From an uncultured Bacilli bacterium (GTDB lineage: Bacteria > Bacillota_I > Bacilli_A > RF39 > UBA660): a DNA stretch of 43,178 nucleotides. Below, one piece after another: positions 1 through 43,178 of this stretch; the first letter of the stretch is position 1; every line of letters starts with the position of its first letter. Under the pieces are notes generated by a model that was not told where the DNA came from, did not search any database, and worked only from the letters and a program-made list of their open reading frames with translations. Location: assembly GCA_947598485.1 (NCBI GenBank), contig CANQFJ010000013.1, positions 1-43,178 on the forward strand, given 5' to 3'. The position numbers and the translations under genes are program-made.

Positions 1-10
1 AAACTTGACA

Positions 11-35
11 TAATAAAACCCTTTATATAAAAGGG
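11..35 (-). terminator. Possible terminator hairpin at window edge
   Basis: CCCTTT (19-24) and AAAGGG (30-35) form a 6-bp stem around ATATA. Read leftward, it is followed by a T-rich stretch. No gene was found between here and the tRNA-Arg gene that would need it, so it may end an unrecognised transcript. Alternatively it may be an operator-like palindrome, because TTGACA lies at 5-10. Confidence 0.3.
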
Positions 36-174
36 ATGGTTAATATTTAAAAAAATAACTAACTGTCAAACTCCGGAAATAAAAGAAACATTGATCTAGT
101 CATTTATCTATCCACCCTATATTTTAATTCTATCATAATATACTCTTTTAATCTACTTCAACTTTGCATTTTTA

Positions 175-203
175 TTGTATTTTTTTAACGATTATAGTAT
201 AAT
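175..203 (+). promoter_or_regulatory. Promoter of tRNA-Arg
   Basis: TTGTAT (175-180), a 17-bp spacer and TATAAT (198-203) lie 16 bp before the tRNA. The -10 region reads TATAGTATAATTAAT. Nearly the same string stands before tRNA-Pro and tRNA-Val. Confidence 0.75.
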
Positions 204-219
204 TAATATGTTTTCTAAT

Positions 220-296
220 GCGCCCATAGCTCAACTGGATAGAGCGTTAGACTACGGATCTAAAGGCTGGGGGTTCGAATCCCTTTGGGCGTACCA
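220..296 (+). tRNA. tRNA-Arg (anticodon ACG)
   Basis: A 77-nt cloverleaf with the CCA end encoded. The acceptor stem is GCGCCCA paired with TGGGCGT. The anticodon stem TTAGA/TCTAA holds the loop CTACGGA, so the anticodon is ACG, read as inosine-CG for CGN arginine codons. The T-arm GGTTCGAATCC is canonical. A single-gene transcript with its own promoter and terminator. Confidence 0.97.
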
Positions 297-304
297 TAAG
301 AATT

Positions 305-337
305 AAAAACTTGGACTATAATAGTTCAAGTTTTTTT
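305..337. terminator. Bidirectional terminator between tRNA-Arg and the 63-residue ORF
   Basis: The arms around 307-318 and 322-333 pair with one G-T, followed by a run of seven T (331-337). The left side is A-rich, so the hairpin can also end leftward transcription from the gene that stops at 345. Confidence 0.75.
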
Positions 338-344
338 AAAATTA

Positions 345-536
345 TTACTTATCATTTACTCTCTTTGTAGGCCAAATTGCTATATTATTCAATATTTCCA
401 TATCATCAATGTCATTTATATGATTTCCATTTTCTAAAGCATATGTTAGGAATCTTGTAACAACCATTTTTATGACATCATCACTTAAAAAGCAATAAAT
501 CGGATTACTTCCTTTTATTTCTAAACATTGTTTCAT
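345..536 (-). CDS. Unrecognised small protein, 63 residues
   Basis: I do not recognise this protein. Its ATG lies one base after the TAG of the upstream 209-residue gene (sequence TAGTATG) and has no Shine-Dalgarno of its own. If it is translated, it depends on ribosomes finishing the upstream gene. The product is soluble and mostly helical in appearance, with no signal peptide or membrane segment. It ends at TAA just before a terminator. It could also be the detached C-terminal part of the 209-residue protein after an old frameshift, since its N-terminus has no clear domain start. Confidence 0.5.
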   Translation of the reverse strand: MKQCLEIKGSNPIYCFLSDDVIKMVVTRFLTYALENGNHINDIDDMEILNNIAIWPTKRVNDK

Positions 537-537
537 A

Positions 538-1167
538 CTAGTATGGTATTAAGTTTGTACTATAGTAGTAGTCTGAGGCTATAATTACTGATTTTCCCCC
601 TGCTAATAGTTTGGTAACAAACTCATTGATAGATCTTTCACCATATACTTTATCATCTTCAAGTTCTAGTAAACTAGTAGCATCACCAATTATATAAACG
701 ACGCCTGTAATATCCTTACTTTCTGTTGTACCATCCTTTTCTTTAAAAGAACCTATCCCACTTGCGTATATTTTCTTTAAAGCAAAATCGGCAGAAATTT
801 GAGCATTAAATAAAATATAAATTATTTTTTCAAAGTCTTCAATAAAAAGATCATCAGCTGACCCATATCTACTCACATCATAGCTAACTTCATCTCGAAG
901 CCTATTAACTAAAATTTGCAAACAAGATGCTAAATCAGATATTCTATTTCCTAAAGCTTTTCTTCCTCTAACGCATTGAGCATATTCTTCTTTTAATTCA
1001 TATAATCTTTTTAAAACTTGGCAAAAAACTTCAATATCTTCCTTATTAATTTCTCGAGGGTCATAACATCCTATCGTATAAAGACTATTTGATAATATTT
1101 CTTTATACACGCTATTTAATTTTTCTTTTAATTCTGCGTCTTTAGCCTTTTCGGCAATATCTTGCAT
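538..1167 (-). CDS. Unrecognised cytoplasmic protein, 209 residues
   Basis: I recognise no family. Residues 1-120 look like amphipathic helices rich in Glu, Lys and Leu. Around 155-200 there is an alternating pattern (GVVYIIGDA, KSVIIASD) resembling beta-strands of an alpha/beta core. There is no signal peptide or membrane segment. A strong Shine-Dalgarno AAGGAGG lies 5-6 bases before the ATG, so the gene is probably expressed. It stops at TAG and is followed after one base by a 63-residue ORF, giving an apparent two-gene leftward unit that ends at the terminator near 305-337. Confidence 0.75.
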   Translation of the reverse strand: MQDIAEKAKDAELKEKLNSVYKEILSNSLYTIGCYDPREINKEDIEVFCQVLKRLYELKEEYAQCVRGRKALGNRISDLASCLQILVNRLRDEVSYDVSRYGSADDLFIEDFEKIIYILFNAQISADFALKKIYASGIGSFKEKDGTTESKDITGVVYIIGDATSLLELEDDKVYGERSINEFVTKLLAGGKSVIIASDYYYSTNLIPY

Positions 1168-1302
1168 AAAAAGCCTCCTTATATAGGAACTATTCTATCA
1201 CAAAAAAATAAGTTATTAAATTATAATTAATAATTATCCAAAATAATAAACACACAAGTATTTTATTTATGCATATAATGTAGTAATAGTTTAATTTTAG
1301 AC

Positions 1303-1331
1303 TTGAAGTACATATTAATTTATAGTATAAT
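1303..1331 (+). promoter_or_regulatory. Promoter of tRNA-Pro
   Basis: TTGAAG (1303-1308), a 17-bp spacer and TATAAT (1326-1331) lie 12 bp before the tRNA. The -10 region TATAGTATAATTAAT is the same as at tRNA-Arg. Confidence 0.8.
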
Positions 1332-1343
1332 TAATAGCGAGTT

Positions 1344-1420
1344 CGAGAAGTAGCACAGCTTGGTAGTGCACCACGCTTGGGACGTGGGGGTCGCAGGTTC
1401 GAATCCTGTCTTCTCGACCA
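1344..1420 (+). tRNA. tRNA-Pro (anticodon TGG)
   Basis: A 77-nt cloverleaf with encoded CCA. The acceptor stem is CGAGAAG paired with CTTCTCG. The anticodon stem CCACG/CGTGG holds the loop CTTGGGA, so the anticodon is UGG. The T-arm GGTTCGAATCC is canonical. It is transcribed alone. Confidence 0.97.
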
Positions 1421-1424
1421 TTGA

Positions 1425-1455
1425 ATAAAAAAGCCCAGTTCAAAGCTGGGTTTTT
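1425..1455. terminator. Bidirectional terminator after tRNA-Pro
   Basis: CCCAG/CTGGG with flanking A and T runs forms a hairpin (about 1431-1455) ending in TTTTT. It serves tRNA-Pro from the left and the membrane-protein gene that stops at 1467 from the right. Confidence 0.8.
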
Positions 1456-1466
1456 ACGTGTCTAAA

Positions 1467-2258
1467 TTATCTTGGTCTTTTAAACAGTGCGGCTTTTTCT
1501 GCTTGAGCTTCTTCATCAGACATCGGTATTCTATTAGGGTTAACATTACCTACTGAAGAGCCTAAGTGCCTATTTGGCTTATTCGCATCCATTTGCATAA
1601 TGCCTGATGTATCTACTGTTGTACCAGATACTATATTACCTTTTTCTGGCGTAGATTCTTTTTGTTTATTTTTGTTTTTCTTTTTTATTAAATTAGTATC
1701 ATCAAATATTTCAACATCTTCATTTTTCTCTTTTATAAATTTAATTACTTCTTCATAATTTTTAATACCAGTCAAATCTAAAGGAAGTTCTACTCTATCC
1801 GAAGCAGTAACTTTTTTAAATATTAATATTATATCGGCATAATTATTTTTGTTATTATATACTCCTACCCGATCAATTCGCTCAAGATATCTAATTGTAT
1901 ACCCTTTCTTATTATTAAAGGCTATTACCCTTAGATTGGTAAACCAATATTTATTAAATCTATTTTTAGTATTAACCATTAAATCATAGGCAAAGAAGAA
2001 AGCTAAAAATATGGTTATGATTATTACTCCTAAAAAGGCAATATATTTATCAAAGCTAAATCCTGATGCATAATATTTTGCTCCACCAATATCGTGATTT
2101 ACACAATATGTATATATAAACAAAGCCCATAGAATAATTACCAGAATTAAAGAATAAACATACTTTTCCCAGTATTTTTTTGTCTTTCTAACATCTGTTT
2201 CTAAAGTTAGTTCTATTTTTTCATTTTCAATTAGTTTATTTTCAACTTCCTCATACAT
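1467..2258 (-). CDS. Membrane protein with possible PH-like domain, 263 residues
   Basis: Function unknown. In the 263-residue reading, two membrane segments lie at about 33-53 and 71-92. They are followed by a 90-residue cytoplasmic region with a short-strand pattern (KYWFTNLRVIAFNNKKG, IRYLERIDRVGVY, ADIILIFKK). This resembles the bacterial PH-like domains found after paired membrane helices, but that is an inference. The last 70 residues are hydrophilic and low-complexity (KKKNKNKQKE and onward), so probably disordered. I chose the ATG at 2258 because GGTGAT lies 4 bases before it; the in-frame ATG at 2270 has no Shine-Dalgarno. It is a single gene ending at the terminator it shares with tRNA-Pro. 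Confidence 0.8.
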   Translation of the reverse strand: MYEEVENKLIENEKIELTLETDVRKTKKYWEKYVYSLILVIILWALFIYTYCVNHDIGGAKYYASGFSFDKYIAFLGVIIITIFLAFFFAYDLMVNTKNRFNKYWFTNLRVIAFNNKKGYTIRYLERIDRVGVYNNKNNYADIILIFKKVTASDRVELPLDLTGIKNYEEVIKFIKEKNEDVEIFDDTNLIKKKNKNKQKESTPEKGNIVSGTTVDTSGIMQMDANKPNRHLGSSVGNVNPNRIPMSDEEAQAEKAALFKRPR

Positions 2259-2344
2259 AAGTATCACCATATTAAGTATAACTTAAATATTCGTTAAAAG
2301 TTAGAGATATTTACTTATTTACTTTAGAAAATGTAAAAATTGTA

Positions 2345-2383
2345 TCTTTAAATAAAACAAGATAAGCGTTTTAGACTTATCTT
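2345..2383 (-). terminator. Terminator of proS
   Basis: AAGATAAG (2359-2366) and CTTATCTT (2376-2383) form an 8-bp stem with a 9-base loop. Read leftward it is followed by a T-rich tail. It lies 15 bases after the proS stop. Confidence 0.75.
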
Positions 2384-2397
2384 ATTTAAACTCATTA

Positions 2398-3837
2398 TTA
2401 ATATGCTTTACCAAAATAAACTAAATGTTTAGCTTCTTTACCACAGCATACACATTTATCAGAAATACCCTCTTCATTAAATGGTATACATCTTGATGTA
2501 GCTCCTCCGGTTTTAGCTTTAATTTCATCTTCGCAAGCTTCATCACCACACCACATCGCTTTAACAAAGCCACTTTTTTCATCAAAAGTATGTATCAGTT
2601 CATCCATATTATGAGCTTCATAAATATGATTTTCAAGATGTTCTTTCGCTTTTTGATACATATCTTTTTGCATTTGTTCAAGTATCTCAGGAAGCTTAGT
2701 GGTAACTTCCTCTAAGCCAACACTTATCTTTTCCCTATTATCTCTTCGAACTATCGTAACAACACCATTTTCAAGATCTCGAGGGCCAATTTCAATTCTC
2801 GTAGGTATACCTTGAACTTCTTGATTAGAAAACTTATATCCGGGAGTTTTATCTGATAGGTCAATATCAACAGCCATAGCTTGTTTTTTTAATTCATCAT
2901 AAATTTTATTTGCTACTTCCAAAATCTCTGGCTTATTATGGCCAATTGGTATAATCATACTCTTTATTGGAGCAATATGTGGTGGAAGAACAAGCCCATC
3001 ATCATCACCATGAACCATAATAATAGCACCAATTATTCTTGTCGAAAGTCCCCATGAAGTTTGGAATGGATTAACATACTTATTATTCTTATCTATGAAT
3101 TTAACATCAAATGCTTTACTAAAGCCATCACCAAAATAGTGACTCGTTGCCGATTGCAATGCTTTACCATCGTGCATTAAAGCTTCGATTGTATAAGTTG
3201 CTTCGGCGCCAGCGAATTTTTCACTTTCCGTTTTTTGCCCCCATATAACAGGGATAGCTAAATCATTTTCAACAAAATCATGATAAATTTCAAGCATCAT
3301 CTTAGTTCTATCTTTTGCTTCTTCACTAGTCTCATGGATAGTATGTCCCTCTTGCCATAAGAATTCTTTACTTCTTAAAAATGGTCTTGTTGTCTTTTCC
3401 CATCTTAATACTGAACACCATTGATTATAAACCATTGGAAGGTCACGATAAGAATTTAAATTCTTAGCAAAGTGTTCACAAAATAATGTCTCACTCGTAG
3501 GTCTTATGCAAAGCTTTTCCTCTAAAGGGTTAGCTCCTCCCATCGTTACCCAAGCAACTTCAGGAGCAAAACCATTAACATGATCTTTTTCTTTATTTAA
3601 AAGACTTTCTGGGATAAGCATCGGCATATAAACATTCTTTACGCCTGTTGCTTTAAATCTAGCATCCAAATTTTTTTGAATGTTTTCCCATATAGCATAC
3701 CCCGCGGGCATATATACCATACATCCTTTTATACTGGTATATTCACATAATTTAGCTTTTCTTACTACATCAGTATACCATTGTGCAAAATCAACATCAC
3801 GTGATGTTATTGCATCTAAAAATTTTTCGTTTGCCAT
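2398..3837 (-). CDS. proS: Prolyl-tRNA synthetase, archaeal/eukaryotic-like form
   Basis: It charges tRNA-Pro with proline in the cytoplasm. The 479-residue length, the lack of the bacterial editing insert and the cysteine-containing C-terminal zinc-type domain (WCGDEACE, CIPF, KCVCCGK, ending in Tyr) identify the short archaeal/eukaryotic-like class found in some Bacilli and Mollicutes. Class II synthetase motifs are visible: the PTSE element near residue 113, motif 2 at RPFLRSKEFLWQEGHT and motif 3 near GLSTRIIG. The Shine-Dalgarno AGAAGGG precedes the ATG by about 6 bases. It appears to be a single gene ending at the hairpin at 2359-2383. No T-box leader fits in the 62-bp gap upstream. Confidence 0.97.
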   Translation of the reverse strand: MANEKFLDAITSRDVDFAQWYTDVVRKAKLCEYTSIKGCMVYMPAGYAIWENIQKNLDARFKATGVKNVYMPMLIPESLLNKEKDHVNGFAPEVAWVTMGGANPLEEKLCIRPTSETLFCEHFAKNLNSYRDLPMVYNQWCSVLRWEKTTRPFLRSKEFLWQEGHTIHETSEEAKDRTKMMLEIYHDFVENDLAIPVIWGQKTESEKFAGAEATYTIEALMHDGKALQSATSHYFGDGFSKAFDVKFIDKNNKYVNPFQTSWGLSTRIIGAIIMVHGDDDGLVLPPHIAPIKSMIIPIGHNKPEILEVANKIYDELKKQAMAVDIDLSDKTPGYKFSNQEVQGIPTRIEIGPRDLENGVVTIVRRDNREKISVGLEEVTTKLPEILEQMQKDMYQKAKEHLENHIYEAHNMDELIHTFDEKSGFVKAMWCGDEACEDEIKAKTGGATSRCIPFNEEGISDKCVCCGKEAKHLVYFGKAY

Positions 3838-3899
3838 AATATGCCCTTCTTTCTTATTAAACTTGTTTAAATTTTATCATAATAACTATTTAAAGTAAA

Positions 3900-4370
3900 T
3901 TATAGTTCATTAATTACTTCGTGATTTAATTTGGTATCATCAAACCATTTCTTAGCAAAACTTGGTCTTATATCAAAATCTTTAGTTTCGTTTATATTAT
4001 ACCATTTATTGATTGAACTTTTATCTTTATCATGGGTATAGAAGTTATCCATACTATTAATTTTCTCGCTATCTATTTTATAAACAAATAAAAGTTCATG
4101 AAACTTAGTTCCATTATAAGTAAAGAAGTTTTCTACTACTTCAAGTAAAGATAACTCATTATCTTTAACAAGAACTCCTACTTCTTCATTTATCTCTCTT
4201 ATCATAGCCTTTTTAGTATCCTCTAAAAACTTAACTCTTCCCCCAATTAAAGAGTAATAATCGCCACTTTTATCATTTTTTTGTAAAAGTACTTTATTAC
4301 CATTTTTAAAAATACCTGCTACACGAAAGTTGAATTTGATTCCCTCATCATTTACAAATTTAATATCCAT
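3900..4370 (-). CDS. Nudix hydrolase
   Basis: A 156-residue Nudix-fold protein. The Nudix box is complete: Gly, five residues, Glu, then REINEEVGV (G-x5-E-x7-RE-x2-EE-xG) at about residues 42-65. The Nudix box glutamates in this family bind Mg2+ for cleaving a nucleoside diphosphate linked to another group. The substrate cannot be read from sequence. Its ATG lies 2 bases after the stop of the HprK-like gene, with AAGGG overlapping that gene's 3' end, so it is the last gene of the cassette that begins at the glycosyltransferase. With a sugar transferase and an AdoMet synthetase upstream, an NDP-sugar or nucleotide by-product is a reasonable guess only. Confidence 0.9.
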   Translation of the reverse strand: MDIKFVNDEGIKFNFRVAGIFKNGNKVLLQKNDKSGDYYSLIGGRVKFLEDTKKAMIREINEEVGVLVKDNELSLLEVVENFFTYNGTKFHELLFVYKIDSEKINSMDNFYTHDKDKSSINKWYNINETKDFDIRPSFAKKWFDDTKLNHEVINEL

Positions 4371-4372
4371 AC

Positions 4373-5260
4373 TTAATTTTCCCTTCTTCTTACAACAAAT
4401 CTTGTACTTCCCTTTTCTTTGCCATCATATAAAGAATTTATAAATCCTAATAATTCTGTTAAAGACCCATTGATATAATAATATCCTTTACAAGCATTAA
4501 TTCTATTTATTAGCTCCTGTCTTTTAAGATATGTCTCTTCTGTTTCATAAGAAGGAATATATCCCATAGGATGGCCACTAGCATCTACAAAAGTTGCAGC
4601 CTGACCACGAATATGACTTGATAAGTTTTGATATAGCAAGAAGTTATTTCGCCAGCTATCTCCCGGGGCTACTTTTAAGTCATTTTCTCTATCATCAAGT
4701 CTTACATGAACAACATTCGTGATAGGTACTACTCCATATTCTGTATCAATCCCGACATCTTGAGCCATGATAGTAATTTTATTAGTCCATTCATCGGCAA
4801 CATCATTACGAAATAAGTATAGCAAAGATTCTATATTATTTTTAACTGATAATAATCTTAAATTTAAAAACTTAGTTCCTCCATAAGCCGCAATGCCATC
4901 ACCATCTAAGCCTATTAAAGTCATATCGTTACTAATTAAAGAAAAGCCATAATCTTGGCATAGATTTACAGCCAAACTAGTTTTACCAGCTCCTGCCTCC
5001 CCAATAATTGAAGTTGCTTCGCCATTTTTACATACACAAGCCGAATGACAAGAGCTTAGTCCCATTTGGGCAAATTGTTTTTCTAATAAGGGATACGCTA
5101 AATAAATAAGGTTACTCTCAGTTAAATTTTGAGCCGGAAAACGTAAAGTCATGCCTTTATCGCCACATCTTAATCCTACATTTTCTTCAGTAATAATATA
5201 GATAAAAGTATGGGCAATTGATTCATCATCTTTTATAAATTTAGGATCAAAAAATTCCAT
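4373..5260 (-). CDS. HprK-like P-loop kinase-family protein (N-terminus frameshifted off)
   Basis: The open frame gives 295 residues. The Walker A loop GEAGAGKTS is at 87-95, followed by SNDM at 110-113, the layout of the HPr kinase/phosphorylase-like fold used by HPr kinases and by kinases of some peptide clusters. It is not HprK itself, because the HPr-binding signature is absent. The annotated ATG has no Shine-Dalgarno. A much better start, ATG at 5351 with AGGAG 5 bases before it and overlapping the metK stop, opens a 27-codon frame that would continue into this gene if one T of the T6 run at 5277-5282 were absent. The complete protein would be about 325 residues. It lies between the AdoMet synthetase and Nudix genes. 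Whether the copy is broken, misread or translated by slippage is open. Confidence 0.8.
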   Translation of the reverse strand: MEFFDPKFIKDDESIAHTFIYIITEENVGLRCGDKGMTLRFPAQNLTESNLIYLAYPLLEKQFAQMGLSSCHSACVCKNGEATSIIGEAGAGKTSLAVNLCQDYGFSLISNDMTLIGLDGDGIAAYGGTKFLNLRLLSVKNNIESLLYLFRNDVADEWTNKITIMAQDVGIDTEYGVVPITNVVHVRLDDRENDLKVAPGDSWRNNFLLYQNLSSHIRGQAATFVDASGHPMGYIPSYETEETYLKRQELINRINACKGYYYINGSLTELLGFINSLYDGKEKGSTRFVVRRREN

Positions 5261-5267
5261 GAATTGC

Positions 5268-5351
5268 TTATTTCGTAAAAAATATTCTTAAAGGAACATC
5301 ACTTATAAATCGTAAAGTAGCAGAGGCTACTCCTATACAAAAGGTCTCCAT
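5268..5351 (-). pseudogene. Detached N-terminal segment of the HprK-like gene
   Basis: An 84-base frame (27 residues) starts with ATG at 5351 behind a perfect AGGAG at 5357-5361, then stops at TAA (5268-5270), 7 bases before the next ATG. The peptide contains ATLRFISDVPLRI, resembling the opening strand and turn (an irs-x-lPL pattern) of HprK-like proteins. Removing one base from the homopolymer at 5277-5282 joins it in frame to the 295-residue ORF through FLRNKQF. I therefore read it as the true 5' end of that gene. A separate small peptide gene is the less likely alternative. Confidence 0.6.
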
Positions 5352-5359
5352 AACGTCTC

Positions 5360-6556
5360 CTAAAATAGATTAATTGGTTTAATAATCTCATGCATAAAAT
5401 CTTCCGTAAATTCTTCTTCAATTATCTTTTCACATTCTTGTTTTTTACTTAAGTCATTTACCATTAGATAAAAGAAATATGGTTCTAAAATAGACCCTTT
5501 ATTCCTTGTTAAAGAATAAAGCGTACATTTAATACCAAGTTCATCATTAATTCTTTTAACCGCTTTATTAGCCATGAAATTAATAACACAACCAGTATGA
5601 TATCTTTCATTTTTACCACACGGAGCTTCCATAGTATGTTCTCTAAAACTAGGAATCAAACCTTGAGCATTGTTGCCTCTTCCTACGACTCCTTCTTCAC
5701 CACATTCGATGCAACTTCCTTTAACTAAGCCATAAATATGATATGAGCCATCGAGATTTTTATTAATATCTACTTTATAAATATAACCTTTAGGATTAGG
5801 TATTTTAGCAACTTCTTTATATAAAAGTTCTGTATATTTATCAATTATCTTATCATATTCTTCTTTATCTTTAAATTTGTCTTTAAATATTGGTAAAGAA
5901 ACATAGATATCGACATCTTGACCTTTTCTGGTTACCATTACTTTAATGTCTTGTCCTACTTCATCATATTTTGGACAGGCATAGCCATCTTCATTAAAAG
6001 CCCAAAAGAAAGATTCAACTTTAAAAGTAGCTTCTTCACAAAAGGTTTTAGAACTATGATTTACACATAAAGAAGTATCCGCAGCATATAAGGTTTTCGC
6101 ATCTGGTAAATCATCTATACTTTGAGGTTTATACCAATTTTCTTGCTTAGAATATTGGGTTGGATTAATAATGATATCTAAATCTTCTTCGGGATTAATT
6201 CTTGGCATAATCGTACTTAAGTATTTTTTAATAACCGGAGTAAATAAAGATTCTAAATCAATTTTATTACCAGCATATTCACTGCTTACTCGACCATTCA
6301 TTTCGACTCTTATGGGATGCTTTCTTATAATCTTGCCATCTTCATATAGGAATAATCCCCCACCGATATAAAATTTATCAATGTTATGATGAAGAATTAC
6401 ACCAAAGTTTTCCATACAATATTTTGCATAAACTCTTGAGCATTCTTGAGCTAATTTATCCGCAATAGTATCAGGATGACCTATACCCTTTCTTTCAACT
6501 ATTTCTAGATAATTATCCTCAGGATCTTTATACCCCTTTATTACTTGTAGCTTCAT
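5360..6556 (-). CDS. S-adenosylmethionine synthetase, archaeal type
   Basis: It makes S-adenosylmethionine from methionine and ATP. The 398-residue sequence belongs to the archaeal-type methionine adenosyltransferase family, not to bacterial MetK. The opening ERKGIGHPDTIAD is at 21-33, VGRGNNAQGLIPS lies in the middle-to-late part, and EAPCGKN follows about 20 residues later; all match the archaeal family's conserved blocks. The bacterial MetK signatures GAGDQG and GGGAFSGKD are absent. The ATG follows AAGGAGG by 4 bases and overlaps the glycosyltransferase gene by 29 bp, so the two are translated together. It is the second gene of the cassette. No methyltransferase lies next to it, so the use of the product is not evident. 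Confidence 0.9.
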   Translation of the reverse strand: MKLQVIKGYKDPEDNYLEIVERKGIGHPDTIADKLAQECSRVYAKYCMENFGVILHHNIDKFYIGGGLFLYEDGKIIRKHPIRVEMNGRVSSEYAGNKIDLESLFTPVIKKYLSTIMPRINPEEDLDIIINPTQYSKQENWYKPQSIDDLPDAKTLYAADTSLCVNHSSKTFCEEATFKVESFFWAFNEDGYACPKYDEVGQDIKVMVTRKGQDVDIYVSLPIFKDKFKDKEEYDKIIDKYTELLYKEVAKIPNPKGYIYKVDINKNLDGSYHIYGLVKGSCIECGEEGVVGRGNNAQGLIPSFREHTMEAPCGKNERYHTGCVINFMANKAVKRINDELGIKCTLYSLTRNKGSILEPYFFYLMVNDLSKKQECEKIIEEEFTEDFMHEIIKPINLF

Positions 6557-7577
6557 ATAACCTCCTTAAATCTATACAACTTTGAACAATTAATCTTTCC
6601 CAATCTTCAATATCATTATCATTAACATACTGCCAAAAGCTAACTACTCTTTTCATAAATAAATCTACGAATTCACGCATTTTTTCTTCGGTAAAATCAT
6701 CTTCTTGTAAATATTTATTAAGAGCATCAAGCCATATGTGATATATATTACCATAATTAAGCTTACTTGGATCAAAATTTAATTTATCATATACTTCATC
6801 CATATATTCCCAACTTTCATTAGGAATAATAAATGGTTTGTAATCTATTTCTTCATAGCTTACATTTAAAGGAGGATATTTATTAACAGCATTTTTTAAG
6901 CCTTTAACTACTCCCATAAAAATATTGGCCATTTTGTGATAGCTTACTCCATGAATCTTTTGGCCAAGATAAACAATATCAACTTTAAAGTCATGAGTAA
7001 GAGCATAAATAAGCATATAAATATCAATACCATAGTCCATGATATCATCATCTAAATCACTAGTTAAAATACTTTTAATATATTTTAGATTAAAGGCATA
7101 ATCTCTCCCGATAGGCTGTCTTATAAACTTACCATATAAAGTATATAATATAGGTACGACAAAATGGTTCGTGGTATTACCTTCTTCTTTTCTTCTTTCA
7201 TAATAAGGACATATAAAATCATTGCCTTTCTCTAAAGAAGCAATGATATTTAAAAGCCACGTATAATTAAAACTACGTAAATCAGCATCTAACGTAATGG
7301 CATAATCAATATTATTTTTAACACAAAAGTTAAAGAACTCTCTTATATTATAGCCCTTACCTCTTTTATCAAATACTATATTTTTCTTGGGATGAATAGT
7401 CTTAGTATTCAAAAAAATCTCATTAGTTTTATCAGGACTATTATTATCTGAGTTAAAAATTACACTATCATAGTTATCATCAAGATAAAGCAAAGCATCA
7501 TCAATTTGCTTTGTTATATTAGCAATATTTTCACTTTCATTATAACTAGGAATACAAATAGCTAATGTTTTCTTCAT
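6528..7577 (-). CDS. Family 2-like glycosyltransferase
   Basis: A GT-A fold glycosyltransferase of about 349 residues. It opens with LAICIPSYNESENI, the nucleotide-sugar binding strand. DADLRSF carries the metal-binding DxD-type motif. The later FIRQPIGRDYAFN resembles the acceptor-side QPxxG/D-x region of mannosylglycerate and glucosyl-phosphoglycerate synthases. Sugar and acceptor are unknown. There is no membrane segment, so it is cytoplasmic. I chose ATG 7577, where the family's first strand begins; an in-frame TTG at 7592 only adds MYNVG. There is almost no leader, because TATAAT ends 7 bases before this ATG. It is the first gene of the four-gene leftward cassette. Confidence 0.88.
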   Translation of the reverse strand: MKKTLAICIPSYNESENIANITKQIDDALLYLDDNYDSVIFNSDNNSPDKTNEIFLNTKTIHPKKNIVFDKRGKGYNIREFFNFCVKNNIDYAITLDADLRSFNYTWLLNIIASLEKGNDFICPYYERRKEEGNTTNHFVVPILYTLYGKFIRQPIGRDYAFNLKYIKSILTSDLDDDIMDYGIDIYMLIYALTHDFKVDIVYLGQKIHGVSYHKMANIFMGVVKGLKNAVNKYPPLNVSYEEIDYKPFIIPNESWEYMDEVYDKLNFDPSKLNYGNIYHIWLDALNKYLQEDDFTEEKMREFVDLFMKRVVSFWQYVNDNDIEDWERLIVQSCIDLRRLYEATSNKGV

Positions 7578-7583
7578 GCCCAC

Positions 7584-7612
7584 ATTATACAATGATAAAT
7601 TTTATAAATAAA
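7584..7612 (-). promoter_or_regulatory. Putative promoter of the GT-MAT-kinase-Nudix cassette
   Basis: A perfect TATAAT lies at 7589-7584 on the minus strand. The hexamer 17 bp upstream is only TTTATT (7612-7607). Transcription would begin close to the A of the ATG at 7577, giving a leaderless message with no room for a Shine-Dalgarno. The weak -35 makes this tentative. Confidence 0.45.
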
Positions 7613-7634
7613 GAAAAAATAGAAATGTTTCTAT
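7613..7634 (-). terminator. Terminator after the LamG gene
   Basis: ATAGAA (7619-7624) and TTCTAT (7629-7634) form a short hairpin followed, reading leftward, by T5. It separates the LamG-domain gene from the glycosyltransferase cassette. Confidence 0.6.
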
Positions 7635-7658
7635 CTTACTTATATAACTTATTAATTA

Positions 7659-8588
7659 TTAATATCTAAAATCGTACCACAATATTGGAGTGCCTTTAGC
7701 ATCTGTTATTTTTATATAATAGATATAGCCATGAAAATAATCTTCATCCCAGTTTGATTTACCAACATAATTACTATAACGTTCAATATTTATTATAGGA
7801 TCTTTTCTTTTATATGAAAATTCGAGAACTTTTTCACCATCTTTAAAAACAATGGCTTTTGGAAAAGAATTGTTTTCAAAGCAAATTTTAATAGCAACTT
7901 TTTCATTTAAAGGAATGTTATTATAAACGATATAATCAGAATATGATGCTCCATTTCTTAACGAGAAGGTTAATGAAGCCACACGAGTACTTGTAACTAT
8001 AATATTGTCAGCATTAGATCCTCTTCCAAAATCTATTATCCTAACATAATTTTTTTTAAATTCATCTGCCCACAATGCTTCAAACTCTATTGTAAATCCA
8101 CCTGCCCAGTTAATAGTTTCAGGCAAATCTGCAACATCAACGTAATCATCTATACCATCCAAATATAGTCCATAATTACCTTCTTTATCTTTTTTCACTA
8201 CAGCCCCATTTTCAAATGTCCCGTCATAATCATTTCCTGATATATCTATGGCAGAATTAACCTTTTCAATTCTATCAAAAAAAACTTTACAATTTTGAGC
8301 CTTTGCTGTAGTTAATTCAAATGTTCCTTTATCTTTATTCCAGCGAAGTTTTTCTTCATTATCGCAAATAGTCTTATTATGGTTGTAAATATATCCGCGA
8401 AACGGTAAAGTATCATCAGTCCAAATATCATAATTATCATCATCTTCATTTTGTACCATTATAGCCAAGCCAGATAGATTTTGGCTACTTTTTATTTCTG
8501 ATTTAGTATCATTAAGGTTAAAAGTTCTTAATAGAATCATTAATATAGCAGCTATTAAAATTACAAATATTAAAATATATTTTTTCAT
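7659..8588 (-). CDS. Membrane-anchored LamG-domain surface protein
   Basis: A 309-residue protein with one N-terminal hydrophobic segment (about 3-21) and no lipobox, so probably anchored in the membrane with the rest outside. Residues about 110-309 form a concanavalin A-like/LamG sandwich: the strand pattern GNYGLYLDGIDDYVDV, GGFTIEFEAL, and a final segment ending LWYDFRY is typical of LamG domains that bind carbohydrate or act as spacers. Ligand unknown. A promoter TTGAAT-N17-TATAAT lies directly upstream, with an 18-bp palindrome filling its spacer, so the divergent Xre protein probably represses the gene. The Shine-Dalgarno AAAGGA is rather far (about 13 bases) from the ATG. Confidence 0.85.
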   Translation of the reverse strand: MKKYILIFVILIAAILMILLRTFNLNDTKSEIKSSQNLSGLAIMVQNEDDDNYDIWTDDTLPFRGYIYNHNKTICDNEEKLRWNKDKGTFELTTAKAQNCKVFFDRIEKVNSAIDISGNDYDGTFENGAVVKKDKEGNYGLYLDGIDDYVDVADLPETINWAGGFTIEFEALWADEFKKNYVRIIDFGRGSNADNIIVTSTRVASLTFSLRNGASYSDYIVYNNIPLNEKVAIKICFENNSFPKAIVFKDGEKVLEFSYKRKDPIINIERYSNYVGKSNWDEDYFHGYIYYIKITDAKGTPILWYDFRY

Positions 8589-8611
8589 GCAATCATCTAT
8601 CCTTTATCAAA

Positions 8612-8657
8612 ATTATACAAAATATATTTTGTACATTCAATACAAAACTTCTTTTGT
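8612..8657. promoter_or_regulatory. LamG promoter with two identical Xre-type operators
   Basis: On the minus strand TTGAAT (8640-8635), 17 bp and TATAAT (8617-8612) form the LamG promoter. The palindrome TACAAAATATATTTTGTA (8616-8633) fills its spacer. A second site, ACAAAA-CTTC-TTTTGT, is at 8642-8657. Both have the form ACAAAA-N4-TTTTGT with centres 25 bp apart. The second lies just upstream of the Xre gene. This is a classic layout for a repressor controlling itself and a divergent target. Confidence 0.75.
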
Positions 8658-8684
8658 TTGCAAGAATATTTATAGGTGATTTAT

Positions 8685-8918
8685 ATGAATATTGAAAGAC
8701 TTAAAGAAATTAGAGAGGATAAAGATTTAAAGCAAAGTGAAGTCGCTTTAGCATTAAACATAAAACAACAACAATATAGCGAATACGAAATAGGCAAAAG
8801 GTTAATTCCTATTAATTATTTGTGTAAGCTAGCTTTATTTTATGGTACATCAGTTGACTATTTAATTGGCTTAACTGATGAGAGAAAGCCCTATCCTAAA
8901 TCAATTATGAAAAAATAA
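8685..8918 (+). CDS. Xre-family HTH transcriptional regulator
   Basis: A 77-residue single-domain repressor. The HTH_3 fold spans about 3-60: LKEIREDKDLKQSEVALALNI, then QQQYSEYEIGKR as turn and recognition helix, ending with the common DYLIGLTDE tail. The ATG at 8685 follows AGGTGA by 5 bases; an in-frame GTG at 8676 falls inside that Shine-Dalgarno and is rejected. It has no partner gene on its own strand. The two ACAAAA-N4-TTTTGT palindromes just upstream are its probable binding sites, implying autoregulation and control of the divergent LamG-protein gene. Confidence 0.92.
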   Translation: MNIERLKEIREDKDLKQSEVALALNIKQQQYSEYEIGKRLIPINYLCKLALFYGTSVDYLIGLTDERKPYPKSIMKK

Positions 8919-8946
8919 AATCCCCTACATTCCTAAAGGGATTTTC
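8917..8946. terminator. Bidirectional terminator, Xre gene / P-type ATPase
   Basis: AAAATCCC (8917-8924) and GGGATTTT (8938-8945) form an 8-bp stem with T-rich flanks on both sides. The ATPase stop codon (8925-8927) is in the loop and the Xre stop lies at its left edge. Confidence 0.85.
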
Positions 8947-11483
8947 TTATGTTTTAAAATCATTTTTCTTATAAAGTCAATCGGGATGATTGTAAAAGAC
9001 AATAAGGTAATTATAAGTAGTTCTTTTATATTCAAACCATAAGTTCTAAATAAATCCCCGCCATAATAAATGATAAACATTTGAGCTGATATGATAAAAA
9101 TATTAATAAAAATAAAAACTGGATTTTTCTTTAAATGAGCAAAGATGTTTATACGATGCGTTCTAGCTAGAAAAGAATTTATAATACCAAAGAAGATAAA
9201 TAAAGCAAAGAAAGCCGTTATAAAATGTTTATCACTTGAAAATAATTGTTTAATAAAAGGTAGTTTTAAAAATAAAAGCGATACCAAAGAAGTATATAAA
9301 CCATTTACTGTAACTTGATTAATCATATACTTATTTATTATTTTTTCATCTTTTTGCTTAGGCTTTTCATCCATATATTCTTTTAAGGGAGCTTCATAGG
9401 AAAAGGCAAGGCCTGCGAAGGTATCCATTATCATATTTAGCCATAGCATTTGAATAATGGTAATGGGAGTTGCAACCCCAATTAATGTTCCTAAAATAGA
9501 TAATATTAAAGCACAAATATTAACCGTTAATTGATATGTTACGAATTTACGGATGCTTTTAAAGATTGTTCTACCATATAATATAGCTTTACAAATAGAG
9601 CTAATATTATCATCAAGAATTACAATGTCACTTGCTTCCTTAGCTACTTCACTACCACTTCCTAAACTAAAGCCTATATCACTTTTCTTAAGGGCTAGAG
9701 CATCATTTACGCCATCGCCTGTCATGCCTACTACCAAGCCTTTGTCTTTATAAATGCTAACCAAACGGGCTTTATCTTGGGGTAAAGCTCTAGCAATAAT
9801 AGCTATCTTATTTGTGTTTTTGCTAATATCTTCATCACTTAATTTAGCTAATTCTTCATGAGTAAATACTAAATCACCTGGATTCATTATATTCAGCTTT
9901 TTGGCTATCGTCATCGCTGTATTTTTATTATCCCCAGTTATCATAACTATTTTAATGCCGGCATTTTGAATGGTTTTTACACTTTCATAGGCCTCTTCTC
10001 TAATAGTATCAGAAATAACAATTAAGGAAATAAATATTAAATTTGTATCTTTACCATTATCACTGAAAGCATTTAAAAGTACTCTATAACCTAATGATGT
10101 ATATTTATTAACTAAAACCATTAAATAATCTTTATTTAAGAGAATTTTCTTTTCACCCATCAAAGTTAAATATCTATCGCACTTAGCTAAAAGAATTTCT
10201 GCTGCGCCCTTATAATAGACATTATTCGTGTTGCTTTTTACAGAACTATATTTTACGGAACTGTCAAAATCGTTTTTAGTAATAACTTTTTGCGTAGGCT
10301 TAGCCTTTTTCATAAAATTTATAATCGCTTTATCAGTAGCGTTACCACCGATTATTTTATTATCTTCGATTACACATTCATTATTTAAAATTAATGAATT
10401 ATTAATTATATCGCGATATTTAGGATAACTTTCTAATTCATCATACTTTTTAATTTGTTTATCATCTTTAGTTATAAGCATTTCTACTTTTAAGTTACCT
10501 TCAGTTAAAGTTCCTGTTTTATCGCAAAAAAGATAATTCATCGTTCCACTTGTTTCTATGCCAACGAGTTTACGTACTAGAACATTATCTTTTAACATCC
10601 TTTTCATATTTGATGATAAAACTAAAGTAATCATCATAGGAAGTCCCTCGGGTACTGCCATGATAATAATCGTAACACATAATGTTAACGCATAGACAAT
10701 AAAGCCTAGCATCGTGTGAAAATTAGTTACAGTAGCAACAATATCTGGCCATATAAAATGATTTTCCACAAAAATTTTTATAAATAAATATGAAGCGGTG
10801 GCTAAAAAAGCGCCCAAATAACCAAGTTTGCTTATTTGCATAGCTAGAACATGTAATCTTTGTTTAAGTGGGCTTTCTTCGTCTTTTTCTTGCATTTGGG
10901 CAGATATATCACCCATAAAAGTTTTATCGCCTATTTCGGTTACTTTAATTAAAGCATCCCCTTTGTAAACAACACTACCACTATAAACTTTATCGTTATT
11001 TTTTTTATATACTTCTTTACTTTCTCCTGTCATAAAACTTTCATCTAGAGTTAAGTTACCTTTAATAATTTGACCATCCGCGGGAATCTTATCCCCAGTT
11101 GATATTTTAACTATATCATTTACGACAATATCTTTAACATATATTTCTGTTAACTTATTATTTCGGTACACTTTAGATTTTAAAAGTTTATTTTCTTCTT
11201 GAAGTCTTTCAAAGGCTTTATTTGACCCATATTCTGAGATAGAAGAAATAAAAGAAGCCAAGAAAATAGCAACTAAAATACCTATTACTTCAAAAATATC
11301 GGATGAGTGAACTAAAAAAACCACTTTCACAGCTAAAGCTATAAGCAATATTTTAATTATAGGATCTCCTAAAGACTCTAATAAAATGCAGAAAAAAGTA
11401 TTTTTCTTTTTTTTAGTTATTTCATTAGTACCAAATTTACGACGAGATTCTTCTACTTCTTTATCATTTAATCCAATGGTCAT
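8925..11483 (-). CDS. P-type cation-transporting ATPase, calcium type
   Basis: An 852-residue membrane pump that uses ATP to export a divalent cation, most likely Ca2+. Visible parts are an N-terminal cation-ATPase domain (from about 5), the actuator loop TGES at 152-155, the membrane helix VPEGLP at 278-283 that supplies Ca2+ ligands in type II pumps, the phosphorylation site DKTGTLT with Asp321, and the hinge TGDGVND. A C-terminal six-helix domain follows. VPEGLP resembles type IIB (plasma-membrane Ca2+-ATPase) pumps, but ion choice is inferred. The Shine-Dalgarno GGAGG precedes the ATG. It is a single gene, separated from dnaJ by a terminator and ending in a hairpin shared with the Xre gene. 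Confidence 0.95.
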   Translation of the reverse strand: MTIGLNDKEVEESRRKFGTNEITKKKKNTFFCILLESLGDPIIKILLIALAVKVVFLVHSSDIFEVIGILVAIFLASFISSISEYGSNKAFERLQEENKLLKSKVYRNNKLTEIYVKDIVVNDIVKISTGDKIPADGQIIKGNLTLDESFMTGESKEVYKKNNDKVYSGSVVYKGDALIKVTEIGDKTFMGDISAQMQEKDEESPLKQRLHVLAMQISKLGYLGAFLATASYLFIKIFVENHFIWPDIVATVTNFHTMLGFIVYALTLCVTIIIMAVPEGLPMMITLVLSSNMKRMLKDNVLVRKLVGIETSGTMNYLFCDKTGTLTEGNLKVEMLITKDDKQIKKYDELESYPKYRDIINNSLILNNECVIEDNKIIGGNATDKAIINFMKKAKPTQKVITKNDFDSSVKYSSVKSNTNNVYYKGAAEILLAKCDRYLTLMGEKKILLNKDYLMVLVNKYTSLGYRVLLNAFSDNGKDTNLIFISLIVISDTIREEAYESVKTIQNAGIKIVMITGDNKNTAMTIAKKLNIMNPGDLVFTHEELAKLSDEDISKNTNKIAIIARALPQDKARLVSIYKDKGLVVGMTGDGVNDALALKKSDIGFSLGSGSEVAKEASDIVILDDNISSICKAILYGRTIFKSIRKFVTYQLTVNICALILSILGTLIGVATPITIIQMLWLNMIMDTFAGLAFSYEAPLKEYMDEKPKQKDEKIINKYMINQVTVNGLYTSLVSLLFLKLPFIKQLFSSDKHFITAFFALFIFFGIINSFLARTHRINIFAHLKKNPVFIFINIFIISAQMFIIYYGGDLFRTYGLNIKELLIITLLSFTIIPIDFIRKMILKHKKIPLGM

Positions 11484-11534
11484 GTTGCCTCCGATTAAAT
11501 ATATGATTAGTAAAGAAAGAAAATGAATATTTAA

Positions 11535-11563
11535 GCAAAAGAAAACTCTCCAAAAAGAGAGTT
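11535..11563 (-). terminator. Terminator of the hrcA-dnaJ operon
   Basis: AACTCTC (11544-11550) and GAGAGTT (11557-11563) form a 7-bp stem. Read leftward it is followed by TTTCTTTT. It begins 6 bases after the dnaJ stop. Confidence 0.85.
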
Positions 11564-11568
11564 ACCTA

Positions 11569-12702
11569 TTAAATCTTTTTACAGGCTTTTTTAAAGTCTT
11601 TAAAGGCTTGTTCATCGTCAAGGCCAGAATCAAGCAATTCTTCAAATAAAGCTTTTTGTTTTCTAGAAAGTTTTGTCGGAGTAATAATATTTACAACAAC
11701 ATACATATTACCTCTTGTTAAACTATTTGGTGACTTAATTCCTTTACCACGTAATTTAATTTTTTCGTAATTTTGCGTTCCTGGTTTAATTTCTACCGTT
11801 TCTGTACCATTTAAAGTAGGAACCTCTATTTCACAGCCTAAAGCCGCCTCTGCCATATTAATAGGATATTCCATATAAATGTCATTGCCTTGGCGCTCAT
11901 ATAAAGGATGATCTAAGATATCAAAATCAACAATTAAATCACCAGGCTCACCACCATTAAGCCCTGCTTCACCTTTTTTAGCTAAACGAAGTTGAAAGCC
12001 CGAATCAACTCCTTCCGGGATTTTAATAGTCATAGTCTTTCGACGATTAATAATGCCACTTCCATTACAGTCAGGACATATTTCACTATAAGTACTACCC
12101 ATTCCTTGGCAGTCCGGACAAGTTTTTTGCGTTTGCATCATGCCGAATAAGGATTGGACCCTTTCAAGCACAACACCACGTCCGCCACATGTTGAGCAAG
12201 TTTTGGCATTAAAGCCACCTTTGCCTCCACATTTAGGACATGAATCATCTAATGTAATATCAACTTTTTTTTCGCAGCCAAATGCAGCTTCTTCAAAAGT
12301 TAAACGCAAAACTATGCGGACATCAGAACCTCTTCGAGCTCTTGAAGATGAACTTCTTCGAGAACCAAAACCTGAGAATCCACCACCAAAAACATCTCGT
12401 AAAATGGAATCTAGGTCAATGTCACTAAAGTCAAAGCCTCCGAAGCCACCGCCTCCAGAAGCACCAGCTCCAGGTCCACCATTTTCAAATGCTGCAGAAC
12501 CAAATTGATCATATGTTTTACGTTTGTTTGGATCAGATAATACCGCATATGCTTCACCAATTTCTTTAAATTTTTCTGCGGCTCCAGGTTCTTTATTTAA
12601 ATCAGGGTGATATTGTTTTGCAAGTTTTCTAAAAGCTCTTTTTATTTCTTCATCAGAGGCCGTTTTACTTACCCCTAAAGTTTCATAATAATCTTTACTC
12701 AT
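11569..12702 (-). CDS. dnaJ: Chaperone DnaJ
   Basis: The 377-residue Hsp40 partner that delivers unfolded protein to DnaK and stimulates its ATPase. The J domain has HPD at 32-34. A Gly/Phe/Ser-rich linker runs about 70-125. The zinc region carries four CxxCxGxG motifs ([32 protein letters not shown]). The C-terminal substrate-binding domains follow. The start overlaps the pepF stop by 8 bp, with GAGGAAA as Shine-Dalgarno inside pepF, so it is coupled to pepF. It is the last gene of the CIRCE-controlled operon; no CIRCE of its own was seen. Confidence 0.98.
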
Positions 12703-14458
12703 ATAATTTCCTCAATTCGCTAATTCTTTGTTCAAGGACTTTAAATATATCATCATAAATTTCACTTTTTGTCATATCAACGCCTGCTACTTTTAGTGAG
12801 TCGCAAGGACTTTTTGTACAGCCAAGTTTCAAAAATTTCAAATAGTTTTCTAATGCACCTTTTTTACCAGCAATAATATCCATAGCTATTTTCATGGCCG
12901 CAGCATATCCAGTAGCGTATTGATAGACATAAAAGTTATAATAAAAATGTGGAATTCTAAAACATTCATATTTAATAGCATCATCAATAATAACATCACT
13001 GCCAAAATATTTTTGATTTAATTGATAATATGTATTTGTTAAAACATTTTTAGTAAGAGTTACGCCTTTATTATCAAGTTTATGAATTTGATCTTCAAAT
13101 TCAGCAAACATTGTTTGTCTTATAATCGTAGCTTTAAATCTTTTTAAAATGGTATCAAGAATATATTTCTTTTCTTCTTTATTATCACTATTTTTATATA
13201 AGTAGTCTGTTAGGATAATTTCATTTACTTGACTAGCAACTTCAGCAACAAAGATGGAATAACCATAGTCTTGATATGAATTGCTTGTTTGGGCATAATA
13301 GTAATGCATGGCATGGCCAAGTTCATGAGCAAGAGTTGAAACATCCTCAAGCTTACCTTCAAAGCTTGCTACAACATAAGGATGGGTAGCATAAGCACAA
13401 GTGCAATATGCCCCACTTCTTTTTTTGCTACGAATTTTAGCATCTATCCAGTTATTATCAAAAGCTTTAGTTAAAGTCTTTATATAATCTTCTCCTAAAA
13501 CGGATAAGGCTTTTAAAATAATATCTTTAGCTTCTTCATAACTATATTTGCGATCATATTCTTTCGTAATACTAGCGTAAGTATCATATATATGGAAATC
13601 TTTAAGACCTAATATATCTTTTTTTAATTTAAAATATTTAACAAAACGAGGTAAATTTTTACTGACGTTTTCAACTAAACTATCATATATTTTGTTACTA
13701 ATATTATTGCGATATAAGCTTAAATCACGAGCTTCCTTAAATCCTCTAATTTTAGCTATCTTATTATTATTTAATACTTCAGTAGCAAGGATCGAAGCAA
13801 AAGTATTTTCATGGCCTTTAATTTGGGTATATAAAGCATCAAAGGCGTCTTTTCTAACTCTAGGATTGCTACTTTCAATATAACTTGAGAAATTAGAATT
13901 AGTAAGATGGACATCTTTATTATTTTCATCTTTAATATTACCATAATCAATATCTGTATTAATTAATAGCTCGCTTATATCCTCAGGTTTATCATAAGAA
14001 GAAGTAAGAATAGATATTAAAGCCTCTTCCTCTTTATTTTTAGTATATTTTTTAGCTCGATATAAATCTTTTATCATTCTTTTATATTTATTTAATTTAG
14101 GATTTTGTTTGCAAAATGATAAGAATTCTTCATAACTATGAGATAAAATTTCCGGAAGTACAAAAGAACTTATCTCACCCATTTGGTTCATTAATTCACT
14201 AAGTCGACCATTATAATCTTGGTAAACCTCATCAGTTAAATCTAAATCACCATTTACATGAGCATAAACATAAATTCTTTCAAGTTCAATAGACATTTTG
14301 CTATCAAACTCTAAATATTCTAATAATTTATCGGCGCTATCAAATAAATGACCTTCATAGCTTTTTATTTTCTTGACATCTTTTTTTAATTTATTTAATC
14401 TTTTAACAAAATCATCATTATTTTTACATAACTCTGTTAAATCAATAGTATCCTGCAT
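12695..14458 (-). CDS. pepF: Oligoendopeptidase F (M3 family)
   Basis: A 587-residue cytoplasmic zinc peptidase that cuts short peptides. The active-site HELGH is at 378-382, with the downstream glutamate region EVASQVNE supplying the third ligand typical of family M3. Length and the helical N-terminal domain match PepF. It sits between dnaK and dnaJ, with 56 bp (containing a perfect 10-bp hairpin) after dnaK and an 8-bp overlap with dnaJ. It is therefore co-transcribed with the heat-shock operon and probably induced with it. I infer a role in clearing peptides released during stress proteolysis. Confidence 0.95.
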
Positions 14459-14482
14459 TTCTTAAGTCCTTTCATAAATACA

Positions 14483-14506
14483 AGGTTCTAGTAAAAACTA
14501 GAACCT
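14483..14506 (-). other. Intercistronic hairpin, dnaK-pepF
   Basis: AGGTTCTAGT (14483-14492) and ACTAGAACCT (14497-14506) form a perfect 10-bp stem with an AAAA (TTTT) loop. On the minus strand no clean T-run follows (TGTATTTATG). It is more likely a partial attenuator or an mRNA-stabilising end for dnaK than a full terminator. Confidence 0.65.
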
Positions 14507-14514
14507 ATATTTTA

Positions 14515-16368
14515 TTAATCTTTTTGTTCGTATGTTCCTTCTACTGGTTCATCTTCTTCTTTTTTATTATCATTTGATCCAGCATATGATGCACCTGTAT
14601 CACCATATGTTGCACCAGCATTAGCACCTGCGCCAGCTTTTTCATATACTTTAGCAGCTAAATCCATAGCTTTTTTATTTAAAGCTTCAGTCTTCTCTTT
14701 AATTTCAGAAATATCATCGCCCTTTAAAGCTTCTTCAAGTTCTTCTTTTAACTTAGTAGCTTCTTTCTTATCATCTTCAGAAACTTTATCACCTAAGTCT
14801 TCTAGAGCTCTTTCGCAAGATAGGATTGTACCATCAGCTTCGTTTCTGATATCACTTTCTTCTTTACGCTTTTCATCAGCTTCTTTATTAGCTTCTGCTT
14901 CTTTAACCATTCTATCAATTTCTTCATCAGATAATGATGTAGAAGATGTAATAGTAATACTTTGTTCTTTATTAGTTCCTAAGTCTTTAGCAGTTACATT
15001 AACGATACCATTGGCATCAATATCAAATTTAACTTCGATTTGTGGAACACCTCTTCTAGCAGGAGGAATATTTGTAAGTTGGAAGTTGCCAAGAGTTTTG
15101 TTATCCGCAGCCATTGGTCTTTCACCTTGTAATACATGAATATCTACAGCAGGTTGATTATCAGCAGCAGTTGAGAATACTTGACTCTTGCTTGTAGGAA
15201 TTGTAGTATTTCTTGGAATTAAAACCGTCATTACATTACCTAAAGTCTCAATACCAAGTGATAATGGTGTAACATCAAGTAAAACAATATCATTTACTTC
15301 GCCCGTTAGAACTCCACCTTGAATAGCAGCACCCATAGCTACAACTTCATCTGGGTTAACACTCTTATTAGGTTCTTGACCTAATTCTTTCTTAACAAGT
15401 TCTTGAATATAAGGGATTCTTGAAGAACCACCTACTAAAACTACTTTATTAATATCTTTATTAGTTAATTTAGCATCCTTTAGAGCTTTATGAACAGCAT
15501 CAAGAGTACTATCAAATAAATCTTTACATAAATCTTCAAATTTAGCTCTTGTTAATGTTGTTTCTAAGTGTAAAGGTTCTTTATCATCATTTTGAGCAAT
15601 GAATGGTAAAGAAATTTGCGCTGTTGTCATTGAAGATAAATCCTTCTTAGCTTTTTCAGCAGCATCTTTTATTCTTTGCATTGCCATAGCATCTTTAGAA
15701 AGATCTATGCCATTATCCTTCTTAAATTCTTTAACTAAGTGTTCAATAACTCTTTCATCAAAGTCATCGCCACCTAAGTGATTATTACCAGATGTTGATT
15801 TAACTTCAAATACACCATCACCAAGTTCTAGAATAGATACATCGAATGTACCACCACCTAGGTCATATACTAAAATTGTTTGAAGTTCATCTTGTTTATC
15901 AAGGCCATAAGCTAAAGCAGCAGCAGTTGGTTCATTAATAATTCTTTCTACTTCAAGGCCTGCAATCTTACCAGCATTTTTAGTAGCTTGTCTTTGGGCA
16001 TCATTGAAATATGCGGGAACAGTAATAACAGCTTTAGTTACTTTTTCGCCTAAATAACTTTCTGCATCAGATTTAAGTTTAGCTAAGATCTTAGCACTAA
16101 TTTCTTCAGGTGTATATTTCTTATCGTTAGCTTCTACTTTCTCTTTAGTTCCCATTTTTCTTTTGATAGAAGATATCGTATTTTTAACATTCGTTACAGC
16201 TTGTCTTTTAGCAGTTTCTCCTACTAATTCTTCCCCGTTTTTAAATGCTACAACACTTGGGGTTGTACGATTTCCTTCTGAATTGGGGATAACTTTAGGT
16301 TCCCCACCCTCTAATACAGCGACACAACTATTAGTTGTACCTAAATCTATACCAATAATTTTACTCAT
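14515..16368 (-). CDS. dnaK: Chaperone DnaK (Hsp70)
   Basis: A 617-residue ATP-driven chaperone. The nucleotide-binding domain starts [14 protein letters not shown], with the phosphate motifs [10 protein letters not shown] and [10 protein letters not shown]. The linker [13 protein letters not shown] leads to the substrate-binding beta domain. The helical lid and a Gly/Ala/Tyr-rich tail end in EGTYEQKD. It works with GrpE (upstream) and DnaJ (two genes downstream). The Shine-Dalgarno AAAGGAAA lies before the ATG, with a 25-bp gap after grpE. Expression is from the CIRCE promoter before hrcA. Confidence 0.99.
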
Positions 16369-16393
16369 TTTTATTCATTTCCTTTCAATTAAA

Positions 16394-16951
16394 TTATTCG
16401 TTTACTTTTACCATAGCTACACGTATAACTTTATCATTATACATATAGCCTTTTTGCATTACTTCAAGAACAACTCCTTGTTCTTCATCCATGATGTTAG
16501 CAGTCATAATAGCTTCCATTTTTGTAGGATCAAATGGTTTACCTTGAGCCTCAATTTCAGTAACGCCTAAATTTTTAAGCGTACCTAAAAGGGAAGTATA
16601 AATCATTTTAAATCCGGATAAGAACTTGGATAGTTCATCAGTAAGAGTAGTATCATCTAAAGATATTGCTCTTTCAAAATTATCTATAATAGGAAGTATT
16701 TCCTTTATCAATTTTTCTCCGTCATATTTATATATGTTAGCTTTCTCTTGTTCATGACGACGAGACATATTTTGCATTTCTGCTGAAAGTCTTAAAATTT
16801 TATCATTAAGTTCTATATTTTGTTTTTTTAACTTTTCAATTTCTTCAGCTTTACTAGCCTTTTTAGATAAAACTTTTTTTATTGTGCTTTTAGGTTCAGT
16901 GTTTTTAGCTTCAGCACTTACGTTTTCAGTATTCACGGTTTTTTCTTCCAC
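16394..16951 (-). CDS. grpE: Nucleotide exchange factor GrpE
   Basis: The 185-residue exchange factor that releases ADP from DnaK. A charged N-terminal segment (1-40) is followed by a long helix (about 35-95), then the beta-domain with GVTEIEAQGKPFDPTKMEAI and the closing GYMYNDKVIRVAMVKV. The start is GTG, overlapping the hrcA stop by one base (TAGTG), with AAGGATG upstream in hrcA. This gives tight translational coupling. Confidence 0.97.
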   Translation of the reverse strand: MEEKTVNTENVSAEAKNTEPKSTIKKVLSKKASKAEEIEKLKKQNIELNDKILRLSAEMQNMSRRHEQEKANIYKYDGEKLIKEILPIIDNFERAISLDDTTLTDELSKFLSGFKMIYTSLLGTLKNLGVTEIEAQGKPFDPTKMEAIMTANIMDEEQGVVLEVMQKGYMYNDKVIRVAMVKVNE

Positions 16952-17961
16952 TATTTTTCATCCTTCTTTTTCATTTCATTTAGAACATAATCTAAAAGTC
17001 CCATGACTCTAGCATATTCCATTCTCTTTGGACCAATGATTGCAACAGTACCACACTCACCATTAATATCATATTTCCTTTTTATAACTGTTGTATTAGG
17101 ATCTACTTCTGAATCTTCACCGATGTAAATTTTCACTTCATCATTATCTCGATCTTTAACAACATGTTTAATAAATTTTTGATCCTCAAGTTTATAGGCA
17201 AGTTTTTTAATTGTATCCGCATCGTGATACTCTGGCTGTTCAAGAACTTTAGCCCTACCAACAACTCTTATATCATCATTATCTTGAGTTGCAAAATCGC
17301 TAAGAGCATTGTAGAAAATATGATATATTCTTTCATAATCAACCATTTGCTCTGCAATTATAGGCTTTATTTCAAACTCTAATCTAGATGCTACTTCATT
17401 AATCGGCGTTCCTGTTAACATTTTATTGATAATTTCACTTGTTTTAATCAGTTCTTTTAAATCAGTTTGCTGTTCTAATTGGAATTGTTTATTTTCAACA
17501 ACACCTTTATTAGTACAAACAAGCGCAACAATTTTATTATTATCGATTGGAATGATACTTACTTGCTTTAGAAGATTATCTTCAGCATTACTTCCTAAAA
17601 TGACGGAAGCATAATTGGTAAGATCACTAATTATTTCCATACATTTGCTAATAGCATCCGATAACACTAAGTCTTGATTTTTAACGATGCTTTGAAGCTT
17701 TAACATATCTGATCCCGTAAGCTTTTCCGGTTCCATTAAATGTTCTACATAGTATCTATAACCACTTTCACTCGGAATTCTTCCTGATGAAATATGGTTT
17801 TTTTCAATGTAACCAAGGCTTTCTAAAACTGCCATTTCATTTCGAATAGTCGCACTTGATAGTTTAAACTTTTGACACAAGCTTTTGCTACCAACAGGCT
17901 TAACAGTTTTAACATAAGTTTCAACAATAGCCTTTAATAGGTCTTCTTGTCTTTTATCCAT
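16951..17961 (-). CDS. hrcA: Heat-inducible transcription repressor HrcA
   Basis: A repressor that binds CIRCE and shuts the hsp operon at normal temperature. The N-terminal winged helix (LSSATIRNEMAVLESLGYIEKNHISSGRIPSE is the conserved block; longest quoted motif SSGRIPSE) is followed by a GAF-like dimerisation domain and the C-terminal GPKRMEYARVMGLLDYV. I chose the ATG at 17961 (336 residues), which has AAAGGG 6 bases before it. The GTG at 17979 lies inside the proximal CIRCE and has no Shine-Dalgarno. It is the first gene of hrcA-grpE-dnaK-pepF-dnaJ and is autoregulated. Confidence 0.97.
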   Translation of the reverse strand: MDKRQEDLLKAIVETYVKTVKPVGSKSLCQKFKLSSATIRNEMAVLESLGYIEKNHISSGRIPSESGYRYYVEHLMEPEKLTGSDMLKLQSIVKNQDLVLSDAISKCMEIISDLTNYASVILGSNAEDNLLKQVSIIPIDNNKIVALVCTNKGVVENKQFQLEQQTDLKELIKTSEIINKMLTGTPINEVASRLEFEIKPIIAEQMVDYERIYHIFYNALSDFATQDNDDIRVVGRAKVLEQPEYHDADTIKKLAYKLEDQKFIKHVVKDRDNDEVKIYIGEDSEVDPNTTVIKRKYDINGECGTVAIIGPKRMEYARVMGLLDYVLNEMKKKDEK

Positions 17962-17972
17962 CGTGGCCCTTT

Positions 17973-17999
17973 CTAGCACTCTTCTTTTTCAAGTGCTAA
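17973..17999. promoter_or_regulatory. CIRCE operator, proximal
   Basis: CTAGCACTC, nine bases, AAGTGCTAA: the standard 9-9-9 spacing of CIRCE, one base off in each arm. It lies between the -10 and the hrcA start codon, covering the expected transcription start and leader. Confidence 0.9.
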
Positions 18000-18003
18000 C
18001 AGT

Positions 18004-18032
18004 ATTATATTATGTTAATTAGCACTTGTCAA
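18004..18032 (-). promoter_or_regulatory. Sigma-A promoter of the hrcA operon
   Basis: A consensus promoter on the minus strand: TTGACA (18032-18027), a 17-bp spacer and TATAAT (18009-18004). A CIRCE lies on each side. Confidence 0.92.
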
Positions 18033-18046
18033 TACATAAGTGCTAA
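18019..18046. promoter_or_regulatory. CIRCE-like operator, distal
   Basis: TTAGCACTT, ten bases, AAGTGCTAA: perfect 9-bp arms but a 10-base spacer where CIRCE has nine. It overlaps the -35 TTGACA. A second HrcA dimer here would block polymerase at the -35. Confidence 0.8.
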
Positions 18047-18115
18047 TATTTTTTTAAAAAATTTTTATATAACGGATACTTAATGTAAAAGCCTATAAAA
18101 GCATAATATAAAAGT

Positions 18116-18421
18116 ATGAAAGATAAAATCAAATATTTAATCTATAAATTATTTGTTTATAAAAATGTCGATATGAATAGTCCTCAAATACTATCATGTC
18201 TTACTAATATTTTAAAAATATATTACCCAGATTTTTCTTTAAAAGAAATATTAAAAATGATGGAAAATATATATAATTTTTCAAATTATGCAGAAAATAC
18301 CCAACTATCTTTAACAGGTTTTAATAAAGTTTTAGTTAATAAAAATGATTATAATGAGTTATACATAGAACTTTTTAAATTAAAAAAATCGCTTACTTAT
18401 AGCGATTCATTTGAGCCATAA
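18116..18421 (+). CDS. Hypothetical protein, 101 residues, weakly supported
   Basis: I recognise no family. The translation has a protein-like pattern of helices (LIYKLFVY, ILSCLTNILKIYYPDFSLKEILKMMENIYNF). This is the only sizeable ORF in the 340 bp between the hrcA promoter and yneF. Against it, there is no Shine-Dalgarno before the ATG. Its last 29 bp also run into yneF on the other strand and through the yneF terminator. A -10-like TAATATAAAA lies just before the ATG, which would give a leaderless message. It may be real, but the evidence is slight. Confidence 0.4.
   Translation: MKDKIKYLIYKLFVYKNVDMNSPQILSCLTNILKIYYPDFSLKEILKMMENIYNFSNYAENTQLSLTGFNKVLVNKNDYNELYIELFKLKKSLTYSDSFEP
18381..18406 (-). 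terminator. Terminator of yneF, overlapping its stop codon
   Basis: ATCGCT (18388-18393) and AGCGAT (18401-18406) with a 7-base loop, followed leftward by T7. The last yneF codons and the TAA are inside the hairpin. Confidence 0.85.
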
Positions 18422-18608
18422 CTTGTTTAACTTGTTTTTGACTTGGCTTTCTTCCCATTGCACTCATCATTGCTTCAACCATCTTTTCATTAATCGGAGG
18501 GTTTTTATCAAGCATTTTTTTTGTAACTGTTCTAGCAATAAAAAAGCCAAGAAATAAGCCAACGATAAGGCTCCCTATACTCCATAATACAGTTTCTAAA
18601 ACCGGCAT
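18393..18608 (-). CDS. yneF: YneF family membrane protein (UPF0154)
   Basis: A 71-residue protein with one N-terminal membrane helix (about 5-27, IGSLIVGLFLGFFIARTV) and a conserved cytoplasmic tail: NPPINEKMVEAMMSAMGRKPSQKQVKQVM. That tail (key parts PPINE, MGRKPSQKQ) is the UPF0154 signature. Function unknown. AAGGAGG precedes the ATG. The gene follows sirA-like and tkt in the same direction, as in Bacillus subtilis (tkt-sirA-yneF), which supports the call. Confidence 0.93.
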   Translation of the reverse strand: MPVLETVLWSIGSLIVGLFLGFFIARTVTKKMLDKNPPINEKMVEAMMSAMGRKPSQKQVKQVMAQMNRYK

Positions 18609-18650
18609 AATGCCTCCTTACATTCTTCATTTTACTATACTTTTAGTATT

Positions 18651-19058
18651 TTAACAACAAATTTCATCAAGCCAAAAATAATCTTTATTTTCAAAATCAC
18701 AAGCAAATAAATTGTAATCATTTAGTTTTTTTAATAAAGGAACTTTAAGAGTATTACAATTACAAATTAAATAGCTATTTTTAATTTCGATTTCGCATCT
18801 CTCATCACGATATTTATTGTAATAAGTATGGTGATTATTAACGTACATATAAAATTGATTATCTTTAAAACTAGTCGCTATTTTTTGATTTATAAGGCTT
18901 TTATTAAAGCGGTTTGCTAGTTGTTCATACAAATTTTGAGCCATATATAAATCTCTGGTATTGTGAATTGATTCAAAGCTTTTAAATAATACATATGGGC
19001 TGTCTTTAGTTAATATTTCCATTTCTTTATTAACATTAAATATGTAAAATGTCCTCAT
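18651..19058 (-). CDS. sirA: SirA-like protein (sporulation inhibitor of replication family)
   Basis: A 135-residue protein placed between tkt and yneF, exactly where Bacillus has sirA (yneE). The sequence fits weakly but throughout: an RTFYIFNV opening strand, a central helix with LYEQLANRFN, then a closing strand FACDFENKDYFWLDEI like the FAFDF..RYGWL end of SirA. In Bacillus SirA binds DnaA domain I and blocks replication initiation during sporulation. Whether that holds here is inference. The ATG at 19058 is chosen because GGTGAT lies 5 bases before it; upstream in-frame ATGs at 19076 and 19070 have no such site. Confidence 0.65.
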   Translation of the reverse strand: MRTFYIFNVNKEMEILTKDSPYVLFKSFESIHNTRDLYMAQNLYEQLANRFNKSLINQKIATSFKDNQFYMYVNNHHTYYNKYRDERCEIEIKNSYLICNCNTLKVPLLKKLNDYNLFACDFENKDYFWLDEICC

Positions 19059-19092
19059 TAAAATCACCATTATCATAATAGCAAAAAAGACT

Positions 19093-19124
19093 TAAAAAAA
19101 ATGTCGAATCTTATTCAGATTCGA
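19093..19124 (-). terminator. Terminator of tkt, overlapping its stop codon
   Basis: TCGAATCT (19104-19111) and AGATTCGA (19117-19124) with a 5-base loop, then T-rich sequence leftward. The TAA of tkt lies in the hairpin. Confidence 0.88.
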
Positions 19125-21093
19125 TCATTTCTTTAATTTTTAGTAATAAGGAATTATAATCAAAATTATTATATTTTAATACGTCATCTTTTGTGCCAGA
19201 TAAGCCAAATTTATCAATACCTATTGTATATTTAGGTGCTGTAGCAAAACGATTCCATATCATAGTTGATCCGGCTTCCAAAGTAATAACTTTTGTATCT
19301 TTAGGTAGAAGTTTTTCTTCATAAATGGGATTTTGCTTGCAGAAAAGCTCCACGGAAGGCATTGAAACAACTCTAATATCAATACCATTTGTAAAAAGCT
19401 CTTCGGCAATTTTAATCGCCTTATTAACTTCACTACCGGTAGCAACAATGACAGCATCTAAATGATATTTTTCTTTGCGAACTATATATGCTCCATATTG
19501 GACGTATTTGCCATTTGTATGTTTTAAAATGTTAAGCTTTTCATTAGATACAACTAGGGCAAATGGTCCTTGATGTTTCAAAATATATTCCCAAGCTCCT
19601 ATTGTTTCGTTTATATCACATGGCTTAAACACCGTCATATTAGGAATAGTCCTTAACATCGTAAGTTGCTCAACAGGTTGACAGCTTGGACCATCCTGAC
19701 TAGCTCCGATGTTATCATGAGTAAAAATATAAGTAACTGGCAAATTCATCATAGCACTCATTCGCATCGCAGGTTTTAAATAATCGGCTAAAGTTAAATA
19801 CGTTGAGCCATAAACTCTAAGTCCCGATAAAGCCATACCATTTAAAATTTCCCCCATAGCATGTTCTCGACATCCAAAAGCAATATTTCTTCCCGTAGGA
19901 TTTTCGTAACTCATTAAACCACTATTATTTATTAATGTTTTAGTATCAGCTGTGGCATCTGCTGAGCCACCGACAAAAAATCTTGTTTTCGGAGCAATAA
20001 AATTTATAACCTTTTCATTAGATAGTCGTCCATCTTCACAATATGTATCATTAATTTTATAATTGGTACTGTCAAAATCTACAGAAAAATCATTTTTTTC
20101 AATTAAATTAATAATGTTTAAAAGTTCACTATTGCTTTCTCTTAATTCATTAAATTCTCTAAGCCAAAGTTCATATTTTTTGCTTACTCTATTAATAATA
20201 TAATCCGTAACATAATTGATAGAAAGTTCATCACAAGTAAAAGGTTCTAAAGACAAATGATATTTTTCTTTTAAAGATTTAATATTCTCCTCTTGATCTT
20301 CATCATCATGAAGAGATATTACGCTTTCCAAAGAGTTATCAAAGCTAACTTTCGTATTGCAAATAATTAATGTTGGCATATTAGCTTTATGAGCCTCTTT
20401 AAAAGCCGAAGTTATATCATTTATATTATCACCATTTTTTACGCCAATAATATTAAAGTTTAAAGCCTCAAAACGTTTAACAATGTCTTCGGTAGAAGAT
20501 ATTTCCACACTACCATCTTTTTGCATTTTTGTGCTATCTAAAATAATTACGAGTTTATTAAGCTTCTGAGTACTAGCAAAAGATAAAGCTTCATAAGAAA
20601 TTCCCTCCTGTAAGTCAGATTCTGAACAAAGAACATAAGTATAATAATCTATTAAATTGCTTTTCTTGTCAATGGCTCGACATAAATTCTCATAATAACG
20701 TTCTGCCAAAGCCATGCCTACTGCACAGGCTATTCCTTGCCCTGTTGCTCCCGTTGAACACTCAACTCCTAATTCAATATTTACTTCAGGACTGCCGGGA
20801 GTAAACGAATCTATAGCACTATACCTTTCTAAATCAGCCATGGAAATATCATAGCCAGCAAAATATAACATTGAGTAAAGAGCTGAGCTAGCGTAACTTT
20901 CAGATAAAACAAAGCGATCACGATTAACCCAATTAGGTCTTTTAGCTAAAACATTTAATTCATTTAAATATAACGCATATATGATTGGCCCTGCACTAAA
21001 AGCCGTGCTCAAATGACCATTTCCTGATTTTCGCATCATATCAATAGCGAGCATCTTCATTGAATTTAAAGCTTGGTCACTCTTACCAGCCAT
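19111..21093 (-). CDS. tkt: Transketolase homologue with altered active site
   Basis: A 660-residue protein aligning end to end with transketolase and in the Bacillus context tkt-sirA-yneF. The fold landmarks remain: NRDRFVLS, TGxxGQGIA, GGSADA, REHAMG with the cofactor-activating Glu410, FTHD, QPVEQL, ATGSEV. Many catalytic positions have changed, however. The thiamine-diphosphate/Mg motif GDG is SES (157-159) and its asparagine partner is Thr188. The His of GHGS is Tyr67. TPGHPE has Ser101. GPTHxP has Cys471. The pump-like His27 region reads GNGHLST, not SGHPG. Either it uses the cofactor in an unusual way or it has lost transketolase activity. Tkt would normally link rpe products to glycolysis. 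Confidence 0.85.
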   Translation of the reverse strand: MAGKSDQALNSMKMLAIDMMRKSGNGHLSTAFSAGPIIYALYLNELNVLAKRPNWVNRDRFVLSESYASSALYSMLYFAGYDISMADLERYSAIDSFTPGSPEVNIELGVECSTGATGQGIACAVGMALAERYYENLCRAIDKKSNLIDYYTYVLCSESDLQEGISYEALSFASTQKLNKLVIILDSTKMQKDGSVEISSTEDIVKRFEALNFNIIGVKNGDNINDITSAFKEAHKANMPTLIICNTKVSFDNSLESVISLHDDEDQEENIKSLKEKYHLSLEPFTCDELSINYVTDYIINRVSKKYELWLREFNELRESNSELLNIINLIEKNDFSVDFDSTNYKINDTYCEDGRLSNEKVINFIAPKTRFFVGGSADATADTKTLINNSGLMSYENPTGRNIAFGCREHAMGEILNGMALSGLRVYGSTYLTLADYLKPAMRMSAMMNLPVTYIFTHDNIGASQDGPSCQPVEQLTMLRTIPNMTVFKPCDINETIGAWEYILKHQGPFALVVSNEKLNILKHTNGKYVQYGAYIVRKEKYHLDAVIVATGSEVNKAIKIAEELFTNGIDIRVVSMPSVELFCKQNPIYEEKLLPKDTKVITLEAGSTMIWNRFATAPKYTIGIDKFGLSGTKDDVLKYNNFDYNSLLLKIKEMIESE

Positions 21094-21149
21094 ACTACAT
21101 CACTTCCCTATTTTTAATTTTATCATAGTTTATTCATAAAATAAAACCT

Positions 21150-21311
21150 TTACATGTTTGTTTTCTGTGACGTTGATAAGACGGGCTGAGTACTATCATT
21201 AGCATACATCTTATAATCCGATATTAAAGAAAATGTTGCTATTATAACTGTCAAATATAGAAATATAAGCCCTCCGTAGTTTACCAATATTTTTTTCAAA
21301 ACTTTTTTCAT
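21150..21311 (-). CDS. Small SOS-controlled membrane protein (YneA position)
   Basis: A 53-residue protein with a basic N-terminus (MKKVLKK), one membrane segment (about 13-32) and a 20-residue Ser/Thr-rich outside tail. It is divergent from lexA, the place of the cell-division inhibitor yneA in Bacillus, and its promoter TTGACA-N17-TATTAT holds a LexA box. It lacks the LysM domain that ends Bacillus YneA. An SOS division inhibitor is therefore inferred from context only. The start is ATG 21311 with AAGGA about 10 bases before; the longer frame from TTG 21362 is not real, since that TTG is the -35 element. Confidence 0.72.
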   Translation of the reverse strand: MKKVLKKILVNYGGLIFLYLTVIIATFSLISDYKMYANDSTQPVLSTSQKTNM

Positions 21312-21333
21312 TCTTATCACATCCTTCGTTACA

Positions 21334-21362
21334 ATAATATTGCGAATATTTGTTCGTGTCAA
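21334..21362 (-). promoter_or_regulatory. LexA-boxed promoter of the small SOS gene
   Basis: On the minus strand TTGACA (21362-21357), a 17-bp spacer and TATTAT (21339-21334). Inside the spacer is CGAACAAATATTCG (21356-21343), a close match to the Gram-positive LexA box CGAAC-N4-GTTCG. Confidence 0.85.
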
Positions 21363-21370
21363 TGCGTTTC

Positions 21371-21410
21371 AAAACATTTGTTTGACTTTTTACAATATAT
21401 GTTGTAAACT
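21371..21410 (+). promoter_or_regulatory. lexA promoter with LexA box and palindrome
   Basis: TTGACT (21382-21387), a 17-bp spacer and TAAACT (21405-21410). A second LexA-like box (minus strand CAAACAAATGTTTT, 21384-21371) overlaps the -35. A near-perfect palindrome TACAATATATGTTGTA (21391-21406) fills the spacer and could be a third, weaker site. Autoregulation by LexA is expected. Confidence 0.75.
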
Positions 21411-21430
21411 AAAACTATATGGAGGATATA

Positions 21431-22057
21431 ATGAATAAGAACTCTAGTTTAACCAAAAGACAATCAGATATTTTAATTTTCATAAAAAAATATATGGCCG
21501 AACACGGATTCCCTCCGACTATAAGAGAAATATGTGCAGGCGTTAATTTATCAAGTACAGCTACCGTATTTGTTCATATTAAAAATCTTGAAAAAAATGG
21601 CTATTTAAGAAGTTCAAATAATAAGTTTAGAACTTTGGAACTATTAGTAGATAATGAATATGAAAAGAAGGATGATAATACAATTAAAGTACCACTTCTA
21701 GGTAAAGTAACCGCTGGTAATCCTATCACGGCAATTGAAACGCCTAATGAATTTTTCTCTTTACCGGCTTCCCTCGTTCCTGCCTCATCTGAAGTATTTA
21801 CTCTTCATGTGTCAGGTGAAAGTATGATTAATGCCGGTATCTATGATGGGGACTATGTTATAATAAAAAGACAAAATAATGCTAAAAATGGGGAAATAGT
21901 TGTCGCAATGACGGAAGAAAATGAAGTAACACTTAAAAGATTTTTTAAGGAAAAAGATCATATTAGATTACAACCAGAAAATGATACAATGGCTCCTATA
22001 ATTTTGCCAAACTGTACAATTTTAGGCACAGCTATCGGCCTATATCGTAAAATATAA
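21431..22057 (+). CDS. lexA: LexA repressor
   Basis: The SOS repressor, 208 residues. The winged helix-turn-helix covers 1-70, with the recognition helix in NLSSTATVFVHIKNLEKNG. The self-cleavage site is Ala95-Gly96 in KVTAGNP. The catalytic dyad is Ser131 (SGESM) and Lys169 (VTLKRF). The ATG at 21431 has GGAGG 5-6 bases before it; the ATG at 21419 overlaps that Shine-Dalgarno and adds only MEDI. Two or three LexA-type boxes lie upstream. It is divergent from the small SOS membrane gene. Confidence 0.98.
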   Translation: MNKNSSLTKRQSDILIFIKKYMAEHGFPPTIREICAGVNLSSTATVFVHIKNLEKNGYLRSSNNKFRTLELLVDNEYEKKDDNTIKVPLLGKVTAGNPITAIETPNEFFSLPASLVPASSEVFTLHVSGESMINAGIYDGDYVIIKRQNNAKNGEIVVAMTEENEVTLKRFFKEKDHIRLQPENDTMAPIILPNCTILGTAIGLYRKI

Positions 22058-22095
22058 AAAGGTTTGCTAACTAAAAGCAAACCCTTATTTTTTTA
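22058..22095. terminator. Bidirectional terminator lexA / rpe
   Basis: GGTTTGC (22061-22067) and GCAAACC (22077-22083), then a T-run at 22087-22094. It ends lexA transcription. The leftward flank is also T-rich and can end the fmt-rpe operon. Confidence 0.85.
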
Positions 22096-22734
22096 TAAAA
22101 GAGAACCTTTTTTAAGGGTTTCAATTCTTTCATTATAATCTTCCCCACTAGTTACATATGATCCACTTACAATTATGTCGATATCTTTATCTACTAAAAG
22201 AGAAATAGTGCTATCATTTACCCCACCATCGATAATTGTTTCTATTTGATAGTCTTTTTTTATTTCATTAAATTTATCAACTTTATCAAGAACTTTTTCT
22301 TGAAATGGCTGTCCACCCCTACCTGGAGTCACAGTTAAAAATAAAACTTCATCTATTTTTTTTAAATAGGGAGCTAAGATATCAATATCGTCATCAGGAT
22401 TTAAAGCAATACCAACTCTAATTCCCATTGAAGATATATAATCTATAACTTTATTAACATCTTTTGTCGCATCTAAATGAAATATAATGGTACTTACATT
22501 ATAAGATGCTATCATATCAACATACTTAAGAGGATCTACACACATCAAATGAACATGTAACTTTTTTTGGGCAGCCCCAAATATTTTAGACAATAATCCC
22601 ATTGTAAAGTTTTTGTTTTCGACATATTTACCATCACATAAATCAGCATGAATATAATCAGCATCACTATTATTAATTTTATTTATACATTTAAGATAAT
22701 CATCACTACTTAAATAACTTACTGCTACTTTCAT
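22093..22734 (-). CDS. rpe: Ribulose-phosphate 3-epimerase
   Basis: A 213-residue TIM-barrel enzyme interconverting ribulose 5-phosphate and xylulose 5-phosphate. It has the barrel markers HADLCDGKYV (metal His and catalytic Asp), HVHLM, VTPGRGGQPF and the phosphate loop DGGVN. The usual DVMDG is DLCDG, with the aspartates kept. AAAGGAG precedes the ATG, which lies 29 bp inside rsgA, so it is coupled to it. It is the last gene of the fmt operon. It would feed the transketolase, which in this window looks degenerate. Confidence 0.95.
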   Translation of the reverse strand: MKVAVSYLSSDDYLKCINKINNSDADYIHADLCDGKYVENKNFTMGLLSKIFGAAQKKLHVHLMCVDPLKYVDMIASYNVSTIIFHLDATKDVNKVIDYISSMGIRVGIALNPDDDIDILAPYLKKIDEVLFLTVTPGRGGQPFQEKVLDKVDKFNEIKKDYQIETIIDGGVNDSTISLLVDKDIDIIVSGSYVTSGEDYNERIETLKKGSLL

Positions 22735-23554
22735 TTATCTCCTTTATAAATTTCTTATAATTTTCATATCTTGAAGGTAATATTTTTTTGCCAACTTCAG
22801 GTTCTATTAAGCAACCTTCAGTATGAATATGCATACAATCTTGATACTTACAACCACTATTTGCAAATTCCAAAAAAGCATCCCTTATTTGCTCTTTAGT
22901 AAAATTATGCAAATCAAGAGCACTAAAACCTGGAGTATCAGCAAGAAAGAAGTCTTCTATTTCATATAAGCTTACATATCTTGTTGTATGTACCCCTCGA
23001 TTCAAAGTTTCCGATATTGGTTTTGTTTCTAATTTTAACCTGTTATCTAACTTATTAATAAACGTTGATTTTCCCGCGCCCGTTTGCCCACAGCAGACTA
23101 TAATTTTACCTTTAGCTATTTTTTTAAAATAAGAGATTTCCGTATTTTCTAGTACTTTGATATCTAAAGACTCATAATATTTTTTGATTTTTTTATATTC
23201 TATAATTTCCTTTTTTTCTAACAAATCCACCTTAGTAAAGCAAATAACTGGTTCTATATTATTATTTATAATATTAACAAGTAACTTATCAAGCAATATT
23301 AAATCTAAATCTGGTTTTTTAACCGAGGTAATAATTAAAGCAATATCAACATTAGCTATATTTGGCCTTGTTAAGAAATTTTTTCGTTCATATATTTTAG
23401 AAATTCTATGTTCATTATCAAGATCTACAATATCACCAACTAAAGGGGATATTTTTTCTTTTCTGAATATCCCCTTTACTATGGCATTTACATACCCATC
23501 TTTAGTCTTTACTAAGTATTTAGTACTATTAATTTGTACAATCCTATCTTGCAT
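22706..23554 (-). CDS. rsgA: Ribosome small-subunit biogenesis GTPase RsgA
   Basis: A 282-residue circularly permuted GTPase that checks 30S maturation. The N-terminal OB-fold (1-65) is followed by the permuted G motifs: TKVD (G4) first, then GQTGAGKS (G1) and DTPGF (G3). A zinc finger C-x4-C-x-H-x5-C (from GCKYQDC to EGC) follows. The ATG lies one base after the prkC stop (TAATATG). The order prpC-prkC-rsgA-rpe is the usual Firmicutes one. Confidence 0.97.
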   Translation of the reverse strand: MQDRIVQINSTKYLVKTKDGYVNAIVKGIFRKEKISPLVGDIVDLDNEHRISKIYERKNFLTRPNIANVDIALIITSVKKPDLDLILLDKLLVNIINNNIEPVICFTKVDLLEKKEIIEYKKIKKYYESLDIKVLENTEISYFKKIAKGKIIVCCGQTGAGKSTFINKLDNRLKLETKPISETLNRGVHTTRYVSLYEIEDFFLADTPGFSALDLHNFTKEQIRDAFLEFANSGCKYQDCMHIHTEGCLIEPEVGKKILPSRYENYKKFIKEINESSSKLFK

Positions 23555-23555
23555 A

Positions 23556-25319
23556 TTAATCTAACTCGTGGCTTCCATCACCACTATTTTTATTGCCTTC
23601 AAGAGTAATTGTTAAGCTAGCATTTTTAGTAACTTTGGCGCCCTCTTTACGATTTTGGCTTACGATCTTATAACTTTCATATTCTGAAGCATTACCCTTA
23701 TTTATGGACAAAGTATTCTTATCTTTATCTACAAATTTACAAGTAAGTTCGTATTCTTCACAAAAATCTAGTATATCAAGAACCTCATAGCCATCAGTAA
23801 AATCTGGATAAACATCTTTGATATTAGGTATATATAATGTTATTTCATCTCCACTTTTTAAAGTTTCACCAGCAGCAACTGATTGATCAATTATCTCATA
23901 TTCCTCATAATTATTATCATCATCTTCACCAATATCTCTTGGCTCACTGTATACTTTTATACCTTGGGCTTCAAGAGCACCTTGAATTTTATAATAGTTT
24001 TGACCAGTATAATCATCAATAGTAATCTCAGCTGTACCTTTAGAAATGTAAATAGTTATTTCTGACCCTTTTTTCTTTTCTGAGCCTCCAGCAGGAGAAG
24101 TCATGACTACTTTACCCTCTTCAATAGTAGAAGAGTTTTTTTCAATGGTTTCATCGACAACAGTAAAGCCAGCATTTTCAAGGGTTTTAACAGCATCTAC
24201 CAAAGTCATATTAGTAACATCTGGCACTTCTTTAGTACCAATTGAATTACCATATCTTATCCAAAGTAAAACAACAGTAATTCCTACAATCAAAGCCGTA
24301 AATATAGCCACTAAGACAATAATTGTAGTATTTTGTTTTTTTAAATCGTTTTCTGTAATTTTTTTTGCTATAACCTCTTCACCATCTTTCTTCATACTAT
24401 CTTTATTATTCGCTTCTTTCTTAATTTTTAATACTGCATTATCATCATAATCATTTTCCGGATATTTATAAGTATATTTTATTTCATTAATTCTTGATTC
24501 ATCTAGACAAGTTCTTAAATCTTCATGCATTTCTCTAGCATCAGCATATCTATTTTTAGGATTTTTAGCAGTTGCCTTCATAATAATATTTTCAATACTT
24601 TGAGGCAAATCAGGAAGAATAGTTCTAATAGATGGAAGAGGTTCTTTTAAATGTTTCAAAGCAATCTCTACTGCATTCTCACCTCGATATGGAAGTTTTC
24701 CTGTTAAAAGTTCAAACATTAAAATTCCTAATGAATAAATATCACTTTGCAAAGTTGCACCTTTTCCACAGGCTTGTTCCGGAGGCAAATAATGTACAGA
24801 GCCCATTACTGAATTAGTTTGTGTAAGTTGCGTAGAATTCATAGCTACAGCAATACCAAAGTCCGTAAGTTTTACCAAACCATTTTCCAAAATCATTATA
24901 TTTTGAGGTTTAATATCTCGATGAATAATATATGAATCATGCGCTACAGAAAGGCCACTGGTAACTTGAAGCATAATATCAACAACTTCAGGAACGGTAA
25001 GTTTACCTCTTTTCTTAAGTAAAGTTTTTAATTGTTTGCCTTCAATATACTCCATAACGATATAGTATTCGCCATGATCTTCACCAACATCATATACTTC
25101 GACAATATTTTCATTATTTAAGCTTGAGGCTTGTAAAGCTTCTCTTTGAAATCTTCTGACAAATTTTTCATCAGTTGCTAAGTCACCGCGCAGAACTTTA
25201 ACAGCAACATTGCGCTCTAAAATAGTGTCATATGCTAAATAAACATTAGCCATTCCACCTTCACCAATGCTTTTTAAAATTTGGTATCTATCACTAATTT
25301 TTTGCCCTTTAGCAATCAC
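23556..25319 (-). CDS. prkC: Ser/Thr protein kinase with PASTA domains
   Basis: A 587-residue membrane kinase that senses wall fragments and phosphorylates envelope, division and translation proteins. The kinase domain is at 11-270: glycine loop GEGGMANVY, Lys41, HRDIKPQN with Asp135, DFG 153-155, PPE 179-181. A 60-residue charged juxtamembrane stretch leads to one membrane helix at 332-354. Three PASTA repeats follow outside (about 362-435, 436-506, 507-580). The third is looser than the first. The GTG start overlaps the prpC stop by one base (TAGTG), pairing it with its phosphatase. Confidence 0.97.
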   Translation of the reverse strand: MIAKGQKISDRYQILKSIGEGGMANVYLAYDTILERNVAVKVLRGDLATDEKFVRRFQREALQASSLNNENIVEVYDVGEDHGEYYIVMEYIEGKQLKTLLKKRGKLTVPEVVDIMLQVTSGLSVAHDSYIIHRDIKPQNIMILENGLVKLTDFGIAVAMNSTQLTQTNSVMGSVHYLPPEQACGKGATLQSDIYSLGILMFELLTGKLPYRGENAVEIALKHLKEPLPSIRTILPDLPQSIENIIMKATAKNPKNRYADAREMHEDLRTCLDESRINEIKYTYKYPENDYDDNAVLKIKKEANNKDSMKKDGEEVIAKKITENDLKKQNTTIIVLVAIFTALIVGITVVLLWIRYGNSIGTKEVPDVTNMTLVDAVKTLENAGFTVVDETIEKNSSTIEEGKVVMTSPAGGSEKKKGSEITIYISKGTAEITIDDYTGQNYYKIQGALEAQGIKVYSEPRDIGEDDDNNYEEYEIIDQSVAAGETLKSGDEITLYIPNIKDVYPDFTDGYEVLDILDFCEEYELTCKFVDKDKNTLSINKGNASEYESYKIVSQNRKEGAKVTKNASLTITLEGNKNSGDGSHELD

Positions 25320-26074
25320 TATTTATTGCTCCCTTCCATATCCAAAAAGGCTACGGAGATATTATCATTACCTCCTCGCGCATTACATTTTGTAATAAGT
25401 TTATGAACTTTCTCCTCAATTGATAACTCATCATCATCTAATACTCTTTCAATTTGATCATCAGCAAGAAGTGATGTAAGACCATCACTACAAAGCATAA
25501 TGCCATCAATATCAGAATCAACAATATCAAATATATCTAGTTCAGCTTTTTCTGTAGCTCCTAAAGCCCTCATTAAAACATTCTTTTTAGGATGAAATTT
25601 AGCTTCCTCTTCAGTTAGATTTCCTGCTTGTACTAAAAGATTAACTAAAGTATGATCTTTAGTTACTTTATGAAGTTTACCGCTTTTTAAAACATAACCA
25701 GATGAGTCACCAATATTGCCAAAAATTAAAAAGTCCTTGGTTAAAATAGCTACCACTAACGTTGTTCCCATTCCTACAGAATCTTCATGAACAACAGTAT
25801 ACTCTAGTATTTCTTTATTAATTTCACTAACATTATCATTAAGCCAATTAACAGCATCTAGTTTTGTGCCAATACTAGCACTATCAGTAAATCTTTTTCC
25901 TAAATGAGTTAAGGCTATTGATGAGGCAACTTCACCTTTACGATGCCCACCCATTCCATCAGCAACCATTAATAAATATTCATCAGATTTATTTTTTAGT
26001 ATTGTAACGCTATCTTCATTATGAGTTCTAACTCGACCGGCGTCCGTTAAATAAAACGTTTTTATATAAACCAC
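25319..26074 (-). CDS. prpC: PP2C-type Ser/Thr phosphatase, partner of PrkC
   Basis: A 251-residue metal-dependent phosphatase that reverses PrkC phosphorylation. PP2C metal motifs are present: RTHNED near the start, VADGMGGH, GDSSGYVL, CSDGLTSLL and GGNDNIS. The start is uncertain. The GTG at 26074 is poorly placed for a Shine-Dalgarno, while AGGTGG (which contains that GTG) stands 5 bases before an in-frame ATA at 26065 that would start IKTFYLTD. I keep the GTG. It is co-transcribed with rlmN (41-bp gap) and prkC (1-bp overlap). Confidence 0.95.
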   Translation of the reverse strand: MVYIKTFYLTDAGRVRTHNEDSVTILKNKSDEYLLMVADGMGGHRKGEVASSIALTHLGKRFTDSASIGTKLDAVNWLNDNVSEINKEILEYTVVHEDSVGMGTTLVVAILTKDFLIFGNIGDSSGYVLKSGKLHKVTKDHTLVNLLVQAGNLTEEEAKFHPKKNVLMRALGATEKAELDIFDIVDSDIDGIMLCSDGLTSLLADDQIERVLDDDELSIEEKVHKLITKCNARGGNDNISVAFLDMEGSNK

Positions 26075-26115
26075 CTATCTTCAATAACAATTATAACATT
26101 AATTATTATTTTTTA

Positions 26116-27132
26116 CTATATTTCTTTACTTCTTAATTGGCCACATGCTGCGGAAATCTTATCGCCAAATTTATGTCTTACTGTAACATCTACACCACTT
26201 TTTTTTAGAGTATTATAAAAAAGATCTATTTGGGTTTGTTTGCTAGCTTTAAATTCAATATTTTTAGTTTCATTATATGGAATTAAATTAACATAAACAT
26301 TATAATTTTTGATAAGTTTAGCTAAAGTTAAAGCGTCATCTTGGGTATCATTTATTTTATCAAGCATAATATATTCAATTGTTACTCTTCTTTTCGTCTT
26401 TTCTTGATAATACTTTAAAGCCGCAAAGACTTCTTTTAAACTATATGCATTAGCAATATTCATAATTTGTTTTCTTTTTTCATCAGTTGGAGCATGTAAA
26501 CTTAAAGCTAAATTTATTTGCAAGCCTAAATCAGCAAAAGCCTTAATCTTAGGCACTAAGCCACAGGTTGATACAGTTATGTGTCTTGCACCAATAGCTA
26601 AAACTTTAGGATCATTAATTAAATTAATAAATTTAATAACATTATCATAATTATCAAAAGGTTCACCAATTCCCATGATAACAACACTATCTATCTTTTG
26701 GTTAATATAATTGCCAATTGCTATTACCTGTTGAAGCATTTCATAAGTTTCTAAATCTCTTACCTTTTTAAGCCTTCCACTTTCGCAAAATTTACATCCC
26801 ATATTACATCCAACTTGTGATGAAATACAAACGCTTAGCCCATAATTATGGTACATTAAAACGCTTTCAATCTTTTGACCATCTTTTAAAGAAAATAAAA
26901 ACTTTTTGACATCCTTATCTTCCTCGACTTTGGCAATTTCAATAAAGCTAGTATCAAAAGTATTTTTTAAAAACTCGACTGTTTCTTTTTTTACATTGGT
27001 AAACTTTGCAAAATCATACTCTTTTTTTTCATAAAGCCAATTAAAAATTTGACTTGCTAAAAACTTTTTATATCCTTTTTGAACCAAAAAGCTTTCTAGT
27101 TCTATTTTTGTAAAATTAAAGATATTTTCCAT
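26116..27132 (-). CDS. rlmN: 23S rRNA/tRNA adenine-C2 methyltransferase RlmN
   Basis: A 338-residue radical-SAM enzyme methylating A2503 of 23S rRNA. The cluster motif CNMGCKFC gives Cys109, Cys113 and Cys116. The SAM-binding GIGEPFDN and the C-terminal catalytic cysteine in SAACGQL are present. The ATG overlaps the pgsA-like stop (TAATG). Confidence 0.97.
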   Translation of the reverse strand: MENIFNFTKIELESFLVQKGYKKFLASQIFNWLYEKKEYDFAKFTNVKKETVEFLKNTFDTSFIEIAKVEEDKDVKKFLFSLKDGQKIESVLMYHNYGLSVCISSQVGCNMGCKFCESGRLKKVRDLETYEMLQQVIAIGNYINQKIDSVVIMGIGEPFDNYDNVIKFINLINDPKVLAIGARHITVSTCGLVPKIKAFADLGLQINLALSLHAPTDEKRKQIMNIANAYSLKEVFAALKYYQEKTKRRVTIEYIMLDKINDTQDDALTLAKLIKNYNVYVNLIPYNETKNIEFKASKQTQIDLFYNTLKKSGVDVTVRHKFGDKISAACGQLRSKEI

Positions 27133-27875
27133 TATCTGTTTCCTTTTAAATATTTTCTAATGTCTTTAAGCCCTGCACTATCTTTATATTTTTCATAAAA
27201 TTCATTATTAAGCCAAAAAGTATAAAAGTTATATAGTTCATTTTTTAAACAAGTTTTAGGTTTAAAACGAATATTAATTTCTTCAGGAATTAATTTAAAC
27301 GTTGTAGGTATGTCTTCTTTTTTTATCGCTAAATAGGAAATAATAGTAAGTATTTCAAATAAATAAAGAGGTGCGAAAATCATAGCATATAAATTTATTT
27401 GATTTAAAGATTTAACTTGGTCAATAAAGGTAGGGTTTAAAATAGTTATTGATTCAATATCGCTTATTAAATATAGACTTATAACAGTTAAAGATACTAC
27501 CCAAGTTTTAGCTTTTCCAACCATAGAGCTTTTTACATTAATATTATTGTTATATTTTATGGTTTGAATTATAACAATTATTACTTCACATATAATAGGA
27601 AAGATGGCAAACTTACTAATGGCAAATAAAATAAATAAATTAGCAAGGGAAAAAAGCTTATCCGCTGCTCCATCAAACATACTGCCAAAAAAAGTTGCAA
27701 CATGCCATTTTCTTGCTAATATGCCATCAATCCAATCGGTTAAATAACAAAAAACAGACCATGCTGCTGCCGCTAAACCGCCTTCATTTAGATAAATAGG
27801 GACTAAACAAACGACCCCAATAATCCGTATTGAGGTTAAAAGATTTACGATTAAAACTGCTATTAACTTTTTCAT
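27132..27875 (-). CDS. pgsA: CDP-alcohol phosphatidyltransferase
   Basis: A membrane enzyme of about 247 residues that moves a phosphatidyl group from CDP-diacylglycerol to an alcohol. The signature DG-x2-AR-x8-G-x3-D-x3-D is complete (from DGILAR to GSMFDGAAD, about residues 47-69). Five to six hydrophobic segments follow or precede it. It is longer than typical PgsA (about 190), with a hydrophilic C-terminal 60 residues. Glycerol phosphate is the likely acceptor, but the symbol is tentative. I chose ATG 27875 (AAAGGG upstream); the TTG at 27881 only adds two residues. It lies in the fmt operon. Confidence 0.85.
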   Translation of the reverse strand: MKKLIAVLIVNLLTSIRIIGVVCLVPIYLNEGGLAAAAWSVFCYLTDWIDGILARKWHVATFFGSMFDGAADKLFSLANLFILFAISKFAIFPIICEVIIVIIQTIKYNNNINVKSSMVGKAKTWVVSLTVISLYLISDIESITILNPTFIDQVKSLNQINLYAMIFAPLYLFEILTIISYLAIKKEDIPTTFKLIPEEINIRFKPKTCLKNELYNFYTFWLNNEFYEKYKDSAGLKDIRKYLKGNR

Positions 27876-27897
27876 ACGCAAAACCCTTTGCTAAAAT

Positions 27898-28551
27898 TTA
27901 ATCAATTCGCATAAAGTTTAAAATATATTTGGTATCTAATATATTTATTTCAATGGAATTAATATAATCTCCTGCAGAAATTATAACATAATCTTCCCCA
28001 TTTTCATAGATATAACCACTATCCATTTTTTCAGGTTTTATTTCTTTGATTGATTCATAAACAAAAGTCGGATTTAGGTATTTATCATACGCAATATTAG
28101 TAAGCGTATCATAAGCAATTGCTTGTTCATTTATCACATTATAAACCATATCATCTTGAATATAATATTCGCTTATACCTGTAGCATCAGTTTTAGTGCC
28201 ACTAACATCATTTTCGGCTTTTATGCCTTCATACTCTATTATATCTTCATTTTTATAAACAACATATTTATACTCATAGTCCATTTTTATTAAATTATCC
28301 CACATATTGGCAAGATTATCGCTACTATTATTTGTATCATCTGGTATTGTTTCATTAGCTAAGTTTTGGGCATAATCATTATATTTTTTATTTTTCTTAT
28401 TATAAGGGATAACAAAATATATGAATAATACTGCTATAAATATAATCCATAAAGGAAGCAATACTAAAGCTCTTTTACGAGGATTTTCCCAAAATTTTGT
28501 TATGCTAGAGCCAGGAAAATATTTTTTTAATAGTTTAGTTAACATACTCAT
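27898..28551 (-). CDS. Unrecognised single-span membrane protein
   Basis: A 217-residue protein of no family I know. A short basic cytoplasmic part is followed by one membrane helix (about 29-48) and an outside domain of some 165 residues. That domain is rich in Tyr, Asp and Asn, with strand-like segments (YKYVVYKNEDIIEY, EYYIQDDMVYNVI, ILDTKYILNFMRID). It starts inside fmt (17-bp overlap, AAGGG just upstream) and is followed after 16-22 bp by the phospholipid synthase. A role at the envelope is plausible from position but not shown. Confidence 0.8.
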   Translation of the reverse strand: MSMLTKLLKKYFPGSSITKFWENPRKRALVLLPLWIIFIAVLFIYFVIPYNKKNKKYNDYAQNLANETIPDDTNNSSDNLANMWDNLIKMDYEYKYVVYKNEDIIEYEGIKAENDVSGTKTDATGISEYYIQDDMVYNVINEQAIAYDTLTNIAYDKYLNPTFVYESIKEIKPEKMDSGYIYENGEDYVIISAGDYINSIEINILDTKYILNFMRID

Positions 28552-29455
28552 CTTCCCTTTTAGATCCGTTTAAGTATGATACGATATCCATTTGCTTTTT
28601 TCCGTTTGGTTTAACTATTTCAAGATTAATGTATCCATCTTGGCAGCCTACTTGCATTTGTTTTTTCAAATATTTTATTTTATTTATTTCACTATCTTTA
28701 TCAGAAATAAAGCTTGCTTTAATAACCTTCATAGGTCCACTTTGCAAATTAAAGTAAACTCCTGGCCAAGGATTTAACGCTCTAATCTTATTTATTATAT
28801 GTTCCCCAGTATCGTTAAAATTTAATAATTCATCTTCTCTCTTAATCATTTTTGTATAGGTTGCTTCATCATCATTTTGTTTGATTCTATTATTGCTTCC
28901 CTCATATATCAAAGGAAGAGTTTCACTAAGAAGTTTTACCCCCAAAGAAGATAATTTATCGTGCAATGTTCCTACATTATCTTCGGAGTCAATTTGGCAT
29001 TTTTTAAAAGAGATAATGTCACCAGTATCCATATTTTCATCCATATACATGATTGTTACACCCGTTTCTTTATCACCATTAAGAAGAGCAGCTTGAATGG
29101 GAGAAGCTCCTCGATATTTAGGAAGTAAAGAGGCATGGACATTGATACATCCCAAATAGGGAATATCAATCATTTGTTTAGGAATAATTTGACCATAGGC
29201 ACAAGTAACTATTATATCAGGATTTAATTCACTAATTATTTCATATTCTTTTCTTATCTTAACAGGTTGATAAACATCAATGCCATTTTTTAAAGCTAAA
29301 TCTTTCACCGGAGAGTATTTTACTTGCTTCTCTCTTCCCGTTTCTTTATCTGGTTGAGTCACAACTAAAACAACATTAGTATTTTGAATTAAATATTCTA
29401 AAATTGGCACAGAAAAATCAGGAGTTCCCATGAATATAACTTTTAAGTCCTTCAT
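28535..29455 (-). CDS. fmt: Methionyl-tRNA formyltransferase
   Basis: A 306-residue enzyme formylating initiator Met-tRNA with 10-formyl-tetrahydrofolate. The formyl-transfer site is in NVHASLLPKYRGASP, with the loop and Asp in MDENMDTGDII. The C-terminal OB-like domain includes ALNPWPGVYF. It opens the long leftward operon. AAGGTGAT precedes the ATG. A promoter lies at 29474-29502. The usual neighbours def and priA are not here. Confidence 0.97.
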   Translation of the reverse strand: MKDLKVIFMGTPDFSVPILEYLIQNTNVVLVVTQPDKETGREKQVKYSPVKDLALKNGIDVYQPVKIRKEYEIISELNPDIIVTCAYGQIIPKQMIDIPYLGCINVHASLLPKYRGASPIQAALLNGDKETGVTIMYMDENMDTGDIISFKKCQIDSEDNVGTLHDKLSSLGVKLLSETLPLIYEGSNNRIKQNDDEATYTKMIKREDELLNFNDTGEHIINKIRALNPWPGVYFNLQSGPMKVIKASFISDKDSEINKIKYLKKQMQVGCQDGYINLEIVKPNGKKQMDIVSYLNGSKREDEYVN

Positions 29456-29473
29456 AATAGTATCACCTTTTAA

Positions 29474-29502
29474 ATTGTATCAAAATTAGACTAAAAAGTC
29501 AT
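29474..29502 (-). promoter_or_regulatory. Promoter of the fmt-rpe operon
   Basis: On the minus strand ATGACT (29502-29497), a 17-bp spacer and TACAAT (29479-29474). It lies 19 bp before the fmt start. Confidence 0.6.
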
Positions 29503-29602
29503 TATCTTAAATAAATTGTTAATTTTCCAAAAAATTTAAGTTTAAAAAAAGGAAATTGGTTATTTGCCCGGTATATATAAATATAGAAAGGAGGAAATAT
29601 AC

Positions 29603-30559
29603 ATGAAAAATAAAATCATATTATTTGAAAATCAAGAGTTAAAACTTGAGGTTAATTTAAAAGATGACACCGTATGGCTTTCTCTAGAGCAAATGAGTGA
29701 ATTATTTGATCGCGATAAGTCTGTTATTTCAAGGCATATAAAAAATGCTTTAAAGGAAGAATTAGACCCAAAAGTGGTTGTTGCAAATTTTGCAACAACC
29801 ACCAAACATGGCGCTATTGCAGGAAAAAGCCAAACTCATATGACCGAATTTTATAGTCTTGATATGATTATCAGTGTTGGATATCGAGTAAAAAGTCAAA
29901 ATGGTGTTATTTTTCGTAGATGGGCTAATAAAATTTTAAAAGACTATTTAATAAAAGGCTATGCTATTAATCAAAAAAGATTAGACTATTTAGAGAAAAC
30001 AGTAAAACTTATTGATATTGCTAATCGCGGTAACGAAAGAATAACTGGTAATGAGGCAAAAGAAATATTAAGCGTTATTAATGAATACTCTAAAGCTCTT
30101 GATTTACTTGACGATTATGATCATCGAACTTTAAAAAAAGTTAAAGGGCAAAAAAGCGAGAAAATAATAACTTACAAAGAATGTATGACTGTTATTGATA
30201 AACTACGCTTTAATAATGAAAGTAGTCTATTTGCTTTAGAAAGAGATAATAATTTTGCTTCAATTATTAGAGATATTTATCAATCTTTTGACGGGAATGA
30301 TGTTTACCCTACTATTGAAGAAAAAGCTGCTAACCTACTTTATTTAACTGTTAAAAATCATGCATTTATCGATGGCAATAAAAGAATAGCCGCGACAATA
30401 TTTATCTACTTTATGCAAACAAATGGCATTCTTTATAAAGATGGTAATCAAGTTATAGACAATAACACTTTAGCATCTATAACGCTTTTAATTGCGGAAT
30501 CAAATCCCAAAGAAAAAGAGATTATGATTGATTTAATAATGAATTTTTTAACTAAATAA
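29603..30559 (+). CDS. RhuM-Doc/Fic fusion protein
   Basis: A 318-residue two-domain protein. Residues 1-130 form the RhuM domain (WLSLEQMSELFDRDKSVISRHI looks like a DNA-binding helix pair; SLDMIISVGYRV and FRRWA are its conserved core). Residues about 190-318 are a Doc-type Fic domain with HAFIDGNKR at 253-261. Fic and Doc domains transfer AMP or phosphate to protein targets; Doc inactivates EF-Tu. No Phd-like antitoxin is adjacent. AAGGAGG 7 bases upstream fixes ATG 29603; the TTG at 29564 lies before that site. It is a single gene between two housekeeping blocks, so possibly acquired. Confidence 0.9.
   Translation: MKNKIILFENQELKLEVNLKDDTVWLSLEQMSELFDRDKSVISRHIKNALKEELDPKVVVANFATTTKHGAIAGKSQTHMTEFYSLDMIISVGYRVKSQNGVIFRRWANKILKDYLIKGYAINQKRLDYLEKTVKLIDIANRGNERITGNEAKEILSVINEYSKALDLLDDYDHRTLKKVKGQKSEKIITYKECMTVIDKLRFNNESSLFALERDNNFASIIRDIYQSFDGNDVYPTIEEKAANLLYLTVKNHAFIDGNKRIAATIFIYFMQTNGILYKDGNQVIDNNTLASITLLIAESNPKEKEIMIDLIMNFLTK
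29774..29802. repeat. Perfect 14-bp-arm inverted repeat inside the RhuM domain
   Basis: GTGGTTGTTGCAAA (29774-29787), one T, then TTTGCAACAACCAC (29789-29802): perfect arms with a single central base. It encodes the VVVANFATTT stretch. In mRNA it would form a strong hairpin early in the gene; in DNA it could be a binding site. Confidence 0.85.
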
Positions 30560-30631
30560 AAATTTTATTTTATATTATTACAACTTACTTTATTTTCGAT
30601 TTAAGTTAAATGTGATACACTTTTATTAGGA

Positions 30632-30667
30632 GTGAAATAAGATTGTTATTTTTACTCTCAATTTCAC
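30632..30667. repeat. Inverted repeat upstream of the zinc-ribbon gene
   Basis: GTGAAAT (30632-30638) and ATTTCAC (30661-30667) are 22 bp apart in the 164-bp gap between the RhuM-Doc and zinc-ribbon genes. Function unknown. No T-run follows, so it is not a plain terminator. Confidence 0.4.
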
Positions 30668-30723
30668 GATAACGATATAAAAAAAACTACGATTTGATGT
30701 ATTTTATTAGAAAGAGTGAAAAA

Positions 30724-31179
30724 ATGGGTACATATGTAAAAAAATTTTGTGGAAAATGTGGAAAAGCTATCGAAGGTTGGCACAATGATCCATTTAGTAA
30801 AGCCACAAAAATTGGGTGTCCCCTTATAAAATGTCCTCATTGCGGTTATATCAATATTGACAAATATGTAAAAGAATACACGATGCTTAGTGGATATGAT
30901 TATTTTAAAATGTATGTTCCTAATATTTGGGGATCAATTGGTATAAGCATAATATTAACTGCGATAATTATACTTATATTTAAAATTGAAAACACTACTA
31001 TCTTTTTAGCAAGCTTTACATTATTATTCATTCTTTGTTTAATATATGGAATAAACAAAGAATATAAAAATATTCAAAAAGAAATTAACCTTTCAAAAGA
31101 ACGTTTAAAAGATGAAAAATACAAAAAATTAATTGATAAAATTAACGAGAAAACTGAACATTGGTATAATGTAAAGTAA
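30724..31179 (+). CDS. Zinc-ribbon membrane protein
   Basis: A 151-residue protein. Two CxxC pairs, CGKCG (near 10) and CPHCG (near 43), make an N-terminal zinc ribbon. Two membrane helices at about 69-91 and 95-114 follow, then a charged, lysine-rich helix to the end. Both termini are probably cytoplasmic. Family and function are not recognised. ATG 30724 is chosen since the zinc ribbon starts right after it and GAGTG lies upstream; ATG 30697 would add nine residues. A lone gene, perhaps an accessory one beside RhuM-Doc. Confidence 0.75.
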   Translation: MGTYVKKFCGKCGKAIEGWHNDPFSKATKIGCPLIKCPHCGYINIDKYVKEYTMLSGYDYFKMYVPNIWGSIGISIILTAIIILIFKIENTTIFLASFTLLFILCLIYGINKEYKNIQKEINLSKERLKDEKYKKLIDKINEKTEHWYNVK

Positions 31180-31296
31180 ATCATTTGGAAGTTATCTACA
31201 ATTTAAATAATAAGTAATTATCAAATATTGAACAGGTCTAATTCTCGTCAAATATCTCTAACTAATAATAAGTTAACGATAATAACAAATTATGCA

Positions 31297-31324
31297 ATAA
31301 AAAAACTTCCTATTTTAGGGAGTT
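31297..31324 (-). terminator. Terminator of the tRNA Tyr-Gln-Lys cluster
   Basis: AACTTCC (31304-31310) and GGGAGTT (31318-31324) pair with one non-Watson-Crick position. Read leftward they are followed by seven T. The hairpin lies 10 bp after tRNA-Lys. The 155 bp between the zinc-ribbon gene and tRNA-Lys hold nothing else I can name. Confidence 0.7.
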
Positions 31325-31334
31325 ACTTTTATAA

Positions 31335-31410
31335 TGGTGTCCTGTTGGAGATTCGAACTCCAGACCCTTTGATTAAAAGTCAAATGCTCTACCTACTGAG
31401 CTAACAGGAC
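31335..31410 (-). tRNA. tRNA-Lys (anticodon TTT)
   Basis: A 76-nt cloverleaf with encoded CCA. The acceptor is GTCCTGT/ACAGGAC. The anticodon loop is CTTTTAA. The third and last gene of a leftward tRNA cluster. Confidence 0.97.
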
Positions 31411-31421
31411 AAATAAATCGA

Positions 31422-31497
31422 TGGCTGCCTCGGATGGATTCGAACCATCGAAATGTCAGAGTCAAAGTCTGATGCCTTACCACTTGGCTACGAGGCA
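31422..31497 (-). tRNA. tRNA-Gln (anticodon TTG)
   Basis: A 76-nt cloverleaf with encoded CCA. The acceptor is TGCCTCG/CGAGGCA with discriminator G. The anticodon loop CTTTGAC gives UUG. The middle gene of the cluster. Confidence 0.97.
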
Positions 31498-31503
31498 ATA
31501 AGA

Positions 31504-31587
31504 TGGTGGAAGGATATGGATTTGAACCATAGAACCCGAAGGAACAGATTTACAGTCTGCCGCGTTTGACCACTTCGCTACCCTTCC
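31504..31587 (-). tRNA. tRNA-Tyr (anticodon GTA)
   Basis: An 84-nt class II tRNA with the long variable arm. The acceptor GGAAGGG pairs with TCCTTCC (one G-T), with encoded CCA. The anticodon loop CTGTAAA gives GUA. The first gene of the cluster; only 6 bp separate it from tRNA-Gln. Confidence 0.97.
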
Positions 31588-31726
31588 AAAATTGCACTAA
31601 AAAACGTCTAAATTTCCAGTACGTTTATAATCTTATCATAAAAAGTTGATTTTGTGAACACTTTTTTTCACTTTTAACTTATTTTTACTTAATAAAGGTT
31701 AAATCATGTATTAGTCGCAAAAAGCT

Positions 31727-32929
31727 TTAATATTTAAAATATTTTATTATAAAAGATGTTCCTTTATTCTTTTTTGAAGAAACTTCAATAATCCCTCCAT
31801 CTTTTTCCACAATAACTTTAGCTAAAGACAAACCTATGCCCGTACTATCATCACTTGATGCCTTACCTTTATAAAATCTCTTAAAAATATTTTGCACATC
31901 GATATCATCCATACCCTTACCAAAATCTTTAATACTAACCTTAGTATAAATATTATTTTTTTCAATATCGACAATTATTTTTTCATCACTATTTGAATAC
32001 TCAACAGCGTTTTTTAAAATATTGGTAATTGCCTCGGTTTCCCAAAATTTATCTACAAATACAAGAGCATCAGTATCTCCTTTTAGCTTAATAGTAATAT
32101 TTTTAAGATCACATATTGCCTCTAATTTAGTTATAGCATTTTTTATTATTTGACCTATTTCAACTTTTTCTTTATTAAATACTATTGTATTAGCCTCAAA
32201 ACGAGATAATTTTAAGATAGATTGAATTAAGTTATTAATATTATTAATTTCTTTTTTTACTTGTTTTAAAAACTTAACTCTCGTTTTTTCATCTACTTCA
32301 TCCTCTAAAAGATTATCAAGAGTTATCATAATAGATGTAAGTGGAGTTTTAAGTTGATGAGATATATCTTGAATGGCATTTTTAACGCTCTTTTTATCAT
32401 TTAAAGAATTTTCAGCTTCTTCTTTAAGCATTACTGCTGTTTTATATATTTCCTCTTTTAAAATAGATAATTTATCTTCTGATAACTCATCTATATCTAA
32501 GCTATAGTTTTTCTTATTAATATTTTCCAAAGATTTAATTATTTTATTTATTTCTTTATCTTGTTTCAAATTATATTTTATAAATAGGTAAAGAATTATA
32601 ACTACTAAAATTAAAACAATAATGCTTTCTAAAACTAAAAAATAAATATAAGCTTTATCATTTTCTTTAACTAAACTATCCTCTTTTAAATCATAGCCAT
32701 ATTTTTGTAAAAGGTTATCATCACTTTCAATGATATCAATAATATCTTTTTCATCGAACTCAGGATAATCTTTTTGAATTAATAAAATAATATCGTTAAT
32801 TTTATTATTAAAGTTTTCTTTATACGAATTATATTCAATAGTTTTAATTATCAAGAAAACAAAGCTAAAGAGAAAAAATGTTAAAATCGTAATAACAAAA
32901 TAATTTTTGAAAGACTCATTATTCTTCAT
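31727..32929 (-). CDS. Sensor histidine kinase
   Basis: A 400-residue membrane sensor. Helices at about 10-29 and 96-117 flank a 65-residue acidic outside loop. The HisKA dimerisation domain has DISHQLKTPLT with the phospho-accepting His191. The ATP domain has NILKNAVEYS (N box), DFGKGM (G1) and GIGLSLA (G2). The start overlaps the response regulator stop by 11 bp. It pairs with that regulator and, from position, with the ABC exporter upstream. Stimulus unknown; such sets often answer to peptide antibiotics or envelope stress. Confidence 0.95.
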   Translation of the reverse strand: MKNNESFKNYFVITILTFFLFSFVFLIIKTIEYNSYKENFNNKINDIILLIQKDYPEFDEKDIIDIIESDDNLLQKYGYDLKEDSLVKENDKAYIYFLVLESIIVLILVVIILYLFIKYNLKQDKEINKIIKSLENINKKNYSLDIDELSEDKLSILKEEIYKTAVMLKEEAENSLNDKKSVKNAIQDISHQLKTPLTSIMITLDNLLEDEVDEKTRVKFLKQVKKEINNINNLIQSILKLSRFEANTIVFNKEKVEIGQIIKNAITKLEAICDLKNITIKLKGDTDALVFVDKFWETEAITNILKNAVEYSNSDEKIIVDIEKNNIYTKVSIKDFGKGMDDIDVQNIFKRFYKGKASSDDSTGIGLSLAKVIVEKDGGIIEVSSKKNKGTSFIIKYFKY

Positions 32930-33569
32930 CTATCCTATACCCCACACCCTTAATTGTTACGATAATATCACTGCCCAGTTTTTCCCTTATTCTTTTCAAA
33001 TATACCGTAATAGTATGATCATCGACATCATTTCCTGTAAGCTGCCATATTTTATCTAGTAACGTATCCCTAGTTACTACTTTATTAATATTTAAAAATA
33101 GTAATTCAAGGATTTTTCTTTCTAAACCTGATAAATTTATCTCTGTATCATTTTTATATACTACCATTTTATCCATATCGAAAGTTATATCTTTAGCCCT
33201 TAAAATGCGATTTTTTCTCTTACGCATAAGGATATTATTAACCCGTGCTAAAAGTTCCTTGGAAGAAAATGGTTTAGTAACATAATCTTCTGCTCCTAAA
33301 GTAAGGCCTTTAACAATACTTTCCTCATCATCAATAGCAGTTAAAAATATCGTAGGAATACTTTTAGTTTGTATTTCCTTACTATATAAATCAAAGCCAT
33401 TTCCATCAGGTAAAGATACATCCAAAATAATGGCATCATAATCATTATTTAAACTTTTAGCTCCATCTTTATAAGTACTTACAATATCAATATCGTAATT
33501 ATTCTTTTGAAAGAAATAACTTAATCCTTGTGATATTTGCTCATTATCTTCGATTAATAATAATTTCAT
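32919..33569 (-). CDS. OmpR-family response regulator
   Basis: A 216-residue regulator. The receiver domain (1-115) has Asp50 in IILDVSLPDG, the acidic pair ED at 7-8, Thr in FLTAID and Lys in VTKPF. A winged-helix DNA-binding domain (about 125-216) ends in VKGVGYRID. I chose ATG 33569 with GGTGGAG directly upstream; the longer frame from 33599 adds MGYNKKHGGD, which covers the -10 region. The 11-bp direct repeats before the ABC genes are its likely target, since OmpR-type dimers bind such repeats. Confidence 0.95.
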   Translation of the reverse strand: MKLLLIEDNEQISQGLSYFFQKNNYDIDIVSTYKDGAKSLNNDYDAIILDVSLPDGNGFDLYSKEIQTKSIPTIFLTAIDDEESIVKGLTLGAEDYVTKPFSSKELLARVNNILMRKRKNRILRAKDITFDMDKMVVYKNDTEINLSGLERKILELLFLNINKVVTRDTLLDKIWQLTGNDVDDHTITVYLKRIREKLGSDIIVTIKGVGYRIDEE

Positions 33570-33587
33570 ATCTCCACCATGCTTTTT

Positions 33588-33630
33588 ATTATACCCCACA
33601 TAGTAAAAAAAGGAAAATAAATTCCTTTTT
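33588..33630 (-). terminator. Terminator after ABC permease, with -10 of the two-component genes
   Basis: AAAAAGGAA (33607-33615) and TTCCTTTTT (33622-33630) form a 9-bp hairpin that includes the permease stop codon and is followed leftward by TTA. Just beyond it is TATAAT (33593-33588), 19 bases before the regulator's ATG. The regulator and kinase may therefore have a separate basal promoter (-35 poor: TTTCCT) or depend on read-through. Confidence 0.65.
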
Positions 33631-36091
33631 AAACCGTTTCTTTTCGAATTGTATCTATCATATTTTGCTTATTTATTTTCTTTATTGAATAATGCATTAT
33701 GATATAAACAATAGCAAATACAAACACGATACATATTAAAATAGCTTTATATGGTATCACAAATGGATTTACTTTTTCGGGATCAAAAGCTTTATAAAGT
33801 AGTAAGCATGCCACTAAGCCTGAGGCTGTTCCATAAAGTAATGATTTTGAAGAATATAATATTGTTTCTAAGATAATCATTCTATTAAATTCTCTTTTTG
33901 TCATACCAATGCTTTTGAGCATTGCAAACTCTTGAGCTCTTAAATCCATATTGGAGGTAATAGTATTAAAAATATTAGTAACCCCAATTAAAGTAATTAA
34001 AGTTATAAAACCATATAAGAAAATGCTAATTACAATTACAAGAGATCTTTGAGCTCTAACTTCTTCTTCATAATTATATAATTCTATATCTTCATCATAA
34101 TCTTCTATATCTTTAACGGTAGCTGAAGAATCATCTGAATCAATATAAATATCATTTAATAAAACAGGTAAGTCAAAATAATCTTTATTAAATACAATTG
34201 TTGGACTAGATACTGTCTCATAGCCATATACAGGCTTATCACATAGAGCACCTATTACATATTCATAAGTAGCTCCTGTTATTTCATCGACAACTGGCAT
34301 TTTATCATTTTTCTTGTATTTAAATGTTTTCTTTTCTTTATCATCTATATCAGGGTCTTTATCATAAAGTAATAATTTATCTTTTACTTCATTATAATTT
34401 AAATTATTTTTCTTAACGTATTCCCTAAAAGTAGCGTCATCTAATATAATAGTATTAATATATATGCTTAGTTCGCAATCACTCTCGTCTTCGCCTTCGC
34501 AAGTATAAGTTTTAACATCTTTTTCATTCACATTTTTAATATCTTCACTTATAAAGTATTGATCCTTAAGATTATAAGTAACATAAGTTTTATTGACACT
34601 TTTAATATCCTTTATGGCCTTTATAGTATCTTCATTAATACTATGGCGGTTGGTATTATAAACGATAATGTCATAGCCATATTCAGTATACATATCATCG
34701 GTCATATTAAAGCCCTCGCCTACGAAATAAGAAAGAGCAATGAAAACAAAGATACTAACGGTTAAGGATATAACTGTGGTGCGATACTTCTTTTTACTTC
34801 TTTTTAGGTTTTTAGCTGCTAAAACACCACCCGTTTTAAATAACTTTTCAATTATTTTAGGAGTTTTCAATTTATTGGCCTTAATTGTAATATCATGCGA
34901 TGATCTTAAGTTTTCTATTGGACTAACTTTACTTGCCTTTCTCGCGGATGATAGTGATGATAAAAAGATAGTTAAAAAAGCTAAGATAATAGCAATTATG
35001 CAGGCTATAATGGATGGTGTAAAGACAATTCCTTCGCTTAGATTAATAAAATCTTTTAACAAATAATTAACAACTTTAAAGAGGATAAAATCTCCTAAAA
35101 GGCCTGTTAATATACCTATTGGAATACCAATACTTCCCAAAACTAGCCCCTCATAAATAACGCTTTTTTTAATCTGCTTTTTAGTAGCACCTACACTAGA
35201 AAGCATACCATACATTTTCATTTTTTCTGTTGTAGATATGGCAAATGAATTTCTAATGCAGAAAATACTTGCGACCATTATTATACCAATTATTATGCCG
35301 GCTACAGTAAGAAGCATATTAGTAGTTTCAGAAGAAAAACTAAAGACCTCTAAGTGTAATAAATAAGTATTTAAATAGCATCGATATTTTGGGGCTTTAG
35401 CGCCTTGTATTCCTTCATAAAAAGCTTTCCAATCATCAATATCTAGTATCTCAGAAATACTCTTTTTATATTTACTTGGTTTAGCAAGAGTAACATAAAG
35501 AGCAATATTATTTGTTTTTTCATTAGTAGTAAAACCTTTGTAAGCATAATTATCAATTACTCCAACTATCGTATACGTTTTAGACTGACTGCTGGTACTA
35601 TCCTCACTTGGATTATAACTATCAATATCCCAAGTAACAGTATCACCAATTTTTAAGTCTTTAAGATTCATTAATATTTTGGAAACAATAATTTCTTGAT
35701 TATTTTCTGGATATCGTCCGTCATAAAGATGATACTTAAGATCAATTAGATTTTGTTTAGAAACAGAATCTATTTCAAGGTTAATGCTATAGTCATTTTC
35801 TTCATCATAAACAACTTCAGTATAACCAAGAACATAAAAAGGCCTTATTTTGCTCAGATCTTTATTATGCTTTAGTGTTTCAAAATCATCATTGTTAATT
35901 CCTTCAAGGGTAAAATGATAATACCCATCGTTATCAATTGTTTCTGTTAAAAGCGTCTTTCTAAAACTTGTAACCATCGTGGCTACTGCACATATCATTG
36001 CTGTTGAAAGTACAATACCAATAATAGTACCAATAGTTCTCTTTTTATTGAGTTTCAGATTTTTATTAGTTAATTTTTTGAGAATATTCAT
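33629..36091 (-). CDS. ABC transporter permease, MacB/FtsX type, two FtsX domains
   Basis: An 820-residue permease. A membrane helix at about 20-42 is followed by an outside domain to about 255. FtsX domain 1 has helices near 258-280, 311-337 and 357-383. A second half starts with a helix near 438-457, then an outside domain of 230 residues and FtsX domain 2 (three helices in the last 135 residues). The cytoplasmic coupling motifs KMYGMLSSVGATKKQI and EFAMLKSIGMTKREF face the ATPase. This class drives extracellular events or lipid/peptide efflux by mechanotransmission. The ATG follows the ATPase stop by one base. Confidence 0.94.
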   Translation of the reverse strand: MNILKKLTNKNLKLNKKRTIGTIIGIVLSTAMICAVATMVTSFRKTLLTETIDNDGYYHFTLEGINNDDFETLKHNKDLSKIRPFYVLGYTEVVYDEENDYSINLEIDSVSKQNLIDLKYHLYDGRYPENNQEIIVSKILMNLKDLKIGDTVTWDIDSYNPSEDSTSSQSKTYTIVGVIDNYAYKGFTTNEKTNNIALYVTLAKPSKYKKSISEILDIDDWKAFYEGIQGAKAPKYRCYLNTYLLHLEVFSFSSETTNMLLTVAGIIIGIIMVASIFCIRNSFAISTTEKMKMYGMLSSVGATKKQIKKSVIYEGLVLGSIGIPIGILTGLLGDFILFKVVNYLLKDFINLSEGIVFTPSIIACIIAIILAFLTIFLSSLSSARKASKVSPIENLRSSHDITIKANKLKTPKIIEKLFKTGGVLAAKNLKRSKKKYRTTVISLTVSIFVFIALSYFVGEGFNMTDDMYTEYGYDIIVYNTNRHSINEDTIKAIKDIKSVNKTYVTYNLKDQYFISEDIKNVNEKDVKTYTCEGEDESDCELSIYINTIILDDATFREYVKKNNLNYNEVKDKLLLYDKDPDIDDKEKKTFKYKKNDKMPVVDEITGATYEYVIGALCDKPVYGYETVSSPTIVFNKDYFDLPVLLNDIYIDSDDSSATVKDIEDYDEDIELYNYEEEVRAQRSLVIVISIFLYGFITLITLIGVTNIFNTITSNMDLRAQEFAMLKSIGMTKREFNRMIILETILYSSKSLLYGTASGLVACLLLYKAFDPEKVNPFVIPYKAILICIVFVFAIVYIIMHYSIKKINKQNMIDTIRKETV

Positions 36092-36092
36092 C

Positions 36093-36764
36093 TTAATCCT
36101 CGCTTACAATCTTACCATCTTCGATTTTAATAATTCTGTCAGCACATTTAGCAATTTCCATATTATGAGTAATCATAATAATTGTTTGATTATAGTCTTT
36201 ATTAGATTTTTTTAATAAATCTACTATTTCATCACTTGCTGTACTATCAAGATTTCCTGTTGGTTCATCGGCTAGAATTATTGTCGGATTAGTAATTAAT
36301 GCCCTACCTATAGATGTTCTTTGTTGTTGCCCTCCGGAAAGCTGATTAGGAAGATGCTTTCTTCTTTCTAAAAGTCCTAATTCTTTTAACAAGTTATTTA
36401 ATTTTTCTGGTTCAACTTTTCGATTATCTAAATCAAGTGGTAAAGTTATATTTTCTTCAACATTCAAAATAGGAATCAAATTGTAAAATTGATAAATTAA
36501 ACCTACTTGTCTTCTTCTAAAAATAGCAAGTTTATCATCATCAAAAGAATAAATGTCTTTGCCATCAATATAAACTTTACCAGATGTCGGTCTATCTACA
36601 CCTCCAATTAAGTGTAAAAGAGTAGATTTACCAGAGCCTGAGGCACCTACTATTGCCACGAATTCACCCTTGTTTACGGTAAAAGATACATTATCAAGAG
36701 CAACAACTTTAGTTGTACCTTTACCATAAACTTTAGTTAGATTTTCAACTTTTAAAATTTCCAT
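36093..36764 (-). CDS. ABC transporter ATP-binding protein, MacB/LolD type
   Basis: A 223-residue ATPase energising the adjacent permease. Walker A is GASGSGKST (40-48), the signature LSGGQQQR, Walker B IILADEP with GNLDS after it, and the H-loop is MITHN. The short X-loop sequence matches the LolD/FtsE/MacB subfamily. AAGGAG precedes the ATG. It is the first gene of the ABC-two-component unit, with a promoter carrying 11-bp repeats upstream. Confidence 0.96.
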   Translation of the reverse strand: MEILKVENLTKVYGKGTTKVVALDNVSFTVNKGEFVAIVGASGSGKSTLLHLIGGVDRPTSGKVYIDGKDIYSFDDDKLAIFRRRQVGLIYQFYNLIPILNVEENITLPLDLDNRKVEPEKLNNLLKELGLLERRKHLPNQLSGGQQQRTSIGRALITNPTIILADEPTGNLDSTASDEIVDLLKKSNKDYNQTIIMITHNMEIAKCADRIIKIEDGKIVSED

Positions 36765-36795
36765 ATATTTTCTCCTTGGTTTACAATCTAATAAT

Positions 36796-36824
36796 ATTAT
36801 ATTAAAGTTACAGGCAAGTTACAA
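36796..36824 (-). promoter_or_regulatory. ABC operon promoter with 11-bp direct repeats
   Basis: On the minus strand TTGTAA (36824-36819), a 17-bp spacer and TATAAT (36801-36796). Two copies of TGTAACTT (36823-36816 and 36812-36805) are spaced 11 bp start to start across the -35 and spacer. This is the usual site geometry for an OmpR-family activator, presumably the regulator encoded downstream. Confidence 0.75.
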
Positions 36825-36826
36825 AA

Positions 36827-36858
36827 AGAAAAAATCTTCAATTTAAACTGAAGATTTT
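36827..36858 (-). terminator. Terminator of the SleB-like gene
   Basis: AAAATCTTCA (36831-36840) and TGAAGATTTT (36849-36858) form a 10-bp stem followed leftward by T-rich sequence, directly after the stop at 36859. Confidence 0.88.
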
Positions 36859-38232
36859 CTATCTTTCTATTTGATTTACGTTTGCTTCTTCTAAATCCGT
36901 GGCCATTTCTTCTGCATATAATATTTCATAATCAAGAGTTAAAACATCTGATGGATCTTGATGATTCCCATAATGATTACCTCTATACATAAAAGTTTCC
37001 CAATTATCGGGCACTGTAACCCACCAGCCTCGAAAGCTAAGATAATCAGTAACTATATTTCTAGAAAAGAAAGTATCTATCGCGGCTTGATAGCCAACAG
37101 ATTCTATATTACCTTTAAATTCTAAATACGTTTTGTCGCCGTAAAATACACTAAATTGGGAAGGTGCAAGAAATTGAGTATAAAGTCCTTTGCCATAACA
37201 TCTAGTAAAATCTTTGCTTCGGTAACGATTATATCCTACACTTGCAACACGGCAACATTCTTCATAGGCTTCACCACCCTCAGCTCTAACTCCTGCACAT
37301 ATATCATCAAGTTGTTCATAAGTTAACCCTTCTCTAGCCATTACAATTAACATTTTCTCTGGATAAGTTCTTTCCTCTGTTTCATATAAATAATATAAGG
37401 CTTCTTCAGAGCTAGCAAAGCAAATATCAGGCATTGTATTATCACACATACTAATTAATAATTTACTAGTCATTTCTTTAGTTAAATAATATCTTTGTCT
37501 TATTGCTAATTCCTTTTCTTCAAAAGTTATTTCTGGTTCTTGTTGTTGTGTACTTTCTATATAAGTCTCTGTAGGTGATGTAGGATTGTTATCAACAAGT
37601 AATTTAGATGTATCAGATAATGATTTTTCTTCAACAACACTATAAATATCACATTTATAGAATTTAGGCAATTTTATTTTTATTTGTAAATTATCATCTT
37701 CAATATTATCATCTGCACTTGGTGCAGTGCCTACATTTTGACTAATAGTATATGGTTCTTCAGATGGTTCGTCAACATATGAACCGGTATTTGCTAAAGA
37801 ATTATTATTTGTTAAAAGAGTAACTAAAGATATGGTACAAGCCGCAATAGTCCCCGAGGTTAATAAAATCTCCTTACCTTTAGTGGCAATTAAATTTTCT
37901 AAAGCTGATTTAAAGCCCTTTTTATTATTTACTTCATTTGGCACTAATTTATCTTCAGGCATTTTAGTAAGAATACTTTGTTTTAAAGTTTTTAAATATT
38001 TGCAGTCTATTACTTCAGGAAATCTGCGCAATACAAAACTTGTATTTTTTCCATATAAATACAAATTGTTTCCCTTGATAACAATCTTATAATCATTTTG
38101 AATAAATCTATCTATAATATTTTGTAAAAGGATGGCATCTTGAATTTGCGTGACATTGCCATTTTGATCAACTCTTTTACAAATTAATCTATCTCTAGGA
38201 ACGTCACTTACTCGATAAAAAACATACTTCAT
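36859..38232 (-). CDS. Membrane-anchored SleB-like cell-wall hydrolase
   Basis: A 457-residue protein. An unknown cytoplasmic N-terminal domain (1-118) is followed by a membrane helix at about 122-141 and a low-complexity outside linker (about 150-240). The C-terminal domain resembles SleB/CwlJ hydrolases: VRAEGGEAYEECCRVASVGYNRYRS contains the catalytic-type Glu in AEGGE (317-321) and the NR pair, and then APSQFSVF and a late GNHYGNH. SleB enzymes cut peptidoglycan. Here it is a vegetative anchored form rather than a clear spore enzyme. The ATG at 38232 follows a G-rich Shine-Dalgarno. It is a single gene with a good terminator. Confidence 0.8.
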   Translation of the reverse strand: MKYVFYRVSDVPRDRLICKRVDQNGNVTQIQDAILLQNIIDRFIQNDYKIVIKGNNLYLYGKNTSFVLRRFPEVIDCKYLKTLKQSILTKMPEDKLVPNEVNNKKGFKSALENLIATKGKEILLTSGTIAACTISLVTLLTNNNSLANTGSYVDEPSEEPYTISQNVGTAPSADDNIEDDNLQIKIKLPKFYKCDIYSVVEEKSLSDTSKLLVDNNPTSPTETYIESTQQQEPEITFEEKELAIRQRYYLTKEMTSKLLISMCDNTMPDICFASSEEALYYLYETEERTYPEKMLIVMAREGLTYEQLDDICAGVRAEGGEAYEECCRVASVGYNRYRSKDFTRCYGKGLYTQFLAPSQFSVFYGDKTYLEFKGNIESVGYQAAIDTFFSRNIVTDYLSFRGWWVTVPDNWETFMYRGNHYGNHQDPSDVLTLDYEILYAEEMATDLEEANVNQIER

Positions 38233-38314
38233 CTGCTCAACCCCCAATCTACTTTGTTAATTATAGCGCAAATGACAAATTATGTCAATCCTTAGTAAAC
38301 TTTTGGAAATTCTT

Positions 38315-38659
38315 CTATTTTTCAATATTAAAGCCTATAGCTACCACACCATACTTATCTTGATCTTCTTTGGTATAAAACCTTGTTAAAGTATTCAAAA
38401 AATCTTCTTTAGTAAAATCTTCAAGATATAAATCTTTTATATCGTAATGTTTAACTAATTCTTCAAAGTTTGGATAATAATCTAAACTAGTTACTTTAGC
38501 AAGAATCTTTTCTTCTTCTAAAGGCCTTTTTAAAAATTCTAGCGTATCCCCTATTTTAAGTTTTCTTCTTTTATCATCATTTAGTCTTGCTTCAACTTTT
38601 TTCGTTCCATTTAAAACTATTTCAAATATATCCGGGTGTAAATGCACTTGCATTTTCAT
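38315..38659 (-). CDS. ASCH-domain protein
   Basis: A 114-residue single-domain protein. The ASCH (PUA-like) pattern is clear: FEIVLNGTKKVEARLNDDKRRKLKIGD, where GTKKVEAR and the IGD turn are the conserved parts, and a closing strand YGVVAIGF. ASCH domains bind RNA or modified nucleosides; the target here is unknown. I chose ATG 38659 since GAGGTGA stands 5 bases before it; a GTG at 38668 lies in that site. Confidence 0.9.
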   Translation of the reverse strand: MKMQVHLHPDIFEIVLNGTKKVEARLNDDKRRKLKIGDTLEFLKRPLEEEKILAKVTSLDYYPNFEELVKHYDIKDLYLEDFTKEDFLNTLTRFYTKEDQDKYGVVAIGFNIEK

Positions 38660-38687
38660 AAGTTTCACCTCAGAGATATTTTAGCAC

Positions 38688-38711
38688 AAAAAAAGGTAGA
38701 AATTAATCTAC
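38688..38711 (-). terminator. Terminator of the MMPL gene, overlapping its stop codon
   Basis: GTAGA (38696-38700) and TCTAC (38707-38711) with a 6-base loop, followed leftward by a run of seven T. The stop TAG is inside the right arm. Confidence 0.7.
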
Positions 38712-41700
38712 ACTTTTCTTTTTTTAACAATTAACTTATCAAAAGCTGCAAGTAAACTTGGTAGTATTAAAAGAATCAATATTGCTGAGCAAAGAGTTCC
38801 TTTGGATATCGTTATACATATCTTGGCTGCAATCGCGGAAGCAAAATTACCTACTATCAAAGTTACGATAATCAAAATCGAAGCGGAAGTTAAAATCGTA
38901 TGGATAGCTTTATTGTAAGAGTTAATTAAGGCTTCTTTAATATCCATACTCTTACGATGTTCTAGATAATATGAAGTAAATAAGATAGCATAATCAATTG
39001 TGGCTCCCATCAAAATACTTTGAACAATCAAAATGGCAATAAAGTAAACTTTTGAACCCTCGAATGTTAAGATATCCATTGTAATAAATACGGCACATTC
39101 AATCAATAATACTAAAATGAATGGTATCAATATTGACTTAAATGATATAGCTACAACAATAAAGATAAAGACCATAGTCAAAATTGTAATTAAATTAAGC
39201 TCCCCATCAAACGATTTACTCATTTCATAAGCCATTGGTGCATCACCTGCTAAATAAGCATCATGATCTTTAATATCTTTATTAGTATCTTCAACAAAAT
39301 CAAGGATATCTGGATCTTCATTTTCTAAGTTAGTAGTCAAAACAATTCGAGAATAATTTTTAGCTACTAATAAATCTTTAGAACTATTAATCAAAGTATA
39401 TGAATTTTCTATAACCTTTTGCATATCAGCATCTATGAATTGTTTAAATCTACTATCAGTTAAAATCTTTTCGTTTAGATAAGCGATAAGTTCTTCTATA
39501 GATAAAGCATAATCTTCATCATATTCATGTCTTGCCCCATAAAGAAGATATACTAAACTAACTTTAGAAGTATCAATGCCTCCCGCAAGAGGAGCAAGAT
39601 TACTGACAAGACTTGTCGAAGTAAATTTAGTATTATTTATGCTAGCTATCATTACATTATTAATAGCCTTTAATTTACTGATGCTACTAGCATTAAACAT
39701 ACTACTGTAGTTTGGATTTGGTGCAACACTATTTAGTATAAAATTAACAAATTCATATAAGTTATATTTAATAGAATTAGCATTATATGTCATATCATAT
39801 AAAGAATACATAAGTTTTAGATTATCTTCACTTACATTTGTTAAAGCACTTAACTCTTTATAAGAATATTTTTTATCATTTTGAACAGCATCCATAATCA
39901 TGTTTACTAAATTAAGTTTAGCAAGACTAGCTTCATCTAAAGAAGCATTAATTTCTTTAGTATTAATTATAAAGCTAATAAACTCTCTTGGTGTAAGGGT
40001 GTTTACAAAATTATTATTTAAATGATATAAAGTATAAATATTTTTAACATCAAATCCAAGTAAATCAGACATATTTTTATAATTATATACTTTTTTCTCT
40101 TTACTAGATTCTATTATCATATTAGCAAGTTCTAAAGTACTAATCGTATTATCATCTAAGTAGTTGCCCATTAAAGGATTATCTTTATAAGAAAGTAAGA
40201 AGCTTACAAAAGTATCAATACTCATTTTAGTTTCAGCACTATTGTTTACTTTATTGTAAAGGCCTATAACCACGTTAACCATCGAAGGACTAATGTTTAA
40301 AGTTTGGCCTAAAGTACCGGCATCCATTTTTTTGGCTGTTAAATTAGAATCGGCAAAAGTCTTAATCATTGTTAGCTCTTTAACAGTGTTCTCATCAAAG
40401 CTTTGGGCATATTCGGGATTTGGATAAACATAAGTTAAAGTAAAATTAGCAAAATCATAGAAACTTAAAGTCTCATTAGGCTCACTTATTGCATTATAAT
40501 ACTTATAAATATTTTGGACTAAAGAAGCGTCCATGCCAAATAAGGCTGCCATAGCATTACTTTCTAATTTAGTATTATTACGATCTTTATCTATAAATGG
40601 TGCCATCATTTGTAAAGATGCAATATTTTCCTTAGTAAGCATACTAGAATATGCTTCATTATTTAAAACATTATTAACAATAAAATTATAGCCTTGTGGT
40701 AAAGTAAGAGCTGTTTTAGTAGTCATGCTATTATATAAAAGATATAAGCTTTGAACATTTGCATTTGGAATACCTAAGATGTTTGCCATATCATTATAAC
40801 CCCATTTATTATATATTAAACCTTGATTAGTAAAATAAGATAATTTATTAATACTAGCCTTTATGTTATTATCTAAAGCTTTACCATAGTTAGGATCATT
40901 TGCTACTTCGTTTAAAATAAAACTAGTAAACTGTGAATAACTCATTTTATTATCTTCATTTTGATTATAATAATTATAATAAATAGTTTTAATTAAATCT
41001 TCATCTAAAGTAACATTTACACCAAGGCTTGCAAATTTATCATTAAGTTCATTATATTTTAAACCTTCACTTAAGGTATTAGCATAACATAAAACACTGC
41101 TAAAACGCTTATCATCACTTAACTTTTGACAATAATCACCAAAGTACTCTTCTTCATCATTATTATATATTAAAGCAATTTGATTTTCTTTATTAAATAT
41201 TTCCTTTACTTTATCGTTTTCTTCACCTGTAAATTCATATTCAAGATTACTCTTTAAAAGAAAACTTCCTGCGAAGATAACTATAAAGATTACTATTGCT
41301 GCCCTACGAATAAAGAAGCTAAATTTTCCTAAAGCTGACAAAGATATTTTGGGACGCTTTTTAGTAGTTTTCATAATTAGTTTATCAAATAATAAAATCA
41401 AAGATGGTAAAACAAAGAAGATACTAATTAAACTAAATATAACGCCTTTAGCTAAAACCAATCCTAAATCAATGCCAATTGTAAAGCTCATAAAAACTAA
41501 AGCTAAAAGACCAACAATGGTTGTTACTGAGCTACTTGATATTGACAAGAAAGAATGATATAAAGCTTCCTTCATAGCTTTTTTATTATCAGGTTCATGC
41601 TCTTTTTCTTGACGATATCTATTCATAAGCATTATTGAATAGTCCATAGAAAGAGCCATTTGTAAAATTGCACATATGGAATTGGTTATATTGGAAACAT

Positions 41701-42310
41701 TTGGGAAGATAATATTTGTACCCTTATTTAAGAAGACGGCAAGACCTATGACAAATAAAAATAAGAACGGTTCAACATAAGAATCACACATGATAATCAA
41801 AATTACCATGGCGCTACATATAGCAAGAGCTACAACCCAAATTTTTAACACCGGAGCATTATAGGTAGATACATCACCTGAAGTATATATTTCATAGTCA
41901 TCATATTTATCCATAATCGTAGAGTATACCTTGGCAGCATTTTTAGAATCTGCTCCACCATCAACATTTACTTTATAAAAGGTATACTCATCTTTATTAT
42001 AATCTTCGGTGTCATCATATAAGACCTCATCAACATTTTTTATACTGGCTAGATAGTTTTTAACCTCATCTTTTTCATCATCTTTTAGGTCTTTAAACAT
42101 AACCTCTAGAGTACTACTTTTATCAGTAGCAAACTCCTCATTCATGATGTCTACTCCTATTTTAGTAGATGAATCATCAGGAAGATATCTAGTTAAATCA
42201 TAATTAATTTTTACTTTACTACTTAAAAATAAACATAATCCTGATAAAATAATAAATATTACAAGGATATAGTTTCTTTTTTCGACTATAAAATCCGTAA
42301 TCTTACGCAT
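38708..42310 (-). CDS. MMPL/RND-family membrane transporter with repeat-bearing loop
   Basis: A 1200-residue transporter. The N-terminal helix (14-30) and outer domain 1 (35-150) precede five helices (about 155-310) with the SMDYSIMLMNRYRQE core of MMPL/SSD proteins. A sixth helix near 335-352 follows. A very long outer segment (360-1020) comes next, then the second membrane half with GATIDYAILFTSYYLEHR. The two DY motifs are the proton-relay type. Substrate unknown; relatives export lipids or hydrophobic compounds. The outer segment contains about six degenerate 80-residue repeats (430-963), making it much larger than typical family members. It is divergent from a TetR gene that probably controls it. 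GAGGG lies about 9 bases before the ATG. Confidence 0.93.
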   Translation of the reverse strand: MRKITDFIVEKRNYILVIFIILSGLCLFLSSKVKINYDLTRYLPDDSSTKIGVDIMNEEFATDKSSTLEVMFKDLKDDEKDEVKNYLASIKNVDEVLYDDTEDYNKDEYTFYKVNVDGGADSKNAAKVYSTIMDKYDDYEIYTSGDVSTYNAPVLKIWVVALAICSAMVILIIMCDSYVEPFLFLFVIGLAVFLNKGTNIIFPNVSNITNSICAILQMALSMDYSIMLMNRYRQEKEHEPDNKKAMKEALYHSFLSISSSSVTTIVGLLALVFMSFTIGIDLGLVLAKGVIFSLISIFFVLPSLILLFDKLIMKTTKKRPKISLSALGKFSFFIRRAAIVIFIVIFAGSFLLKSNLEYEFTGEENDKVKEIFNKENQIALIYNNDEEEYFGDYCQKLSDDKRFSSVLCYANTLSEGLKYNELNDKFASLGVNVTLDEDLIKTIYYNYYNQNEDNKMSYSQFTSFILNEVANDPNYGKALDNNIKASINKLSYFTNQGLIYNKWGYNDMANILGIPNANVQSLYLLYNSMTTKTALTLPQGYNFIVNNVLNNEAYSSMLTKENIASLQMMAPFIDKDRNNTKLESNAMAALFGMDASLVQNIYKYYNAISEPNETLSFYDFANFTLTYVYPNPEYAQSFDENTVKELTMIKTFADSNLTAKKMDAGTLGQTLNISPSMVNVVIGLYNKVNNSAETKMSIDTFVSFLLSYKDNPLMGNYLDDNTISTLELANMIIESSKEKKVYNYKNMSDLLGFDVKNIYTLYHLNNNFVNTLTPREFISFIINTKEINASLDEASLAKLNLVNMIMDAVQNDKKYSYKELSALTNVSEDNLKLMYSLYDMTYNANSIKYNLYEFVNFILNSVAPNPNYSSMFNASSISKLKAINNVMIASINNTKFTSTSLVSNLAPLAGGIDTSKVSLVYLLYGARHEYDEDYALSIEELIAYLNEKILTDSRFKQFIDADMQKVIENSYTLINSSKDLLVAKNYSRIVLTTNLENEDPDILDFVEDTNKDIKDHDAYLAGDAPMAYEMSKSFDGELNLITILTMVFIFIVVAISFKSILIPFILVLLIECAVFITMDILTFEGSKVYFIAILIVQSILMGATIDYAILFTSYYLEHRKSMDIKEALINSYNKAIHTILTSASILIIVTLIVGNFASAIAAKICITISKGTLCSAILILLILPSLLAAFDKLIVKKRKV
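39422..41023 (-). repeat. Tandem ~80-residue protein repeats in the MMPL outer loop
   Basis: Residues 430-963. Units start near 483, 563, 643, 723, 796 and 877, with partial units before 483 and after 963; spacings are 80, 80, 80, 73, 81 and 87. Each has the same plan: a helix ending in L-x2-(L/M), a short loop and an (L/A)LxG-type stretch, then V-x2-LY-x-LYN, then an (F/Y)-x-x-F-(I/T)-L segment, NPxY and a closing LD-x-x-(T/S). The DNA itself is diverged, so the repeats are old. Confidence 0.8.
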
Positions 42311-42341
42311 TTAATATTCCCTCTTTCTAAAACCACACAGT

Positions 42342-42427
42342 ATTATATATGCAATTTTTTTAAAATAAAAGGTCAATTTTATTGATAATGTCTAAATTTT
42401 GACATATGTTTAAAATTTGTATAAAAT
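42342..42427. promoter_or_regulatory. Divergent MMPL/TetR promoter region with operator
   Basis: On the plus strand TTGACA (42399-42404), 17 bp and TAAAAT (42422-42427) serve the TetR gene. On the minus strand TATAAT (42347-42342) serves the MMPL gene. The near-perfect palindrome TGTCTAAATTTTGACA (42389-42404) covers the TetR -35 and is the likely TetR operator. Confidence 0.65.
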
Positions 42428-42450
42428 ATTAAGTCAAAGAGATGATTTAA

Positions 42451-42999
42451 ATGAAAGTTAAAAATAAAAATATATCCTCTATTAACACACAAAAGAACAT
42501 TAAAGAAGCATTTGCTATATTAATGTCTAAGAAGAAGGAACTATCGTCTATCACAGTTACTGAGCTAGTTAAAATCGCCGGTATAACAAGATCATCTTTC
42601 TACACCCACTATGAAAATATTTATGATGTTGCTAAAGAAATTCAAGATGACACTTTAAAATTAATTGATTTTAATGAAGATGATATTGATAATCCTGAGA
42701 ACATAAAAAAGTATTTAAATAAAGTTATTGATTATTTAAAAAATAATGAGGAAATATATAAACTGTTAGCTTCAAGTAGAGAACCACTTATCTTTATTGA
42801 TAGACTTAATAAAATGATTTATGAAAAAATAATTCGTTTAGAAAATATTAAAGGCAAAGATATTGAACTTAAAATTGCTTTTTTTACTGATGGTTGTGTT
42901 AGTCTATTTTTAAAATATTTTCGTGGCAAGTTAAATAAATCACTTGATGAAATTGGCGAATATATTAACACTGTTATCGAAGATTATTTATTAAAATAA
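42451..42999 (+). CDS. TetR-family transcriptional regulator
   Basis: A 182-residue regulator. The N-terminal helix-turn-helix is at about 17-60: ITVTELVKIAGITRSSFYTHYEN has the family's T-x-x-E-(L/I)-x-x-x-A-G-(V/I)-x-(R/K)-x-x-(F/L)-Y-x-(H/Y)-(F/Y) pattern. The C-terminal helical part is the ligand/dimer domain. The Shine-Dalgarno is weak (AGAGATG). Its position opposite the MMPL transporter and the palindrome between them suggest it represses both genes until a transported compound binds. Confidence 0.93.
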   Translation: MKVKNKNISSINTQKNIKEAFAILMSKKKELSSITVTELVKIAGITRSSFYTHYENIYDVAKEIQDDTLKLIDFNEDDIDNPENIKKYLNKVIDYLKNNEEIYKLLASSREPLIFIDRLNKMIYEKIIRLENIKGKDIELKIAFFTDGCVSLFLKYFRGKLNKSLDEIGEYINTVIEDYLLK

Positions 43000-43031
43000 C
43001 TTAAAAATCGATAAAAATTAAAAATTATATA

Positions 43032-43060
43032 TTGAACTTTGCTATTTTCTATAGTATAAT
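43032..43060 (+). promoter_or_regulatory. Promoter of tRNA-Val
   Basis: TTGAAC (43032-43037), a 17-bp spacer and TATAAT (43055-43060). It carries the same TATAGTATAAT extended -10 as the other tRNA promoters. Transcription would start about 30 bp before the tRNA. Confidence 0.8.
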
Positions 43061-43095
43061 TTTAATTGTCTTAAGCAAGACAACCACTTAAATGT

Positions 43096-43172
43096 GGGCG
43101 ATTAGCTCAGTTGGTTAGAGCACCTGCCTTACAAGCAGGGGGTCATAGGTTCGAGTCCTATATCGCCCACCA
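43096..43172 (+). tRNA. tRNA-Val (anticodon TAC)
   Basis: A 77-nt cloverleaf with encoded CCA. The acceptor is GGGCGAT/ATCGCCC. The anticodon stem CCTGC/GCAGG holds CTTACAA, giving UAC. The T-arm is GGTTCGAGTCC. Further tRNAs may follow outside the window. Confidence 0.97.
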
Positions 43173-43178
43173 TTTTAT

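Follow-up and report, generated by a model that had tools for sequence, protein, structure and literature searches.

The window, a stretch of 43,178 nucleotides from the 1.26 Mb genome of an uncultured gut Bacilli bacterium, contains a divergent gene pair: an MMPL/RND exporter gene on the minus strand (38708–42310, 1200 residues) and a TetR-family regulator gene on the plus strand (42451–42999), with a palindrome between them. The 1200-residue ORF matched Pfam MMPL (PF03176) in two stretches with a score of 137 bits against a curated cut-off of 20.5, its two six-TM halves scored 76 and 72 bits separately, and the genome has no other MMPL gene. Each six-TM bundle contains an Asp–Tyr pair that was invariant in an alignment of ten sequences, Asp223–Tyr224 in the first (41639–41644, minus strand) and Asp1106–Tyr1107 in the second (38990–38995, minus strand). 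Both are putative proton-relay pairs, a role that Asp223–Tyr224 may have by analogy with the DY pairs of MmpL proteins (PMC12803245). In a full-length AlphaFold2 model the core matched the structures of MmpL5, MmpL4 and MmpL3 with VIA Z scores of 17–19. The protein thus has an RND-type core with both Asp–Tyr pairs.

TM7 and TM8 are separated by a loop of about 670 residues. Hydrophobic segments and alignment place within this second outer (porter-2) loop an array of seven helical units of approximately 80 residues each. The earlier note, made from the letters of this DNA, had proposed that six or more helix-rich repeats of this size at 39422–41023 enlarge the outer domain of an MMPL transporter, and the analysis agreed with it: on the minus strand the interval corresponds to residues 430–963 of the MMPL ORF, and one unit more than the claimed minimum was found. 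The self-comparison that it had suggested gave ungapped 40-residue self-matches with scores of 74, 70 and 69, compared with 52 for the best of 30 shuffles. A unit profile was built from six hand-cut units and then iterated over relatives; we count seven units rather than six because the six-unit profile picked up one more, and the iterated profile gave scores of 52–73 bits for all seven. All of the units, read on the minus strand, were located with this profile. Unit 1 (residues 429–496; 40823–41026) is the N-terminal cap and is position-specific across genera. It is followed by unit 2 (505–576; 40583–40798) and unit 3 (584–656; 40343–40561), both of which are also supported by a two-unit structural model, by unit 4 (666–736; 40103–40315) and by unit 5, which is of a short type (about 744–809; 39884–40081). 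Cross-genus comparison identified the penultimate unit 6 (817–890; 39641–39862) as position-conserved and unit 7 (911–977; 39380–39580) as the C-terminal cap; the latter is diverged and leads back to the porter domain (NYSRI, residues 985–989).

The unit consensus is approximately S-x-E-L-S-x-L-L-G-I-D-x-x-x-V-x-x-L-Y-x-L-Y-N-S-(loop)-K-L-T-L-x-E-F-V-x-F-I-L-x-x-V-x-x-N-x-x-Y-S-x-x-L-D-x-x-x-I-x-x-L, its most constant features being LYxLY, the helix start [ST]xxEFxxF and LD. The motif quoted in the earlier note (V-x2-LY-x-LYN...NPxY...LD-x-x-T) is only approximate, with NPxY present in two units and DPNY in a third. Unit 1 has in addition a loop, N-x-[DN]-x-x-N-K-M-[ST]-x-x-[EDQ]-F, that is conserved between genera. 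A Pfam search with the unit gave no family above its cut-off, and HTH_26, Nop, RPT and the other Pfam matches in the array, all of them under the cut-off, were rejected as chance. A sequence search of the PDB with the unit revealed no convincing relative, the top-scoring match being 8vd6 (E 1e-4, 18 residues only). When 395 genomes of the class and 392 of the phylum were searched with the unit, array-bearing relatives were found, and credible matches were confined to MMPL ORFs. Sub-threshold unit-profile matches outside MMPL (L075, L076, L078, L088 and L089) were judged to be chance because the ORFs resemble an AAA-type ATPase, an HD-domain protein and a lipoate-ligase-like protein. No account of an array of this kind turned up in the literature searched. 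The transporter family is known, but the array in it is a new module that has no name and varies in copy number; its helical module is a domain family absent from Pfam. The statement in the earlier note that no MMPL protein with this array was known stands in so far as no described family covers the unit, but the array is not a one-off; it is a variable-copy feature of one MMPL clade in the class.

The full-length AlphaFold2 model was made from seven sequences only and was poor overall (pLDDT 59.8, pTM 0.34), with the array part mostly at 65–83; each unit repeated the same helix series. The two-unit model, based on non-overlapping two-unit windows with 17 in-register rows, had a pLDDT of 81.3 and a pTM of 0.60. 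Its predicted helices (29–36/108–115, 40–53/119–132, 61–72/141–152 and 84–97/164–177) recurred in the two neighbouring units at 79–80 residues, in line with a repeated fold at the proposed period of 80 residues; the lack of such a fold, which the earlier note had named as refuting, was thus not seen. The predicted array helices are short, at 8–18 residues. Against the PDB, the two-unit model gave a best Foldseek E-value of 0.16 and VIA Z scores of up to 3.6 (67 residues, 4.0 Å), weak matches of which many were EF-hand proteins. The unit models share with such proteins (calcineurin B, calmodulin and MLC1P) the order of a helix–loop–helix pair with a short beta bridge, and the predicted succession of helix, short beta loop, helix, helix, beta loop and helix agrees with an EF-hand pair. 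The array might be a calcium-stiffened rod, its units being degenerate, calcium-binding EF-hand pairs, an explanation favoured by this order of elements, by the number of EF-hand proteins among the weak fold matches and by the unit 1 loop, which looks like an EF loop. However, the 12-residue EF-hand calcium-loop pattern was found in its strict form in none of 200 units and in a relaxed form in 11, mostly unit 1, whose conserved loop is near to a calcium loop but has Asn at the first ligand position. The fold scores are low, and no EF-hand chain in the PDB matched the unit sequence at E < 0.05. We regard a calcium-stiffened rod as very improbable and calcium binding by the units as unlikely; the predicted unit fold is at most EF-hand-like.

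At the same site, relatives have 0, 1, 2, 3, 4–5 (diverged), 6, 7, 8 or 9 units. Array-bearing relatives of the same family have six (L052), seven (L011–L014), eight (L004, L047, L048 and L109) or nine units (L005, L049, L050 and L110). Elsewhere in the class, the profile detected one unit (L103 and L149), two (L106 and L150) or three (L102 and L105), and short MMPLs of ~690 residues (e.g. L026 and L030) have none, with otherwise the same core and insertion site. The distances between the porter-2 anchors were about 46 residues for no unit, 100–127 for one, 190 for two, 260–301 for three, 337–392 for four and 449–472 for five, where the copy numbers of three to five for L053, L054, L151–L156, L160 and L161 come mainly from length and loose resemblance, the profile detecting few or no units. 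The distances increased further to 511–547, 578–598, 671–678 and 739–763 residues for six, seven, eight and nine units respectively. The best-fitting step of the insert lengths was 79.5 residues, tighter than in all 100 random-length sets, although this fit is descriptive because the points are related by descent. As the number of units varies from 0 to 9 at one site, the length of the outer loop is quantised and can change in steps.

An insert-length label of one unit for L030, L033–L040 and L118 proved to be an anchor artefact, in which the N-core profile ended early, and those of these proteins that were inspected have no unit. Length alone was also rejected as proof of an array, since L037–L040 reach 1214–1258 residues as short MMPLs with a C-terminal extension and no array. 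In these proteins, which come from the same family as the window, the array-less MMPL is joined in frame to a C-terminal part that has a hydrophobic, signal-like stretch and long helical heptad repeats of the form xxxLxxG, with a TIGR03057 match in L038. This extension is possibly an alternative outer helical structure for the pump. In Subdoligranulum (L118), a part similar to it is a separate overlapping ORF. A search of viral contigs found no relative, and a plasmid search found Clostridia relatives, none with a profile-detectable unit; in Monoglobus (L117), a single unit-like stretch was seen by eye.

The insert-bearing proteins formed one clade (support 0.94) in a tree built from the MMPL core, and all 20 of the array-bearing family members in it had at least six units. 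One-unit forms were scattered among many-unit forms, indicating that copies were gained or lost more than once. A unit-by-unit comparison across genera showed that the first, penultimate and last units mostly match their positional counterparts, with the middle units out of register. This is how a tandem array with caps behaves when its changes fall between them. Nei–Gojobori dN/dS values against two congeners were 0.25–0.28 for the array and 0.04–0.10 for the N- and C-terminal core; the wider ranges are 0.25–0.29 for the array and 0.04–0.13 for the core segments, making the array value about 2–7 times that of the core. This shows purifying selection, or functional constraint, that is weaker on the array than on the core.

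The product of the divergent gene is a TetR-family regulator of the TetR_C_8 type (PF14278, 2.8e-10). A divergent TetR homologue was present in 15 of the 19 array loci examined (window included), and two others were cut near a contig end; apart from this gene, no neighbour encoded by an ORF of at least 80 residues was widely conserved in the 19 loci. The TetR gene also adjoins the MMPL gene in Monoglobus and several of the short and one-unit forms, which share core and insertion site with the array protein and differ from it in having no unit or one. The palindrome TGTCTAAATTTTGACA (42389–42404), a probable TetR operator, lies in the 140-bp stretch between the divergent genes. Its pattern, TGTCNAAATTTNGACA, is matched perfectly at a single place in the genome of the window and occurs once per fetched locus across several genera, at the same intergenic position where checked. 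Compared with shuffles, palindromes in single intergenic regions were not unusual in the AT-rich DNA here; the case for TGTCTAAATTTTGACA as an operator comes from its conservation in relatives and its uniqueness in the genome. We infer that the TetR protein binds this palindrome. There is good evidence that the TetR and MMPL genes constitute a dedicated regulator–pump pair.

In one congener (L007), fabZ-like, accC, accD, accA, fabI, ACP and acyltransferase genes run directly up to the pair, and the ORF layout is the same in two others (L002 and L003). This fatty-acid-synthesis operon, which abuts the TetR–MMPL pair, occupies positions 203–5283 in L007, 204–5303 in L002 and 79–4742 in L003, and the single AccA of each of these congeners adjoins the pump. 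The contig of the window stops 179 bases past the TetR gene, and the AccA of its genome is on another contig, as a 553-residue ORF different from the AccA of the congeners. The link with fatty acids therefore comes from the congeners and not from the strain of the window. In two other genera (L047 and L049), the annotated neighbours of the pair are unrelated to fatty-acid genes. A similar layout has been described for Staphylococcus aureus FarE, a fatty-acid efflux pump with a divergent TetR regulator, FarR (PMC12671165). This likeness is one of gene layout, which is common for regulator–pump pairs, and the array is a feature of the window protein, none being described for FarE in the available part of that source (PMC12671165).

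The closest parallel to the insert itself is in the mycobacterial pumps MmpL4 and MmpL5, in which, as in the array protein, porter domain 2 of an MMPL core carries, between TM7 and TM8, an insert made up entirely of helices. In MmpL5, a coiled-coil insert of 196 residues is needed for efflux (PMC12501195), and the MmpL4 coiled coil has been seen protruding (PMC12803245); the insert forms a stalk, is indispensable to export and helps trimers to form (PMC12501195, PMC12803245). However, the mycobacterial insert consists of a single long antiparallel coiled coil, whereas the present one has seven globular 80-residue modules with short predicted helices and variable copy number. Furthermore, MmpL4 and MmpL5 have MmpS partners, and no conserved MmpS-like neighbour was found here among ORFs of at least 80 residues.

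The reading that we prefer, with a confidence about evenly balanced between its being right and wrong, is that the locus encodes a TetR-regulated, proton-driven MMPL exporter, probably of fatty acids or similar amphiphiles, with a stalk or lid of capped helical modules. The pump would export its substrate at the expense of the proton gradient, most likely fatty acids or similar membrane-disturbing amphiphiles, since both the FarE/FarR precedent (PMC12671165) and the fatty-acid operon of the congeners point to a lipid-like substrate. TetR would control the pump gene through the palindrome. The second porter domain appears to have expanded by tandem copies of an 80-residue helical module, with a cap at either end; the modules may pack one after another into an elongated extracellular stalk or lid over the pump. 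The number of middle modules would set the length of the stalk and drift between lineages. A role as stalk or lid is suggested because the porter-2 coiled coil is needed for efflux in MmpL5 (PMC12501195) and protrudes in MmpL4 (PMC12803245). The stalk could guide cargo into the wall, hold the protomers together or bind a partner; a peptidoglycan wall is likely, as five transpeptidase-domain proteins are encoded in the genome. The earlier note had suggested that the array could reach through the wall, or bind a ligand or partner along its length; the mycobacterial stalk is a precedent for a stalk in this loop.

A bolder form of this reading, which we hold only tentatively and rather doubt, is that one porter-2 module was duplicated to give one to nine modules between fixed caps, making a modular, length-adjustable stalk. 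This would be a second solution to carrying cargo off the membrane, unrelated to the mycobacterial coiled coil, with copy number as a ruler of wall thickness. A loosely constrained spacer would also agree with the faster substitution in the array and with the drift in its copy number. The array could be a nearly neutral expansion, produced by tandem duplications in a tolerant surface loop and kept only as far as it can fold. The range of six to nine copies between genera of one family, the raised dN/dS and the mixture of one-unit and many-unit relatives in the core tree would all be expected from this, but the single units have dN/dS values of 0.16–0.38, well under 1, the caps are position-specific and none of the array-bearing family members in the tree falls below six units, and we consider such an expansion unlikely. 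Helical repeat arrays commonly serve as binding scaffolds, and the array may instead be a binding platform for a ligand or for a wall or host partner, in which more copies give more avidity and transport is secondary. Purifying selection on the caps and array and the strongly conserved loop of unit 1 are consistent with binding. However, what the units share at consensus positions is for the most part hydrophobic or helix-capping residues, separated by variable positions; they have no surface motif in common, and no partner gene conserved in the array loci was found. We judge this platform to be about as improbable as the neutral expansion, and keep to the regulated exporter with a stalk or lid.

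Little is understood of the RND/MMPL pumps of Gram-positive bacteria that work with no outer-membrane partner. The present clade, in which one site holds a ladder of 0 to 9 modules, is a natural length series for the role of porter-2 helical inserts, which is also a question for the mycobacterial pumps of siderophore export and bedaquiline efflux. With the palindrome and the neighbouring genes, both the regulation and the substrate are accessible to direct tests.

Three further parts of the window were also noted. The 462-residue protein encoded at 36859–38247 had no match in Pfam or NCBIfam. The protein encoded at 29564–30559 combines an N-terminal match to the RhuM family with a C-terminal Fic/DOC domain. 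At 31727–36764, genes for a histidine kinase, a response regulator, an 820-residue FtsX/MacB-like permease and an ABC ATPase follow one another, in what looks like a two-component-controlled ABC export module.
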